From positions 1-63,198 of the forward strand of contig JAGTRB010000013.1 of the NCBI GenBank assembly GCA_018396865.1: DNA of 63,198 nt. The letters are read 5' to 3'. Origin of the DNA: Candidatus Bathyarchaeota archaeon (GTDB lineage: Archaea > Thermoproteota > Bathyarchaeia > TCS64). The position numbers and the translations under genes are program-made. Position 1 is the stretch's first letter, and each line of letters opens with the position of its first letter. The notes under the pieces were generated by a model, which worked only from the letters and a program-made list of their open reading frames with translations, was not told the DNA's origin and did not search any database. This document shows, piece by piece, positions 1 through 63,198 of this stretch.

Positions 1-4
1 AAGA

Positions 5-313
5 GTGGAGATGAAGATGAGGATGATCTCAACTAGGTTGAACCCCCTCCTAGATAGAAGAGAGATCTATTTCGAGATAATAGATGAGTCAACTCCAAGC
101 AGGGACCGGGTAAGAAAAGAGCTGGCTGCTAACTTGAAGGTCGATCTTGAAAGGGTGTGGATCAGAAATCTGAAAACCCAGACTGGAACCCGCAGGACTA
201 TTGGCCGAGCACATGTCTACGAGGAAAGCTCAAGAGGCCTGCAAATAGAGCCGAAATACATAATAAATCGGAATAAGGCTGAGATTGGAAGCAAAGAGGG
301 AGAGGAGGAGTAA
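5..313 (+). CDS. rps24e: 30S ribosomal protein S24e
   Basis: Small-subunit ribosomal protein of the archaeal/eukaryotic type. The protein is 102 residues from GTG at 5; in-frame ATGs at 11 and 17 are equally possible starts, and the true start may lie close to the window edge. The S24e fold is recognisable from the basic strand around residues 40-70, including the TGTRRTIGRAHVY stretch, and the acidic tail ends in a run of Glu. It is followed directly by S27ae with no gap (stop at 313, next ATG at 314), the usual archaeal S24e-S27ae pair. Confidence 0.93.
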   Translation: MEMKMRMISTRLNPLLDRREIYFEIIDESTPSRDRVRKELAANLKVDLERVWIRNLKTQTGTRRTIGRAHVYEESSRGLQIEPKYIINRNKAEIGSKEGEEE

Positions 314-493
314 ATGGCTAGGGATGGAATCTACCGGCTCTACATAATCAAAGATGGAAAACTGGAGAGAAAACTCCCCTTCTGCAACAGGTGTGGTAGG
401 GGCTACTTCATGGCGGATCATGGAGATAGGTACACCTGCGGCCATTGCAGCCTAACCATCTTCAAATCTGAGAAGAAAAGAAGAAGATCCTGA
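314..493 (+). CDS. rps27ae: 30S ribosomal protein S27ae, 59 aa
   Basis: A zinc-ribbon small-subunit ribosomal protein, the archaeal counterpart of the part fused to ubiquitin in eukaryotes. Translating from ATG at 314 gives 59 residues with two CxxC knuckles, C24/C27 (CNRCG) and C42/C45 (CGHC), and a Lys/Arg-rich end. It starts at the base after the S24e stop, so the two are translationally linked. A GGAGGAG sequence at 304-310 is a strong ribosome binding site a few bases before the ATG. Length and zinc ligands match the family. Confidence 0.95.
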
Positions 494-520
494 GCAACCA
501 ATTGCAGCGTGGATGAAAAT

Positions 521-530
521 CTTATTATAA
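521..530 (+). promoter_or_regulatory. TATA-like element for tRNA-Arg
   Basis: CTTATTATAA, centred about 28 bases before the first base of the mature tRNA, the normal spacing for an archaeal TATA box. Upstream A-rich bases (GAAAAT) could serve as a BRE. Assigned from position and composition only. Confidence 0.55.
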
Positions 531-584
531 TCAGATCGCGACATAGAATTGGAGGGCCCGTGGCCAAGTCAGGAAAAGGCACCG

Positions 585-614
585 AGCCGGGGTACGTTGA
601 GCCTCGGCGTGTAG
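585..614 (+). other. Non-canonical tRNA intron (bulge-helix-bulge type)
   Basis: 30 nt between tRNA positions 29 and 30. The archaeal bulge-helix-bulge fold can be drawn: exon GCAC (579-582 region) pairs with intron GTGT as the central 4-bp helix, flanked by 3-nt bulges CG/A and AG/G at the two splice sites, and the intron closes on itself through GCCGGGG with GCCTCGGC. A one-base slide of both splice sites would give the same mature tRNA, but the 4-bp helix fits only the stated sites. Introns outside 37/38 generally need a heteromeric splicing endonuclease, which fits the TACK archaea. Confidence 0.82.
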
Positions 615-642
615 GCCTTCTAAGCCGGAGATCGAGGGTTCA

Positions 643-661
643 AATCCCCCCGGGCCCGCCA
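643..661 (+). repeat. attL: tRNA-Arg 3' end copy
   Basis: AATCCCCCCGGGCCCGCCA, from the T-loop to the CCA end of the tRNA. The same 19 bases with a single C-to-T change recur at 3870-3888. The integrase gene begins 5 bases after this copy. This is the standard arrangement for an element inserted in a tRNA gene and restoring its 3' end. Confidence 0.85.
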
Positions 662-665
662 CTTT

Positions 666-1937
666 TTGGGTTCGAGTCCTAAATATGGTTGGTTGCTTGC
701 CGATGCTGATGTTAGGCGCTGGTATGAGAATGTTGCCCGTGGCTCCAAAGTTACGGCTGATGTTTACCTCCGCAGGTTTGGGGCCTTTTGTGAGCATTTT
801 AAGACCTCACCTGGGCAGCTTGTCACGTTGAGTGAGAGTGAGCTGTATAACATGCTTTTGGACTATGTTTCGTTTCTCGAGGGGGATGGGTGCGCTGGCA
901 GTTATGTTAAGTCTGCCTTGAAGGCTGTTAAGTCTTGGCTGGCCCATAACGGCATCGACATTCATAGGAAGATCAAGATTAGGGGTGCTGATGACACCCC
1001 GACGCTCCGGGACGAGCGCATCCCCACTCAGCAGGAGCTTCGGCGCATATTCCTATCAGCTGATAAGAAGGCTAGGATTGCGTGCGTATTGGTTGCGCAC
1101 AGCGGGCTTAGATTAATGACTCTGGGCAACTATACGGGGACTGATGGGCTAGGGGTGAGAGATCTTCCGGAAATGCGCGTTGAGGGCAATCAAGTGATCA
1201 TTGAAAGGGCTCCAACAATTATTATCGTTGGGTCTGAATTGAGCAAGGCTGGCCACCAGTACTTCACGTTTCTAAGTGAGGAGGGATGCGAATACTTGAA
1301 GGATTATCTGGAGGAGAGGATGGCTAGGGGCGAGAGGATAACGCCTAACTCGCCGATAATAAGGCCTAAGGTTGCCCCAAAACCATTCATAAGGACTGTT
1401 AACGTTGGGGATATGATTAGGGAGGCAATTAGAGGGGCCGGCTTTAACTGGAGACCATACGTTCTAAGAGCCTACTTTGACACACAGCTTATGATCGCCG
1501 AGTCTAAGGGGCTGATCCTGCGGGACTATAGACAGTTCTTCATGGGTCATAAAGGCGACATTGAAGCACGTTACACCACGAATAAATGTAGGCTTCCGGA
1601 GAGCGTTATCGAGGACATGCGCGAAGCCTATAGAAGAAGCCAAGAATATCTCCAGACAATTACATATGGGATCGGCAGGGAGAGCATAGTTGAGGAGCTA
1701 AAAAGGCACATGCTTTTGGTCGCCGGCTTCACTCCAGAAGAAATCAGCAAACTGGATCTGAGAGGCCTGAGTGATGAGGAGTTCCAAGAGATCATCAGAG
1801 AGAGGCTCATGGCAGGTGGGGAAGACTGCGTTCAAAGGGTTGTGAGCTTAGAGGAGGTTGATAAATATTTGCGAACGGGCTGGCTATATGTGGCCTCGCT
1901 GCCTGATGGAAGAGTAATCATCAAGAAGCCTGGCTAA
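666..1937 (+). CDS. int: Tyrosine recombinase / integrase, 423 aa
   Basis: Site-specific recombinase, probably acting at the tRNA-Arg site it lies beside. The N-terminal ~100 residues form a core-binding domain (RRWYENVARGS onwards). The catalytic domain shows R149 in HSGLRL, R268 in YVLRAY, H295 in FMGHKG and the nucleophile Y303 in ARYTTNK, so the main catalytic set is complete; the usual His of box II is replaced in YVLR. A C-terminal tail of about 100 residues is predicted helical. The start is taken as TTG at 666, just outside attL; a downstream in-frame TTG at 693 is possible. The gene reads towards the element interior. Confidence 0.9.
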   Translation: MGSSPKYGWLLADADVRRWYENVARGSKVTADVYLRRFGAFCEHFKTSPGQLVTLSESELYNMLLDYVSFLEGDGCAGSYVKSALKAVKSWLAHNGIDIHRKIKIRGADDTPTLRDERIPTQQELRRIFLSADKKARIACVLVAHSGLRLMTLGNYTGTDGLGVRDLPEMRVEGNQVIIERAPTIIIVGSELSKAGHQYFTFLSEEGCEYLKDYLEERMARGERITPNSPIIRPKVAPKPFIRTVNVGDMIREAIRGAGFNWRPYVLRAYFDTQLMIAESKGLILRDYRQFFMGHKGDIEARYTTNKCRLPESVIEDMREAYRRSQEYLQTITYGIGRESIVEELKRHMLLVAGFTPEEISKLDLRGLSDEEFQEIIRERLMAGGEDCVQRVVSLEEVDKYLRTGWLYVASLPDGRVIIKKPG

Positions 1938-1970
1938 TCAAACCTATATACAAGCACCTTGACCTCCTCA

Positions 1971-2216
1971 CTATAAGCACCTAAGGGGTCTAGCTTCAAC
2001 ATTAACCGTTACAAGCTCCAGCTTCTTAACCCAAAGCCTAACAGCCTCATGACTACATGGAACCACTCGCAGAACATAGGTTATGTCCCGATAGCTCAAA
2101 CCAGCCATATACAGCAGAACAGCCCTAACCTTCAACTGCAACGAAAACCTATTACGCCTGAATAAGCCACTATCCCTAAGGGCTTTGAGAAGCCACCTGA
2201 TGAAGATCACCTCCAA
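1971..2216 (-). pseudogene. Transposase N-terminal remnant
   Basis: An 81-residue minus-strand reading frame with a helix-turn-helix typical of archaeal DDE transposases: KVRAVLLYMAGLSYRDITYVLR, then SHEAVRLWVKKL. Only this N-terminal DNA-binding part is present; no DDE catalytic region follows before the integrase 3' end at 1937. I see no terminal inverted repeats. It is most simply the stump of an insertion sequence that was deleted inside the element. IS family is not certain (IS6-like or similar). Confidence 0.6.
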
Positions 2217-2316
2217 AAGCGGCTTCTCAAAGCTCCTCTAAAAACATGACAGTATCTTAGGTGGGAGAAGTAAGTGTTATTAGGATGTGTTTGTATTCGT
2301 TTATTTGGGTGGTTTT

Positions 2317-2490
2317 TTGGGTGAAACGGTTTTGGAGAAGGTTGAGGAGATCGGTAGGAAGCTTGATGAGTTGAGGGATTTTCTTGAGGATGTTTTTCTA
2401 ACTGCTGAGGAGTGCGTGTTGCTTAAAGAGGTTGATGAGATAATCAAGGAGAAGCGTTTTAACGAGTTGAAGCCTCTCGATGAAGTTTAA
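2317..2490 (+). CDS. Probable antitoxin of a RelBE/ParDE-type pair
   Basis: A short, acidic, helical protein of 57 residues from TTG at 2317; a start at GTG 2287 would add ten hydrophobic residues that look unlike coding sequence for this family. GGTGG at 2307-2311 supports the later start. Helical segments such as VEEIGRKLDELRDFLEDVF and AEECVLLKEVDEIIKE fit an archaeal antitoxin. It overlaps the toxin gene by 11 bases (2480-2490), the normal coupling of such pairs. No DNA-binding motif can be named with confidence; the role rests mainly on the neighbour. Confidence 0.65.
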   Translation: MGETVLEKVEEIGRKLDELRDFLEDVFLTAEECVLLKEVDEIIKEKRFNELKPLDEV

Positions 2491-2740
2491 AGTTTTCCTC
2501 CATAAAAAGGCAGATGAATTTTTAAAGAGAATCAGCCTTGAAGACAAGCAGCGCATAGTCGACAAGCTTAAACAGCTGGAGGATTTTCCAGCTATTAAAC
2601 TTGACATAGTTAAAATTGCAGGTGAGGCAAACACTTTCAGGCTACGCGTAGGAAAATACCGAGCACTATTCAAAGTCTACGAACAAGAAAAAATAATAGT
2701 CGTCGCCAAAATAGACACCCGAAAAAAGATTTATCAATAG
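2480..2740 (+). CDS. relE: RelE/ParE-family toxin, 86 aa
   Basis: Predicted ribosome-dependent mRNA interferase or gyrase-type toxin. The sequence has the family layout: an N-terminal strand KFKVFLHKKADEFLKRI, a Lys/Gln-rich two-helix part, then the signature strands FRLRVGKYRALFKVY and a final IDTRKKIYQ, matching the common RVGxYR and hRxxIY patterns. The usual basic catalytic residues (R in LRVGKYR and RKK near the end) are present. It is encoded right after and overlapping the putative antitoxin. In a mobile element such a pair may stabilise inheritance. Confidence 0.85.
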   Translation: MKFKVFLHKKADEFLKRISLEDKQRIVDKLKQLEDFPAIKLDIVKIAGEANTFRLRVGKYRALFKVYEQEKIIVVAKIDTRKKIYQ

Positions 2741-2817
2741 CAACCTAAAATTCAAATTTCATAACGAACGTGAAATATAATTTTCCGTTAGTTGCAGCTA
2801 AACGACATTGTTTTGTA

Positions 2818-3602
2818 TTATGGTGGTGTTAGCCATGGTTCTGCCTGCTCGCGGTATGTTTGTCTCCAGCTTTCTCTGCTCTTGTTTATGTAGGCGCGTA
2901 ATTGCTCGGGCAGCTTGTGGCCCATCCAGAATTCTACGTAGAGCGGATCCACTTTGTGGTCGCTTAGGAACGTGCGGAAAGCTGCTCTCAACGAGTGGGG
3001 GCTGTAGGGGTTTCTTCCCTTAAACGCACCTGCGAATTTCTGGGCGGTCTTGCGGAAATACGCATGCACGGTTCTTGCGGTCACGTTGAAGATTGACGAT
3101 GTATCCTCAAGCTTTCGGCTTGACAAATGCTCCTTAAGGAGCTTAACAGCCCAGCCTCCGAGAAATGTCATGAAACGAACGCCGGTTTTCCTCCTATAGC
3201 CAAGTCGAGACATAAGGGCGTAACTCCCTTTTCAAGCTCTTCCCTAATGTCGCCGTATGTTAGGGTTAGCAAGTCAGATAGGCTTAGACCGCTTTGGAGG
3301 ATAGAGGCGGCAATACTCCTATACATTGGCTTGTCCATGGCGGCTATGAACTCGCCTATCTCCGCTAAAGTCCAGGGATGCTTCTTGTATACTGGCTGTG
3401 TTGGTGGAAGACGCACATAACGCAGGCTTATGGGCACATCATAATATTTGGCTAGGCTTTGGACAGCCCCAACATAAACCCTAACAGTCTTTGGCGCATA
3501 GCCGCGATTACTAAGCCAGACCACAAAACCATTCAAAACCTCAGTAGCTACGTGCCTCCTTTCACGCCTAGGCAAAAGCCTATCCCGCTCAACCCGATCC
3601 AA
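2818..3602 (-). pseudogene. Second tyrosine recombinase, frameshifted
   Basis: Two overlapping minus-strand frames together make one recombinase. 3602-3168 encodes the core-binding domain and the start of the catalytic domain; 3213-2818 continues with RRKTGVRFMTF, then HSLRAAFRTFL (H-x-x-R), MGHK and the nucleophile Tyr in RAYINKS. The reading frame changes by one base in the overlap, near a GGAGGAAAACC run around 3190. In the first part the expected box I Arg is Ser (SGLSLSDLL), a variant I recall in some archaeal recombinases. It may be a decayed integrase from an earlier insertion, a sequencing error, or a programmed shift; decay is the simplest reading. Confidence 0.75.
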
Positions 3603-4119
3603 AAAATCCCTTAAACACCCTTAACCAACATAGAACTGCTCAAAAAGCTTTAACCCTCGACCATAAACATTACGGGTGCTAGCCCTCAAAACCGAAAGAA
3701 AACCTGTTAAATTCGCATCATCCGACCACCACAAACACAACACCAGTAACTATTTCTGCCCAAGACATTAAAACCACAACGATGGATGAGCAATGGAAAA
3801 TGCCTAAGGCAAACCTGTTAACCATTCTAAAATTAAAGGGCAGTAAGGACTTGAACCCATTTTAGTATGAATCCCCTCGGGCCCGCCAGAGGTTGCCATT
3901 CAAAATTGATTTATTTGAATAGCTCATCGATCTTTATAATTTTATCCTACTTGTTTTCTTCATTGTGTGATTCCACATCCAAGTCATCTTACATACACCA
4001 TGTAAAAATTAAGACACATTAAATAATAAACATCTATTATAGGATTTATTTAATAATATCAAAAAATTCCTTTTTGGTTAATTAAGAGAAGGATAAAAAA
4101 ATAAATATATATTGTGCCA
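3603..4119. other. Element end and AT-rich spacer, no gene seen
   Basis: 3603-3869 is the right end of the integrated element, with no convincing reading frame. 3889-4119 is chromosomal, very AT-rich, with runs such as AATAATAAACATC and TTATTTAATAATATC and no recognisable gene. It separates the element from the convergent end of the GH3 gene. I see no tRNA or stable hairpin beyond attR. Confidence 0.6.
3870..3888 (+). repeat. attR: distal copy of the tRNA-Arg 3' end
   Basis: AATCCCCTCGGGCCCGCCA, identical to 643-661 except for one T. This would be the displaced 3' end of the host tRNA gene. The identity stops at the CCA: downstream GAGGTTGCC differs from CTTTTTGGG after the first copy. Confidence 0.85.
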
Positions 4120-6384
4120 TCATAATACTTCGAATTTTCCTCTTAGCCGTATATCTTCTGACGAACTACCTATCATGACTTCAAATTCCCCCTGCTCCAC
4201 TACTAAATTCATGTTCAGGTCATAAAAGGAAAGATCCTCCGGGCCTATGTTGAATTCTACGGTCTTCTCCTCACCTGGTTCAAGTGTTACTCTTTTGAAC
4301 CCCTTAAGCTCTTTAATCGGTCTAGCTAAACTTGCTAAATTATCGTGTAGATAAAGTTGAACCACTTCATCCCCTCTACGCTGACCAATATTCTTTACAT
4401 CCACTCCAACTTTTAATTTTCTATTAGGGGTTATCCTTTCAGGAGTAATCCTCAAGTTACTATATTCAAAGCTTGTATAGCTCAGCCCGTAGCCGAATGG
4501 GAACAAGGCTTGCGTCCCTCTTAAATCTACATAATCATATACTCTGCCCGAGGGTTTAGGATTATAATATAGGGGCAGCTGTCCAGCAATTTTGGGAAAT
4601 GTTATGGGGAGTTTTCCACCAGGATTATAATAGCCGAATAAGACATCTGCTATTGCGTTTCCACCTTCTTCACCTGGATACCATGCTTCAACAATCGCGT
4701 TAACAAGATCCATCCATTTAAGCATCGTTATTGCACTTCCATTTATAAGAACAACAATTGTAGGAACACTTAGATCACATACTTCCATTATTAAATCTTC
4801 CTGAACTCCAGGTAAGTCAAGATCACATCTATCTCTTTGTTCACCTTCTGTTTCCGGCACCGAGTTTCCCATGAACATTATTATTACATCTGAGTTTTTT
4901 GCCACCTTTAATGCTTCCTTAAATCCCTCTTTTGATTTTCCACTTAAGCTACAGCCTTCTGCATAATAAGTTTTGGTGCTTCCAATAATATTATTTCTGA
5001 TCCCTTCTAAAGGTGTAACCACTTTCACACCATAACCACTATACCCTCCAAGTCTCATAACTGCCGCATTTGGTCCTAGAACCGCAATCGATCTTAAGTT
5101 TTTAGTTAGGGGTAATATTCCATCATTTTTTAACAGGACGATCCCCTGCCTTGCAGCTTCTAAGGCTAGTTGTCTATGTTCCCTGCAATCACATATCTTC
5201 TCAGCATAATTAGGATCAATAAACGGATCTTCAATTAAGCCTAGCCAGAATTTAGCCCTTAAAACGCTCTTAACAGCCTCATTGATAATTTCCTCTGAGA
5301 TTTTTCCCTCTTTAACTAGTTCAGGAAGGTGCTCGAAACAATCCGACTCCGGAAGCTCGACATGAAGTCCTGCTTCTAAAGCCTTTTTAGCAGCATCCAT
5401 TTTTGTTCCAGCAACACCATGATGCGTTATCAAACCAATAACGGATGTATAGTCCGAGACTACAAATCCCTTAAATCCCCATTCTTTTCTAAGAATTTCA
5501 ATTAAAAGCCACCTATTACATGAGCATGGGATCCCATCTATAGAGTTGTAGGCTGCCATAATCGATAGTGCCCCACCCTTCTGGATGGACGCTTTAAATG
5601 CTGGGAAATAAATCTCCCTAAGAAGCCTTTCTGAGAGGTTTATTGCATTGCTATCTCTCCCCCCATCTCCAACGAAGTTTGCGGCAAAATGCTTGGGGGT
5701 ACATATCACTCCCTGGCTCTGAACCCCCTTGATATAGGCAACGGCCATAGATGAGGCTAGATATGGATCTTCTCCATAGGTTTCTTCTGTTCTCCCACAT
5801 CTCGGGTCTCTGGCTATATTAATTGTGGGGGAGAGAAGTTGGTGAATTCCATGAGCCCTAGACTCCTTACCAATAGCAGCCCCTATCTTTTCAACCAACT
5901 CTGGATTCCACGAGCTGGCTAACGCTATAGATTGTGGAAATATGGTGCATCCCCTGGCCATACATCCATGTAAGCCTTCATCATGAATTATTATGGGTAT
6001 TTTATAACTTGTATTCTCAAGGATGAACCTTTGAATCTCGTTATGTAACTCCGCAGCTTCTCTCGGAGGAAAGGAGCGTAAAATTATGCTTAACATACCA
6101 ATGTTCCTATCTTTCTCTAAAATCTCCTTCCAATGTTCCCTAACATATGTTGATGTGGTTTTGTCATAAAATTCCCTGTCAGCAAAGAATGTAGCGAATA
6201 TTAAGTCAATGAATCTCTGCCTCTTCTCTTGTGGAACCATTCTGAAAAAATCATATATCTGCTTTCCCGGTATAAGCCATTTAGCTCTTAACTGTGTAAT
6301 TTTTTCTTCTATAGTCATTTTGGCAAGAACGTCCTCTACTTTTTTCTCGATATCTGAATCCAATTTTATAACACACTCATCCAT
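4120..6384 (-). CDS. Glycoside hydrolase family 3 (beta-glucosidase/xylosidase type)
   Basis: A 754-residue exo-acting glycosidase. The N-terminal TIM barrel has ARDPRCGRTEETYGEDP (191-207), KHF (231-233) and the nucleophile D311 in VVSDYTSV. The alpha/beta sandwich follows (QGIVLLKNDGILPL, then ETEGEQRDRCDLDLPG), and the end is a fibronectin III-like domain (VKNIGQRRGDEVVQLYL). No signal peptide is seen, so it should act on imported oligosaccharides in the cytoplasm. The substrate cannot be fixed from sequence. It stands alone in AT-rich flanks and its codons are more AT-rich than the neighbours, which hints at acquisition by transfer. Confidence 0.93.
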   Translation of the reverse strand: MDECVIKLDSDIEKKVEDVLAKMTIEEKITQLRAKWLIPGKQIYDFFRMVPQEKRQRFIDLIFATFFADREFYDKTTSTYVREHWKEILEKDRNIGMLSIILRSFPPREAAELHNEIQRFILENTSYKIPIIIHDEGLHGCMARGCTIFPQSIALASSWNPELVEKIGAAIGKESRAHGIHQLLSPTINIARDPRCGRTEETYGEDPYLASSMAVAYIKGVQSQGVICTPKHFAANFVGDGGRDSNAINLSERLLREIYFPAFKASIQKGGALSIMAAYNSIDGIPCSCNRWLLIEILRKEWGFKGFVVSDYTSVIGLITHHGVAGTKMDAAKKALEAGLHVELPESDCFEHLPELVKEGKISEEIINEAVKSVLRAKFWLGLIEDPFIDPNYAEKICDCREHRQLALEAARQGIVLLKNDGILPLTKNLRSIAVLGPNAAVMRLGGYSGYGVKVVTPLEGIRNNIIGSTKTYYAEGCSLSGKSKEGFKEALKVAKNSDVIIMFMGNSVPETEGEQRDRCDLDLPGVQEDLIMEVCDLSVPTIVVLINGSAITMLKWMDLVNAIVEAWYPGEEGGNAIADVLFGYYNPGGKLPITFPKIAGQLPLYYNPKPSGRVYDYVDLRGTQALFPFGYGLSYTSFEYSNLRITPERITPNRKLKVGVDVKNIGQRRGDEVVQLYLHDNLASLARPIKELKGFKRVTLEPGEEKTVEFNIGPEDLSFYDLNMNLVVEQGEFEVMIGSSSEDIRLRGKFEVL

Positions 6385-6590
6385 ATTGATTTCACGATTT
6401 AATTTTATTTAAAAATTTTGCTTAAAACCCTTATTTTCAGAAATTTGATTCTACTTCTTATACTAGTTTTATCCATAAATAAAGGCACCATGAATAGCTG
6501 TGTCTGCGGCCCGCCTCTCGAAGAGATTTGACGATTAGATAAGCCTTTAAATGATTTATTATTGTTAATGAGGGGTTTGAGGGGATTTTA

Positions 6591-7160
6591 ATGGAAGACG
6601 TCTTGAGGGTGTTCTTAGCAGTGGACTTCCCGGATGGAGATGCAAAGAGAAGAGTAATAAAGGTCCAGGAGTCGCTATTCGAGACCGATGCAGACATCAA
6701 ACCCGTTGAGCCGGAGAACCTTCACATAACCTTACGTTTTCTAGGAGAGATCGAGAAAGATCTTGTCGAGAGGGTAAAGGTGGAGCTCACAAAGATCAGT
6801 TTTCAGCCCTTTAATGTCCTCTTTGAGGGGGTTGGGGTCTTCCCTGACCTCAAGAGGATAAACGTAGTTTGGATAGGGATCGTTGAGGGTAATGTCGAGC
6901 TTCTAGACCTTTATGGAAAGATAAATCAGGCACTCGCTAGGTGCGGTCTACCCCCTGAGAGGAGGGGCTTCTCCCCCCATCTCACGATCGCACGTGTCCG
7001 CTCAAGGAAAAACATAGAGAAACTATCTAGGAGAGTTGTGGAGTTGAGGGATGTTAAAGTAGGGGGTTTTGTAGTCGACTCGTTTAAATTGAAGAAGAGC
7101 ACCTTGACACCGAGAGGGCCCATTTACAATACCCTTCTAGAGGTCCCAGCATTAAAATAG
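6591..7160 (+). CDS. thpR: RNA 2',3'-cyclic phosphodiesterase
   Basis: LigT/ThpR member of the 2H phosphoesterase superfamily, expected to open 2',3'-cyclic phosphates on RNA ends. Both HxTx motifs are present: HITL at H45/T47 and HLTI at H130/T132. The 189-residue length is normal. In many archaea the gene precedes the CCA-adding enzyme; here the next gene is a transporter instead. ATG at 6591 follows GAGGGG, a good ribosome binding site. RNA end processing also appears at 38153 (RtcA). Confidence 0.92.
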   Translation: MEDVLRVFLAVDFPDGDAKRRVIKVQESLFETDADIKPVEPENLHITLRFLGEIEKDLVERVKVELTKISFQPFNVLFEGVGVFPDLKRINVVWIGIVEGNVELLDLYGKINQALARCGLPPERRGFSPHLTIARVRSRKNIEKLSRRVVELRDVKVGGFVVDSFKLKKSTLTPRGPIYNTLLEVPALK

Positions 7161-7266
7161 CTCTTCTTATCTCATAAACCTTTTAAGTGGGTTCTATAGG
7201 GTTCCTTCTCAATAATCTCTTCATTCTATTTAGAGGCGATGAGGATGAGAGGGGAGGGGAGAGGGG

Positions 7267-8583
7267 ATGGAGAACAAAAGATCCCAGCGGATAGTGAACT
7301 ATTTGAGGAGGATCTGGGGATCACCCATCCTCAAGAGCGTCTCGAGAGCCCTTCAAAGCGCCCGGATGAGTATCAACAGGATGGGAGATATTCGCCAGTC
7401 AAACTTCGTGGAGGCTCTCCTTGCCTTCTCCCTAAACCTCATCGGATTCGTCGGAGGAGGCATAGTTACAACTCTAAGCCCTATGTTCGTTGAACACCCC
7501 TGGATTCTCGCCCTATACCCACCCATTCTAACAGTCAGGGGAAACCTGAGTGGTCTATACTCAGGGAACCTCTCAACGATGCTCCACCTCGGACTTATAC
7601 TGCCGAGGCTTAGGAGAAACACGGATTATTATTTGAATCTCAATAGAGCAATATTTTTTCTTACTTTCATCGACACGATCATCGTTGGAATCGCATCTTT
7701 TATATTTGGATTGATGTTCAAGGTTTCATCTTTTGATCAGCTGCCTATTTACTGCGTGGTTCCAACGATCTCATGTATAATCGCCAACTCCATCTCAATC
7801 CCAATAACTCTCCTGGTGGGTATAGAGGCCTATAAGAGGGGCCTGGACCCGGACATCTTGGTCTATCCCATCCTATCATCCGTGAACGATGTGCTCGTGT
7901 CCTTCTCATTCGCGGCGGTCTCGATCCTTATACTCGCTGATAGGTGGGGTTTCTACCTAGCTGGAAGTCTATTCCTTATAATAATGGTCTACTGTGTCTC
8001 TCTTTTTAGATTTCATAGAAAGAACCAGTTTTTCTCAAAGACCACGAGGGAGGGGGTGGCCTCGATAGGATTAGCCAGCATCTTCGGAAGCCTCAACGGG
8101 ATCTTCATCTCCGGTAGGGCTGAGCAGATGAGTGAGGCCCCTGGATTAGTTATGTTATACCCGATAATAATAGATGGTCTTGGGGATGTAGGCTCTGCAG
8201 CGGGGTCGATGACGACGACGAGCTTGGCACTAGGATATATCAGAAGCCTTGGGGATGTTCTGAAGAGGGGTCTGAGGGAGTTATCCCAGATAGAGGCGGC
8301 AGCATTACTAATGCACCTCGTGTACGGCTTCATAGCATATCTAACATCAAGCCTCATTTATGGAGGGGGCAGTCTAACCTTCTTAACTGGCGTGGCAGTC
8401 GCCTCAAACCTCCTAGGATTCCTATCAATCTCATTATTGGCATACCTAACAGCTTACCTAACCTACAGGAGGGGGTTAAACCCCGACAACTTCGTCATCC
8501 CCGCCACGGCTTCATTTTCAGACTTCGTCGCTACAAACTCTATGCTACTTTCTGTTTCCATACTCAGATCCCTGGGCTTGTGA
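7267..8583 (+). CDS. MgtE/SLC41-like divalent cation transporter
   Basis: A 438-residue polytopic membrane protein made of two related halves, each with about five membrane segments. The halves carry matching motifs: YPPILTVRGNLSGLYSGNL near residue 80 and YPIIIDGLGDVGSAAGSM near 290, which correspond to the Gly-rich cation-path motif of the MgtE transmembrane domain. The regulatory N and CBS domains of bacterial MgtE are absent; the layout is that of archaeal and eukaryotic SLC41A proteins. Mg2+ is the likely substrate, inferred from family. ATG at 7267 follows GGGGAGAGGGG; an overlapping ORF in another frame at 7239 is a shadow. Confidence 0.78.
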   Translation: MENKRSQRIVNYLRRIWGSPILKSVSRALQSARMSINRMGDIRQSNFVEALLAFSLNLIGFVGGGIVTTLSPMFVEHPWILALYPPILTVRGNLSGLYSGNLSTMLHLGLILPRLRRNTDYYLNLNRAIFFLTFIDTIIVGIASFIFGLMFKVSSFDQLPIYCVVPTISCIIANSISIPITLLVGIEAYKRGLDPDILVYPILSSVNDVLVSFSFAAVSILILADRWGFYLAGSLFLIIMVYCVSLFRFHRKNQFFSKTTREGVASIGLASIFGSLNGIFISGRAEQMSEAPGLVMLYPIIIDGLGDVGSAAGSMTTTSLALGYIRSLGDVLKRGLRELSQIEAAALLMHLVYGFIAYLTSSLIYGGGSLTFLTGVAVASNLLGFLSISLLAYLTAYLTYRRGLNPDNFVIPATASFSDFVATNSMLLSVSILRSLGL

Positions 8584-8674
8584 GTTATAATAACTCGTAA
8601 AGGTGATATAGATGAAAGGTTTTTATTAGATGACTTAACCTCTAGGTTTACTTAAGGAGAGTAGCGGGCTGGGA

Positions 8675-8923
8675 ATGATCATACCTGTCAGGTGCTTCTC
8701 CTGCGGAAAGGTCATAGGGGATAAGTGGGAGCAGTTCGCCAGAAGGGTCTCCATGGGGGAAGCCCCAGGCGCTGTGCTCGATGATCTTGGCATCACCAGA
8801 TACTGTTGTAGGAGAATGCTTCTATCCCATGTGGAGCTTATAGACGAGATCCTAAGGTTTTATATGGGGAGAAGGGTCCAGGAGAGCATAGAGGAAGGGA
8901 GAGTTGGAGCCTCAAGAAACTGA
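8675..8923 (+). CDS. rpoN: DNA-directed RNA polymerase subunit N
   Basis: Archaeal Rpo10/Rpb10, a small zinc-bundle subunit needed for RNA polymerase assembly. Zinc ligands C7 and C10 (CFSCGK) and the adjacent pair C44/C45 (RYCCRRM) are present, as is the conserved IGDKW. At 82 residues it is slightly longer than usual because of a C-terminal extension that overlaps the start of S2. It opens the translation and lipid operon. A TATA-like GTTTTTATTAG lies at about 8618-8628. Confidence 0.96.
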
Positions 8924-9515
8924 AAATCTACTCCTGCCACAGGAGATACTCCTCTCCGCCGGGGTACATATAGGCACACGGATCAAGACGAAGGATATGG
9001 AGCCATACATATTCAAGGTGAGGCCCGACGGCCTCTTCATCCTCGACGTTGAGAAGATGAATGCTAAGATCAAGGTAGCTGCGAGGTTTCTAGCGAGGCA
9101 AGAACTCTCGAGGGTCGCAGTGGCCTCATCCAAGCGCTATGGGAGGACCCCCGTTCAGAAGTTCTGCGAACTAACGGGAGCGGTCCCATATCTTGGGCGT
9201 TTTACATCTGGGACCTTCACCAACCCCCTCCTCCCCTCCTACTTCGAACCCATCGCCCTGGTGGTTACAGATCCCCTCGCTGATAGGCAGGCTGTGGATG
9301 AGGCGATGAAGATAGGTGTGCCTGTCATCGCCTTCTGCAGCACAGACAACTCCCTCTCAGGGATCGATCTCGTTATCCCGATCAACAATAAGGGGAGGAG
9401 GGCCCTCGCCGTGGCCTACTGGCTCCTATGCAGGGAGGTTAAGAGGGAGAGGGGCGAGATCCCCCCAGACGGGGATCTCGAAGTCTCAATAGATGATTTT
9501 GAGACTCCACTTTAA
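8904..9515 (+). CDS. rps2: 30S ribosomal protein S2
   Basis: Small-subunit ribosomal protein uS2 of the archaeal type (203 aa). The diagnostic parts are [35 protein letters not shown] and the final [17 protein letters not shown]. It starts with TTG at 8904, overlapping rpoN by 20 bases, which implies coupled translation. The C-terminal tail is acidic. Position after rpoN and before Memo is the conserved archaeal order. Confidence 0.95.
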
Positions 9516-9521
9516 GGTTGG

Positions 9522-10373
9522 ATGGATATGAGGGTTAGGAGGCCCTGCGTCGCGGGCTCGTTCTATCCGGGAACTCAGGATGGGCTTAGGAGGGCAATAG
9601 AGGAGGCCTTTAGACACGAGCTTGGTCCCGGAAGAAAGCCGGAGAGGGTGTTGGAAGAAAGGCAGACGATATCGGTGATCTGCCCCCACGCGGGATATAT
9701 GTACTCAGGCCCTGTAGCAGCCCATAGCTATTTTATACTGGGATGTGAGCCTAGGCCAGCCTCCGTCATCGTAATAGGCCCGAATCATACAGGGTTGGGG
9801 AGCCCCATATCCATCATGGCTGAAGGAATCTGGAGGACCCCACTAGGAGATGTAGAGGTAGATGCGGATCTGGCTGGGGCTATCCTCAGATACTCAGAGA
9901 TGATAGATGTAGATGAGTTAGCTCATTCTAGGGAGCACTCGATCGAGGTTCAGCTGCCCTTTCTCCAGTATATATATGGCCCAGAGTTGAGGTTTGTCCC
10001 AATATGTATGGGGCTCCAAGATCTGGATTCGAGTAGGGAGGTGGGCGGAGCGATCGGGAAAGCATTGGGTGGAAGGGACGCCGTGATAATAGCCTCTACC
10101 GACCTAACCCATTATGAGCCTCAGGCCTCAGCCAAGAGGAAGGACATGATGGTAATAGAGAGCATCCTATCCATGGACGAGGCCTCACTCCATGAAAGGG
10201 TCTACAAAAACAGGATCAGCATGTGCGGTTATGGCCCGGTCTCCGCATCCCTCCTGGCCTCTAAGGCCGCTGGCTCTAAGAGGGCTGAGCTCCTAGCCTA
10301 CCACACAAGCGGGGATGTGACAGGAGACTACTCCGCTGTTGTGGGATACGCCTCAATAAGGGTATATCGATAG
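9522..10373 (+). CDS. MEMO1 family protein
   Basis: A 283-residue member of the Memo family, related in fold to class III extradiol dioxygenases. Signature segments are RRPCVAGSFYP, CPHAGYMYSGPVAA, GPNHTGLG and HSREHSIEVQLPFLQ. The likely metal ligands (H in CPHAGYMYSG, H in GPNHTG and the HSxEHS His) are kept. Archaeal Memo genes sit between S2 and mevalonate kinase, as here, but the molecular function in archaea is not established. It lies 6 bases after S2 and 24 before mevalonate kinase. Confidence 0.9.
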   Translation: MDMRVRRPCVAGSFYPGTQDGLRRAIEEAFRHELGPGRKPERVLEERQTISVICPHAGYMYSGPVAAHSYFILGCEPRPASVIVIGPNHTGLGSPISIMAEGIWRTPLGDVEVDADLAGAILRYSEMIDVDELAHSREHSIEVQLPFLQYIYGPELRFVPICMGLQDLDSSREVGGAIGKALGGRDAVIIASTDLTHYEPQASAKRKDMMVIESILSMDEASLHERVYKNRISMCGYGPVSASLLASKAAGSKRAELLAYHTSGDVTGDYSAVVGYASIRVYR

Positions 10374-10397
10374 GATCGAAGGCAGAACAGGGTAGAT

Positions 10398-11387
10398 ATG
10401 GAAATGGCCGTGGAGGCCTCGGCACCGGGTAAGATCATCCTATTCGGGGAGCACAGCGTCGTCTATAGAGGCCCAGCCATAGCAATCGCCATTGATAGAA
10501 GGGCCAGGGTTACCGCTGAGGAGAGGGGGGACAAAAAGATATTCATAGAGGCGGTCGACTTGGGAGTCGCGGGCTTCTTCGAAGAAGGGGCCTATAAACC
10601 AGTTAAAGGGGGCATGAGGGGAGAAGTGAGCCTAAGGGCCATAGATGTATCGGCAAGACACACAATGGGGCATATAGGCCGAAGCGGGGGGGTGAGCCTC
10701 AGGGTCTCATCAGAGATACCCATCGCGGTTGGTCTGGGCTCCTCCGCCGCAATATGTGTGGCGACAGTCGCCGCCTTAGGCGAACTACTAGGAGGAGGCC
10801 TCTCTAAGGAGGAGATATGCAACCTAGCGTTTGAAGGGGAAAGGATAATCCATGGATCCCCGAGCGGCATCGACAATAACGTCTCAACCCACGGCGGCGT
10901 ATTGAGATATGAGAGGGGGGAAGGCTATGAGAGATTTGCTCCGGATGTGGAGATACCGCTCATAGTTGGGAATACTGGTCTCAGAAGATCAACCCGTAGA
11001 ATGGTTGAAAAGGTGAGAGGCATCTGGGAGAAGGAAGGGGAGATCGTGGATGGTATAATAGACCTCCTTGGTCATATATCAACATATGGCCTCGATTCAC
11101 TCCTTAAAGGAGACCTACAAAGGATGGGAACATTGATGAATATCAGCCACGGCCTCCTCTCATCCCTAGGAGTATCATGCCCCGAACTCGACCTTCTAGT
11201 ATATGCCGCAAGGAGCGCTGGGGCCATGGGAGCCAAGCTTACAGGTGCTGGAGGAGGGGGGTGTATGGTGGCCCTCGCGACGGAGAATCGACTAGGAAAG
11301 GTGGAAGAGGCCATCGCGAGCTCTGGGGGTGAACCCATGAGAGTGAGGCTCTCCTCCGAGGGAGTGACGGTGAGGAGAGTGACCTGA
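10398..11387 (+). CDS. mvk: Mevalonate kinase
   Basis: GHMP kinase that phosphorylates mevalonate, early in the archaeal isoprenoid pathway. The 329-residue protein has all three GHMP motifs: GKIILFGEHSVVYRG at about 12-26, the ATP-binding PIAVGLGSSAAICVA around 111-125, and the C-terminal TGAGGGGCMVAL. The stop overlaps the ATG of isopentenyl phosphate kinase (ATGA), so the two are coupled. The product feeds ether-lipid synthesis together with the following three genes. Confidence 0.95.
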   Translation: MEMAVEASAPGKIILFGEHSVVYRGPAIAIAIDRRARVTAEERGDKKIFIEAVDLGVAGFFEEGAYKPVKGGMRGEVSLRAIDVSARHTMGHIGRSGGVSLRVSSEIPIAVGLGSSAAICVATVAALGELLGGGLSKEEICNLAFEGERIIHGSPSGIDNNVSTHGGVLRYERGEGYERFAPDVEIPLIVGNTGLRRSTRRMVEKVRGIWEKEGEIVDGIIDLLGHISTYGLDSLLKGDLQRMGTLMNISHGLLSSLGVSCPELDLLVYAARSAGAMGAKLTGAGGGGCMVALATENRLGKVEEAIASSGGEPMRVRLSSEGVTVRRVT

Positions 11388-12166
11388 TGATAGTGCTCAA
11401 ATTAGGGGGCAGCGTCATCACCTGTAAGGATAGGAGTATGGCAGCGAACAATGACAACATAAGAAGGATCGCCGAGGAGATCGCATCCTCAAGGACTAGG
11501 AGGCTTATCATCGTCCATGGAGGAGGCTCCTTCGGCCATCCTCTAGCCAAGCAGTATAGAATTGGAGAGGGGTATCACTCGGAGGCACAACTCATAGGGG
11601 TCTCAAAAATCCATGGGTCGATGGTCACCCTTAACAGGATGGTTGTCGAGTCCCTGACCGCGGTAGGAGTACCAGCCATGGGCATAGCCCCCTCCTCATT
11701 CATGATTGCCGAGAGTGGAAGAATAGGTTCGGCTGACTTCGATATCATCGAAAGCCTAGCCGATAGGGGAATCACACCAGTTCTATACGGCGATATCGTC
11801 TTAGATAGGGCCAAGGGCTTCTCGATAATATCAGGGGACCAGCTTGCAGCTCGTCTAGCAATAGACCTCAAGGCTCATAAGCTGTTATTCGGCGTCGATG
11901 TCGATGGAGTATATACATCAAACCCAAAGATAGTGCCAGAGGCCCGCCTCATAGAGCGCCTGCCCGTCTCCAAGCTTAGAGGTATATTGGAGGTGGGAGG
12001 GGCTCTAACGACCGATGTGACTGGGGGGATGTTCGGAAAGGTTTCAGAGGCATCAATGGCGGCGGAGGCAGGCGTAGAGGTATTGATATTCAACGCCACA
12101 AAACCTGAAAACACGTACAAGGCCTTAAAGGGGGAGAGTGTGAGGGGCACAATAATTGTGAGGTGA
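11387..12166 (+). CDS. ipk: Isopentenyl phosphate kinase
   Basis: Amino-acid-kinase-fold enzyme converting isopentenyl phosphate to IPP, the hallmark step of the alternative mevalonate pathways in archaea. N-terminal LKLGGSVIT, the substrate-sensing His in HGGGSFGHPLAKQY, and YGDIVLD and SGDQLAARLA support this rather than a glutamate or uridylate kinase. Length of 259 residues is typical. It overlaps mevalonate kinase upstream and IDI2 downstream by a few bases each. No phosphomevalonate decarboxylase or dehydratase gene is in the window. Confidence 0.94.
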   Translation: MIVLKLGGSVITCKDRSMAANNDNIRRIAEEIASSRTRRLIIVHGGGSFGHPLAKQYRIGEGYHSEAQLIGVSKIHGSMVTLNRMVVESLTAVGVPAMGIAPSSFMIAESGRIGSADFDIIESLADRGITPVLYGDIVLDRAKGFSIISGDQLAARLAIDLKAHKLLFGVDVDGVYTSNPKIVPEARLIERLPVSKLRGILEVGGALTTDVTGGMFGKVSEASMAAEAGVEVLIFNATKPENTYKALKGESVRGTIIVR

Positions 12167-13263
12167 AAGCCTCGACCGATATAGAGAACAGGAAGAGGAG
12201 GCATCTCAGGGTCGTCCTAGAGGAAGACGTCGAGAACGAGGCATACTCAGGCCTCCAAGATGTGCAACTTGTCCATAGAGCCCTTCCAGAGATCGATCTA
12301 GAGGAGGTCTCAACGGAGATCTCCCTCTTTAGTAGACGCCTATCAGCACCCATCATAATCTCCGCCATGACCGGGGGAATAATGGAAGCGGAGAGGATAA
12401 ACGAAGCCCTGGCTGAGATGGCGGAGGCATACGGGCTTGGAATAGGAGTGGGAAGCCAGAGGATAGCACTTGAGGATCCTAGGAGGGAGAGAGCCTTCAG
12501 AATAGTTAGGGAGAAGGCCCCCTCATCCCTCGTCATAGGGAACCTGGGATGCCCCCAGCTATCTACGGGTTGGGGGCCTCGGGAGGCTAGGAGGTGCTTG
12601 GAGATGATCGATGCAGACGCGTTAGCAATCCACATGAACCCCCTACAGGAGGCGGTTCAGGTCGGGGGGGAGGCTAGATACAGGGGTCTCCTAAAAAAGA
12701 TCCGGGAGATAGTGGAGGAGATCGATAAACCCGTCATAATGAAGGAGACGGGCTGCGGCGTCTCTCTCGAGGACGCGGTTGAGATTGAGAGAGCCGGGGC
12801 GGAGGGGATAGACGTGAGCGGTGTCGGTGGAACCAGTTGGGCGGCAGTAGAGCAACACATAGCCAGGGAGGAGGGGAAGACCCAACTGGAGGCCCTAGGC
12901 AGAAGCCTCAGATATTGGGGGATCCCTACAGCCATAAGCATCGTCGAGGTAGTTAGGTCAACAAGGCTGAAGGTAATAGCTTCTGGGGGAATTAGAACCG
13001 GGCTTGATGCAGCTAAAGCCATTGCATTAGGAGCCGACGTGGTGGGCCTAGCAAGACCATTCCTAGAGAAGGTCATAAAGGGCAGAGAACCCCTCAAGGA
13101 ATATGTAGAGCAGCTGTTGATGGAGCTTAAGACGGTCATGTTCCTCACAGGCTCCAGAAGCACTGATGAACTGCGGAGGAAGCCCGTCATCATCCTCGGG
13201 AAGACGGCCGAGTGGCTCCGCCTTAGAGGATTCAAGCCGGAAGACTATTCTAAAAGGAGCTGA
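12163..13263 (+). CDS. fni: Type 2 isopentenyl-diphosphate delta-isomerase
   Basis: FMN- and NADPH-dependent enzyme that interconverts IPP and DMAPP. The 366-residue TIM barrel shows PIIISAMTGG, GVGSQRIALEDP, NLGCPQLS, IHMNPLQEAVQ and DVSGVGGTSWAAVE, all family signatures. It starts with GTG at 12163 within the last codons of IPK. It supplies the allylic primer for the GGPP synthase that follows 41 bases downstream. Confidence 0.96.
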   Translation: MKASTDIENRKRRHLRVVLEEDVENEAYSGLQDVQLVHRALPEIDLEEVSTEISLFSRRLSAPIIISAMTGGIMEAERINEALAEMAEAYGLGIGVGSQRIALEDPRRERAFRIVREKAPSSLVIGNLGCPQLSTGWGPREARRCLEMIDADALAIHMNPLQEAVQVGGEARYRGLLKKIREIVEEIDKPVIMKETGCGVSLEDAVEIERAGAEGIDVSGVGGTSWAAVEQHIAREEGKTQLEALGRSLRYWGIPTAISIVEVVRSTRLKVIASGGIRTGLDAAKAIALGADVVGLARPFLEKVIKGREPLKEYVEQLLMELKTVMFLTGSRSTDELRRKPVIILGKTAEWLRLRGFKPEDYSKRS

Positions 13264-13304
13264 ACAGCCCTAAAGAGGGTTTAGATTCCTTTATCTATAT
13301 CCAG

Positions 13305-14321
13305 ATGTCAATAACCCCTGTGATACATAGGCCTGATAAGCTCCTCAAGAACATAGAGGACGCCACCTCGAGGGTAGATGAGTTCATCTTCAAGTTCATG
13401 AACCCCAGGGAGCCCAAACTCCTATACGACGCGGCGAACCACATAATCAGAGCTGGAGGAAAACGCCTTAGGCCCTACCTGGTTTTAAAGTGTTGTGAAC
13501 TCGTGGGAGGCGACGAGGGCGCGGCCCTACCCTTCGCGGCCGCTGTCGAGATACTCCACACCTTCACATTAATACACGATGATATAATGGACGGCGACGA
13601 GTTGAGGAGGGGGGTGCCGACGGTCCATGTGAAGTGGGGTATACCAATAGGAATCGCAGCGGGCGACCTTCTATTCGCAAAGGTCTACGAGGCCATATTA
13701 AAGAGAGGTTCAGCCTCTCCAGATACCATACTTAGATGTTTGGAACGCCTAACAGATGCCGCCATAGCCATATGCGAGGGCCAGATCCTCGACATTTCAT
13801 ACCCGTCAGCAGCCGGTGTTACCGAGGAGGATTACCTGAGAATGATTGGATTGAAGACCGCGACGCTATTTCAAGCCTCCGCAGAGGTCGGAGCCATCGC
13901 CGGAAGGGGAGATGACAAAATGGTTGGTCTCCTGGGCGAGTATGCCTATAACTTAGGGCTATCCTTCCAACTTGTAGACGACTACCTAGGGCTTACCTCC
14001 GATGAGGAGACCCTGGGAAAACCAGTAGGAAGCGACCTCAAGGAGGGTAAGAAGACTCTGATCATAATTCACGCAAATAAGATGGCCTCACCGAGCGAAT
14101 GGGGGGTTATAGGGAGGATTCTAGGAGACAGGTACGCATCCAAGGAGGACATAGAGAAGGCGAGGATCATCCTCGAAGAGCTGGGTTCAATAGAATACAC
14201 CCTCAATAGGGCCCGCGAATACGCTGAACGAGCAAGGAGAATCCTAGAAAATCTCCCAAAAACGGATGCAAGAGAAGAGCTATATAGACTCACTGAATTT
14301 GTTGTAAAAAGGAGAACATGA
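13305..14321 (+). CDS. idsA: Geranylgeranyl diphosphate synthase (short-chain prenyltransferase)
   Basis: Makes the C20 chain of archaeal ether lipids from IPP and DMAPP. The 338-residue protein has the first Asp-rich motif DDIMD in TLIHDDIMDGDELRRG and a second, FQLVDDYLG, with the last Asp changed to Gly. Phe sits five residues before the first motif, as in archaeal type I GGPP synthases, favouring a C20 product. A TATA-like CCTTTATCTATATCC at about 13287-13301 suggests it may also have its own promoter. ATG at 13305. Confidence 0.93.
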   Translation: MSITPVIHRPDKLLKNIEDATSRVDEFIFKFMNPREPKLLYDAANHIIRAGGKRLRPYLVLKCCELVGGDEGAALPFAAAVEILHTFTLIHDDIMDGDELRRGVPTVHVKWGIPIGIAAGDLLFAKVYEAILKRGSASPDTILRCLERLTDAAIAICEGQILDISYPSAAGVTEEDYLRMIGLKTATLFQASAEVGAIAGRGDDKMVGLLGEYAYNLGLSFQLVDDYLGLTSDEETLGKPVGSDLKEGKKTLIIIHANKMASPSEWGVIGRILGDRYASKEDIEKARIILEELGSIEYTLNRAREYAERARRILENLPKTDAREELYRLTEFVVKRRT

Positions 14322-14407
14322 TCCCATGAGCCCATATTCAGGCTTCTCCTCTCACTTTCGCATTATCGAAACTCAATCCATCTCTAAACCCAAGGTGGTC
14401 ATGGGAG

Positions 14408-16132
14408 ATGAGTGAGGAGCTTAAGGAGGGGCTTCTAAAGTACGCCATACTTAACGCTTACCAGCACGGGGGAAGAGCCCAGATGGGGCCTGTCATCAGC
14501 AAGCTCTTGGCCGAGCGCCCGGAGCTCAGGTCGAGGGTTAGGGAGATCATCCCTCTGGCATCGGAGATAGTTGAGGAGGTGAACTCTTGGACGCTGGAGA
14601 GACAGGGAAAAATGCTGATGGAGCATTGGCCAATGCTCCTGGCACCGAAGGAGGAGGCCGAGAAGAGAGGATTGCCCCCCCTGCCGAACGTGGAGAGGTT
14701 TAAAGAGGTCAGAACAAGATTCGCCCCAAACCCCGACGGCCCCCTCCACCTCGGCAGCGCTAGGCCTATCATCCTTTGCAGCGAGTACTCAAAGATCTAC
14801 CGTGGGAGGTTCATCTTGAGGTTTGAGGACACTTCACCCGAGGTCAAGGCGCCCCTCCCGGAAATGTATGAGTCTATCTTGGAAGACCTTAAATGGCTTG
14901 ACGCCGAGCCTGACGAGGTTTACATCCAGTCAGATAGGATGGAGATATACTATTCCCACGCGAGGAGTCTGCTTTCAAAGGGGGCGGCCTACGTCTGCAC
15001 ATGCCCCCCTGCAGAGTTTAAGAGGCGCTACCTAGCTGAGGCCCCATGCCCCTGCAGAGACCTCCCTCCTGAGGAGAACCTTGAGAGGTGGGATATGATG
15101 CTGGACGGCTCATATGACAGAGGAGACGCAGTGGTCAGGATAAAGACCGATCTCCACCACCCGAACCCCTCGGTTCGGGATTGGCCGGCGCTAAGGATAT
15201 CCACAACACCCCATCCCAGGGTGGGAACTAGATACAGGGTTTGGCCGCTCTACAACTTCAGCTGTGCCATCGACGATCATGAGATGAGGATCTCCCATGT
15301 GATAAGAGGGAAGGAGCATGAGGTGAACACCGTAAGGCAGAGGTTCCTCTTCGAGCATATGGGGTGGGAGTTCCCGGAGGTTATAAGCGTGGGCCGTCTG
15401 GGCCTAGAGGTAGGGGTCCTAAGCAAGTCCAAGATTAGGGCTGGTGTCCAGGGAGGGGTCTACTCGGGATGGGACGACCCGAGGCTTGGAACCCTTAAGG
15501 CGCTTAGGAAGAGGGGTATCCAGCCCGAGGCCATAAGGAGGCTGATGATAGAGGTTGGGCCAAAGCCTAACAATGCAACCATAAGCTGGGGGAACCTAGC
15601 CACGATGAACAGGAGGATAGTCGAGCCGATAGCCAACCGCTACTTCTTCGTGGCCGACCCGACCCCCCTTAGAATACTGGACTCTGAGGAGGAATACTCA
15701 TCGGCACTCCCTCTCCACCCAGACCATCCAGAGAGGGGTGTGAGGAGTATGAAAGTTAGGCGGGAGGATGGAGTAATTAAGGTGTGGATATCCAAAGCCG
15801 ATTCTAAAAGCATGAAGAATGGAGAGATGGTCAGGCTTATGGGCCTATTCAATGTCCAGATTATAAGCATAGGGGAAGGAGGGATCGAAGGACAGTATCA
15901 CTCAAGAGATCACATAAAAGCGAGGGAGATGGGGGCCCGATTCATCCACTGGCTTCCATGGAGGGAGAACGTGGAGGCGAGGGTGATAATGCCCGACGCC
16001 ACAGTCAAAACGGGACTGGCGGAGGCCACATGCTCATCGTTGAAGCGGGATGAGATAATCCAGTTTGAGCGCTTCGGGTTTGTCAGGATTGAGGATCCGA
16101 GCCCTCTCCTGGCATACTTCGCCCACGATTAA
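14408..16132 (+). CDS. gltX: Glutamyl-tRNA synthetase, archaeal type
   Basis: Class I aminoacyl-tRNA synthetase charging tRNA-Glu, and probably also tRNA-Gln for later amidation. The 574-residue protein has an N-terminal extension of about 100 residues, the HIGH-like motif in [15 protein letters not shown] near residue 115, a Cys-rich insertion ([11 protein letters not shown] then CPC) and the KMSKS counterpart VLSKSK. The C-terminal beta-barrel anticodon domain is of the GlnRS/archaeal GluRS type. ATG at 14408 follows GGGAGATGAG. Its substrate tRNA-Glu(CUC) is encoded at 31828-31906. Confidence 0.95.
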
Positions 16133-16140
16133 GAGCACAA

Positions 16141-16150
16141 GGTTTAAAAG
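16141..16150 (+). promoter_or_regulatory. TATA-like element before the L7Ae operon
   Basis: GGTTTAAAAG, 40-50 bases before the L7Ae ATG at 16191 and just after the gltX stop, gives a leader of roughly 20 bases that still holds the GGAAGGAGATGA ribosome binding site. Placement only; no experimental support. Confidence 0.45.
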
Positions 16151-16190
16151 TGATCTCCATCGTAAGAAGGGTAAACTGGAAGGAGATGAA

Positions 16191-16583
16191 ATGTCTAGAA
16201 GAGATGTTGATCCTTCGAAACCCTTCTACGTGAGGTTCGCGGTTCCGAAGGAGGTGGCTGAGGCCGCGTATGAGGCCCTGAAGATAGCATCTGACACTGG
16301 GAAGATCAGGAAGGGGACAAATGAGACGACCAAGTCCGTAGAGAGGGGAAGGGCTAAGCTTGTTGTGATAGCGGAGAATGTGGATCCCCCAGAGGTGGTA
16401 GCCCATCTACCCCTGCTCTGTGAGGAGAGGAAGACTCCATACGTTTATGTGCCGGACAAGAGGCGAATTGGTGAGGTCGTAGGGCTAGGGGTTAACGCAT
16501 CGGCGGCCTCCATAGAGGAACCTGGAGAGGCGAAGGCCCTTATAGATGAGATAGTATCGAAGCTGAGGGGGATCATCAGATAG
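16191..16583 (+). CDS. rpl7ae: 50S ribosomal protein L7Ae / kink-turn RNA-binding protein
   Basis: Binds kink-turns in 23S rRNA, box C/D and H/ACA guide RNAs and RNase P. The 130-residue protein has the family core: [41 protein letters not shown] and [10 protein letters not shown]. The start at ATG 16191 ([12 protein letters not shown]) is chosen because GGAAGGAGATGA precedes it and because an upstream extension would overlap gltX by 68 bases in another frame. It leads the conserved cluster L7Ae-S28e-L24e-Ndk. Confidence 0.96.
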
Positions 16584-16790
16584 TTGTCTGAGGAGGTTCT
16601 AACACCCGCCGAGGTCATCCAGATCCTCGGGAGAACAGGGTTGACTGGGGAAGTTATACAGGTAAGGGTTCGAATCCTTGAGGGGAAGGATAAGGGAAGG
16701 ATAATCTCGAGGAATGTGAAGGGCCCTGTCCGCCTGAATGACATTCTCCTGCTCAGGGAGACGGAGAGGGAGGCTAGAAGGATAAGGTAG
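16584..16790 (+). CDS. rps28e: 30S ribosomal protein S28e
   Basis: Small OB-fold ribosomal protein (68 aa) of the archaeal/eukaryotic type. Recognised from [39 protein letters not shown] and the invariant C-terminal [11 protein letters not shown]. It starts with TTG immediately after the L7Ae stop, so translation is probably coupled. Confidence 0.96.
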
Positions 16791-16799
16791 GTCTCCTCA

Positions 16800-16982
16800 A
16801 TGCCGCAGGTCTATCCATGCGACTTCTGTGGAAGAAACATACCACCAGGCACTGGCACAAGCCTCGTGAGGAGAGATGGAAGGGTACTTAGATTCTGCTC
16901 AAGCAAGTGTAGGAAGAGCATGATCAACCTAAAAAGGGATCCAAGAAAGTTCAAGTGGACATTGAAGTACCGTGGAAGATGA
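16800..16982 (+). CDS. rpl24e: 50S ribosomal protein L24e
   Basis: Zinc-ribbon large-subunit protein (60 aa). Ligands C7 and C10 (CDFCG) and C33 and C37 (CSSKC) are present, followed by the conserved [10 protein letters not shown] end. ATG at 16800, nine bases after S28e. Part of the L7Ae-S28e-L24e-Ndk operon found across archaea. Confidence 0.96.
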
Positions 16983-17000
16983 CAAGAAAGGCGAAAAGGA

Positions 17001-17522
17001 ATGTATGAGGAGACATTGATACTCCTCAAGCCCGATGCTCTTGAGCGCCGACTTGTAGGAGAGATAATCCAGAGATACGAGAGGGCTGGGCTGAGTATTC
17101 TCGACATAAGATTTTACAATAAAGTGGATGAGAATCTGGTTAGAATACAATACCCAGACTCGATGGCACTTCAGCTCGGTATGAAAGCCAAGGATGCTGT
17201 TGGGGGGGTGGTCGACCCAGAAGCCCATGGCCTAAAGGTACTTAGCTGGCTTAGAAGGTACCTATCTAGAGGCCCAATCATAGCCCTGAAGCTTGGAGGG
17301 GAGGATGCGATCGAGGTAGCGAGAAGGGTTACAGGCTACACCGATCCCTCCAGGGCTGAGAAGGGAACCATAAGGGGAGACCTCGGAGTAGACTCCATTA
17401 GGAGGAGCACTGAGGAGGGGAGGGCATGCGAGAACCTGGTCCACGCCTCTGGATCAAGGGAAGAGGCGGAGAGAGAACTCTCAATCTGGTTTCAAGACTG
17501 TGATCTTAGATCTGATGGATAG
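17001..17522 (+). CDS. ndk: Nucleoside diphosphate kinase
   Basis: Equilibrates nucleoside di- and triphosphates through a phosphohistidine. The catalytic H148 is in ENLVHASGS, and LILLKPDALERRLVGEIIQRYE and RGDLGVDSIRRS are standard. At 173 residues it is longer than the usual ~150: roughly residues 50-85 (YPDSMALQLGMKAKD through EAHGLKVLSWL) replace and extend the normal Kpn-adjacent region. The gene follows L24e by 18 bases, the conserved archaeal order. Similar insertions are known to me in some crenarchaeal Ndk proteins, but I cannot check an alignment. Confidence 0.94.
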   Translation: MYEETLILLKPDALERRLVGEIIQRYERAGLSILDIRFYNKVDENLVRIQYPDSMALQLGMKAKDAVGGVVDPEAHGLKVLSWLRRYLSRGPIIALKLGGEDAIEVARRVTGYTDPSRAEKGTIRGDLGVDSIRRSTEEGRACENLVHASGSREEAERELSIWFQDCDLRSDG

Positions 17523-17548
17523 AATTTGATGTGTGACTGTACGAACAA

Positions 17549-19420
17549 TTACCTTTTCTTCTCCTCTTCATCCACAACCTTATACTCTGCGTCTACCCTC
17601 TTCTTCTCCTGTCCCGAGGAGGCCTTCTCCGCATTCTGCTGCTGGGTGTATTGTGAGGCGGTCCTCTGGTAAACCTCTGCCCCGGCCTCCTGGACGATCT
17701 TTCTAAGTTCTTCAGCCTTTCTGTTTATCTCTTCGGTCTTGTCTGTCTTCATGGCCTCCTTAAGCTCATCGACGGCCTTCCTTATCCTGTTCTTATGCTC
17801 ATCCTTTAGCTTATCTCCAAGCTCGTTTAAGGTCTTCTCCGTAGTATAGATCAGGGAGTCTGCCAGGTTTTTCGCCTCGGCGAGTTCTCTGGCTCTCCTG
17901 TCCTGCTCGGCATACTGCTCGGCCTCCCTGATCATTCTCTCCTTCTCCTCCTTGCTCAATTTAGTTGATGCGGTGATGGTGATCCCCATCTGCTTCCCCG
18001 TGGCGAGATCTTTCGCTGTAACATTCAGAACACCATCGGCGTTTATGTCAAAGGTTACCTCTATCTGGGGCACCCCCCTAGGGGCTGGAGGGATCCCCGT
18101 AAGGTCAAAGCGGCCGAGGCTGATGTTATCCTTCGCCATCGCCCTCTCACCCTGTAATACATGGATTGTAACCGCAGTCTGGAAGTCAGCGGCTGTGGTG
18201 AATATCTGGCTCCTTCTTACGGGTATCGTCGTGTTCCTCTCTATGATCTTTGTGAAGACCCCTCCAAGGGTCTCGACCCCAAGGGAGAGGGGCGTAACAT
18301 CGAGGAGGAGTATATCCGTTATCTCCCCAGCCAGAACTGCTCCCTGTATTGCTGCCCCAATAGCAACACACTCCATGGGGTCGATACCCCTCTCGGGCTT
18401 CTTCCCCATGATCTCCTCTATATACTGCTGGACTAGAGGCATCTTTGTCTGACCCCCTATAAGGATTATCTTATCTATATCTTTGGGCGTTAGCTTTGCG
18501 TCTGCCAGTGTTCTCATTATCGGTTCCCTTATCCTCTCTACGATCGGCCTCGCAATCTGCTCGAGCTTGGCTCTCGTAAGGGTCATATGAAGGTGTTTGG
18601 GGCCAGTGGCGTCGGAGGTTATATATGGGAGATCTATTTCGGTTGTCAGGAGGTTAGAGAGCTCTATCTTCGCCTTCTCCGCGGCCTCCTTCAGCCTCGC
18701 CATCGCCCTCACATCGCCTCTGAGGTTTATACCCGTCTCACGCCTAAACTCCTCGATGAGATACTCAACTACGGCGTTGTCGATATCTGCTCCTCCGGTC
18801 TTTGTGTCTCCACTCGTCGCCAGGACCTCGAATACCCCCCCGCTTATCTCCATTATCGTGGTGTCGTTGGTCCCACCGCCGAAGCTGAAGACCATTATCT
18901 TCATCTCCTTATCCGCCTTGTCCAAGCCGTATGCGAGGGCTGCAGCAGTCGGCTCGTTGACTATTCTAGTCACCTTCAGCCCCGCGATCTCCCCCGCGTC
19001 TATAGTCGCCTGCCTCTGGTTATCGTTGAAGTGGGCAGGAACCGTTATGACGGCCTTGGTTATCTTCTCCCCGAGGTAGTCCTCGGCATCCCTAAGGATC
19101 TTCTTGAGGATGAATGCCGATATCTGCTGGGGGGTGTACTCCTTGCCAAATACCTCCACCTTATAGTCGGTTCCCATCATCCTCTTTATCTCCCTGATAG
19201 TCCCCTCCGGGTTTGTGACAGCCTGTCTCCTGGCAGGCTCCCCCACTAGGATCTGTCCGTCCTTGGTGAAGGCGACGACTGAGGGGAACATCTTTCCAGC
19301 CACTGTCGGCCCCTCAGCGCTCGGGATCACGACGGGCTTCCCTCCTATCATCACGGCTGCGGCTGAGTTCGTGGTGCCGAGGTCTATCCCTATTATCTTC
19401 TCCCTCTTCTCACCGCTCAT
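17549..19420 (-). CDS. dnaK: Chaperone DnaK (Hsp70)
   Basis: ATP-driven Hsp70 chaperone, 623 residues. The nucleotide-binding domain shows [13 protein letters not shown] near the N-terminus, [17 protein letters not shown] and [15 protein letters not shown]. The substrate domain begins with [14 protein letters not shown], and the helical lid ends in a charged tail. Many archaea lack Hsp70; those that have it are thought to have received it from bacteria. It is overlapped by grpE (4 bases) in the order grpE-dnaK, but no dnaJ lies within the window. Confidence 0.97.
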
Positions 19421-19968
19421 CTACTCACCTCCTCGACCTTCTTAGAGCCCGGGTTGCGCGCCACCTTAACCATGCTAGGCCTGAGAACCTTGCCCCTTAG
19501 GAGGTAGCCTTTCCTCACCTCCTCCACCACTATCCCGTCCTCCTTTCCAGGGGCTTCCACCTCAATAACAGCCTCGTGGAGGTTGGGGTCGAAGGGCTTT
19601 CCCAGGGCCTCTATGGGGGAGAGACCCTCCCTCTCTAGTATCCTTCCCAGCTTTTTCCTGATGATCTCCACGCCTCGAAGGAGTTGAGAGCCATCGTCCT
19701 TACTTGCGGACTCTATAGCGAGATCAAGCTCCTCAACCACTGGTAGGAGCTGCAGTAGAAGGTGGGATCTCCACCTCTCCACCTCCTCATCCACCCTCTT
19801 CTGCATCTGCTTCCTTAGGTTCTCGATATCTGCCTGGGCATACTTCAGCTGGTTTAGGTAGGAGGCGGCCTTCTGCTTCTCTCCTAAATATGCCGCCTCT
19901 AACTCCGCCAATCTCCTCATGGGATCCTCACCTTGGACTGACTCTTCCTCATCCTTCCCGGAGGACAT
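19417..19968 (-). CDS. grpE: Nucleotide exchange factor GrpE
   Basis: Exchange factor for DnaK, 183 residues. An N-terminal coiled coil ([21 protein letters not shown]) is followed by the [13 protein letters not shown] stretch and the beta-domain with [45 protein letters not shown] split across the end, which is the GrpE signature region. It is the first gene of the minus-strand pair and overlaps the dnaK start, so stoichiometry is probably set by coupled translation. Confidence 0.95.
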
Positions 19969-20022
19969 GGCGACACATCCGAGGCTCCTGAAACAACTAG
20001 GAGGGGTTATTTATCTCCTTTA

Positions 20023-21375
20023 CTAATCCAGCCAGAGTTCCACTAGCTTTCTAGTAACCCTCTCCACCTGCTCAACCGCCGTCCCGATGTACCCCTCCGG
20101 CCTAAGCCACTCCTCAAGCTCCTCCCTATCAATTAGAGATGAGGCCTCTTCATCTTCAAGTATGACTTCCCTTAGGCTCCGTTTCTCCCTCCAGCATCTC
20201 ATCGCCAGGCGCCTCAGCATCTCATGGGCCTCCTGCCTGCCCATGCCCTTCCTCACCAGCTCAATCATGATCCTCTCGGTCATCGGGAGACCTAGGGAGA
20301 GATCGATGTTTCTTCCTATATTTTCGTAGTCGAACTCCAACCCCCTGATTATGGAGATCATCTGTCTAAGAATGTAGTCGGTCAGGATGAAGCCCTCCGG
20401 TATGGTTATCCTCTCCACTGAGGAGTTGGTAAGGTCCCTCTCATGCTCTAGGGCTATAGTCTCGAGGGAGGGGAGGACGCTCGCTCTTATTATCCTCGCC
20501 AGGCCGCAGATCCTCTCACTCTTATGTGGATTCCTCTTATGGGGCATCGTGGAGGATCCCACCTGCCCTGCTGAGAAGGGTTCATAGACCTCGGATATCT
20601 CGGTCCTCTGGAGGTTTCTGATCTCCCTGCCGATCTTATCAAGTGTTCCAGCTATTAGGGCTAGGAGGCATTGTAGCTCGGCGTGGATATCCCTCTGAAC
20701 CACCTGGTTTGTTATATCAGCTGGCTTAAGGCCCAGCTTCTCCATGGTCAGCTTCTGGATCTCGAAGCCCTCAGGCCCGAACCCAGCCATCGTCCCCACA
20801 GCTCCGCTCATCTTGCCAACGAGAGCCCTCCTTCTGCACTCCCCGAGCCTCTCCAGATGCCTTGAGACCTCGCAGGCCCAGATGGCGAACTTCATCCCAT
20901 AGGTCGTGGGGATGGCGTGCTGTCCATGTGTTCTCCCCATGCAAAGAGTCTTCTTATGAGCCTCAGCTTGTTCCACAAGGGCCCTAAGGAGCTCCTTCAG
21001 ATCCCTCTCCAAAACCTCCAAGGCGTCCCTTATCTGTAGCGCAAGGGCCGTGTCGACTATATCGTAGCTTGTCGCCCCAAGATGGACATATCCGCCTGCA
21101 CCTCCCTCGCAGACCTCTGAGAGGGCGGATACCAAGGCCATAATGTCATGGTCCAACAGCCGCTCTAACTCCTTCACCCTCTCCAATCGGACGTACATCG
21201 TCTTCGCCTTTCTCCCGATCTCCTCCGATGCCTCTGGTGGAATAAGCCCAAGCTGGGCCTGAGCCCATGAGAGCGCTGCTTCCACGTCGAGCATCTTCTG
21301 GAGCCTCGCCTCCTCGGTGAAGATCCTCCTCATCTCATGGTAGTAGTATCTGTTCTCTATCGGATGGACCGACAT
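20023..21375 (-). CDS. purB: Adenylosuccinate lyase
   Basis: Fumarase/aspartase superfamily enzyme acting twice in purine synthesis, on SAICAR and on adenylosuccinate. The 450-residue protein has HLGATSYDIVDTA, GRTHGQHAIPTTYGMKFAIWA (with the general acid/base His) and the flexible signature loop GSSTMPHKRNPHKSE. It lies upstream of grpE on the same strand with a 54-base gap, so co-transcription with grpE-dnaK is possible but not shown. Confidence 0.96.
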   Translation of the reverse strand: MSVHPIENRYYYHEMRRIFTEEARLQKMLDVEAALSWAQAQLGLIPPEASEEIGRKAKTMYVRLERVKELERLLDHDIMALVSALSEVCEGGAGGYVHLGATSYDIVDTALALQIRDALEVLERDLKELLRALVEQAEAHKKTLCMGRTHGQHAIPTTYGMKFAIWACEVSRHLERLGECRRRALVGKMSGAVGTMAGFGPEGFEIQKLTMEKLGLKPADITNQVVQRDIHAELQCLLALIAGTLDKIGREIRNLQRTEISEVYEPFSAGQVGSSTMPHKRNPHKSERICGLARIIRASVLPSLETIALEHERDLTNSSVERITIPEGFILTDYILRQMISIIRGLEFDYENIGRNIDLSLGLPMTERIMIELVRKGMGRQEAHEMLRRLAMRCWREKRSLREVILEDEEASSLIDREELEEWLRPEGYIGTAVEQVERVTRKLVELWLD

Positions 21376-21496
21376 CCGACCTCATCAACAAATAATCTAA
21401 ACCGTACATTAAGGGTTTCCCCTTGAAGATCAGCCACGATGATTTTAAATTCCTACACGAACCTTCATAGGAGTATACCTAGGGGGAGAAATCAAA

Positions 21497-22294
21497 TTGA
21501 GTCCTGGTCTGAACATAGTAGTCTGCATAAAGCAGGTTCCTGAGACTACAGAGGTCGAGATAGACCCCGAGACAGGGAGGCTGAAGAGGGAGGGGGTCGC
21601 GGCGGTCATCAACCCATTCGACGAGTACGCATTGGAGGAGGGGATCAGGCTGAAGGAGAGGTACGGGGGAAGAGTTAAGGTCCTCACCATGGGCCCTCCC
21701 CAGGCTGAGGAGGCGTTGAGAGAAGCTCTGGCCATGGGCTGTGACGAGGCTTGGCTCGCCACGGATAGGGCATTCGCAGGGGCTGACACATGGGCCACAA
21801 GCTTCACACTCGCCCAGTGTATAAGGAAGGTTGGCCCTTATGACCTGATAATCTGCGGACTCAAGACCACGGATGGGGATACAGGGCAGACCGGCCCAGA
21901 GCTGGCCCAGCATCTGGGAGTCCCCCACATCTGCTATGTGAATCGGATCCTGGAGGTCTCAGAGAGGTCGATAATGGTATCAAGGATGCTGGACGATGGT
22001 GTCGAGACCCTAGAAGCCCCACTGCCCACCCTCATCACGGTTACGAAGGAGATCAATACTCCGAGGCTTGCAACCCTAAGCGGAAGGCTAAGGGCGAAGA
22101 GGGCGGAGATAAAGACCATAACCCTTAAAGATCTGGGAGGAGATCCAAAGAGCTACGGGCTGGAAGCCTCCCCCACCCGGGTCATTAAGGTCTTCACACC
22201 CCCAAAGGTTGTGGGAGGGGAGGTTATAGAGGGGCCACCCGACTATTTGGCAGAGACGATCTTCAAGAAGCTGATAGAGCTGAAGGTGATTTAA
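21497..22294 (+). CDS. etfB: Electron transfer flavoprotein beta subunit
   Basis: FixA/EtfB, 265 residues, half of a flavin heterodimer. The Rossmann-like segments IVVCIKQVPETTEVEID, NPFDEYALEEGIRLKE and the nucleotide-binding GLKTTDGDTGQTGPELAQHLG are clear. It begins with TTG at 21497 after AGGGGGAG and ends at the base before etfA. With a ferredoxin-fused EtfA and a GlcD-type oxidase downstream it probably belongs to a bifurcating or confurcating complex rather than to a beta-oxidation chain. Confidence 0.94.
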   Translation: MSPGLNIVVCIKQVPETTEVEIDPETGRLKREGVAAVINPFDEYALEEGIRLKERYGGRVKVLTMGPPQAEEALREALAMGCDEAWLATDRAFAGADTWATSFTLAQCIRKVGPYDLIICGLKTTDGDTGQTGPELAQHLGVPHICYVNRILEVSERSIMVSRMLDDGVETLEAPLPTLITVTKEINTPRLATLSGRLRAKRAEIKTITLKDLGGDPKSYGLEASPTRVIKVFTPPKVVGGEVIEGPPDYLAETIFKKLIELKVI

Positions 22295-23518
22295 TTGGCA
22301 TTCGAAGGGCCTTTAAGGCTGGAAAGGGATAAATGTACAGGCTGCGGCATATGCGCCTCGGCCTGCCCATTCGGCGTTATAGAGCTTATCGACGGCTACC
22401 CAGTCATAGGGGCTGATTGCAGGCTCTGCGCCTCATGTGTTGAGGTATGCCCAAACAAGGCATTAACGCTGAGGGAGGGAGCTGAGGCCGAAAAGATATC
22501 GGGTTACAGCGGGGTCTTAACCTTCGCCGAGCAGAGGAGGGGGAGGATCCACCCAGTCTCCTACGAGCTCCTGGGGAAAGGTAGGGAGCTGGCGGACAAG
22601 CTGGGAGAGCCCTTGAGCTCAGTTATCATAGGGTGCAGAGTTACAGAGATGGCTGAAGAACTCATAATGAGGGGTGCTGATAGGGTCTATGTTTACGACG
22701 ACCCAAGACTCGCGGACTTCAGGGATGACCCATACTCGGCCCTGCTCGTCGACCTGGTGAGGAAGGTTAGGCCCAGCATATTCCTCTTCGGCGCCACATC
22801 GATAGGCCGTTCTCTGGCTCCAAGGGTTGCAGCCTCATTAAACACAGGCCTCACTGCGGACTGCACGGGCTTGGATATAGACCTTGAGACGAGGCTCTTG
22901 GTGCAGACAAGGCCCGCCTTCGGTGGTAACGTGATGGCGACCATCATCTGTCCAAGGACTAGGCCTCAGATGGCGACCGTGAGGTATAAGGTGATGCCTG
23001 AGGCTCCCAGAGACCCAGATCGCAAGGGGGAGATTAAACTGATGAAACTCGATGCGGCGAGCCTCCCAGACAGGGTGAGGATCCTAGACTTCCAGCCCCT
23101 TAAGGAGGAGGTCAGCATAACGGAGGCTGATGTGGTTGTCTCAGGAGGTAAGGGGCTCGGAGCCCCCGAAGGCTTCAGGTTGATTGAGGAACTTGCAGGC
23201 CTTCTTGGAGGAGCTGTTGGGGCGAGCAGGCCTACCGTGGATGAGGGGTGGATTGGGTACTCCCACCAGGTCGGGTTGAGCGGCAGGACGGTGAGGCCCA
23301 AGCTCTACATAGCCTGCGGTATCTCAGGAGCGGTCCAGCACCTAGCTGGGATGAAGACATCGGACTTCATTATAGCCATAAACAAGGATCGCGATGCCCC
23401 CATCTTCACAGTCGCATCCCTCGGGATAGTGGGAGACCTCTATGAGATCATCCCACGGCTTATAGAGAGGATAAGGGAGTATAAGAAAGATGTCTCGGTA
23501 CGGACGGGTCACTCCTGA
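22295..23518 (+). CDS. etfA: Electron transfer flavoprotein alpha subunit with N-terminal ferredoxin domain
   Basis: 407 residues. Residues 1-60 hold two [4Fe-4S] motifs, C14/C17/C20/C24 ([12 protein letters not shown]) and C42/C45/C48/C52 ([12 protein letters not shown]). The EtfA domains follow, with the FAD-binding C-terminal part [33 protein letters not shown] split over ~325-360 and [14 protein letters not shown]. It starts with TTG directly after the etfB stop. The ferredoxin fusion is the arrangement known from the Acetobacterium lactate dehydrogenase/Etf complex, where it carries electrons between ferredoxin and flavin. Confidence 0.94.
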
Positions 23519-24890
23519 GATCAGGTCTAGGCTTGTTGAGATAGTTGGAAGGGACGACCTCCTAGATGACGAAGAGTCGCTTCAAAGGCATTCTCACGAT
23601 GAGAGCTTAATGCCCCCTCACCTTCCTGAGGTGGTCGTTAGGCCGTCCAGCAGCGAGGAGGTTTCGAAGATAATGAGGCTGGCATACGAGGAGAGGATCC
23701 CGGTTACCCCCCAAGGCTCTAGGACTGGCCTCAGCGGTGGGGCCCACCCGATCCACGGGGGGATTGCCCTCACCCTTGAGGGGATGAACAGGATGATCGA
23801 GATAGATGAGGAGAACCTTATGGCGGTGGTCGAGCCAGGGGTCCTCATCATGGACCTGCACCAGGAGACGGAGAAGAGGGGGCTCCTATACCCCCCAGAC
23901 CCTGGGCAGGAGTCGGGAACCATTGGGGGAAACATATCCACGAATGCCGGGGGAGTCAGAGGGATGAAGTATGGGGTTACCAGAGACTATGTGAACGGGC
24001 TGGAGGCGGTCCTGCCGAGCGGCGAGATCATAACCCTAGGAGGGAAGACCGTTAAGAACTCAACAGGATATGAGCTATTAGACCTAATCATAGGCTCTGA
24101 GGGAACCCTGGCCATAGTGACCCAAGCAACCCTCAGGCTCCTCCCAAAGCCCCTCTACACAGCCCTTGCCTACATCCCCTTCAAGGATGTGAGGGGGGCG
24201 ACGAGGAGCGTGTCAGAGATAGTGAGGAGGAGAGTGATGCCCTACGCATTAGAGTACATTGGACAGCATGCAGTCCTCACAGCGGAGAGGTACCTCGGCC
24301 GAAGTCTGCCCGACCACGATCACCCAGCGTACCTCATGGTTGGGGTGGAGGGGAACAGGGAGGAGGATGTTGAGAGGGACCTTGAAACTGTTGGGGAGAT
24401 ATGCATGGAGAGGGGAGGGGTAGAGGTTTATGTGGCCGATACTCAGACAAGACAGAGGCAGCTATGGGAGGCTAGGAAGTGCCTCTTCGACGCCTATAAG
24501 GCCTTCTGGGAGATAGATGAGGTGGATGTCTGCGTTCCAAGGAGCCGTATACCCGACTACATAGAAGGAGCCGAGAAGGTCATGGAGAGCCAGGGGGTCC
24601 TCATCTCCAACATAGGCCATGCAGGAGATGGGAACGTCCACAGTATAATCCTTAGGGGGGAGCTCGAGAGGGATCGATGGCTCCAACTCCTCGAAAGGAT
24701 AACGGACAGGCTCATAGAGATAGGGTTAAGCCTTGGGGGAACCGTATCCGGAGAACACGGATTAGGATACACTAAGAAGAAGTACCTCCCATACAAGGTA
24801 GGGAAAGCTCAGGTTGAACTGATGAAGGCGATAAAAAGAGCCTTTGACCCATATAACATCCTTAACCCGGGAAAAGTCTTCGACTTATAA
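23490..24890 (+). CDS. FAD-linked 2-hydroxyacid dehydrogenase (GlcD/LctD type)
   Basis: 466 residues with the vanillyl-alcohol-oxidase/PCMH FAD fold. FAD motifs are TPQGSRTGLSGGAHPIHGGIAL and PPDPGQESGTIGGNISTNAGG, and the C-terminal cap has NIGHAGDGNVH and SGEHGLGYTKKKYL, matching GlcD, D-lactate and D-2-hydroxyglutarate dehydrogenases. It overlaps the 3' end of etfA by 29 bases, showing a single operon. The likely job is oxidation of D-lactate, glycolate or another 2-hydroxyacid with electrons passed to EtfAB. The substrate is not fixed by sequence. Confidence 0.9.
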   Translation: MSRYGRVTPEIRSRLVEIVGRDDLLDDEESLQRHSHDESLMPPHLPEVVVRPSSSEEVSKIMRLAYEERIPVTPQGSRTGLSGGAHPIHGGIALTLEGMNRMIEIDEENLMAVVEPGVLIMDLHQETEKRGLLYPPDPGQESGTIGGNISTNAGGVRGMKYGVTRDYVNGLEAVLPSGEIITLGGKTVKNSTGYELLDLIIGSEGTLAIVTQATLRLLPKPLYTALAYIPFKDVRGATRSVSEIVRRRVMPYALEYIGQHAVLTAERYLGRSLPDHDHPAYLMVGVEGNREEDVERDLETVGEICMERGGVEVYVADTQTRQRQLWEARKCLFDAYKAFWEIDEVDVCVPRSRIPDYIEGAEKVMESQGVLISNIGHAGDGNVHSIILRGELERDRWLQLLERITDRLIEIGLSLGGTVSGEHGLGYTKKKYLPYKVGKAQVELMKAIKRAFDPYNILNPGKVFDL

Positions 24891-25066
24891 CTTATTAACT
24901 TATGATGATGGAGCTTCTAACCTGATGTAAGCTAAAAAATATGTTATTTCAACCCACATGAAGTTTTCCCAGTCCTCAAAATCCATCTAAGGGGCTAATA
25001 GAGCTCCAAGAACCTCATGTTTTATAAATAGAAGACTCTGGAGATAATGGGCAGTGGATCGGAGCG

Positions 25067-26716
25067 ATGAACTGGAAGGAGGATCTCCCCAAGATAGCCG
25101 AGGCCCTGGGGGCTGATATGGCCCTCATGAATGGGAAGATCATAACGCTCGATGAGGAGGGGACAATAGCCCAAGCGGTTGCTGTAAAATATGGGAGGAT
25201 CGCTAAGGTCGGTTCAGATGCAGAGATATCAAGCCTCATTAGGGATAGAACCGAGGTGATCGACCTTCAAGGTAGGGCGGTCACCCCAGGCCTGATCTCA
25301 ACACACGATCATTTTCTAGACTATGGGTTAAACGCAAGGTTTGGCATAGACCTCTGGTATCCCAAGGTTAAGAGCATATCAGATATCGTCAAGGCAGTTG
25401 AGGCTAAGGTCAAGGAAACCCCCAAGGGTGAATGGATAATAGGTTTTGGCTGGGATGAAAACCTTCTGGAGGAGGGGAGACCCCCAAACCGGTGGGATCT
25501 AGATCCCGTCTCCCCGGAGAATCCAGTCTACCTAGGCAGGGTCTACCAGATGGTCTCAGTGAACAGCTTAGCCCTCAGGATAGCTGGGGTGACTAGAGAT
25601 ACCCCCGACCCTCAGTATGGCAGAATATACCGTGATGAGAGGGGGGAGCCCACTGGCGTATTCCTCACCATCCTCCCCTCAGCTGACCCATTCCTGGGTA
25701 TTATGCCAAAGTTCAGCACCTCCCAGAAGGAGGAGGCTATAGTAAAAGCATGCTCTGATTATAATGCGGAGGGCTTCACCGCCGTCGTTGATCCTGGGGT
25801 TGGAGCCACCGAACCAGACGATCTAGTCGCTTATCAGAGGGTGGCGAATAAAGGGGAACTCACCGTCCGCGTCTACGCTCTATATGGTTTCGTGAGAAGT
25901 GTAGTTGAGGCGAAGGAGGCTGTTAGAAGGGTGGCGGTCTTCGGAGATGATATGTTCAGAATAGGGGGCGTGAAGCTGAGCCTTGACGGAGGAGTAGTGC
26001 CTAAGACAGCTATGTTCTATGAGCCCTATTTAGGGGAGCCTGAGAATAGGGGGAGGTCCAAATGGAGAAAGGAAGACCTAGTAGAGGCCGTCAGCATCCT
26101 CCATGATGCTGGCTTCCAGTGCTGTATCCACGCCATAGGCGATCAGGCCATAGACTGGGCTATAGATGCCTTCGAGGAGGCCATGAGAAGGAATCCAAGG
26201 CCTGACCCGAGGCACCAGGTGATCCACATATACTATCCGACCGCCGAGGCGATTGAGAGGGTAATACGATTAGGCCTCATGGCAAACGTTCAATCCGTGT
26301 TCATCCATTTCGAGGGGGACACGTACATTAAGAACTTGGGAGAGGGGAGAGGAGGGTGCGTCAAACCCTTGAAGACCCTAATAAGGAAGGGCATATCCGT
26401 AGGAAATAGCCAGGACTACCCCTCCGGACCAATATCGGCCAGCCTGGGCCTCTGGGCTGCAGTGGCTAGGAAGACCAGGAGTGGTAGGACCATATGCCCA
26501 GGGGAGAGGATAACCGTTGAGGAGGCCCTTAAGACATACACCACATGGGCCTCCCGGCATATCTTCATGGAGGATAGGATAGGCTCGATAGAGATAGGGA
26601 AATATGCCGATATGGTTGTCTGGAAGGAGGACCCCTACACAATTCCAGAAGATAGGCTTAAAGAACTAAAGGTGTATATGACGATTGTTAACGGTAAAAT
26701 TGTATATAGATCCTGA
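25067..26716 (+). CDS. Amidohydrolase, YtcJ-like (amidohydrolase 3 family)
   Basis: A 549-residue metal-dependent hydrolase of the amidohydrolase superfamily. An N-terminal beta-sandwich (ADMALMNGKIITLDEEGTI) leads into the barrel with the metal ligands HDH (STHDHF), H in CIHAIGDQAIDWA, and a late Asp in NSQDYPSGPISASL; the end is the usual ADMVVWKEDP...VNGKIVY. Such enzymes hydrolyse N-formimidoyl, imide or amide substrates, and this one's substrate is unknown. TTTTATAAATA at 25020-25030 is a plausible promoter, so it is likely transcribed alone. Confidence 0.88.
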   Translation: MNWKEDLPKIAEALGADMALMNGKIITLDEEGTIAQAVAVKYGRIAKVGSDAEISSLIRDRTEVIDLQGRAVTPGLISTHDHFLDYGLNARFGIDLWYPKVKSISDIVKAVEAKVKETPKGEWIIGFGWDENLLEEGRPPNRWDLDPVSPENPVYLGRVYQMVSVNSLALRIAGVTRDTPDPQYGRIYRDERGEPTGVFLTILPSADPFLGIMPKFSTSQKEEAIVKACSDYNAEGFTAVVDPGVGATEPDDLVAYQRVANKGELTVRVYALYGFVRSVVEAKEAVRRVAVFGDDMFRIGGVKLSLDGGVVPKTAMFYEPYLGEPENRGRSKWRKEDLVEAVSILHDAGFQCCIHAIGDQAIDWAIDAFEEAMRRNPRPDPRHQVIHIYYPTAEAIERVIRLGLMANVQSVFIHFEGDTYIKNLGEGRGGCVKPLKTLIRKGISVGNSQDYPSGPISASLGLWAAVARKTRSGRTICPGERITVEEALKTYTTWASRHIFMEDRIGSIEIGKYADMVVWKEDPYTIPEDRLKELKVYMTIVNGKIVYRS

Positions 26717-26826
26717 TTTTAAAGGTGTTCATTATACTATCTTCCAGTTATTTATTCTATGCATAATGAGATGAAACCTCGAAAAATTCATCTGGGTAGG
26801 CCTCGAATATATGTTGCGGGGTAGAG

Positions 26827-28116
26827 TTGCTCAGATTTCCCTTAGAGAATGTGGCTGGAGAGCTATATGTGGATGGGGTTTCCTCCCTAAGGCTGGCCGA
26901 GGAGTTTGACACCCCGTTGTATGTCATGAGTGAGGAAAAGATAAGGATGCAGTACAGGAGGCTCAAAGACGCCCTGTCAAACCATATAGGTAGAGCTCGG
27001 GTTCTATACTCGGCCAAGGCCAACTCGAACCTATCCATCCTGAGGATACTCCACGAGGAGGGTGCCTGGCTTGACGTTGTGAGCCCGGGGGAGGTCTATC
27101 TAGCCCTTAGGGCTGGCTACCGACCTGATAGTATCCTCTACACTGGGACTAGTGTTCGGGATGATGAGTTGGAGTATCTTCTGAAGGAGGGGGTCATGAT
27201 AAACATTGACTCGACATCCCAGCTCAGGAGGTTATTGAGGCTAGGTATTCCCAAGCTCCTATCTGTGAGGGTGAATCCCATGATCGGGGCTGGGCACCAC
27301 GAACATGTTGTCACGGCTGGCGAGGCTTCGAAGTTCGGAGTTTGGGAGGGGGAGGCGATGGAGGCTTATAAAGAGGCAAAGGAAGGTGGGGTGGAGAAGT
27401 TTGGAATTCACATGCATATAGGCTCAGGGATAATGAGCGTGGAGCCCTACATCCGGGCCTCTGAGAGGCTATTAAAAGTGGCGAAAGAAGTCCATGAAGG
27501 CCTCGGAGTAGAGTTTGAATTCATAGACCTAGGAGGCGGGCTTGGGATCCCATACAGGCCGGATGAAGACGAGTTGGACCTAGAGAAGTTCACTAAGAGG
27601 CTTATGAGTTTCATAAGCCAGGGGATAAAGATACACCATCTTGGAGAGCCGGAGATCTGGATGGAGCCTGGTAGATTCCTGGTTGCCGAGGCTGGAGTGC
27701 TCCTAACCAAGGTTAACACCTTAAAGTCTACTCCATCCAAGAGGTACGCGGAGGTAGACGCCGGTTTCAATACCATAATGAGGCCCACATTATATGGATC
27801 TTATCACCACATAATAGCCGCTGGAAAACTAGACGAGCCCCCGATGGAAGAGTATGACATCGTGGGGCCGATATGTGAGTCTGGAGATATTCTAGCTCGG
27901 AGCCGCCACCTACCCAAACTCGCCGAGGGAGACCTCTTAGCCATCCTATGCGCCGGGGCCTATGGCTACTCGATGAGCTCCCAGTATAACTCGAGGCCTA
28001 GGCCTGCGGAGGTTCTCGTAAGGAAGGGGGAGTATAAGTTGATAAGGAGGAGGGAGAGGCTGGAGGATCTCCTCAGAGGCCAGGTAACTCAACCCGAATC
28101 TACGCCATCAAGGTGA
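26827..28116 (+). CDS. lysA: Diaminopimelate decarboxylase
   Basis: PLP enzyme of fold type III making lysine from meso-diaminopimelate. The PLP lysine is K64 in YSAKANSNLS; HMHIGSG, EFIDLGGGLGIPY, EPGRFLVAEAG and the C-terminal CAGAYGYSMSSQYNSRPRP give the full active site. 429 residues, starting with TTG at 26827. It implies a diaminopimelate lysine route rather than the AAA pathway common in other TACK archaea, although other pathway genes are outside the window. Confidence 0.93.
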   Translation: MLRFPLENVAGELYVDGVSSLRLAEEFDTPLYVMSEEKIRMQYRRLKDALSNHIGRARVLYSAKANSNLSILRILHEEGAWLDVVSPGEVYLALRAGYRPDSILYTGTSVRDDELEYLLKEGVMINIDSTSQLRRLLRLGIPKLLSVRVNPMIGAGHHEHVVTAGEASKFGVWEGEAMEAYKEAKEGGVEKFGIHMHIGSGIMSVEPYIRASERLLKVAKEVHEGLGVEFEFIDLGGGLGIPYRPDEDELDLEKFTKRLMSFISQGIKIHHLGEPEIWMEPGRFLVAEAGVLLTKVNTLKSTPSKRYAEVDAGFNTIMRPTLYGSYHHIIAAGKLDEPPMEEYDIVGPICESGDILARSRHLPKLAEGDLLAILCAGAYGYSMSSQYNSRPRPAEVLVRKGEYKLIRRRERLEDLLRGQVTQPESTPSR

Positions 28117-28201
28117 GGAAAGCTAGCCACGTATGGCTCATAATCCTTCCAGAGCATAACTAAACGCTATATCAGGTTTAATTTTTTGGAAGTTTCCATC
28201 T

Positions 28202-29128
28202 GTGAGGGGATATCCCATGCCAGTACTCTGCAGCAGATGTAGGGGTACACCTGCTGAGGTGAGAGTTGCAGCGGGAAGATTGAGGCTTTGCCCTGACTGT
28301 TTCGTAGGATATTTCGAAGAGAGGCTTATGAAGACGGTTCAAGAGTTTAAGATGTTCAGGCTTGGTGAGAGGTTAGCCGTCGCAGTTTCAGGGGGTAAGG
28401 ATAGCGGGGCTCTACTACACGCTCTGAGGAGGGTATACCCCGACCTTCAACTCTTAGCTCTGCACATAAACCTCGGTATAAAGGGCTACTCCGACCACTG
28501 CGAGGAGAAGGTGAAGAGGCTTGCTGATATGGAGGGGGCTGAGCTAAGGGTCTTGAGGATAAAGGAGATGGGCTTCACAATGGATGATTTCATCAAGACG
28601 ATCTATAGGAGGCGAATCTGCTCCCCATGCGGCGTCATTAAGAGGCACCTGCTAGACTCTATGGCCCTAGAATCTGGCGTGAAGACCCTCGCCACGGGGC
28701 ATAACCTCGACGATGTGGTCTCAACCATGTTGGAGACCTTCTTCGCGGGAGACCTAGCCCAACTCATAAGGTTGAGGCCGGTTCTTCCCCCGAGGCATCC
28801 CAGACAAACCAATAAGATAAAGCCCCTCATTAGACTGAGCGAGTTCGAGGACTACATGTACGCCCTCTACACAGAGATCCCCATAAGGGCTGAGAGCTGC
28901 CCCCACTCCCCATCCATAAAGAAGGGGAGAGAGGTTCTTGAGGCGCTGGGGAAAGGGCATCCGGGCTTTAGGTATCAGGCCCTCTCACTCTTCCTCAATA
29001 AGCTCATACCCATTCTCGAGAAAGAGATAACCCAACCTGAGCTTAAGACATGCAAAAGGTGTGGCTTCCCAAGCTCGGAAGATATATGCGCCTACTGTAA
29101 AAGGGTGGATTTGGTGAGGAGGAAGTGA
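28202..29128 (+). CDS. ttuA: TtuA/TtcA-type tRNA thiolation enzyme
   Basis: Adenylates and thiolates a tRNA uridine, by homology 2-thiolation of U54 (or of U34 for the Ncs6 branch). 308 residues: N-terminal zinc site C10/C13/C30/C33, PP-loop SGGKDS at 63-68, the [4Fe-4S] cysteines C140 and C143 (RICSPCG) with C233 as third ligand, and a C-terminal zinc site C284/C287/C296/C299. This Cys plan is that of TtuA. The last bases overlap the next gene by 4. GTG at 28202; ATG at 28217 is an alternative. Confidence 0.88.
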   Translation: MRGYPMPVLCSRCRGTPAEVRVAAGRLRLCPDCFVGYFEERLMKTVQEFKMFRLGERLAVAVSGGKDSGALLHALRRVYPDLQLLALHINLGIKGYSDHCEEKVKRLADMEGAELRVLRIKEMGFTMDDFIKTIYRRRICSPCGVIKRHLLDSMALESGVKTLATGHNLDDVVSTMLETFFAGDLAQLIRLRPVLPPRHPRQTNKIKPLIRLSEFEDYMYALYTEIPIRAESCPHSPSIKKGREVLEALGKGHPGFRYQALSLFLNKLIPILEKEITQPELKTCKRCGFPSSEDICAYCKRVDLVRRK

Positions 29129-29640
29129 GAGAGCTTGGGTTTGTTGCTGTAGCTCACTGCATCCTTAACCAGTCTACTAGGTGGTGGAATGATGAAAAAG
29201 GCAGCGAGCCCGCTAAAGGATGCCTCTGGAGGGTCGTTAAGAGGCTGGATGAGCTCGGGTTCGGCGCCTACCAGCTTCCATGCCCCGAGATAACCTTCCT
29301 AGGAAACCCCAGGCCATCCATGACGAGGGAAGATTACGAGGGGTTGAGCGGCTATGAGGAGCATGTTGAAAGGCTCTCGATAGATACCATCTCCGGAATA
29401 GAGACCCTTATAAGAATGAGTAATAGGCCGAGACTCAAACTGTTGGGGTTGATCGGGCTTGCTAGATCTCCAAGTTGTGCGGCCGAGGAGATCAGACCCG
29501 GCTCCAAGCCTAGGGGGATCTTCTTCGAGGCCCTATCTAAAGAGCTGAAGAGGAGAGGAATAGAGACTCGAGTCTTAGAAGTCGATATAAAAGACCTGGA
29601 CAACACTCTCAGTAGGCTGGATGAATTAGTAAGTCTATAA
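29125..29640 (+). CDS. TudS-related putative desulfidase (DUF523-like)
   Basis: 171 residues. Three cysteines sit in the places expected for a [4Fe-4S] cluster of TudS-type thiouracil desulfidases: C12 in VAHCILNQ, C53 in QLPCPEITFLG and C118 in LARSPSCAAEE. In TudS the fourth iron is open and accepts sulfide from 2-thiouracil. I assign the family from these motifs by memory, without a search. It overlaps ttuA by 4 bases (start in GTGA at 29125), so the tRNA thiolase and this protein are made together. It could remove sulfur from, or recycle sulfur for, thiolated nucleotides. Confidence 0.7.
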   Translation: MRELGFVAVAHCILNQSTRWWNDEKGSEPAKGCLWRVVKRLDELGFGAYQLPCPEITFLGNPRPSMTREDYEGLSGYEEHVERLSIDTISGIETLIRMSNRPRLKLLGLIGLARSPSCAAEEIRPGSKPRGIFFEALSKELKRRGIETRVLEVDIKDLDNTLSRLDELVSL

Positions 29641-29673
29641 ATAATTTAGAGAATTCAACTATTAACTGGCGCT

Positions 29674-30882
29674 TCATCCATATCTCAGAGCCTCTACGGG
29701 CTTCAGCTTCGAGGCCCTCCAAGAGGGGTAAGCTGTAGCCAAGAGCGTTACCATTATTGAGATAAGAGAGGCTACGGCTAGATAGGAGGGGCTTATGATG
29801 GGGGAGTAGGCGAGCCTGGGAAACTCCCCAGCCATCCCTGCTCTCTGAGACATCCCACTTATAAGACCTGGTATTAGGTAGGCGACGATGCTTCCCATGG
29901 CGAAGCCCACAAGGCTTCCAAAGATCCCAATGAGAAGACCCTGAAACACATATATGAGAAGGACGCCTCTATCCCTCATTCCCAAGGCCTTCAGTATGCC
30001 TATCTCCCTAACCCGTTCTAGAACCGAGATCATCATTATGTTCAGGGTTCCGAGCCCCGCGGCTATGAATGATGTGCTAGCTATCGCCGTAAGGAGGAAG
30101 TTGATCTGGTCGGTGATCCTCGTTACAGTCTCAGTTATGTGTTTTATTGTTGTGATGGTGGCCCTGCCGCCGAAAACCTCCCCTATAGTTTCAGAGACCT
30201 GATCAACAAGCTCCATGTCCTCCGCCTTGACGAGGACGACGGAGTAGCCTACCCCTCTTACAAGGTTGTTATAGTACTCCACGGGTATGAATATAGAGGT
30301 ATCTGGGGGGAAGATCCCAGCCGCCCCATAGGTATTTAGGACCCCAGTAACTGTGAATAGTAACTGCCTCTGCCCCATCTGCACCACGATGGGCTGGCCC
30401 TCCCGATATCTTATCTGGCCAGCCTCATCTATAGCTATTTTATTTCCTATCACAGCCTGTGGAGTTGGCAGATCGGGGTATAGCCCACCTTCATATAGCC
30501 TTAACTCCCCTAGAAAGTCTGGGAGATCCCTCGAGGATATTCCCACTAGGGCGACTGGAGTATCCATTCCAGGTATCCTGACGTTCATCCGGAGCACAGG
30601 TGTAGCCTTCGCTACACCGTATAGGCTCTTGATCCTAGCAACATCTATATCTGTGAATGGAACCCTACCCCTAACTGTGACTATTATCGAGTCCGGGCCA
30701 AGCTTGCCAAGGTTCTCTAGGATGCTAACCCTTGCCCCCTCCACCTGGGCTGAGGCCGAGATTATGGTGGTCACTCCTACCGCGACGGCCAATATGGTCA
30801 GAATGCTTCTCAGCCTCCTCTCCCTGAGCTGTCTCCAAGAGATCCTAAGAAGATCCTTATGCATCATCTCCCCATCACTCAT
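29674..30882 (-). CDS. ABC transporter permease, FtsX/MacB/LolCDE type
   Basis: 402 residues: an N-terminal membrane segment (RSILTILAVAVGVTTIISASA), a large outer domain of ~220 residues, then three membrane helices with the FtsX-type motif VLERVREIGILKALGMRDRGVLL. The outer MacB-like periplasmic core domain and four-helix plan match exporters of lipoproteins, peptides or surface molecules. It follows the ATPase gene with a 62-base gap on the same strand. The substrate is unknown. Confidence 0.9.
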   Translation of the reverse strand: MSDGEMMHKDLLRISWRQLRERRLRSILTILAVAVGVTTIISASAQVEGARVSILENLGKLGPDSIIVTVRGRVPFTDIDVARIKSLYGVAKATPVLRMNVRIPGMDTPVALVGISSRDLPDFLGELRLYEGGLYPDLPTPQAVIGNKIAIDEAGQIRYREGQPIVVQMGQRQLLFTVTGVLNTYGAAGIFPPDTSIFIPVEYYNNLVRGVGYSVVLVKAEDMELVDQVSETIGEVFGGRATITTIKHITETVTRITDQINFLLTAIASTSFIAAGLGTLNIMMISVLERVREIGILKALGMRDRGVLLIYVFQGLLIGIFGSLVGFAMGSIVAYLIPGLISGMSQRAGMAGEFPRLAYSPIISPSYLAVASLISIMVTLLATAYPSWRASKLKPVEALRYG

Positions 30883-30944
30883 TTTTAATGTTCTCTTCTG
30901 GCTTCATAGCCAAGTTGAAAAACCCCCAGGAATGGAATGTGACC

Positions 30945-31646
30945 TCACCTTGATGGCACCTCCACGTCGATGACCTTGCCATCCCTGAGCTTGATTACCC
31001 TGTCACAGAACCTGATAAGCTCGAGGTTGTGAGTTACCATCACTATTGAGACCCCCTTTTCATCCACAAGCCTCCTAAAAATCTCCATGATGACTACGGC
31101 CGATGAGCTGTCTATGTTCCCAGTAGGCTCATCCGCCAAGATGAGCCTTGGATCGTTTATCAGGGAGCGTGCGATGGCAACCCTCTGTTGCTCTCCTCCA
31201 CTGAGCTCCGTTGGCCTCTTAAAGGCCTTATCCCCCAGGCCTACGAGCCCTAGAAGCTCAAGGGCTCTATCCCTTCTCTTATTGGGACTAACGTTGGCGA
31301 TGGCCATTGGCAATTCCACATTCTCGACAGCCCTGAGATATGGAAGGAGGTTGTAGAACTGGAATATGAATCCCACCATCCTATTCCGATAATCAGCCAA
31401 CTTGCCACTGCTGAACCTAGAGATGTCGGAGCCCTCAACCACTACCCTGCCCCTTGTAGGGGTGTCTAGTCCCCCGATGATGTGGAGTAGTGTTGACTTC
31501 CCCGAGCCCGAGGGGCCAACGACCGCTAAGAACTCCCCGGCGTGTACCACCATGTCAACCCCTCGGAGAGCGGGGTACTCCACGTTCTCCACCCTATAGA
31601 TCTTCCATAGATCATCAACCGAGACCAGATCCTCCATTATAGCCAC
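30945..31646 (-). CDS. ABC transporter ATP-binding protein, LolD/MacB type
   Basis: 233 residues with Walker [13 protein letters not shown]-loop [12 protein letters not shown], signature [15 protein letters not shown], Walker [13 protein letters not shown] and the switch His in MVTHNLE. The YNLLPYL and EPTGNID forms are typical of the LolD/MacB/FtsE branch. It is the first gene of the minus-strand operon and works with the permease downstream. ATG at 31646. Confidence 0.94.
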
Positions 31647-31827
31647 CCCGCGGCCTTAAAGCTGATTCATGGTGCCCTACCCATAAGGGATTCTCAAGGA
31701 AATATCTTTTCCCAGCCTCATGAGAGTCAGATTCGTAAAATGTATGTGATATTAAACAGAACAACTTATTATAGAACAAGTTTCCTGAAAAGAAAAGGAG
31801 TTGGGAATTACTTGAACCGAAGGATGT

Positions 31828-31906
31828 TGGTGCTCCGGCCGGGATTTGAACCCGGGATCTCAGGCTCGAGAGGCCCGCATCCTTAACCGGACTAGACGAC
31901 CGGAGC
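31828..31906 (-). tRNA. tRNA-Glu(CUC), CCA encoded
   Basis: Read on the minus strand from 31906. The acceptor GCTCCGG pairs with CCGGAGC, the discriminator is A at 31831, and CCA is encoded at 31830-31828. The anticodon stem CGGGC/GCCTG (one G-T pair) holds the loop CTCTCGA, giving anticodon CUC. The T-loop is TTCAAAT with a CCGGG/CCCGG stem. No intron. An in-window GltX would charge it. Confidence 0.95.
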
Positions 31907-31935
31907 TAATAGCCATTAAGCCTTCCATCCAGCTC

Positions 31936-31947
31936 GGATTTAAATCT
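31936..31947 (-). promoter_or_regulatory. TATA-like element for tRNA-Glu
   Basis: On the minus strand AGATTTAAATCC, centred about 35 bases before the tRNA 5' end, leaving a short leader. Spacing and sequence fit an archaeal TATA box. The only A/T-rich block in an otherwise mixed spacer. Confidence 0.5.
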
Positions 31948-31990
31948 TCCAGTTACTCCAAGAATAAATAAAATGAGTTATTTTGGGGTT

Positions 31991-32890
31991 TTAGAGATCT
32001 GTTCTTAGTTTTAGGATGTTCGCTATGTTGGCTTTTTCGTCGATTATTGGCTTTATCTTCCCGTTTCTCGATGTGAAGAGTGCTGTTACTCCAGGGCCAT
32101 GGCCCGAGATGACGCAGTTTGTGTGGACAACTATACCCACGGTGACCGAGCCTTTCCTGTAGATACGCCCGTAGCTGTTATCGGCATCCATTATCGCTAC
32201 CAGGTCTCCGAGGCGGAGGTCCTCTAGGCCATACTCCTTTACTGTTCCCTCGTCGAACATGGTTATGTCGTAATCGCCTGAGGCTACATGGCTCGATCCT
32301 AGGCCAGACCCCATTATGGCCGCGGGGACTAGGTGGGTCACTGGGACCTCTAGATAGCCATCCACCATCCTCGGGTTTAGGGCCTCGAGGAATCCGGGAT
32401 CCATGTTGAAGACCTTAACCTCGGGGAGGTCTTTGATCTGAAGGCCCACCCCATAGGCCTTGATCATCACCTTGTCCTCTATAACCAGCTTCTCCATAAC
32501 CTCAGGCTGGAAGTCAACCATCACGTGCTCTATACCTCCATGTTTCCCGACGACCACACCCTTCTCCCCCTTCGCATTCCCCGACACCACTATAGCCTCA
32601 TTCCCTATGCAGCTGAGGACGTTCAGGGCCCTGCTCTGGCCTTGGGGGTAACGCTGATCCGAGACCCTGTTCTCGAGGCTTACTCCTGGCTCTACGTGGT
32701 CTGCCATCCAACCGCAGGCCGGGTCTCCAACCCTCACATTGTATGTTATGCCCCCGACCCCCGGAAGGATGACTGGCTCGCCCTCCGCGGAGATCTTATA
32801 GACCTCTGCCCCGACCACCGGGCTCACTACCTCTCCGATTACGGAGATCTTGACCAACCTATCCCTATTCGTCTTTAACATCGTAATCAA
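31991..32890 (-). CDS. DUF4438 family protein
   Basis: 299 residues of a conserved but uncharacterised family found in thermophilic bacteria and archaea; I recognise the GVGGITYNVRVGDPACGWMADHVEPG start, HGGIEHVMVDF, and GSGLGSSHVASGDYDI with IMDADNSYGRIY and HTNCVISGHGPGVTAL. The conserved Cys, His and Asp residues in these blocks look like a metal or catalytic site, but no reaction is known to me. It is transcribed alone, between the tRNA-Glu gene and the thermosome. Confidence 0.75.
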   Translation of the reverse strand: MITMLKTNRDRLVKISVIGEVVSPVVGAEVYKISAEGEPVILPGVGGITYNVRVGDPACGWMADHVEPGVSLENRVSDQRYPQGQSRALNVLSCIGNEAIVVSGNAKGEKGVVVGKHGGIEHVMVDFQPEVMEKLVIEDKVMIKAYGVGLQIKDLPEVKVFNMDPGFLEALNPRMVDGYLEVPVTHLVPAAIMGSGLGSSHVASGDYDITMFDEGTVKEYGLEDLRLGDLVAIMDADNSYGRIYRKGSVTVGIVVHTNCVISGHGPGVTALFTSRNGKIKPIIDEKANIANILKLRTDL

Positions 32891-33078
32891 ATAATTCAGG
32901 GTTTCAAGGTACTGTTAAGGCTTTTCATCAAAACCTCCAACGAAGTAGAGAACGACCTAATTATCGGATTCTTCATCAACTTAAGTTATTATAATCTGTA
33001 GATTTAGGTCAAATTTATAGACGTGTCAAATTGAATTAATTTCATTTTCAATATCGAGATTGAGATAAAAATTTGGGT

Positions 33079-34719
33079 TTATTCCTCGCTTTTCTCAGTT
33101 TCCTCTTTCTTCTCCCCTGGAGGCGTTGTCTCTTTCTCCGAGCTGGCGGCTATCACGTCGTCTATTCTCAGTATCATCGAGGCGACCTCAGTGGCGGATT
33201 TGATGGCCTGAACCTTCACAACCATTGGCTCTATCACTCCCATTTCCAGCATGTTCGCTATTCCACCCTTGAAGACGTCCACCCCATACGGGTATCCATC
33301 CTCTCTCTCATGGGCCGCCTTCAATTTCACCATGGTGTCAAGCACGTCTTGGCCCGCGTTCTCAGCTAGGGTCTTGGGGATTACCTCTAGCGCTTCGCTG
33401 AAGGCCTCTATCGCCAGCTGCTCTCTTCCACCCACCTGCCTGGCGTAAGCCCTCAGAGCCTTCGAGAGTTCCATCTCTATTGCTCCCCCTCCAGGCACCA
33501 TCTTCGGTAGCTCGGCCACATCGGATATTACATATAGGGCGTCCTTCATAGATCTCTCCGCTTCATCCATCATCCTCTCTAGGCCTGCCCTTATGAAGAC
33601 GGAGACGGCTTTCGGGTCCTTGCACCCCTCGACGAAGACCATCTTGTCGTCTCCTATCCTCCTCTCCTCGACCAATTCGCATGTCCCTAGGTCTGAGGGC
33701 TTCAGGTCGTTGAGGTTTGACACGATCCTGCCTCCAGTGGCCTTAGCAAGCTTCTCCATGTCCGACTTCTTTACTCTCCTCACCGCCAGGATGCCCTCCT
33801 TTGCCAGGAAGTGCTGGGCCATGTCGTCTATCCCCTTCTGGCAGAATAGGACGTTGGCCCCGCTCTCCTTAACCCTGTCAACCATCCTCTTCAGCATCGA
33901 CGCCTCCTGGTCTAGGAAGGCCTTTATAGCCTCAGGCCGGCGGATCCTTATCTCAGCGCTTATCTCCGTCTTCTCGACCTCCAGGGCTGCATCTATGAGG
34001 GCGATCTTCGCCTTCTCAACCCTCTTTGGCATCCCGGGGTGGACCACCTCCTTGTCTATAATTATCCCCTTTACAAGCTCTGTCTCGTTCAGGCTCTTCC
34101 CCTCCTTCTTAACTATCTGGACGTTGTCGACGTCAGCTACGGTCTCGCCGTCTCGAATCTCTATTATCTGCTTTATCGCGTCTATCGCTATCCCAGCGAA
34201 GTGGGATGCCACCTGGGAGACCGCCTTACTCCTCATCGATGTCATTGCCAGCTTCATCAGGGTATCTCTATCCTCGAGATCAACCTTCATCGCCAGCTTC
34301 TCCAGAGTCTCTAAGGCCTTCTCTGATGCCTTCTTGTAGCCTGAGACTATTATGGATGGGTGGATGTTCTGCTCTAGGAGCTCCTCAGCCTTGCTCAGGA
34401 GTTCACCTGCTAGGACGACCGCCGTTGTCGTGCCATCCCCCACCTCGTCATCCTGGGCCTTGGCTATCTCGACCATCATCTTGGCCGCTGGGTGCTGCAC
34501 CTCTATCTCGTCCAGGATGGTGGCCCCATCGTTTGTTATCGTTATGTCCCCCAGGCTGTCTATCAACATCTTATCCATTCCACGCGGCCCCAGGGTGGTC
34601 TTTAGGGCCTCCGCTATTATTCTAGAGGCGAGGATGTTAGACTTCCTCGCGTCTCTCCCCCTGCTCCTGGAGGTCCCCTCCTTCAAGATCAGGATGGGTT
34701 TACCCGTCATGTACGCCAT
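33079..34719 (-). CDS. thsA: Thermosome subunit (group II chaperonin), copy 1
   Basis: 546-residue subunit of the two-ring archaeal chaperonin. The equatorial ATP site has [26 protein letters not shown] (split over ~40-65) and [15 protein letters not shown]; the apical domain has the helical protrusion, and [14 protein letters not shown] follows. The tail is a Glu/Lys-rich stretch rather than the Gly/Met repeats of some homologues. A second, distinct subunit is encoded at 48905-50539, so a hetero-oligomer is likely. A strong TATA/BRE pair lies upstream. Confidence 0.97.
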
Positions 34720-34767
34720 TTCTCGAGGCCTCCAACGAACTTGCCAAAAGAGCAGAAAGGGGGATTG

Positions 34768-34782
34768 AATATAAAGTTTTAC
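34768..34782 (-). promoter_or_regulatory. BRE/TATA-like element of thermosome copy 1
   Basis: On the minus strand GTAAAACTTTATATT, 48-63 bases before the ATG at 34719. The purine-rich left part resembles a BRE and CTTTATATT a TATA box. It is the most promoter-like stretch between the thermosome and the plus-strand shadow region. Confidence 0.5.
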
Positions 34783-34843
34783 TTCCCCTCGGCCGTATTC
34801 AAGGAGTTTGATTATCCGAATTGGTTTCTGGGGAGTCGGGATC

Positions 34844-36037
34844 CTATCCTCTTATATATGAGGCCATGAGCCTCATAAGTTTTATTGGAGATCTCTTAAA
34901 GATCCTGGTCAACACACCCATTACATCTAGACCGTTAGCCAGCGCGATTATATCTTCTCCTGTTATTACCTCGGCGAGCATGTTAAGATCCTCATCGCTG
35001 AACCTGTCCAGCATCTCCAAGACCCTTCTGCTCTCCTTTATCCTCTTACCCCAGTTGGCATCGAACTTAGTTTTATAGATGGATAAGGTGGGGGTTGTGA
35101 CATCGCCTCTGAGCACAGCCTCCGCGGCAACCTCTCCTGCTATCCTTCCAGCCACCACGCCGGCATGTACTCCTGCCCCGGTGCATGGTATTAACTGCCC
35201 GGCCGCATCCCCTACCAGCATAACACCATCCCCCACGATCCTATTCAGAACCCCAGAGACGGGCGTTATCCCCCCAGCCAACCCGAGGATCTTCGAATCT
35301 TTGAGCCTTGGGTCGGAACTCATAAACCTCTTCAGGTAGGATAGAGCTGGCTCCCTGTGGCCTCCTCGAACCCCAAGGCCTACGTTGGCCGTGCTACTTG
35401 ATTTTGGGAATATCCAGGCGTAGCCTCCAGGGGCATATTTGGAGCCTATGTAGAACTCGTTGACCTCAGGGTTATCCAGGTCTAAGTTTCCAACCCTGAA
35501 CTGGGCGCAGCTGACCACATCTGGGTACCATCTCCCAAGACCCGCTGTTCTCCGGATAACCGAGGCGTTTCCATCTGCGCCGATTACCACCTTTGCCTCC
35601 ACATCAAATTTCATCCCACTCCTCTCTGCTAGCACCCCTGAGACCACCCCGCCCCTCTTGATGACCCCTAAGGCCCTCGTCTCGGTCATGAGTTCTGCGC
35701 CAGCCTCCACAGCCTTCATTGAGAGCAAGAGGTCAAATGCGTCCCGGTTTATAGTGTACCCCACCATATCTGGGCTCTTGAGTTCGAGGAAGCGCCCGTT
35801 TGGCGCATATACCCTCAAACCTGTTATCTTCTGGCTGACTATCTCCGGTGTTGGATCAACTCCCGCGTCCCTGAGGCCGTTCTGGCTCAACCCCTCTGCG
35901 CAGTGGTTTGGGAGGCCTGGCCTCGGGTGCTCCTCTAAAAGTAGGACCTCTACTCCTCTCTCAGCAGCCGCCCTCGCGGCTGTTGAGCCAGCTGGGCCTG
36001 CACCCACTACCACTATGTCGTACCGGTGGTGTTGCAT
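34844..36037 (-). CDS. Geranylgeranyl reductase family protein
   Basis: FAD-dependent reductase of 397 residues that should saturate geranylgeranyl chains of archaeal lipids. The N-terminal dinucleotide fold [20 protein letters not shown] and LLEEHPRPG are clear, the middle has [13 protein letters not shown], and the FAD-ribityl motif is [22 protein letters not shown]. The family pattern of GGR/DGGGPL reductases fits well; which lipid stage it acts on cannot be told. It complements the isoprenoid operon at 10398-14321. The histone gene lies 27 bases upstream on the same strand. Confidence 0.9.
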
Positions 36038-36064
36038 CCTCTTACGGGAAGTGCCTTCGATATT

Positions 36065-36289
36065 TTAGCTTGATCTCCCAAGGACCTTCTGAGCGGCTAT
36101 CTCTATATCCCTAGCCTTGATGGTCTTCCTTCCAGCATGCCTCGCGTAGTCCATTGCCTCCTTGGCTATCTTTACCCCTATCTCCTCGAGAGCCTCGCCT
36201 AACGCTATGGCGCTCTCCTCGCTCACCCTGGAGGCGCCAGCCCTTTTTATCAGCTTGTGCATGGGTGCGACCTTAATCTCGCCTTCCAT
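36065..36289 (-). CDS. Archaeal histone
   Basis: Histone-fold protein that wraps chromosomal DNA. From ATG at 36289 it is 74 residues: EGEIKVAPMHKLIKRAG, then SEESAIALGEALEEIGVKIA, then ARHAGRKTIKARDIEIA, the three-helix histone fold. ATGs at 36304 and 36319 are upstream alternatives; 36289 best fits the usual N-terminus and has GGTGAG 7 bases ahead, while a TATA box at 36324-36332 would start transcription near 36300, arguing against 36319. No N-terminal tail of eukaryotic type. It precedes the geranylgeranyl reductase. Confidence 0.94.
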   Translation of the reverse strand: MEGEIKVAPMHKLIKRAGASRVSEESAIALGEALEEIGVKIAKEAMDYARHAGRKTIKARDIEIAAQKVLGRSS

Positions 36290-36323
36290 GGTAAGGCTCA
36301 CCATTTTCTCCTTTCTCACCGGG

Positions 36324-36333
36324 AAATATTTAA
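36324..36333 (-). promoter_or_regulatory. TATA-like element of the histone gene
   Basis: On the minus strand GTTAAATATTT, about 25 bases before position 36302. It would give a leaderless transcript from 36304 or a ~13-base leader for the ATG at 36289, so it helps decide the histone start. Confidence 0.5.
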
Positions 36334-36464
36334 CGCTTGCGCCTATTTTAAGAAGTAGCCCCCTTCTTAGGTGGTCTTAGGGTTTTATTCAGGTATAAAG
36401 CCCTTGAAGCGAGAGAGGTAACCTTTAATAGTCTATGGATGGTCATTCGTAAGTCGGTGAAAGA

Positions 36465-36716
36465 TTGGGGAAGGTCAGGATAGAGCTTGTGAAGCGGGCC
36501 TCCAAGGAGCTCGTGGGGAGATATCCAGAGAGATTCACAGCGAACTTTGAGGAGAATAAGCAGTTTCTAAAAGAGATAGAGTTCACCTTATCCAAGAGGC
36601 TTAGAAATAGAGTAGCTGGTTATATAACAAGAATGATGAAGGCTAAAATCGCTCAGCTCGCTGAGTCAACCCAAGGGGAGTCAGTGAAGATGGCCGAAAC
36701 AGAGCCAGAAGCTTAA
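36465..36716 (+). CDS. rps17e: 30S ribosomal protein S17e
   Basis: Small-subunit protein of the archaeal/eukaryotic type, 83 residues. Recognised from VKRASKELVGRYPERFTANFEENKQ split over 8-33 and SKRLRNRVAGYITRMM. It starts with TTG at 36465. CTTTAATA at 36423-36430 is a likely TATA box and GGTGA around 36453 a ribosome binding site. It is divergent from the histone gene and followed by ~180 AT-rich bases. Confidence 0.94.
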   Translation: MGKVRIELVKRASKELVGRYPERFTANFEENKQFLKEIEFTLSKRLRNRVAGYITRMMKAKIAQLAESTQGESVKMAETEPEA

Positions 36717-36905
36717 ATATCTAAGATCGATCAGAAAGATAATTGACAGTTTTGATTATATTGTATGATTAATCAAAAGGGTCTTTTCAAGATTTCAAGG
36801 TAATTTTAGAGGCTCCCATTTTGTTCTTTTTCAATGCCTTTACCTTAAACATATAGAAGGAGATAAATGTTAAAGGCGTGTGCATCATAAAGGCTTTGAT
36901 TGGGT

Positions 36906-37454
36906 ATGTCTAGAAGGGGGTTATTCATAGGTAGGTTCCAGCCCTTCCATAATGGGCATCTCTACGCGGTGAAAACCATCCTCAAGGAGGTCGATGAGTT
37001 GATCATAGCCGTGGGAAGCGCACAGATGAGCCATGAGCTGGACAATCCCTTCACAGCGGGTGAGAGGATAGAGATGATAAGGCGAACTCTCAACTCAGAG
37101 GAGATAGATCCCTCAAGGTATATCATCATCCCTGTACCAGACGCCCCCGCACATAGGGTTTGGGTCTCCCAAGTTGAGTCCCAGACCCCCAAGTTCGACA
37201 TAGTCTACACGAACCAGCCCCTGACCAGAAGGCTGCTTTCCGAGGCTGGATATGAGGTGAGGAGCATAAGGCTATACAAGAGGGATATGTATGAGGCCAC
37301 GGAGATCAGGAGGCGGATCCTCTCAGGGGAGGACTGGAGCATGCTAGTGCCAAGAGAGGTTTACGACTTCGTGAAGGAGATTGATGGAGAGGGGAGGATA
37401 AGGGATCTGGCTAAGACCGACACAGCCTCTCGAACATCGGGAGAGGACTTGTAG
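36906..37454 (+). CDS. nadM: Nicotinamide-nucleotide adenylyltransferase
   Basis: Archaeal NadM, making NAD from NMN and ATP. The nucleotidyltransferase motif GRFQPFHNGHLYAV, the SAQMSHELDNPFTAGERIEMI segment and the late MYEATEIRRRIL are family signatures. ATG at 36906 gives 182 residues; TTG at 36900 would add two. It heads a run of RNA- and nucleotide-related genes: B3/B4 protein, RtcA, Trm1, RlmE. Confidence 0.94.
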   Translation: MSRRGLFIGRFQPFHNGHLYAVKTILKEVDELIIAVGSAQMSHELDNPFTAGERIEMIRRTLNSEEIDPSRYIIIPVPDAPAHRVWVSQVESQTPKFDIVYTNQPLTRRLLSEAGYEVRSIRLYKRDMYEATEIRRRILSGEDWSMLVPREVYDFVKEIDGEGRIRDLAKTDTASRTSGEDL

Positions 37455-37478
37455 CCCAAATCCCTTGAGGAGATATAA

Positions 37479-38156
37479 TTGTCCATATCCTTCCACCCTG
37501 AATTGAGGGGGAGGTTTCCAGACCTAGAGGTTCGAGTCGTTCACCTTACGAATGTTAGGGTTGAGGATGAGGATCCAGAACTAGAGCTTTTCAAGGAGGA
37601 GGTGACCAGAAGAACCAGGGAGAGGTGGACGCTAGAGAGGGTAAGGGAGCACCCAAACCTAAGGTCATATAGGGACTTCTTCTGGAGGATAGGAATCGAC
37701 CCGACCAAGATCAGGCCATCTGCAGAGGCTTTGATCAGGAGGATTCTCCATGGAAATCCCCTCCCGAAGATAAACACCCTAGTTGACGCCTACAACCTCG
37801 CCTCCATCGAGACCAGCATATCTCTAGCAGCCTTCGACGAAGAAAAGCTCAGAGGACAACTCTTAATGAGGATTGCGGAGGGGGGAGAGACCTTCCTAGG
37901 CATCGGAATGAGCCACCCGGTATCTCTTAAAGGAGGGGAGATAATCATCACAGACTCGGAGAGGCTTATAGCCATATACCCATATAGGGATGCAGAGTAC
38001 TCTAAGGTCACCAAAGAGACGAGGAGGGTCTTAATACTTGCCTGCGGAGTGCCAGGTATAACTGGAGCGCTGCTGGAGGCCGCCGCGCAACTGGCGGTTG
38101 ATTATATAAAGAGGTTCTGCGGAGGTATCGAGGCCACCTCGGTGGATAGCTCTTGA
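37479..38156 (+). CDS. B3/B4 tRNA-binding domain protein
   Basis: 225 residues related to the B3/B4 domain of the phenylalanyl-tRNA synthetase beta chain, which in that enzyme takes part in editing. Diagnostic stretches are YRDFFWRIGIDPTKIRPSAEALIRR, NTLVDAYNLASIETSISLAAFDEEKL and LACGVPGITGALLEAAAQL (all split by variable residues). Stand-alone forms may edit mischarged tRNA or free substrates; function is unproven. It starts with TTG at 37479 and overlaps rtcA by 4 bases. Confidence 0.85.
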   Translation: MSISFHPELRGRFPDLEVRVVHLTNVRVEDEDPELELFKEEVTRRTRERWTLERVREHPNLRSYRDFFWRIGIDPTKIRPSAEALIRRILHGNPLPKINTLVDAYNLASIETSISLAAFDEEKLRGQLLMRIAEGGETFLGIGMSHPVSLKGGEIIITDSERLIAIYPYRDAEYSKVTKETRRVLILACGVPGITGALLEAAAQLAVDYIKRFCGGIEATSVDSS

Positions 38157-39208
38157 TCGAAGTCGACGGCTCGATGATGGAGGGGGGAGGACAGCTCCTT
38201 AGAATGGCCATCACCTACAGCGCCCTAAAGGCCACCCCGGTGAGAGTCATGAATGTAAGGGGGGGTAGAGACCCGCCCGGACTTCGACCTCAACATCTAA
38301 CCACCCTTAAAGCTGTTGCGGAGATATGCCGGGCTAGGGTGAAAGGGCTATCTATAGGCTCAAGGGAGATAGAGTTCCACCCCGGCCCACCAAGAGGTGG
38401 AAGCTACCTCTTTGACATAGGAACCGCCGGGAGCATAAGCCTCCTCTTACAGTGCGTAGCTCCCATCTTAACCTTCGCCGACTCAGAAACAAGGCTGAGG
38501 ATTATCGGGGGCACAGCCACAGATATGTCACCGCCTGTCACAACCCTTGAAAGGGTTGTCTGGGAGGCCTCAAGGGAGATGGGCTTCGACGGGGATCTCA
38601 AGATCCTTAGAGAGGGTTTCTACCCCAAAGGGGGAGGCATCGTAGAGGCTCAAATAAACCCGATAGAGGAGTTGAAGCCCATAGTGGTGGAGGCGCCGAG
38701 GAAGGTTGAGAGGATTAGGGGAATATCCATCTGCGGAAGGCTGCCAAGCCACATCGCGGAGAGGCAAGCCCGATCAGCAATTGCAATTCTTAGGGAGGCT
38801 GGCTATATAGGCGAAGTGGAATATAAAGCCTTAGAAGGCTTAGAAGAGCCCCTATCCCCGGGCAGCTATATATCCCTTTGGGCCGAGACTGTACCGAAGA
38901 CCTTCCTAGGAGCGGACTCTCTTGGAAAGAGGGGAAAACCAGCGGAGAGGGTTGGAGCTGAGGCTGCGGAGACTTTAGTCGACCAGCTGAGAACTGGTGC
39001 AGGCGTAGACCTCCACACAGCCGATAACCTGATTATCTGGTGCTCCCTCGCAAGGGGCGAGTCGGTCTTCAAGACCAGTAGGCTAACCCTCCACACCGAG
39101 ACCGCCATCGAACTCGCAAAGCTACTAGCGGGCGCAGAGTTTAAGGTCGAGGGTGAACGAGGTAGAGCTGCCATAATAAGATGCAAAGGCGTAGGCCTGA
39201 AAGCCTAA
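38153..39208 (+). CDS. rtcA: RNA 3'-terminal phosphate cyclase
   Basis: Converts RNA 3'-phosphates to 2',3'-cyclic phosphates using ATP, with a covalent AMP-His intermediate. 351 residues: DGSMMEGGGQLLRMAITYSAL, NVRGGRDPPGLRPQHLT, GTAGSISLLLQC, FYPKGGGIVEAQ and the C-terminal active-site region HTADNLIIW and HTETAIELAKLL. Starts with TTG at 38153. With ThpR at 6591, which acts on cyclic phosphates, the window holds both sides of RNA end chemistry. Confidence 0.94.
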   Translation: MIEVDGSMMEGGGQLLRMAITYSALKATPVRVMNVRGGRDPPGLRPQHLTTLKAVAEICRARVKGLSIGSREIEFHPGPPRGGSYLFDIGTAGSISLLLQCVAPILTFADSETRLRIIGGTATDMSPPVTTLERVVWEASREMGFDGDLKILREGFYPKGGGIVEAQINPIEELKPIVVEAPRKVERIRGISICGRLPSHIAERQARSAIAILREAGYIGEVEYKALEGLEEPLSPGSYISLWAETVPKTFLGADSLGKRGKPAERVGAEAAETLVDQLRTGAGVDLHTADNLIIWCSLARGESVFKTSRLTLHTETAIELAKLLAGAEFKVEGERGRAAIIRCKGVGLKA

Positions 39209-39470
39209 AGGAGCTATAAGGAGAAGTTGGATTTGTCGGCATTATAGCTTTAGAATAGATTCGGCTGCAGGATTTATGAAAGGAAAAAGCGAATACTGGA
39301 TAAAGGATCCTAATATTTCTAAACTTTAAAATCGATAGCTCTCAGATGAGATATAATGATGCCAAGAGTTACTATCTCTATAAAATTATATTAAAATTGA
39401 GAATAAAGATATTAAAAATTCGGTCTTTTTCTTTAAAGATATATTAAGCCTAGTGTTATTTTGGTGGGAC

Positions 39471-40673
39471 ATGGGACTTCCCTTCTCGACATCCCTGATC
39501 AGGGAGGGGGCTGCACTGATTAAGACGCCAGCGGTGGAAACTTGTCCCGAGACATCCCTAGAGAGAGCCATCTACAAGGCCCCGGTCTTCTACAATCCAA
39601 GGATGAAGTTGAATAGGGATTCCGCCGTCATCGTCCTCAAAGCTCACCAGAGAATATCCTCGAAGAGCCTAAGAGTATGTGAACCTATGTGCGGAACGGG
39701 GGTTAGGGGGATAAGATTAGCCCTTGAGGTCGAGGGCTTAGAGGGGGCTGTTCTGGGCGATATAAACCCATTGGCCGTTAGACTTGCTGAGATAAACGCC
39801 GATTTAAACAACGTCTCGGATAGAGTTAGGGTCCGCCTAATTGAGGCGAACCTCCTACTCGCTCTTCACGCCTCTCGCACCCAGAGATTCGATTACATCG
39901 ATATAGACCCCTACGGGTCACCGGTGCCATACATCGAGTCTGCGTTGAGGGCGTGTAGGGTCGGAGGTATCATAGCCCTCACAGCGACTGATATGGCACC
40001 TCTATGCGGGGTGAATCCAAGGGCGTGTCTAAGAAGGTATGGTGGGTGGCCTCTCCGTACAGAATACTCGAAGGAGCTGGCCTTGAGGCTACTCATCAGC
40101 TCCCTAGTCCATGCAGCAGCTAGGCTTGAGATGTCTATAAATCCCATCTTCAGCTTTTCTATAGATCACTATCTCAGGGTCTACGCCTTAGTTGGGAGAG
40201 GGGCGAGGGGGGCCGACTCCTCCCTAGCTGAGGTTGGCTACATCCTCCACTGCAGCCGTTGCCTGAATAGGAGGGTAGTCCGTCAAAGCCAATGGGGAGT
40301 GGAGGATATGTGTGAGGTCTGTGGTGGAAAGATGAAGGTTGGAGGGCCCCTCTGGACAGGTAAGCTGGCGGACCCCGCCTTCTCCAGCGTAATGGCCTCT
40401 ATATCCGAGGAGGAGGCCCTCGGGGAGCCGAGGCTAGTGAGGCTCGTAAACCTTGTTAAGGGAGAGATCGAGCTCCCTCCATTTTTCTTCAACGTTGACT
40501 TACACTGCTCGAGGCTTGGAGTGAGGTCCCAGCCCACAGAGAAGATCCTCACATCCCTTAAGGATGCGGGATTTAGGGCCGCCAGGACGCATTTCGATTG
40601 GAGAGGGATTAAATCCGATGCCTCAACATTAGAGTTCGAGAGTGTCCTTAAGGAGTCTGCGGGGAGGGGTTAA
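39471..40673 (+). CDS. trm1: tRNA (guanine26-N2)-dimethyltransferase
   Basis: SAM-dependent Trm1, methylating G26 of tRNA. From ATG at 39471, which follows GGTGGG, it has 400 residues; GTG at 39453 is upstream but less likely. Motifs: CEPMCGTGVRGIRLALE (SAM site), DIDPYGSPVPYIESAL (catalytic), LTATDMAPLCGVNPRACLRRYGG, and a C-terminal zinc ribbon CSRCLNR ... CEVCGGK. The next gene begins 3 bases after its stop. Confidence 0.94.
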   Translation: MGLPFSTSLIREGAALIKTPAVETCPETSLERAIYKAPVFYNPRMKLNRDSAVIVLKAHQRISSKSLRVCEPMCGTGVRGIRLALEVEGLEGAVLGDINPLAVRLAEINADLNNVSDRVRVRLIEANLLLALHASRTQRFDYIDIDPYGSPVPYIESALRACRVGGIIALTATDMAPLCGVNPRACLRRYGGWPLRTEYSKELALRLLISSLVHAAARLEMSINPIFSFSIDHYLRVYALVGRGARGADSSLAEVGYILHCSRCLNRRVVRQSQWGVEDMCEVCGGKMKVGGPLWTGKLADPAFSSVMASISEEEALGEPRLVRLVNLVKGEIELPPFFFNVDLHCSRLGVRSQPTEKILTSLKDAGFRAARTHFDWRGIKSDASTLEFESVLKESAGRG

Positions 40674-40676
40674 GGC

Positions 40677-41306
40677 TTGCCAAGTTCCCGGAGATGGCTC
40701 ACGGAGCGACTGAACGAGCCATACCATAGGATGGCGAAGGAGAAAGGGTATAGGTCGAGAGCTGCCTTCAAGCTGATCCAGCTCGATGAGAGGTTCGGCT
40801 TTCTAGGGAGTGCTAAGCGCATATTGGACCTTGGCTCTGCACCTGGAGGATGGCTTCAAGTAGCCTCGGAGAGGGTTGGGGGAGATGGGTTGATAGTAGG
40901 GGTGGATCAGAGGCCTATACCCCCACTTATGCTTGATAACGTGAAGACGATAGTCGGAGACATAAGGGATGATGAGATAATTAAGCTGTTGTGCAGCATA
41001 TTCAGAGAGGGTATCGATGTCCTCCTCTCAGATCTATCTCCTGATGTCTCAGGTGTCTGGGAGGTTGACCAATCCAGACAGATCGAGCTAGCGAAGGCCG
41101 CTCTTAGAGTCGCTAGGAGGCTTCTTAGAGCCGACGGATGGGCCGTCATCAAGGTTTTCCAGGGAGCAGATTTCGAGGCCTTCATTAAGGAGATGAAGAA
41201 CTCATTCACCTATGTCAGGGTTGTGAAGCCCCAGGCCTCTAGGAAGAGGAGCGCAGAGGCATACATAGTGGCTAGGGGGCTGAGATCCAGAGACGCCTAC
41301 AGCTAG
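40677..41306 (+). CDS. rlmE: RlmE/FtsJ-type 2'-O-methyltransferase
   Basis: 209-residue SAM-dependent ribose methyltransferase, by homology acting on 23S rRNA or on tRNA. Motifs: YHRMAKEKGYRSRAAFKLIQLDERF, LDLGSAPGGWLQVASER, VLSDLSPDVSGVW and VIKVFQG, giving the K-D-K-E catalytic set. TTG start at 40677, three bases after trm1. It ends overlapping the convergent AroM gene by 4 bases. Confidence 0.93.
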   Translation: MPSSRRWLTERLNEPYHRMAKEKGYRSRAAFKLIQLDERFGFLGSAKRILDLGSAPGGWLQVASERVGGDGLIVGVDQRPIPPLMLDNVKTIVGDIRDDEIIKLLCSIFREGIDVLLSDLSPDVSGVWEVDQSRQIELAKAALRVARRLLRADGWAVIKVFQGADFEAFIKEMKNSFTYVRVVKPQASRKRSAEAYIVARGLRSRDAYS

Positions 41307-41971
41307 GAGGCGATCTCCTTCAGAACCCTTGCCACGAGGGCGTTAGCCTGGATAACGGGCCTCCCGGTCCTCTCCCTAATCAGCAGCTTAGCCCTGTACC
41401 CGAAGCCCATACAGTTCAGGACGATAAGGTCTAGGTTCTTCCCTGCGAGCCTCTCGGCGAGTGCGGATATCTCATCCTCCGAGCCGTAGGGGGATGCTGC
41501 ATCCGCGTAAACCTCAAGCCCCTCCCGGCCCCACTCCCTATGGGCGTGGGCTGTCTGCTCCTTAGCGGGATAGACCACACCCAGCCTACCCCTCCTTATG
41601 GCCGCGTTGACGGCCCCCCTCACGATCTCTGACGGTGTGACGATTAAGGCCTTTGACTTGAACTCCGGGAACCTTCCAGTGCATAGGAGCAGTATGATCT
41701 CCACATCTTCCTCGAGCTCCGAGATCCTCTTCTGGATCAATGGGACGATGAAACTTTTCGTCACCTTTACCTCTCTCCCGTCTCTCATCCTAGTAACGAG
41801 GATCTCGTCTTCTTCTCTAATAGGGAGCCCCTCCACATCTTGAGATGTGTAGTCGTCTAGGGCCCCTGCCTCAAGAACCTCGAACTCTTGGCCTAGGATC
41901 ATCATCATATCGGGTAGTATATCGGTCCTAGGCGACTGCCCGAGTGTTACCAAGCCTATCTTCTTCATCAC
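41303..41971 (-). CDS. AroM family protein
   Basis: 222 residues similar to AroM, a family of unknown reaction related in fold to the Asp/Glu/hydantoin racemases. Signatures are KKIGLVTLGQSPRTDILPDM, LLLCTGRFPEF, and the late LDLIVLNCMGFGYRAK. The two cysteines in CTGRF and NCMGFG occupy the places of the racemase catalytic pair, which may mean an isomerase; this is inference. Transcribed alone, convergent with rlmE. Confidence 0.85.
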   Translation of the reverse strand: MMKKIGLVTLGQSPRTDILPDMMMILGQEFEVLEAGALDDYTSQDVEGLPIREEDEILVTRMRDGREVKVTKSFIVPLIQKRISELEEDVEIILLLCTGRFPEFKSKALIVTPSEIVRGAVNAAIRRGRLGVVYPAKEQTAHAHREWGREGLEVYADAASPYGSEDEISALAERLAGKNLDLIVLNCMGFGYRAKLLIRERTGRPVIQANALVARVLKEIAS

Positions 41972-42017
41972 TTTGAGGATCGTTACTATCCCTAGATATT
42001 CTTGACGCTGTTGGATT

Positions 42018-44879
42018 TTATAGGAACCGATTTTTCAGGGCATTCCTCTCCGCCTCCATGATCGCCTTGAAGAACTCCTCCGACTCGTCCTCCGTCTCCT
42101 CAAGTATATCCCAAGCCTCTGTGAAGTCGACACGTTTAGCTGAGGCTACTATGGCTCCCCTCCTCCCATATATGGAGATAAGCCTGGCGGAGTCCCTTCC
42201 CCGGTTCCACCACCATGTAAACTCCTTGGAGATTCTATGGTCGGCCTGAGCCAATGCCATCCTGACCTCCTCAACGCTCCTGTCGAAGACCCCAACCTCG
42301 GTCGAGCCACAGCTTGGACACTTTATTACCTCTGGGAGATCCTTAATCCTCCTACTCTCCACGTATTCCCGGCACCTTAGGCATCCCAAGACCCTAACCT
42401 CGTTCAGGAGGCGGGCTCTCACCGATTCGTAGATGACCCGATCCATCTTCTCTGGTGGGACGACATCGGTCTTCATCTTGATGCTCTCTATGGCGACCAT
42501 GGCAAGGGGGCTCAGCTCTCCCCCCGTCTCAAGTCTCTCCACCATCATCTCTCCAGAGGAGACCGCTTCGAGGATTCTGATAGTGGCCCCTGGGTCTAGA
42601 TCTTTCTCGAGAGTCTCCCTAAGAGCCTCTTCGAAGATGCAAGTGCCCTCGAAGCTCTTGGCCAGTCTACCTAACGTCACATTGCTGAAGTTAACGCTTT
42701 TGCTGAGGGCTCCAGATTTCCTTCCCACGTTTATCAATCGCCTTTTGAATAGGCCGGATCTCGTTACGGCCCTCCTGAGGATCTCTTCGAGATCCCTTCC
42801 AGCTAGCTCTCTCAATAGCCTGGAGATGTAGCCTCCATCGATCCCTTCAGCCGCTTGGATGACAACCCTGTAAGGGTCATGTTGGAGCCCCACAGGGTAT
42901 CCTGTCTCCTCCGAGAGGACATGGCCTAGGAGCACCGAGAGGGTTCTGTTGACCAGGGTTCCAAGGTTCGAATGGATTATGATATTCTCCCTCCAATCCT
43001 CAACGAGAATCAACTTGTCAGTCGGCACCCTTAGTCCTCTTCTAACCTGCTCGACTACGGGTTCTATTCCTTTAAGTATGGTCTCAAATCTCGCAGGATA
43101 GGCCTCGGAGAGCTTCGCGGCGATCTCCTCAGGCTTAACTCCTCTTCTCAGCTCCTCCTCCACCCTCGCCTTTATGGATCCAACCTCCAAGGCCACCTCG
43201 AGTGGGACCGGGATCTCCTCCCCCACCCAGCTCGGTATGGCCCCCGTGGGATCATCCTCAGCCTTCACATAGATCTTGTCGCTGTGGATGTTCAATATCT
43301 TCCAGGGTCTACCCCTTATTATGAACTTGACCCCAGGCCTTGCATACTCAGCAACGAACGCCTCATGGAGTATCCCGACGGGGTTCTCCTCCTCCACATC
43401 TATCACAAGGTAATCCTTCTCGTCGGGGATCATGGAGAGGTTGTTAAAGAAGTAGTTGTAGAGGGTTTTTCTCTCGCCCCTCGGCTTTATTAGGAGTTCA
43501 TCCTCTTCTGAGAGCCATGCTAGTCTCGGAAACCTGTCATGCATATACCTCGCGACGAATCTTATGTCATCCTCATCCAGATCCCTATATGGATAAGCGT
43601 CCCTGAAGAGGCTCTTTATCTGGAGATAGTATAGTCGCCCCCTCGACATAAGCTCAGAGACGATCTGGTTTATGAGGACATCGTATGGTTTGTAAGGTAT
43701 CTTCACCGGTTCAAGCTCCTCGTTTAGGGCCCTCCTGCAGATGACCATGGACTCCAGTATGTCGTCGCTGTCTAGGGCTATGATGATCCCTCTAGCCCCC
43801 CCTCCGACCCTGTGTCCGCTTCGCCCTACCCTCTGGAGCAGCCTTGTCACCTGCCTGGGAGAGTTGTACTGGATCACCAGGTCTATGCTTCCAATGTCTA
43901 TACCCAACTCGAGGGAGCTTGTGCACACGACCGTTCTTAGTTCACCCGATTTCAAGCCCTTCTCCGCTGCAATCCTGCTCGTCTTCGCCAGGGATCCGTG
44001 ATGGATACTTAGGGGGAAGTCCAGATCCCATATGTTGAATCTGCTCGCGAGGACCTCGGAGGTGGCCCTGGTATTTGTGAATATCAGCGTAGTCTTATGC
44101 CTCTCGATGAGCTCCTTCATCACCCTGAGCCTTGTGGCCACCTCAGGGTATGTGTAGAGCTTAGATGCCAGCTCGTAGTCATCTGGCTCAGGTTCAGGGC
44201 AGATTATGTCGAGGCTCATCTCTCTAGCCATTGATACCTGGACAACCTCCACCTCCCTGCCAACCCCAACCAAGAATCTTCCAACCTCCTCAGGACTGCC
44301 GATCGTGGCGCTTAGCCCTATAAGCTGAAACCCATCCTGCGCGATCTGCCTGAGCCTCTCCAGCGCTATGCTGAGCTGGCATCCCCTCTTGTTATCTGCA
44401 AGCTCGTGGATCTCGTCTATTATAACCCATCTCACATGCCTCAGGTATCGTCTCATCGTCCTGCCCATCAATACGGCCTGTAGGGTTTCAGGTGTGGTTA
44501 TCAGCATCTCTGGGGGAGACCTCCTCTGGCTGTCCCTTTCCCTGTTCGTGGTGTCCCCGTGCCTGACAGCTAGGCTTATGTCCAGCCGGTTACACCACCA
44601 CGTGAACCTCTCTAGGATATCCCTATTCAGAGCCCTCAAGGGGGTAATGTAGATGATGACGATACCCGGTGGACGAGCCCCCCTCATCAGGAACATGTGG
44701 AATACTGGTAGGAGGGCGGCCTCCGTCTTCCCCGTGGCAGTTGGCGAGATGAGGAGGACATTCCTCCCTTCAAGGATGAGCGGTATGATCCTCCTCTGGG
44801 GCTCTGTTGGTTGATTGAAGCCCCTCTCCTCAAGCAACCTCCTTATCGGACGGCAAAGAAGAGAGAAGGGCTCCTCCAC
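42018..44879 (-). CDS. lhr: Lhr-type superfamily 2 DNA/RNA helicase
   Basis: 953 residues. RecA domain 1 has FNQPTEPQRRIIPLI (Q motif), SPTATGKTEAALLP (Walker A), TPLRALNRD, TTPETLQAVL, DEIHELADNKRG (box II) and LSATIGSPEEV; domain 2 has FTNTRATSEVLA, HHGSLAKTSR, SLELGIDIGSIDLVIQYNSP and QRVGRSGHRVGG. The C-terminal half holds Lhr-core winged-helix and beta domains and ends with a zinc ribbon CLRC ... CPSCGS. Lhr proteins unwind DNA and hybrids in repair; the zinc ribbon is typical of archaeal Lhr2-like forms. It is divergent from the DUF1805 gene. Confidence 0.92.
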   Translation of the reverse strand: MEEPFSLLCRPIRRLLEERGFNQPTEPQRRIIPLILEGRNVLLISPTATGKTEAALLPVFHMFLMRGARPPGIVIIYITPLRALNRDILERFTWWCNRLDISLAVRHGDTTNRERDSQRRSPPEMLITTPETLQAVLMGRTMRRYLRHVRWVIIDEIHELADNKRGCQLSIALERLRQIAQDGFQLIGLSATIGSPEEVGRFLVGVGREVEVVQVSMAREMSLDIICPEPEPDDYELASKLYTYPEVATRLRVMKELIERHKTTLIFTNTRATSEVLASRFNIWDLDFPLSIHHGSLAKTSRIAAEKGLKSGELRTVVCTSSLELGIDIGSIDLVIQYNSPRQVTRLLQRVGRSGHRVGGGARGIIIALDSDDILESMVICRRALNEELEPVKIPYKPYDVLINQIVSELMSRGRLYYLQIKSLFRDAYPYRDLDEDDIRFVARYMHDRFPRLAWLSEEDELLIKPRGERKTLYNYFFNNLSMIPDEKDYLVIDVEEENPVGILHEAFVAEYARPGVKFIIRGRPWKILNIHSDKIYVKAEDDPTGAIPSWVGEEIPVPLEVALEVGSIKARVEEELRRGVKPEEIAAKLSEAYPARFETILKGIEPVVEQVRRGLRVPTDKLILVEDWRENIIIHSNLGTLVNRTLSVLLGHVLSEETGYPVGLQHDPYRVVIQAAEGIDGGYISRLLRELAGRDLEEILRRAVTRSGLFKRRLINVGRKSGALSKSVNFSNVTLGRLAKSFEGTCIFEEALRETLEKDLDPGATIRILEAVSSGEMMVERLETGGELSPLAMVAIESIKMKTDVVPPEKMDRVIYESVRARLLNEVRVLGCLRCREYVESRRIKDLPEVIKCPSCGSTEVGVFDRSVEEVRMALAQADHRISKEFTWWWNRGRDSARLISIYGRRGAIVASAKRVDFTEAWDILEETEDESEEFFKAIMEAERNALKNRFL

Positions 44880-44997
44880 CTATACCACCTATAATCCCGC
44901 CAGCTCAAGATCATGGGCACGCCGAGAATAAAAACCCTGATGAATGGGATTCGTCTTCGAAGAGGTTAAATCCATCATGGGGGGATTAATTTAAACA

Positions 44998-45291
44998 ATG
45001 ATTGAGATAGATCAGGTAAAGGTGGGGGATAAATCTCTCCTCGCCTTGAGAGTTGAGATGCCCGAAGCACCTCCCCTACTGCTAATAAGGGGTGGGAGGG
45101 GCTTCGTCATGTGCGGCTACCTCAACCTAGAGGTGGCTGAGAGGCTGGGAGTCGCAGCAGCTGTTGTGACTGGGGTGAAGAGCTTTGAGGACGTCTTGAA
45201 CTCTCAGATAAAGGGAGTCACAACAAAGGCCTCTGCCCTTGGCCTACAAACCGGGAAGACTGTGAGGGAAGTGATAAGCCTCCTTGCATAG
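44998..45291 (+). CDS. DUF1805 protein
   Basis: 97 residues of a small conserved family (YunC-like) seen in Bacillus and archaea. The pattern LLLIRGGRGFVMCGYLNLEVAERLG (split here at residues 28-52) with a conserved Cys, then AAVVTGVKSFEDVL and a KASALGLQTGKTVREVI end, is diagnostic. No reaction is known. ATG at 44998 lies just after an AATTTAAAC block that could be its TATA box. Confidence 0.85.
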   Translation: MIEIDQVKVGDKSLLALRVEMPEAPPLLLIRGGRGFVMCGYLNLEVAERLGVAAAVVTGVKSFEDVLNSQIKGVTTKASALGLQTGKTVREVISLLA

Positions 45292-45311
45292 GATTGGGAA
45301 ATAGGGGGATC

Positions 45312-45953
45312 TTAAGTTTCCTCGCAGAGCATCCTAACCCTCCTCTTCGCATCCCCGAGCAGGTTCCTGCCATGTGAAAGGAGGAGGATATCGAAGTCGT
45401 AGAATAGGAGCCTCTTCAGCTCCTTCCTAGCAATTTCAGCATCTACACTGTACTTCTCAGGTGGGGGGTATAGGTTTCCATGATCGTCGCCGAAGATGGT
45501 GTCCCCGGCTATGATGGCCTTCTGCCTGAAGAGGTAGAAGGAGAGGTTCCCCACTGTATGGCCTGGAACATGGATGGCCTCTACACCTCCACAAAGGCCT
45601 ATATAGTCTCCATGCCGAAGGCCCTTGTCAACCTTGACCCCGGTCTCTGCTTCGATATCTCTCATCTCACCCTCTCCCGAGGCAACATCCGCCCCCGTCA
45701 ACTCCTTCAGGCGTGCTAGATTCCCGATGTGGTCTCCATGCCTATGGGTCAATAATATGAGCCTTATGTCCCTCCAGTCCCTGCCCAGAGCTTTGATCTC
45801 CCTCCCTATGGCCTCTATGTCCTCAGGCATATAACCGGTATCGAAGAGGATAAGCCCCTCTAGGCAGTCCAGGAGGTAGACCTTCAGGTCTAAACCATCG
45901 GCCGATGAGAGGCTTACGCACCTAACCCCTTCTATTATCTCCAGATCACCCAC
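45312..45953 (-). CDS. Metallo-beta-lactamase fold hydrolase
   Basis: 213 residues with the metal motif THRHGDH (HxHxDH), GHTVGNLSFYL carrying the next His, GDTIFGDD with the bridging Asp, and a final LSHGR. The set is that of glyoxalase II-like or general MBL-fold hydrolases. The substrate is not predictable. Single gene, convergent with DUF1805. Confidence 0.85.
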   Translation of the reverse strand: MGDLEIIEGVRCVSLSSADGLDLKVYLLDCLEGLILFDTGYMPEDIEAIGREIKALGRDWRDIRLILLTHRHGDHIGNLARLKELTGADVASGEGEMRDIEAETGVKVDKGLRHGDYIGLCGGVEAIHVPGHTVGNLSFYLFRQKAIIAGDTIFGDDHGNLYPPPEKYSVDAEIARKELKRLLFYDFDILLLSHGRNLLGDAKRRVRMLCEET

Positions 45954-46034
45954 CTAAGTATAAAGGGGCCTAATAAGGGCTTATAACTTTGAACATCGAC
46001 CTAATAACCAGGTTTACCCTCTCTTTTTAAGAGG

Positions 46035-46454
46035 TCAGCTATTTATGAGCTTCATGAGCCTCTCAGCCGCTATCGGGTTGTTTTCCAGCGAATCATATAT
46101 GCCCATGATAGTCTGCTCTGGGAAATCTCTCATCAAGCTCTCGAAAACCCTTTTTGCTATGTACCTCTTGAAGCCTTCCTCGTCAAGCTTTTGGAAATAC
46201 TTTCTCCTAGCTCCCCCCTTGCAGGTCTCAGTCTCGTATTTTATAACATCATAATCGCACATCTCGTTAAGGAAGTTTATAATTGATGCTCTTGATACCG
46301 TCTTAGTTTTCAAAATCTTGTTAACATGATCACATATCTCACGGGATGTTAATCCTTTATCTGGATTTTTCCATATTACTTCAAGAACCTTTATCTGATA
46401 ATCTCTTAAAACCTTTTCCAAACCATCTCTACTCGTATCTAGAACTATAGGCAA
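46035..46454 (-). CDS. Winged-helix transcriptional regulator (BlaI/PadR-like)
   Basis: 139 residues. The N-terminal ~85 form a winged helix: RDYQIKVLEVIWKNPDKGLTSREI, then SRASIINFLNEMCDYDVIKYE and the basic wing GGARRKYFQKLDEEG. The C-terminal helix FKRYIAKRVFESLMRDFPE may dimerise. The plan resembles BlaI/MecI or PadR repressors; the target is unknown. The spacer upstream (46455-46552) contains repeated GTATACAAGA-type sequences (TTAGTATACAAGAATT and TGAGTATACAAGAGAT, 46502-46532) that could be operators. Confidence 0.7.
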   Translation of the reverse strand: MPIVLDTSRDGLEKVLRDYQIKVLEVIWKNPDKGLTSREICDHVNKILKTKTVSRASIINFLNEMCDYDVIKYETETCKGGARRKYFQKLDEEGFKRYIAKRVFESLMRDFPEQTIMGIYDSLENNPIAAERLMKLINS

Positions 46455-46501
46455 CAGGAGTCACCTTTGATGAGGGAAGTCATTGTTCTATTATAAAAGT
46501 G

Positions 46502-46532
46502 TTAGTATACAAGAATTTATATTGAGTATACA
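46502..46532. promoter_or_regulatory. Repeated GTATACAAGA sites, possible operator
   Basis: Two copies of (A/G)GTATACAAGA, at 46504-46514 and 46524-46534 approximately, spaced about two helical turns, lie between the regulator gene and the thioesterase gene. GTATAC is a palindrome. The regulator could bind here to control itself. Inference from position and repetition only. Confidence 0.4.
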
Positions 46533-46552
46533 AGAGATCGAGAATTTAGATC

Positions 46553-46942
46553 TCACTTCTCCAAGACATGTCTATCGAGGATGTAGCATGTCATCGATCC
46601 CGTTAGTACCATCTTGTCTTCCACGAAGACCTCGACGGCCACCTCCCTCTTCCTCCCCTCCTTTGAGAACACCCTTGCCCTAGCCCTCATCAGGTCTCCA
46701 ACCCTCACAGGTGCGGTGAAACGAACCTGGGAGGCCCCTAAAACGACGAAGGGATGGTTCACGGCCAACATAGCTGCATAGTCTGCTAGGCCGAAGGTGA
46801 AACCCCCGTGGATCAGGCCCAGCTCATCCACAGCCATCTCCTCCAACGCCCGGAGCTCCACCTCGGCCTCTAAATCGTCGATAACCTTAATCGGGGAACC
46901 TAAAAGAGCTTGACGAGCGAGTTTATGGGTTCTTATCTCCAT
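46553..46942 (-). CDS. PaaI-like hotdog thioesterase
   Basis: 129 residues with the hotdog-fold thioesterase pattern IHGGFTFGLADYAAMLAVNHP (conserved HGG and the helix) split over ~43-63, then QVRFTAPVRVGDLMRARARV and GSMTCYILDR. It likely hydrolyses an acyl-CoA or aromatic acyl-CoA. Divergent from the FAH gene, which starts 62 bases away. Confidence 0.82.
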   Translation of the reverse strand: MEIRTHKLARQALLGSPIKVIDDLEAEVELRALEEMAVDELGLIHGGFTFGLADYAAMLAVNHPFVVLGASQVRFTAPVRVGDLMRARARVFSKEGRKREVAVEVFVEDKMVLTGSMTCYILDRHVLEK

Positions 46943-47004
46943 CTAAAACATCTTAACATCACTCCTCTTTAAATAGAGCGAACTCGGGCGGAAATGTTAA
47001 AAGT

Positions 47005-47997
47005 TTGAAGATACTCTTGGGAGTGATGAAACTATTGACCTATATCTCTGGGAACGAACACAGGGTGGGAGCTCTGATAGGGGGAGATTTTATTCTTGAC
47101 CTGAATAGAGCCTTTAATAGACATCTTGGGAACGCCTTCGAAGGGGTTGAAGACCTATTTAAACTTGACATGATCTCTCTACTGGAGCTAGGGGATAGAG
47201 GCCTGCAGGAGGTGGAAAGGGCCATGGGAGAGGCTCTAAGGTTCTTTGCTGAGGGGGATGAAGGAGAACTTTTTAGAGATGGCACAGTCGTCAGGCTGTG
47301 CCAGGTCAAGCTGGCTGCCCCCATCCCTCGTCCAAGAAAGAACATCGTCTGCCTTGGCCTAAACTACCCTGAACATGTGGCAGAGGGAAGCAGGGCGAGG
47401 GGGGAGCCCCCCCGTCCTCTCCCCGAGGTGCCGGTCTTCTTCACGAAGCCCCCAACATCGGTCATAGGTCCCTATGACAACATCATATATCCGAGGGTTA
47501 CGGAGAGGCTGGACTATGAGGTTGAACTAGCCTTCGTGATTGGAAGGGGAGGAAAATACATTTCGAGGGGGGAGGCCTACAGGCACATCGTAGGCTATAT
47601 GGTCTTCAACGACGTGACCGCGAGAGACCTCCAGAGGCGTCATCAGCAGTGGTTCAAGGGGAAGGGGTGTGACACCTTTGCCCCGATGGGTCCATACCTT
47701 GTCACAGCAGATGAGGTCGAGGACCCGATGAGCCTAGACCTCTGGCTGAAGGTTAATGGTGAGATCCGGCAATACTCCAACACTAGGAATATGATCTTCG
47801 GGGTGGATGAGATCTTGAGTATCCTCTCGGATGGCATGACTGTGGAGGTTGGAGATATTGTAGCCACGGGAACTCCATCGGGAGTCGGCTCAGCTCATCC
47901 TTCAGGGCTTCTTAAGGTCGGAGACATAGTGGAGGCGGGTGTTGAAAAGATCGGAGAGCTAAGAAACCGGGTGGTGGCCGAGGAGCCCAGATCCTAG
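47005..47997 (+). CDS. Fumarylacetoacetate hydrolase family protein
   Basis: 330 residues of the FAH superfamily: KNIVCLGLNYPEHVAEG, FFTKPPTSVIGPYDNIIYP, LDYEVELAFVIGRGGK (metal-binding Glu residues), FNDVTARDLQRRHQQWFKGKGCDTFAPMGP split by variable residues, and VATGTPSGVGSAHPSG at the end. Members hydrolyse or decarboxylate diketo and oxo acids. TTG at 47005 or ATG at 47026 are possible starts; the N-terminal ~70 residues are less conserved. Confidence 0.9.
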   Translation: MKILLGVMKLLTYISGNEHRVGALIGGDFILDLNRAFNRHLGNAFEGVEDLFKLDMISLLELGDRGLQEVERAMGEALRFFAEGDEGELFRDGTVVRLCQVKLAAPIPRPRKNIVCLGLNYPEHVAEGSRARGEPPRPLPEVPVFFTKPPTSVIGPYDNIIYPRVTERLDYEVELAFVIGRGGKYISRGEAYRHIVGYMVFNDVTARDLQRRHQQWFKGKGCDTFAPMGPYLVTADEVEDPMSLDLWLKVNGEIRQYSNTRNMIFGVDEILSILSDGMTVEVGDIVATGTPSGVGSAHPSGLLKVGDIVEAGVEKIGELRNRVVAEEPRS

Positions 47998-48165
47998 ACC
48001 TAGAAGAGTAAGGATCCTGGCGGTTCATTGTAAATGTTTTTGATATAAATTCTGAAATTTGAAATTCTTTGATAACTGTTCTATATCGATGTATATTAAA
48101 AAGGAAAAAAGATAGTTTTAGATAAAAAATAATCAAAAATATATAAAAATTTGAGCTCTTTATCT

Positions 48166-48531
48166 TATAATAGTTAATCACATCTTTTCTCCTTGGCCTT
48201 ACGGGTTGAAGCTCATCCTCATATCCAAGAGCTATCATGCTGATATGCTGGTACGGGTCTGGCACCCCTAAACTCTTACTTAACTCTTCACCATTCCATG
48301 ATGCGAAGAGCAGCTCTGTCATGCTCATTATGTGTGAGCTTGGGCCGAGGGATTCGGCCGCAATCAATATTTTCTCAGCGGCTAGTGCGCAGTCTATATC
48401 CACGAAACGGGTCACCTCATTCTCCGGTGATAAAAATTAGGGTCGGGGCGTCCCAAAAAGGATTGAAGTTCGGATCATTCGCCCTCCCTGCCAAAAATTC
48501 CACCCGCTGAGTTTGACCTGTCTTCTCTCAA
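48166..48531 (-). pseudogene. Nitroreductase-family pseudogene
   Basis: Minus strand. One frame (48531 down to about 48426) reads RVEFLAGRANDPNFNPFWD then APTLIFITGE and hits a stop; the next frame (48415 down to about 48166) continues VDIDCALAAEKILIAAESLG and then LGVPDPYQHISMIALGYEDE. These are consecutive parts of an FMN nitroreductase, joined only by a one-base frame change. The N-terminal third, with the flavin-binding RRSVRxF region, is missing. The AT-rich DNA after it codes for no domain. A decayed gene is the simplest reading. Confidence 0.75.
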
Positions 48532-48904
48532 CAAGCTGAACATCCTTTCAATATCTCCATCAAATATCATATCTACTCATATATTCGTCTCGTTAGTGAA
48601 GATAGAAAAAGTTTAAGAGTTAAAGAAGATAAAAATATAAATCAGATCTAAGTATTAGATATCAAAACTGTTTTTGGAGAGATCAAGAATCCAAATAAAT
48701 TATTTTAAGAAATATCCATTATTATCTGAAAATTTTTGACATCTTAATTTATGGAAAGATTTATTATATGTCTTGAAGGTGGGCGAAGTTTTTAAGGTTA
48801 GGTAGGTGTAAAGTGGCTGAGCAAGGCATCCGACTCTAATTTGGGAAACCTTTATTATTAGGTTCTTCTGGTTTCGTCTATGGTCTTGAGGTGAAAATAG
48901 AGTT
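48532..48904. other. AT-rich spacer and promoter region of thermosome copy 2
   Basis: No gene is seen. 48540-48780 is very AT-rich. TTTATTATAT at about 48759-48769 and CTTTATTATTA at about 48849-48859 are TATA-like; the second lies ~45 bases before the thermosome ATG. Between them, AAGGTT (about 48798) and AACCTT (about 48845) can pair and enclose a small hairpin with a tRNA-like look, so a structured leader or small RNA is possible. Confidence 0.45.
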
Positions 48905-50539
48905 ATGAGCGCCCCAGCCTATTCAGGTCAACCAGTAATAATCCTTAAGGAGGGGACTGAGAGGAGCCGTGGGAGCGAGGCCAGAAACGCGAATATAATG
49001 GCCGCTAGGATCGTGGCAGAGGTTGTCAGGAGCTCCCTCGGCCCCAAGGGGATGGATAAGATGCTTGTTGACAGCTTCGGCGATGTCACCATAACGAACG
49101 ACGGGGCGACTATGTTAAAGGAGATGGATGTCCAGCACCCCGCGGCCAAGATGATGGTCGAGATAGCCAAGGCCCAAGATCAGGAGGTCGGCGATGGAAC
49201 GACGAGCGTGGTGGTGTTGGCTGGCGAGTTGCTGGGAAAGGCTGTCGACCTGATGGACAAGAAGATCCACCCCACTACGATAATCGATGGATACCGTCGG
49301 GCCCAGGAACAGGCCTTGAGGCATCTGGAGGAGATCTCGATAAAGGTATTACCCAGAGATAGGGAGATGCTGAAGAAGATAGCCATGACATCAATGGCTA
49401 GTAAGCTCGTAGCTGGCCATGCGGAATTCCTAGCCGAGATCGCTGTTGACGCGATTCTCCAGGTGGCTGAGGAGATAGACGGCCGCTTCGAGGTCGACCT
49501 AGATATGGTAAAAGTGGAGAAGAAGAAGGGCGGCTCACTGAGGGATACTAAGCTGATAAAGGGTTTGGTGATAGATAAGGAGGTCGTCCACGCGGATATG
49601 CCAAAGATAGTCCGGAATGCCAGGATAGGCCTTCTCAACGCCTCCATGGAGATAGAGAAGACAGAGTTCGACTCAAAGATACATATCGAGAGGCCTGAGG
49701 AGATGCAGGCATTTTTAGACCAGGAGGAGCAGATGCTGAAGGAGATGGTGGAGAAGGTTAGGAAGGCTGGTGTAAATGTCCTTCTCTGCCAGAAGGGGAT
49801 AGACGACATGGCCCAGCACTTCCTGGCCAGGGCGGGCATACTGGCTGCGAGAAGGCTTAAGAAGAGCGATATGGAGGCCTTAGCCAAGGCGACGGGAGCT
49901 AAGATAGTTACCAATATAGACGCCTTAAGCGAGGCCGACACGGGATACGCCGAGCTGGTGGAGGAGAGGAAGATAGGAGATGATAAGATGATCTTCGTCG
50001 AGGGGTGTAAAGACCCGAAGGCGGTCTCTATACTCATAAGGGGAGGTTCTGAGAGGATCGTTGACGAGGCTGAGAGGTCGATTCACGACGCCCTTTCAGT
50101 CGTTAGAGATGTCGTACTAGAGCCCAAGATAGTGGCTGGAGGAGGGGCCCCGGAGATTGAGGCTGCGAGGGCTGTAAGGAGGTTCGCTGAGACCCTAACA
50201 GGTAAGGAGAGACTTGCGGTGATGGCGTTTGCAGACGCCCTCGAGGTTATCCCTGCAGCCCTGGCTGAGAACACGGGGATGGACCCGATAAATATACTCT
50301 CAGAGATGAAGTCCAGACACGAGAAGGGGGAGGTTTGGGCGGGTTTTGACCCATTCCGGAGGGAGGTAGCCTCCATGGATCTGATAAATGTCTACGAGCC
50401 TCTGAGGGTGAAGAGTCAGGTCATCAAGTCTGCTTCGGAGGCTGCATCGATGCTTCTGAAGATAGATGAGGTCGTAGCCGCTGCGAAGATGAAGCCTCCT
50501 AAAACTCCTCCCGGTGAGGAGGGCGGCCCACCAGAGTAG
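48905..50539 (+). CDS. thsB: Thermosome subunit (group II chaperonin), copy 2
   Basis: 544-residue group II chaperonin subunit with [37 protein letters not shown] and [14 protein letters not shown]. It is clearly related to but distinct from copy 1 (for example in the apical domain and C-terminal tail, here Pro/Gly-rich rather than Glu/Lys-rich). It starts with ATG at 48905. RpoK begins 6 bases after the stop and may be co-transcribed. Confidence 0.97.
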
Positions 50540-50545
50540 GTCTAG

Positions 50546-50833
50546 ATGATCTCCCTGCTGAGTGAGGAGTTGGCCGATAGGATATTCATCGGCCCACCTA
50601 AGCTCACGAGGTTCGAGAAGGCGAGGATAATCGGGGCTAGGGCCCTCCAGATATCGCTAGGAGCCCCCGTTCTCATCGAGCTTCCCCAAGATGTCACAGA
50701 TCCCATCGAGATAGCGAGGAGGGAGCTGGAGGAAGGTGTCCTCCCAATAACCATCAGGAGAACCCTCCCTGATGGGACTTTCCAAGATATCCCGCTGATC
50801 GACCTCATAAAGCCCAGAGCTAGGAAGAGCTAG
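50546..50833 (+). CDS. rpoK: DNA-directed RNA polymerase subunit K
   Basis: Archaeal Rpo6/Rpb6 homologue, 95 residues. Recognised from [28 protein letters not shown] split over 17-44 and [25 protein letters not shown]. It helps hold the polymerase clamp. In many archaea rpoK sits with rpoN and S2; here it lies 6 bases after a chaperonin gene, 42 kb from rpoN. Confidence 0.95.
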
Positions 50834-50865
50834 CTGCAATCCTCCAGAGACTCCAATGTGAGCCT

Positions 50866-51075
50866 TTGATGAGTATTGAATCAGAGCTTACCTCTTGGCG
50901 TATAACGGCATATCTAATGGTAATTTCATCTTTCATCATCTTCATTACACAGAGGTTCATATATTCATTCGTAGACGCCATATTCGAGTTTTGCATATTT
51001 CACATCCCGGCACTGGTGGCATCTCTAGTATACTATAAAGTAGCCCGTGGGGGACAAGCCCAAAAAGGTAAATAG
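50866..51075 (+). CDS. Small membrane protein, 69 aa
   Basis: I do not recognise this protein. Two hydrophobic stretches, AYLMVISSFIIFITQRFIYSF (about 14-34) and IFEFCIFHIPALVASLVYY (about 39-57), suggest two membrane helices, with a basic C-terminus. The start at TTG/ATG 50866-50869 follows ATGTGAGC after the rpoK gene. It lies between RpoK and the proline racemase-like gene with short gaps. It could be a real small gene; base composition is more AT-rich than the neighbours. Confidence 0.5.
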   Translation: MMSIESELTSWRITAYLMVISSFIIFITQRFIYSFVDAIFEFCIFHIPALVASLVYYKVARGGQAQKGK

Positions 51076-51110
51076 AGGACTAATTCCCCCATTAATTGTG
51101 GGATCGAGTT

Positions 51111-52112
51111 ATGAAGTTCTCAAGGAGCATACTCTGTGTTGATACCCACTCCTCAGGGGAGGCTACCCGGATCATCTTGGGAGGGGTACCAAAGATAAAG
51201 GGTTCTACGATGAAGGAGAAGCAGTCATACTTCCAGAAGCACTACGATCATATCAGGGCAACTATCCTGAAGGAGCCGAGGGGTTTCGAGGGGTTGCTTG
51301 GAGCAGTGATCACCGAGCCTACGGTTCCCGAGGCCGATGTTGGGGTCATCTACATGTGGACGGATGGATACTTCAGCGCGTGTGGAGATAGTACATACAG
51401 CGTCTCAGCAGCCCTAGTCAACCTTGGAATGGTTGAGGTCAAAGAGCCTGTAACCGAGATAACCCTCGACACCGTTGCAGGACTGGTTAAGACAAAGGTT
51501 AGGGTTGAGAATGGAGAGGCCAAGGAGATAGCGATGATGGGGGTTCCATCCTTCTACTGGGGAACCGTTGAGGAGGAGGTTCCGGAGGTCGGAAGGGTGA
51601 GGGCTGACATAGCGTATGGAGGACTATGGTATGCCTTCATAGAGGCTGAGAGCATAGGCCTGAAGCCAAGTCTAGGGAACAAGGATTACTGGATCCCCCT
51701 GGGATGGAGGATCAGGAACCACCTAGCGGAGAAGGTAAAGGTTGAGCATCCAGAGTATCCAGAGCTGAACATACTCGACCTAGTCACATTCTACACAGAG
51801 CCCTCCAAGAAGGAGTATAACGCCCGTCATTGGAACGTCTTCGGACCGAAGCAGTCATGCAGGTCACCGGCCGGAACCTGTACCAATGCGAGGATGGCGG
51901 CTCTTTATGGTAAAGGGCTGTTGAAGCCTGGAGAAACTTTCATCGCTGAGAGCACCATAGGAACCCTTCACCACGGCCGCATTATGGGAGAGGTTAACAT
52001 CGGAAAGTATAAGGGCATACTGCCAGAGGTCTCAGCCACTGCCTATATAACAGCCTTTAACCACATAGTCATCGACCCGAGAGATCCCCTTAAGGAAGGG
52101 TTCCTCTTCTAG
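51111..52112 (+). CDS. Divergent proline racemase / hydroxyproline dehydratase family protein
   Basis: 333 residues from ATG at 51111 (TTG 51096 would add five). The fold is that of proline racemase: CVDTHSSGEATRIILGGVP, EPRGFEGLLGAVITEP and a C-terminal HHGRIMGEV. In the usual numbering from 51096, the first catalytic Cys is C96 in SACGDST, where the standard motif has MCGH. At the second site the SPCGTG motif reads SPAGTCT, so the catalytic Cys is Ala259 and a Cys appears three residues on. Racemases need two Cys; trans-3-hydroxyproline dehydratases have Thr there. With the neighbour it may handle hydroxyproline, but activity is open. Confidence 0.8.
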   Translation: MKFSRSILCVDTHSSGEATRIILGGVPKIKGSTMKEKQSYFQKHYDHIRATILKEPRGFEGLLGAVITEPTVPEADVGVIYMWTDGYFSACGDSTYSVSAALVNLGMVEVKEPVTEITLDTVAGLVKTKVRVENGEAKEIAMMGVPSFYWGTVEEEVPEVGRVRADIAYGGLWYAFIEAESIGLKPSLGNKDYWIPLGWRIRNHLAEKVKVEHPEYPELNILDLVTFYTEPSKKEYNARHWNVFGPKQSCRSPAGTCTNARMAALYGKGLLKPGETFIAESTIGTLHHGRIMGEVNIGKYKGILPEVSATAYITAFNHIVIDPRDPLKEGFLF

Positions 52113-52165
52113 CCGAGGCCGGCAGCCCCCGATCTGATTAACACCTTTTTATGTTATAATAAGTC

Positions 52166-53134
52166 TTGGTGAGGATAATTATGTTATACATCTCCGACGC
52201 CGATATTGAGAGGCTCGTATCGATGAGGGAGGCGATAGACGCAGTTGAGAAGGCCTTTAGGGAATACGCTTATGGGACAGCCGTCATGCCTCCGAGATCC
52301 ACTCTCATGCTGGACAGTTTCGGGGGTAGCATCTCCCTCATGCCCTCCTACTTGAAGGGGGCCGGGGTCGTGGCGACCAAGATAATATCCATCTACCCCT
52401 CAAACCCTGAAAAAGGGCTCCCCACAACAGCTGCTTGGTTGGTATGCAACGATCCTGAGACGGGTGTGATGGAGGCCCTTATGGATGCGACCTACCTAAC
52501 AGCACTTAGGACGGGGGCTGTGACTGGGGTTGCAGCCCGCTACCTCGCACCAAAGGATAGCAGAGTGGCCGCCCTCATAGGCTGCGGGGCTCAGGGGAGA
52601 ACGCAAGCCATAGCCCTAGACGCGGAAATAAAACTTGAATCCCTGAGGATCTACGACCTCTCAAAAGAGCGTATGAGCCGCTTCACCACGGAGATGGAAC
52701 CTATACTTGTTGGGAAGATTACTCCATGTGAGAGTGCTGAGGAGGCCGTTAGGGGAGCCGATATAGTGGTGACGGCTACAACCTCGAAGGAGCCGGTATT
52801 GCGTAGAAGCTGGCTGGGAGATATGGTGCACATAAGCGCCATAGGGAGCTTCTACCCAGACCATAGGGAGATCGATACCGAGACTGTCAGGGAGGCGAAG
52901 GTTGTGGTGGACAGCAGAGAGGCAGCTCTAGCGGAGGCGGGAGATTTGATAATACCGATAAGAGAGGGAGCTATACGCGCGGATCACATCTACGCAGAGC
53001 TCGGAGATATAATAATAGGAAAAAAGAGGGGGAGGACTGAGAAGGACAGGTTGACCATATTCAAGAGCGTAGGTCTGGCAATCCAAGACTCGGCTATCGC
53101 CAGCCTAGTAATTAAAAAGTGGCGTGAAGTATAA
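52166..53134 (+). CDS. Ornithine cyclodeaminase / mu-crystallin family protein
   Basis: 322 residues, NAD(P)-dependent fold. Signatures: MPPRSTLML, GVVATKIISIYPSNPEKGLPTT, the conserved TALRTGAVTGVAARYLAP, the Rossmann ALIGCGAQGRTQAIAL and the ADIVVTATTSKEPV stretch. Family members include ornithine cyclodeaminase, alanine dehydrogenase and delta1-pyrroline-2-carboxylate reductase. The neighbouring proline racemase-family gene suggests the last, as in trans-3-hydroxyproline degradation. A TATA-like TTTTTATGTTATAATAAG lies at 52147-52164, so it may have its own promoter. Confidence 0.85.
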   Translation: MVRIIMLYISDADIERLVSMREAIDAVEKAFREYAYGTAVMPPRSTLMLDSFGGSISLMPSYLKGAGVVATKIISIYPSNPEKGLPTTAAWLVCNDPETGVMEALMDATYLTALRTGAVTGVAARYLAPKDSRVAALIGCGAQGRTQAIALDAEIKLESLRIYDLSKERMSRFTTEMEPILVGKITPCESAEEAVRGADIVVTATTSKEPVLRRSWLGDMVHISAIGSFYPDHREIDTETVREAKVVVDSREAALAEAGDLIIPIREGAIRADHIYAELGDIIIGKKRGRTEKDRLTIFKSVGLAIQDSAIASLVIKKWREV

Positions 53135-53501
53135 ATACACAAAATTTATTCCATTTAAATAGCCCATCACTTTATCATTCTCTTCGATGCTTCGATTATC
53201 TAAAGTCCTCTGACAGCAAGTTTCTCCCTATCGATAGGCTTCAGGAGATGGGAAAAGATGAGTGGCTCCAATCTAGCACATTCAGATAATTCATATTAAA
53301 TCTCAAGCTATTTAGGTTTAAGAACCTTAAGAAGCTAAGAACTAGATAATCTCAACTCATATAGGCCCTAAGAGGATCACCGAATATCTTTTGAGACGGT
53401 TGTTTACCATGTGGCTGATGGATCTTGAGGACTGGTCTCTTACTAGAGAAGGCCTTTACGATATATACGGGATAAAACCTTGAGGTGGAAAGACATAAAA
53501 A
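53135..53501. other. Spacer upstream of the HdrA-Mvh operon, no clear gene
   Basis: AT-rich, 367 bases. The only reading frame I note is a 24-codon plus-strand frame at about 53409-53483 (MWLMDLEDWSLTREGLYDIY...), too short to judge. GAGGTGG at 53482-53488 is a possible ribosome binding site for hdrA. No stable hairpin or repeat was recognised. Confidence 0.4.
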
Positions 53502-55505
53502 TTGTTAACTAGGCACAATGGGAGAGGTGTGAGACTCTTAAACGTAGAAGGGGCCCGTACGGGTGTTTACATCTGTCATTGCGGAACCAATATAGCTGGG
53601 GTTATCGATGTAGGAGGGGTAGTTAGGTTTGCATCTAAGCTGCCGAGCGTCATCTTTGCAATGGATGATAAATACTTATGCTCTGAGACCGGCCAAGCTA
53701 TGATAAGGGACAACATAAATAAGTATAATATAAACAGGGTCGTTATAGGGGCATGCTCTCCGAGGATGCATGAACAAACCTTCAAAAAAGCCGTCGAGGC
53801 CGCTGGCTTAAACCCCTATCTGCTCGAGATCGCAAATATCCGCGAACAGTGTAGCTGGGTTCATCTACACGAACCAGAAGAAGCGACTAAGAAAGCTGAA
53901 GCCCTCATCTCCGCGGCTGTAGCTAAGGCCAGGCTCCTCGAGCCTCTAACGCCTATGAAGTTCAAGATAACACCCGCGGCGCTTGTTATAGGAGGTGGAA
54001 TAGCAGGGATTCAAGCCGCCCTAGATCTGGCGAATATGGGGTTTAAAGTCTACCTCGTTGAAAAGACACCATCCATTGGAGGCCATATGGCCCAGCTTGA
54101 CAAGACCTTTCCGACGCTTGACTGTTCCACATGTATTCTTGGTCCTAAGATGGTTGATGTTGCTCAGCATCCGAATGTTGTTCTCCTCACCTACTCTGAG
54201 GTTGTGGGGGTTGAGGGTTATATCGGTAACTTCAGGGTGACCGTCGCCAGGAGGCCCAGATACGTCATAGAGAAGGAGTGTAATGGGTGCGGGGAGTGCG
54301 CTAAGGTCTGCCCGGTTGAGGTTCCCAACGAGTTCGATATGGGATTGGGTTATAGGAAGGCGATATACATGCCCTTCCCGCAGGCCGTCCCGGCCAAGTA
54401 CACCATAGACAGGAAGAGCTGCATAGAGTGCATGAAATGCGTTGAGGCCTGCAAGCTCCAGGGAAGAAACGCCATAAACCTCGAGATGAAGGAAGAAGAA
54501 ATAAAAATCGAAGTTGGAACCATAATAATAGCAACAGGATACGACCTATACGATGCACGGGAGTTGGCTGAATATGGCTATGGGAGATATGAGGATGTTA
54601 TTACAAATCTAGAGTTTGAGAGGATGGTTAATGCCGCGGGGCCGAGTGGTGGAAGAATAATTAGGCCATCGGATGGTAAAGAGCCCAAGAGGGTGGGATT
54701 CATCCAGTGTGTAGGCTCTAGGGATTTTAGAACCGGGATTACCTACTGCTCAAGAATATGCTGCATGGCTTCTATAAAGCACGCCTACCAAGTTAAGGAG
54801 AAGATCCCTGAAGCTGAGGTCTATATCTTCTATATGGATTTAAGAACCTTTGGTAAGGGGTGTGAAGAGTTTCTTGAGAGGGTACAGCGGGGGGGCGTGA
54901 TATTTGTTAGAGGGAGGACAGAGATTTACGGGAAGCCGGAGGCGAAGAGCCTCGTGGTAAGATTTGAGGACACATTCCTTGGAAAAGTTATGGAGATGGA
55001 GTTTGACCTGATAGTCCTAGCCGCAGGACTGGTTTCAAGGATAGACTCCGAGGATGTCCAGAGGATTTTGAAGCTTTCAAGAAGTCCGGATAACTTCTTC
55101 CTCGAAGCACACCCTAAGCTCAGACCTGTCGAGACACATAGCTTGGGAATATATCTCTGCGGTTGTGCTCAGGGTCCGAAGGATATCCCCGACACAGTAG
55201 CTCAAGCTAGCGCTGCTGCAGCCCAAGCGGCGATTCCATTGTTGGCTGGTGAGGTCACTGCAGAGCCCACGGTAGCATATGTTGATGAGGAGATCTGCGG
55301 TGGTTGTAGAATATGTGAAAGTGCCTGCCCATATGGAGCGGTGAGGGTTGAGGAGACAGATAGGGGTAGGAGGGCAGAGGTGAACGAGGCGCTCTGTAGG
55401 GGTTGTGGCACCTGCGGAGCAGCCTGTCCATCTGGAGCGATAACAATGCGTGGATTTACAAAGGAACAGATCTTAGCCCAGGTTGAGGCACTCCTTATGA
55501 CGTAG
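53502..55505 (+). CDS. hdrA: Heterodisulfide reductase subunit A (HdrA)
   Basis: 667-residue bifurcating flavoprotein. The N-terminal domain has CHCGTN (26-28) and GACSPRMHEQTF; the FAD fold begins at VIGGGIAGIQ (162-171) and is followed by DCSTCILGPKM. Ferredoxin-type motifs are CNGCGECAKVCP (260-271) and CIECMKCVEAC (307-317) and, near the end, CGGCRICESACP and CRGCGTCGAACP. All Cys, no selenocysteine. The start is uncertain: TTG 53502 or GTG 53529, which follows GGGAGAGGT. It heads hdrA-mvhD-mvhG-mvhA. HdrB and HdrC are not in the window. Confidence 0.96.
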   Translation: MLTRHNGRGVRLLNVEGARTGVYICHCGTNIAGVIDVGGVVRFASKLPSVIFAMDDKYLCSETGQAMIRDNINKYNINRVVIGACSPRMHEQTFKKAVEAAGLNPYLLEIANIREQCSWVHLHEPEEATKKAEALISAAVAKARLLEPLTPMKFKITPAALVIGGGIAGIQAALDLANMGFKVYLVEKTPSIGGHMAQLDKTFPTLDCSTCILGPKMVDVAQHPNVVLLTYSEVVGVEGYIGNFRVTVARRPRYVIEKECNGCGECAKVCPVEVPNEFDMGLGYRKAIYMPFPQAVPAKYTIDRKSCIECMKCVEACKLQGRNAINLEMKEEEIKIEVGTIIIATGYDLYDARELAEYGYGRYEDVITNLEFERMVNAAGPSGGRIIRPSDGKEPKRVGFIQCVGSRDFRTGITYCSRICCMASIKHAYQVKEKIPEAEVYIFYMDLRTFGKGCEEFLERVQRGGVIFVRGRTEIYGKPEAKSLVVRFEDTFLGKVMEMEFDLIVLAAGLVSRIDSEDVQRILKLSRSPDNFFLEAHPKLRPVETHSLGIYLCGCAQGPKDIPDTVAQASAAAAQAAIPLLAGEVTAEPTVAYVDEEICGGCRICESACPYGAVRVEETDRGRRAEVNEALCRGCGTCGAACPSGAITMRGFTKEQILAQVEALLMT

Positions 55506-55523
55506 ATGGAGAGATGAAGCTCG

Positions 55524-55946
55524 ATGAACGATTTCAGACCGGTTATAATAGCCTTTACATGCAACTGGTGCGCATATGCCGGGGCGGACCTCGCAGGCAC
55601 GAGTAGGATCCAGTATCCAACGAACATCAGAATCATCAGATTAATGTGCACAGGTCGGCTTGAGCCCGAATTTATACTGGAGGCCTTCAAGCTCGGAGCC
55701 GACGGAGTCCTCGTCGGGGGCTGCCACCCAGGGGATTGTCACTATCTCGAGGGGAACTACAAGGCGGCCTATAGAGTAGCGATGGTTAAGGAGGTTTTGA
55801 GATCATTAGGCATCGAGCCTGAGAGGCTGAGGCTTGAATGGATATCAGCCTCGGAGGGGGGTAAATTCGCAGAGGTTGTCTCATCCTTTCTAGAGGAGAT
55901 TAGAAAGCTTGGACCAAGCCCCCTAAAGGAGTTCAAGGGGGGATAA
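55524..55946 (+). CDS. mvhD: F420-non-reducing hydrogenase iron-sulfur subunit D
   Basis: 140 residues with a [2Fe-2S] cluster, the electron bridge between the hydrogenase and HdrA. Cysteines C13/C16 (CNWCAYAGAD), C42 (MCTGRL), C67 (GGCHPGDC) and C72 fit MvhD/VhuD. The gene is 18 bases after hdrA and 10 before mvhG. MvhD-type proteins also serve formate dehydrogenases, but the following hydrogenase genes settle its partner here. Confidence 0.95.
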   Translation: MNDFRPVIIAFTCNWCAYAGADLAGTSRIQYPTNIRIIRLMCTGRLEPEFILEAFKLGADGVLVGGCHPGDCHYLEGNYKAAYRVAMVKEVLRSLGIEPERLRLEWISASEGGKFAEVVSSFLEEIRKLGPSPLKEFKGG

Positions 55947-55956
55947 GTGGAGAAGG

Positions 55957-56928
55957 ATGGGTGAAAGGTTGAAATTTGCGTTTTACTGGGCTGCGACCTG
56001 CGGTGGTTGCGATGTTGCGATCCTAGATCTCGCGGAGAGGATCCTAGAGGTCATAGAGATCGCCGAGATAGTCTTCTGGCCTATCGCCATGGACTTCAAA
56101 TATAAGGACCTAGAGGCCATAGGCGAGGGCGGCATAGATGTTGCTTTCTATGATGGGTCTGTGAGAAACTCTGAACATGAACACCTTGCCAAGGTTTTGA
56201 GGGAAAGGTCGAAGGTCTTGATCGCCTTCGGCACATGTGCATGTTATGGTGGAATACCCGGTTTAGCCAACATCTCGGATAGAGATGAGATCTTCAAGGT
56301 CGTATACAGGGAAACACCCTCAACAGTGAACCCCCAACTCACTGCTCCAACAACATGCATAAAAATAGACGATGTAACGCTAACTCTTCCTGAGTTCCAT
56401 GATTTCGTAAAACCTCTAAACCGGGTCGTTGATGTTGACTACTACATTCCAGGCTGCCCTCCACCCATCGAGCTAATATGGGAGGCGATCGAACGCATAA
56501 GAATTAACAAGCTCCCACCAAAGGGCTCTGTTATAGGTCCAAGATATTCATTATGTGAGGTTTGCAAGAGGAAGAGAGATGAACGAATCAAAATTAAACA
56601 TGTAAGAAGGGTTTATGAGGGGAGACCGGACCCTGAATTATGCTTCTTAGACCAAGGATACATCTGCCTTGGACCTGCAACTAGAGCCGGATGCGCAGGT
56701 GGGGAGGGGGGGAGATGCTTAAATGTGAATATGCCATGCCGAGGATGCACGGGGCCCCCTGGTGGCATAAAAGATCAAGGCGCAAGGATGATCAGTGCAC
56801 TGGCTTCGGTGATGGATCTGGAAATTCCACCTGAGAAGTTGAAGGAGATGTTTAAGGACCCCTTAGGAACATTCTACCGGTTCACATTGCCATCTTCGAT
56901 TCTAAGTAGGAGGGTTATCAAGAAGTGA
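55957..56928 (+). CDS. mvhG: [NiFe] hydrogenase small subunit
   Basis: 323 residues carrying the FeS chain of a group 3c hydrogenase. Proximal-cluster cysteines are C15/C18 (TCGGCD), the Cys in FGTCACYGG and in YIPGCPPP; additional cysteines in CEVCKRKR and CAGGEGGRCLNVNMPCRGC support the medial and distal clusters. No Tat signal, so a soluble cytoplasmic enzyme. The TGA overlaps the GTG of mvhA. Confidence 0.95.
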   Translation: MGERLKFAFYWAATCGGCDVAILDLAERILEVIEIAEIVFWPIAMDFKYKDLEAIGEGGIDVAFYDGSVRNSEHEHLAKVLRERSKVLIAFGTCACYGGIPGLANISDRDEIFKVVYRETPSTVNPQLTAPTTCIKIDDVTLTLPEFHDFVKPLNRVVDVDYYIPGCPPPIELIWEAIERIRINKLPPKGSVIGPRYSLCEVCKRKRDERIKIKHVRRVYEGRPDPELCFLDQGYICLGPATRAGCAGGEGGRCLNVNMPCRGCTGPPGGIKDQGARMISALASVMDLEIPPEKLKEMFKDPLGTFYRFTLPSSILSRRVIKK

Positions 56929-58415
56929 TCGATCGAGGAGACTCCGGAGAGAGGGGGAAGGTTGTAACGATCTCCCCCGTCACGAGGCTTGAAGGCCATG
57001 CAAAGGTCGAGATAATACTTGATGATAATGGAAACGTGCAGGATACTTACCTTCAAGTGGTAGAATTGAGGGGCTTTGAAAGATTCTGCCAAGGGAGGCT
57101 TGTTGAGGAGCTCCCGGGGATCATGCCAAGGATCTGCGGTGTATGCCCAAGCGCCCACCACATTGCCTCAGCTAAGGCTGTAGATGCTGTTTTTGGAGTT
57201 GAGCCGACTGAGACGGCGAAGAAGCTTAGGGAGCTCTTCTACTGTGCTCACATCATCCATTCACATATAGCCCACTTTTATGTATTGGCAGGGCCTGATC
57301 TCCTAGTTGGACCTACAGGAGATCCCAGGGAAAGAAACATTTTTGGCGTTTTTAAGAAGCTCGGAATGGAGTTCGGGAGGCAGATCATCACGAATAGGAA
57401 GTATGCCCAGAGGGTTCAGGAATTGATGGGTGGTAAGGCCACCCATCCCGTCTTCGGCCTTCCTGGGGGAGTCTCAAAGCCGTTGAGTGTGGAGGAGAGG
57501 GACATCGTTGAAGAGATGTTCAAGTCTATGCTTGATTTTGCGAGCACGGGCCTGAGCCTATGGGAAGACTCGATATTGAAGCAAGGGAACTATGTCGACC
57601 TTATTAAAGGCGACGCGTACTACCTTGAAACATACTATATTGGGATGGTTGATAGAAACAACAAGGTGAACTTCTATGAAGGAGAGATCAGAGCCGTTGA
57701 CCCTAAGGGAAGGGAGGCCGCAAGGTTCAAGCCTAAAGAATACCTAGACTTTATAGGAGAACATGTAGAGCCGTGGAGCTACCTCAAGTTCCCATTCTTG
57801 AAGAATATTGGATGGAGAGGCATTACTGATGGAGAAAAGAGCGGGGTTTACAGGGTCAACAGCCTCGCGAGGTTAAATGCCTCCGAAGGCATGGCAACAC
57901 CCCTAGCTCAAGAGGCCTACGAGAAAATGTACGAGTTTTTCGGAGGGAGACCCGTCCACGCAACCCTAGCATTTCACTGGGGGAGATTAATAGAGACATT
58001 ATACGCAGCTGAGAGAGGACTAGAGCTTTTGGCAGATCCAGAGATTATGGGTCAGGAGATTAAGGTAGATGTAGCGAGGCCTGTAGGAGAGGGAGTTGGG
58101 GTAGTAGAAGCCCCAAGGGGAACATTATACCACCATTACATAACTGATGATAAAGGCATTGTTCAAAAGGTGAACCTCATCGTAGCAACGGTCCAAAACA
58201 ATGCGGCCATGAGTCTATCCGTCAAGAAGGCCGCAAGCAACCTCATAAGAGGGTGGAAGGTTAGTGAAGGAATCCTAAACATGGTCGAGATGGCTATAAG
58301 AGCATATGATCCATGTTTTGGGTGCGCAACCCACACATTAATAGGTCAAATGCCTCTAGAATTGAACATTCGCAAGGCAGATGGAGAAATCTATAAAACA
58401 ATTATAAGACCATAG
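56925..58415 (+). CDS. mvhA: [NiFe] hydrogenase large subunit
   Basis: 496 residues. The four Ni ligands are C71 and C74 (RICGVCPSAHH) and C464 and C467 (DPCFGCATH). A tail of 26 residues after H470 is the expected peptide removed by the maturation protease encoded next. Start GTG at 56925 overlaps the mvhG stop by 4 bases. Group 3c affiliation follows from the HdrA-MvhD-MvhG neighbours. The role would be H2 oxidation coupled to ferredoxin and a second acceptor through HdrA. Confidence 0.96.
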   Translation: MIDRGDSGERGKVVTISPVTRLEGHAKVEIILDDNGNVQDTYLQVVELRGFERFCQGRLVEELPGIMPRICGVCPSAHHIASAKAVDAVFGVEPTETAKKLRELFYCAHIIHSHIAHFYVLAGPDLLVGPTGDPRERNIFGVFKKLGMEFGRQIITNRKYAQRVQELMGGKATHPVFGLPGGVSKPLSVEERDIVEEMFKSMLDFASTGLSLWEDSILKQGNYVDLIKGDAYYLETYYIGMVDRNNKVNFYEGEIRAVDPKGREAARFKPKEYLDFIGEHVEPWSYLKFPFLKNIGWRGITDGEKSGVYRVNSLARLNASEGMATPLAQEAYEKMYEFFGGRPVHATLAFHWGRLIETLYAAERGLELLADPEIMGQEIKVDVARPVGEGVGVVEAPRGTLYHHYITDDKGIVQKVNLIVATVQNNAAMSLSVKKAASNLIRGWKVSEGILNMVEMAIRAYDPCFGCATHTLIGQMPLELNIRKADGEIYKTIIRP

Positions 58416-58470
58416 AGCTATTCAGGGCTATATTTTAAGTATTATTATAAATTTCAAAAACTTCAGTACA

Positions 58471-58989
58471 TTGCAACGTGCCTATAAGTGTGAGACTGGG
58501 TTGAAGGTCTTGGTTTTAGGTGTGGGGAACCCAACGCTCGGGGATGACAGCTTAGGCCTGTACGTTGCGAGAGGGCTTAAAGAGAAGATCTCAGGAAAAA
58601 AATTGAAGATTGAAGTTGATATCGAGGAATCCAGTTTAGATTGGCTAACCATAGCTGAAAAGATGATTGGTTATGATGAAGCCATATTGATTGATACTTT
58701 GGTTGTAGTTGAGGAAAGATTGGAAGGAAAGATCTTTAAATTTGACCTTAAAGGGTCAGATGATCGACATAAGCGTTCCTACACACTTCACAACCTCGGC
58801 CTTCCATCAGCCCTTGAAATTATCAGAAACATTTCTCCCGAAGAAACTCCCAAAAAAATTATTGCAATTCTGGTTGGAATAAGAAAACCTAAAGAATATA
58901 GTGATAAATTAAGTCCAATTATTAAAAGAGCGGCACCTATGATAATTAAAGAAGTCTTAGACGAGATTTCAAAATCAAACAAACAATAA
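58471..58989 (+). CDS. Hydrogenase maturation protease
   Basis: 172 residues of the HyaD/HycI/FrcD peptidase family, which trims the large-subunit tail once Ni is in place. GVGNPTLGDDSLGLYVARGL is the signature, with the Ni-sensing Asp; VDIEESSLDWLTI and ILIDTLVVVEE follow. TTG at 58471 is a tentative start; TTG at 58501 is near the conserved beginning. It lies 55 bases after mvhA. No other hyp genes are present in the window. Confidence 0.9.
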   Translation: MQRAYKCETGLKVLVLGVGNPTLGDDSLGLYVARGLKEKISGKKLKIEVDIEESSLDWLTIAEKMIGYDEAILIDTLVVVEERLEGKIFKFDLKGSDDRHKRSYTLHNLGLPSALEIIRNISPEETPKKIIAILVGIRKPKEYSDKLSPIIKRAAPMIIKEVLDEISKSNKQ

Positions 58990-59284
58990 AATCTTCTGCC
59001 CCTTCCGCGAAAGGAGGAATTTGTCCATGACCGCCAACATCTCGACATAAGAGGTTCCGGCTAGTGGTAGGGTCTCACTGACGAGTTTGTATTCCAATCC
59101 CACGTACGATATTTTGGGTGGACTTGGCTGATGGTGCCTAGAATCATCTCCAACTCCTGGATAAGGCATCCTAGGGAGGACCCGGCACTTTATCCAAACG
59201 TTGAGTGTCTTTTTTAATCCAGTCTACGATTATTGGAGCTATTTTATAGAAAAGAGCGTTAAGAGTGCCTGCGCTTTTAAATAG

Positions 59285-59569
59285 TTAAGTTAAATTATTA
59301 TTATAGTAGGAGCGTCCACTCTCTGAGTTTCCCTGTAAGGGATCTACTTTTAACCCTTGGACTTCTAGGGCTGTTACACCTATTAGCGCCTTATTTATTA
59401 CATCTGAAATAAGCGCGGGCATGAGTTCGCTTTTTACCTCCAACTCTATCCATATCCTCGTGCGCTCAAGCTCCAGCCCTCCGGCACCAGTCTCAAACAC
59501 AGACTTTCCTGTTAGCTTAAGATCGAGGTCGAGAGCCATCTTAGAAAGGGACCAAGGTTCAGTCCCCAT
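59285..59569 (-). CDS. Hypothetical protein, 94 aa
   Basis: From ATG at 59569 on the minus strand. I do not recognise it. MALDLDLKLTGKSVFETG, then LELERTRIWIELEVKSELMPALISD and ALIGVTALEVQGLKVDP have the alternation of an alpha/beta protein, so it may be real. A longer frame from 59680 runs back through the tRNA-like 3' half and includes RVRIPPSALS, a translation of the T-arm, and is not credible as a start. No ribosome binding site stands out. Confidence 0.35.
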   Translation of the reverse strand: MGTEPWSLSKMALDLDLKLTGKSVFETGAGGLELERTRIWIELEVKSELMPALISDVINKALIGVTALEVQGLKVDPLQGNSESGRSYYNNNLT

Positions 59570-59581
59570 ACACCCTGAAAG

Positions 59582-59612
59582 TGCGGAGGGTGGGATTCGA
59601 ACCCGCCAGATC
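59582..59612 (-). pseudogene. tRNA-like 3' half (T-arm and acceptor)
   Basis: Minus strand: T-arm GCGGG-TTCGAAT-CCCAC, then CCTCCGC and discriminator A. It looks like the 3' end of a tRNA whose acceptor would begin GCGGAGG. The usual encoded CCA, present in both intact tRNAs here, is replaced by CTT. The matching 5' acceptor is not adjacent. It could be a degraded tRNA, an attachment-site remnant, or the 3' exon of a disrupted tRNA whose 5' part is at 59823-59861. Confidence 0.5.
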
Positions 59613-59672
59613 TTGGAGATATCTCCCGCAAAATATCCCCTCTTTTTCTGTTTTAATTTATTTTTATGCTTA
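59613..59672. repeat. Duplicated block, copy A
   Basis: About 60 bases beginning TTGGAGATATCTCCCGCAAA and running through TCTTTTTCTGTTTTAATTTA. It matches 59918-59976 with scattered changes. It contains GGAGATATCTCC, a perfect 12-base palindrome. On the minus strand it lies directly upstream of the tRNA-like 3' half. Confidence 0.7.
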
Positions 59673-59822
59673 AATAACACATACCTATGCGAACTCTATG
59701 TGCAAAAGGTAGATTCGATGAAATTTGCCTAAAATTTTATTCCATTTGGATTTATTGTTCTATGATGGCATCTAAGCTCCAGAATCATAGCTTGAGAGTA
59801 TAATCTTCCACACATTCAGGTA

Positions 59823-59861
59823 CTGGAAGGCGACGATGCTCTACCATTAAACCAAACCCCG
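59823..59861 (-). pseudogene. tRNA-Gly(UCC)-like 5' half
   Basis: Minus strand: CGGGGTT, TG, then D-arm GTTTAATGGTAGAGC with the G18G19 pair, then ATC GTCGC CTTCCAG. The CTTCCA loop with TCC resembles tRNA-Gly(UCC). Two extra bases lie between the D-arm and the anticodon stem, and the sequence after the loop does not supply a 3' stem strand. CTTCCA instead pairs with TGGAAG 13 bases on, as an intron-like hairpin would. A 3' half lies about 210 bases downstream. Confidence 0.45.
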
Positions 59862-59917
59862 AGGGATTACCTAGGGTCCTCCAAAAATAGGCCGTGGTTG
59901 CATATTCTCGCCTTAAA

Positions 59918-59976
59918 TTGGAGATATCCCCCGAAAAGCGCCCCTTTTTTCTGTTTTAGCTTATTTCCATCTTAAA
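59918..59976. repeat. Duplicated block, copy B
   Basis: TTGGAGATATCCCCCGAAAA through TTTTTTCTGTTTTAGCTTAT, homologous to copy A about 305 bases away. On the minus strand it is followed by GGCGAGAATATGCAACCACG, which may be a degraded version of the T-arm sequence next to copy A. This points to an old tandem duplication of a unit that included the tRNA 3' end. Confidence 0.65.
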
Positions 59977-60467
59977 ATTATCATATTTAGATTTGCTTTC
60001 AAAAATTTAGGATCAAGGATTAGATAGAAGTTTCAGGATATTGAATTGTCGAAGATAAAAGTGTCAATCATTTCAATCTTTCTAAGAAGTTCTCTTTCAA
60101 TCATTTAGACTAACTATAAACTAATATATGAAGTAATTAACTGTTCTGCTTTATGAATATGATTTGTAGGTTCGGGTTGATTTCCTAGAGAATTTCCGCA
60201 GACCTCTGGCCCCTTGAAACTCATATTGGATGCATTTTCTCTGGAGAGATTATGGTAACACTAATTTACGCGAGATTAGATGGTTCAAAGCTGAATAGGA
60301 GGGTGAGATCGAATGTTAATCGAGATTATATCGACAGTTACAAGCTAACTCTAATATGATTATAGAGTTGATGATAATAATTCTAATATTAAGAATTCAA
60401 GAAGATTATAAATGATATTGATTTGAAGAAAAAATAAAAAGGGTGGTAATGGGCTTCGGTTATTATC

Positions 60468-62777
60468 CTATTTAATGGATTTTCGTAAAGCGAGGTATGC
60501 TACTACAGCACCTATAAGAGCGCCGATTATACCTGTTGCAATCGATGTGTAGTATGCAGTAGTTATCGTATCCCTGACCTTTGCTATCTCGCTAGTGGTT
60601 GCATCTTTTACCTTTGCTATCTCGCTAGTGGTTGCATCTTTTACCTTTGCTATCTCGCTAGTGGTTTCGTTTTTCATCTTCGCCATTTCAACACTTAAAT
60701 CCTCTATAGATTTTCTTTCTTCAAGGGATGTTATTAGGTTTGTAAGCTCGTTAACGGCTATGTCTATGGAGTTTATGGTGACTTGAGAATCGATTGTGTC
60801 TCCGGAGAGGAAGGCTAGACATCTTATCATGAAGCCGTCTGGACCATAGCCTCCTAGGGCAGCATCAACACTGCCTAGGTAGCCCGGCCAACCAATCTCA
60901 CCCCTTAATGCGCTTAAAACAATTCCTAATCTTGTTTTGGTGAGATTTAGAAGTTGTAATAGGCCCATTCTTACCTCAGCGCCTGCATATTGGCGAGGAG
61001 GAGTCCCGTCTGGTGGAGTCCACTCTTCAACATATAGGAAGTTTATGTCCTCATTAACCCTTCGAATATTGGCTAAAACCATTTCTCGTAGTGAGTGAAC
61101 TTGTTCGAGTTCTCTGTCAACTTCGAAGCCCCTCCTTCTTAGCTCCAATAATCGCTTTTCTAATGATTGGAGGCCATCCAGTTTAGATTGAAGCATAGAC
61201 ATCATATTTGTGAGTTTCGTACAGGCGTCGGCGACCTCCTTGCAGTTTTCTGATAGATCACTTAGGAACCATGACCATTTATCTTGAGGTGTCATGCCGA
61301 ACGTTGACCTCTCCCTGGTGGTCACAGGTGTTACGAGTCGGTCTGGTGGCGATGGGAAGTCCTTTGAGATATCTTTTACAAGCCTTTCAACATCGCTCCT
61401 TAATGAGAGCACTTGTGATACGCCGTAGGATATTGGAAATGAGACCGGATTGAATGAGGGCTCAGAAACCTGCCAGTAGATTGCGTTCGCATAAATCTTG
61501 GCTTGAATATCTTCATCTCCCAGAAACTCTAGGCTGGGTCTGGTGCCTAGTTCTGGATGAGATCCTGAGACAACGACCTTGCCGTTCCCCATGTATCCCC
61601 CCATTATCGAGATCAATCCTTCTGAGATGCCCCTACCAAATAGAGTTTTCATCAATGTATCTCGGGTTGCATTTTTTTGAGCCCATACATTGGCATAGTA
61701 CTCCATGAAGGTGAAGTTTTCAGTCCAATCATAGAATGATGCAAGGGGGATTGGATTCGAGAACCATTGATCTTCCCATACCGTCGTTCCATTTGGAAGG
61801 ATTCTAGGCCACATTATATACCCCACTGGAACGGGTTTGAGCATTGGGCCTTGCCAGTGGACTACCGTAAAAGTTGTAGGTATCCCAAGCATTACAGGAT
61901 GTTTGGGATTTTCATTTTTGAGTATTATTAAGCCGATTCCTGGTGGATTATAGTAACCCGATATGTATGAGGGAGGTGGGGCCTCCTTTACCCAGGGAGT
62001 GCGCCAATCCGTCCATGAGCCAAACGGCATTGAGGTGTTTACATTTGCACAGTACCACCGACCCACCTGCAACCAATACTTCTCCGGCCAGCTCTCGTTT
62101 GGTGCTACACCGGCCGTTGCTATCGTCCCTGCACATGACGCGATCAGTCCTCCACCTTTAATAATGAATCTCTCTAATGCCTTGCAGCCCTCATATCCAA
62201 GAGAATAGATCTGTGGGAGGCTGTCTCCAGGAAACATAAATACATCATAATTGTCTAGGATCCCATTTCTTATGTCCATGCTCATCACGATATCGGCTTT
62301 GAAGCCTAGGGCTTCGACTAGGCCGTAGAAAGCGAAGCAATGTGAAACCTGGTCGCCGTGTATAGCTATCCTAGGAGGCTTTAAAACGAGGATACTCGCA
62401 TTGAACTCCCTCATTGCGCTCACTAATGGTATACCAGGAAATATTTTTGCAGTAGACTTAACCATACTATCGGCCTTTTCCGGCGTAAGAGTTCTCCATC
62501 CTATGCTCGGTGCTGTAACTGGAACGATAAAGCTGCCAGCTTCATAGACTGTGCCTTCAACTGTAAACTTTTCTTGTGCCCAATATACGGGAACTCCGGC
62601 ATATAGTAGGGTGTTTGCAAATCGAGTAGCATTCACCCAGTTCTTACTTGTCACAGGAATTACATAGGCGTATGGTAGAGCCTCAGCCTCTGAAGGGATA
62701 ATCTTAGCGACCGATGAGAGAACTAGAAAGAACCCAAGAAAAATGACAAGCCTTCTCATAATTTTCCCCATCTTCAT
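60468..62777 (-). CDS. Secreted, membrane-anchored glutamine-amidotransferase-like protein
   Basis: 769 residues. Signal peptide LVIFLGFFLVLSSVAKI (about 10-26). Residues 35-125 resemble the small domain found after M14 carboxypeptidases (AYVIPVTSKNWVNATRFANTLL, YEAGSFIVPVT). Residues 135-415 resemble the biotin-protein-ligase N-terminal/class I amidotransferase-like fold, with the nucleophile C215 in GGGLIASCAGT and H407/E409 in SGSHPELG. A helical, coiled-coil-rich part follows (530-720), then three TSEIAKVKDAT repeats and a terminal membrane helix (about 748-766) with RKSIK. It should sit on the cell surface. The substrate is unknown; I assign domains by motif only. Confidence 0.8.
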   Translation of the reverse strand: MKMGKIMRRLVIFLGFFLVLSSVAKIIPSEAEALPYAYVIPVTSKNWVNATRFANTLLYAGVPVYWAQEKFTVEGTVYEAGSFIVPVTAPSIGWRTLTPEKADSMVKSTAKIFPGIPLVSAMREFNASILVLKPPRIAIHGDQVSHCFAFYGLVEALGFKADIVMSMDIRNGILDNYDVFMFPGDSLPQIYSLGYEGCKALERFIIKGGGLIASCAGTIATAGVAPNESWPEKYWLQVGRWYCANVNTSMPFGSWTDWRTPWVKEAPPPSYISGYYNPPGIGLIILKNENPKHPVMLGIPTTFTVVHWQGPMLKPVPVGYIMWPRILPNGTTVWEDQWFSNPIPLASFYDWTENFTFMEYYANVWAQKNATRDTLMKTLFGRGISEGLISIMGGYMGNGKVVVSGSHPELGTRPSLEFLGDEDIQAKIYANAIYWQVSEPSFNPVSFPISYGVSQVLSLRSDVERLVKDISKDFPSPPDRLVTPVTTRERSTFGMTPQDKWSWFLSDLSENCKEVADACTKLTNMMSMLQSKLDGLQSLEKRLLELRRRGFEVDRELEQVHSLREMVLANIRRVNEDINFLYVEEWTPPDGTPPRQYAGAEVRMGLLQLLNLTKTRLGIVLSALRGEIGWPGYLGSVDAALGGYGPDGFMIRCLAFLSGDTIDSQVTINSIDIAVNELTNLITSLEERKSIEDLSVEMAKMKNETTSEIAKVKDATTSEIAKVKDATTSEIAKVRDTITTAYYTSIATGIIGALIGAVVAYLALRKSIK
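60577..60669. repeat. 33-bp tandem repeat in the stalk of the surface protein
   Basis: Unit ACCTTTGCTATCTCGCTAGT plus 13 bases; copies at 60577-60609 and 60610-60642 are identical and a third, partial copy runs from 60643 to about 60666. The unit is 11 codons, so changes in copy number keep the frame and would vary the length of the stalk between the catalytic domain and the membrane anchor. Confidence 0.9.
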
Positions 62778-63198
62778 TCATTTTATATTCTATTTAAAAA
62801 AATTTCGGTAAAATTACTACTTAAGAAGTTACATAATCTCTCTAAAGAAGCTTATAATATAGCTGTTATCTCTCTAAGCAGAAGCTGAGGATAGGATTTT
62901 ATGTTAAACTGCTGGAGGTAAAGGTCAGCTCGCCGTCTTTGGCCTTGTATCCAACCCATAGGATCCTCTCCACACTCAGGCCGAAGGGTGTTTAGTTCTT
63001 CTAGAGGCTAGCAATAGTTTTAGTCTGTGATTTCGAAGGGAGTTTAGTTCTTCAAGAATCGGAGGTCATAGCCTGAAGTTTCAATAGAAGGCTTATTTAC
63101 AATATAGTTTTCTCATATGTTGTAGAGGAGAGGATTCTTGGATCTAGACTTGATGTATAGCCAATTAGCAGAGGGCTAGGATCTTTTGGGGTATTTTA
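62778..63198. other. Spacer at the window end, two short repeats
   Basis: No gene is recognised. Two related 24-base sequences, CGAAGGGTGTTTAGTTCTTC at about 62983 and CGAAGGGAGTTTAGTTCTTC at about 63034, are about 50 bases apart. With only two copies this is not a CRISPR array. AT-rich DNA next to the surface-protein gene (62778-62870) should hold its promoter. Confidence 0.45.

Follow-up and report, generated by a model that had tools for sequence, protein, structure and literature searches.

Why should a gene for a tRNA thiolase, which inserts sulfur, overlap a gene for a putative sulfur-removing enzyme? This question is raised by two genes of Candidatus Bathyarchaeota archaeon (GCA_018396865.1, contig JAGTRB010000013.1, positions 1-63,198; this whole stretch of 63,198 nucleotides was analysed and will be referred to as the window). 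They form a conserved operon in which a sulfur-inserting enzyme is combined with one of the [4Fe-5S] type that putatively removes sulfur, encoding two small proteins that could be co-produced in E. coli. Both the sulfur supply of archaeal cluster-type tRNA thiolases and the fate of thiolated nucleotides after tRNA decay are poorly known. The layout of the pair is given in Table 1, in which the coordinates of the initial annotation and its 4-base overlap were recovered.

Table 1. Features of the overlapping gene pair in the window.
Feature	Position	Strand	Basis
TtuA-family PP-loop tRNA thiolase, 308 aa	28202..29128	+	motifs, NCBIfam NF049949, PDB 5mko
TudS-related (CD3072-type) putative [4Fe-4S] desulfidase, 171 aa	29125..29640	+	NF045597, PF04463, residues at TudS positions
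GTGA overlap of 4 bases, stop codon of the thiolase gene overlapped by the start codon of its partner	29125..29128	+	sequence
GAGGAGG purine run, possibly ribosome-binding, at short spacing from the second start codon	29116..29122	+	sequence, inference

The TtuA-type thiolase

The first gene had been read as encoding a TtuA-type enzyme with the cluster cysteines C140, C143 and C233, and profiles, motifs and the match to the solved TtuA PH0300 (PDB 5mko; 8.7e-53) all agree with this reading. The NCBIfam model NF049949 (TtuA of Pyrococcus) was clearly the best family (1.8e-60, 204.6 bits), the score staying below the equivalog cut-off of 450 bits, so that the protein lies outside the curated Pyrococcus equivalog; the NcsA model matched more weakly (5e-34). 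The P-loop motif SGGKDS (residues 63-68) was invariant in all seven paired proteins described below, as were the three cluster cysteines (CxxC plus distal Cys), which are also present in the NcsA paralogue, and two zinc-finger quartets, C10/13/30/33 and C284/287/296/299. C100 is the one further cysteine. An in-frame ATG at codon 6 (28217) might be the true start.

The superfamily is represented in the window's genome by this TtuA and one other member, an NcsA located elsewhere (216.5 bits to the NcsA model). In a midpoint-rooted tree the window TtuA stood apart from this NcsA, and the long PH0300 branch was placed elsewhere. The NcsA gene adjoins two genes for small proteins of the ThiS/Urm1 type with a terminal GG, which likely serve NcsA as sulfur carriers (contig C17, L025:1474-3081). 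On a further contig of the same genome (C15, L120:952-1995), a ThiI-like PP-loop protein is fused to an NFACT-R RNA-binding domain, with several cysteines, and is a candidate for a further tRNA thiolase.

The only tRNA gene of the window, a tRNA-Glu (CTC, 31828-31906), encodes the T loop TTCAAAT, i.e., U54 is present in the gene; it is adjoined by a gene for a DUF4438 protein on the minus strand (31991-32890). TrmY was detected in none of the seven genomes carrying the pair, with positive search controls, which makes s2U54, known from Sulfolobus (PMC7912444), a likelier product of TtuA than m1s4Psi54. The latter, which would have suited the preference of TudS for 4-thio substrates, was dropped for this reason.

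The small protein is related to TudS

All paired small proteins had a single match in the NCBIfam search, NF045597 ("CD3072 family TudS-related putative desulfidase"). The window protein scored 88.7 bits (2.8e-25), which does not reach the cut-off of 130 bits, and the other pairs 99-116 bits; a relative linked to a LarE gene (L016) obtained 131.5 bits. Pfam PF04463 (2-thiour_desulf) matched the window protein at 6.6e-06 and 26.6 bits, below the gathering cut-off of 34.7, and was matched by 39 of 45 aligned family members at E<=0.01. A profile of the small protein aligned by hhalign with TudS plus RudS of related archaea (96.8%, E 2.4e-10) with the cysteines in register, and, when the comparison was restricted to stand-alone TudS, at 82.3% and E 1e-05. 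Pfam detected no DUF1722 domain in the 171 residues, and sequence searches of the PDB with the protein or its profile returned no TudS and one chance match.

An AlphaFold model of the window protein (pLDDT 88.7) has its core secondary-structure elements in the same order as TudS. In Foldseek, no 6Z9x entry was among the 50 best matches listed for this model, the best of any kind having an E value of 0.014, whereas the control, a modelled canonical TudS (L172), found 6z96 with E 2.5e-15 and TM 0.83. The membership in the TudS/DUF523 family thus stands as far as the profile matches go, but not at the level of family cut-offs or of a Foldseek match to crystallised TudS. Since the scores are below the cut-offs and only the canonical control matches that structure, we use "TudS-related" rather than "TudS"; judged by profiles and model, the small protein is a CD3072-type relative and not a canonical TudS.

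In TudS, the residues Cys10, Cys43, Cys104, Glu45, Ser101 and Ser103 are employed, with docking adding roles for Arg17 (phosphate binding), Tyr18 (base stacking) and Pro102 (PMC10611767). Their counterparts in the profile alignment are C12, C53, C118, E55, S115, S117, R19, W20 and P116, so that R19 occupies the position of Arg17 and W20 that of Tyr18. The proposal that three cysteines are placed as in TudS therefore proved correct and extends to the catalytic Glu and Ser positions. All of these residues are kept in the seven paired proteins except S117, which is replaced by Asn in two of them; the fourth cysteine of the window protein, C33, is not conserved.

Distribution and inheritance of the pair

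The initial annotation had left room for an adjacency peculiar to this genome. Instead, TtuA and the TudS-related gene were found in the same order and on the same strand in seven species of two archaeal classes: three members of the window's genus within the Bathyarchaeia (the window, G001 and G002) and four Nitrososphaeria (L022 and L023 and their relatives L111 and L112). The pair is rare, occurring in 3 of the 257 genomes searched in the window's class, all of the window's genus, and in 4 of 151 in the group around L022; most TtuA genes of related archaea have no TudS-like neighbour. The genes share 4 bases in the window as well as in L022 and L023, and L111 and L112 have an overlap of 17 bases; for the genus-mates G001 and G002 the start of the second gene is ambiguous, the candidates being an ATT located at the overlap and a GTG that follows 18 bases later. 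Three gene neighbourhoods surround the pair, namely lysA and an ABC exporter in the window, CofG/CofH, creatininase and RibD-like genes in L022/L023, and topoisomerase and HAD hydrolase genes in L111/L112.

The seven paired TtuA proteins formed one clade, as did the seven paired TudS-like proteins (98% SH-aLRT for either clade); both trees, which are quick trees without bootstrap, show identical sets of three subgroups. Other bathyarchaeial TtuA proteins fell outside the paired clade, which fits either joint transfer or differential loss. Paired TtuA had dN/dS values of 0.05-0.17, and the small gene of 0.11-0.27. Conserved gene order and strand in seven species with differing flanks, together with the low dN/dS, argue that the pairing is more than chance. 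Each gene forms a single clade that matches that of its partner and is under purifying selection, so that the two have been inherited together as a unit. The genes, their conserved residues and linkage, the joint inheritance and the selection are thus directly established. Gene overlap and joint inheritance further suggest, at the level of sequence, that thiolase and small protein belong to a common sulfur pathway. A fusion of the two families, which had been envisaged, was not seen; in L007 the TudS-like match lies in a frame of 540 aa, which is probably a spurious upstream extension, as a gene on the opposite strand covers the same stretch.

Neighbours of the TudS-related proteins

Among about 76 distinct TudS-like sequences surveyed, a PP-loop protein was encoded next door in four settings: the TtuA pair, LarE in G032/G038, LarE in G625 and a PP-loop protein in G045. 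Every one of these partners carries the CxxC plus distal cysteine, and the two LarE settings are located apart from each other in the TudS-like tree. In a check by motif, none of 20 canonical TudS/RudS loci had a PP-loop neighbour. The chance of such a neighbour for a random gene is about 0.5% if a genome has ~1,900 genes and about five of this kind, a rough estimate without computed control, and the TtuA setting was found by specifically searching for it.

In G032 (L016:600-1962) and G038 (L017:1498-2875), the TudS-related gene lies behind a three-cysteine LarE gene (303-309 bits to the LarE model), and its product has Ile or Leu at the position of the phosphate-binding Arg of TudS. The order is reversed in G625 (L124:1480-3015; LarE with 296 bits), and in G624, a relative and fourth member of the G625 group, the neighbour is LarA, the nickel-dependent racemase (L123:1465-3340); these neighbours provide a link to nickel-pincer cofactor synthesis. 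In G045 (L014:416-1998), the TudS-related gene is located directly 3' of a gene for a PP-loop protein without Pfam family, with C221, C224 and C297, which is possibly an undescribed cluster-type sulfur insertase.

Other archaeal TudS-related genes (L034, L036, L032, L038 and L052) lie beside genes for dihydroorotate dehydrogenase electron transfer (PyrD/PyrK) or overlap a ribose-1-phosphate kinase-like gene. On Enterococcus and Cetobacterium plasmids (L113, L114, L188 and L189), the CD3072 TudS-related gene pairs with the S component of a CD3073 ECF transporter, the selenocysteine genes selA and selB being located just upstream in Enterococcus. Ubiquitin-like carriers were not found near the paired TtuA genes.

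Possible functions of the gene pair

Our preferred explanation, which we put forward tentatively and on the basis of sequence comparison, is that the two genes form a unit of a U54 2-thiolase, TtuA, and a CD3072-type desulfidase that would take sulfur off thiolated mononucleotides derived from tRNA turnover. TtuA would activate the base with ATP, followed by attack of the sulfide that its cluster carries on an open iron. In the small protein, C12, C53 and C118 would hold the cluster, and a thiolated pyrimidine mononucleotide, most likely one freed by the decay of thiolated tRNA, would bind to the open iron through its thiocarbonyl sulfur. Water might then attack the carbon with the assistance of E55 and S115, yielding plain UMP and sulfide. 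Desulfuration could thereby keep thio-UTP out of new RNA, and the sulfur would return to the pool used by TtuA. Cluster, activity and substrate of the small protein, as well as any benefit to TtuA, are what we infer here.

Several lines of evidence favour this nucleotide salvage. The small protein matches TudS in profile and residues, and TudS desulfurates mononucleotides but not tRNA, the sulfide being retained on the cluster (PMC10611767). R19 and W20, at the positions involved in phosphate binding and base stacking, are kept in every paired protein. Relatives lie beside PyrD/PyrK and ribose-1-phosphate kinase genes, which are nucleotide salvage contexts, and in bacteria they accompany an ECF uptake component. 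The overlap with TtuA is conserved and the two genes descend jointly, and the absence of TrmY from the pair genomes is counted in favour, as m1s4Psi54 is then not expected. The weak point is the substrate: the TudS enzymes characterised so far have a preference for 4-thio compounds and did not bind 2-thiouridine specifically, while the base produced by TtuA is a 2-thio one. Salvage alone also leaves the pairing of relatives with LarE unexplained, and the sub-threshold family scores, the model without a TudS crystal match and the many solitary TtuA genes of related archaea speak against it.

The association with LarE might instead be explained by a hand-over of sulfide, in which the cluster of the small protein takes sulfur from a thio-compound and passes it to the open iron of TtuA, replacing or supplementing ubiquitin-like carriers. 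Relatives adjoin three kinds of PP-loop protein with CxxC and distal Cys (TtuA, LarE at two places in the tree and the unnamed one), LarE of the [4Fe-4S] type and TtuA share a sulfide-on-cluster mechanism (PMC9283937), and in the window's genome the two ThiS/Urm1-type carriers flank NcsA, whereas the TudS-like gene flanks TtuA. We nevertheless regard a hand-over as unlikely, as Pyrococcus TtuA works with free sulfide and Thermotoga LarE used cysteine desulfurase rather than added sulfide (PMC9283937), and as many TtuA genes manage without a TudS-like partner.

The two genes might also merely be co-regulated, or the one might hitch-hike with the other, as two anaerobic Fe-S proteins with separate jobs (e.g., desulfuration of environmental thio-compounds) and no common pathway. 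The bacterial CD3072 proteins, which accompany an ECF uptake component and not tRNA genes, and the rarity of the pair in its class speak for this. Against it stand the persistence of the pair in two archaeal classes and three neighbourhoods, the agreement of the two trees, and the repeated occurrence of relatives beside cluster-type PP-loop sulfur insertases, and this explanation, too, appears doubtful to us.

More broadly, CD3072-type proteins could be general sulfur-handling partners of three-cysteine [4Fe-4S] PP-loop insertases (TtuA, LarE and one or more unnamed proteins). They would either deliver sulfide, taken from a thio-compound or thio-intermediate, to the partner's cluster or clear it from there. 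We consider this quite improbable; if true, it would represent a relay of sulfur between clusters that differs from persulfide and ubiquitin-like carriers. The recurrence of the pairing with LarE would widen the question from tRNA to cofactor synthesis.

Least likely of all is a writer and eraser couple, in which the small protein, given access to tRNA by TtuA or its operon, would strip the added sulfur from U54 and lower thiolation on demand, e.g., at lower temperature: thiolation of T54 in Thermus does track temperature (PMC7912444) and the TudS-domain enzyme RudS removes s4U from tRNA, but RudS needs its fused DUF1722 (PMC11417400), the small protein has neither this nor any other extra RNA-binding domain, stand-alone TudS was inactive on tRNA in vitro and in vivo (PMC10611767), and the LarE pairing would again be unexplained.

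An undescribed sulfide hand-over or tRNA sulfur salvage system had been suspected from the sequence. Salvage of thionucleotides by TudS (PMC10611767) and removal of s4U from tRNA by RudS (PMC11417400) have already been published, but we found no paper in the open-access literature describing a TtuA-TudS or LarE-TudS gene pair. Within the searchable literature, the coupling of a TudS-related protein to TtuA and LarE therefore appears to be what is new here.

Comparison with known systems

The [4Fe-5S] chemistry common to TudS, RudS, TtuA and cluster-type LarE has been published (PMC8584467; PMC9283937). With the TtuA of Pyrococcus horikoshii (PH0300) and of Thermus, the window thiolase shares the PP-loop, three cluster cysteines, N- and C-terminal zinc fingers and a full-length alignment; it differs from the known tRNA-5-methyluridine54 2-sulfurtransferases in scoring below the equivalog cut-off and in overlapping a TudS-related gene. 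The small protein has in common with TudS, the DUF523 desulfidase of 2- and 4-thiouracil and 4-thio-UMP (PDB 6Z92-6Z96), the three cysteines, a Glu two residues after the second Cys, the Ser-Pro-x-Cys motif and an Arg seven residues after the first Cys; in contrast, it has a His before and an Asn three residues after the first Cys, and Trp in place of Tyr18. Bacterial members of the CD3072 family (NF045597) pair with the CD3073 ECF component, whereas those of the window type pair with TtuA. RudS, the tRNA s4U desulfidase consisting of TudS and DUF1722, shares the TudS-type active-site residues and the tie to tRNA thiolation, but the small protein lacks its DUF1722. Finally, relatives of the small protein adjoin [4Fe-4S]-dependent LarE with CxxC and distal Cys in three bathyarchaeial genomes; unlike TtuA, LarE acts on the nickel-pincer precursor and not on tRNA.
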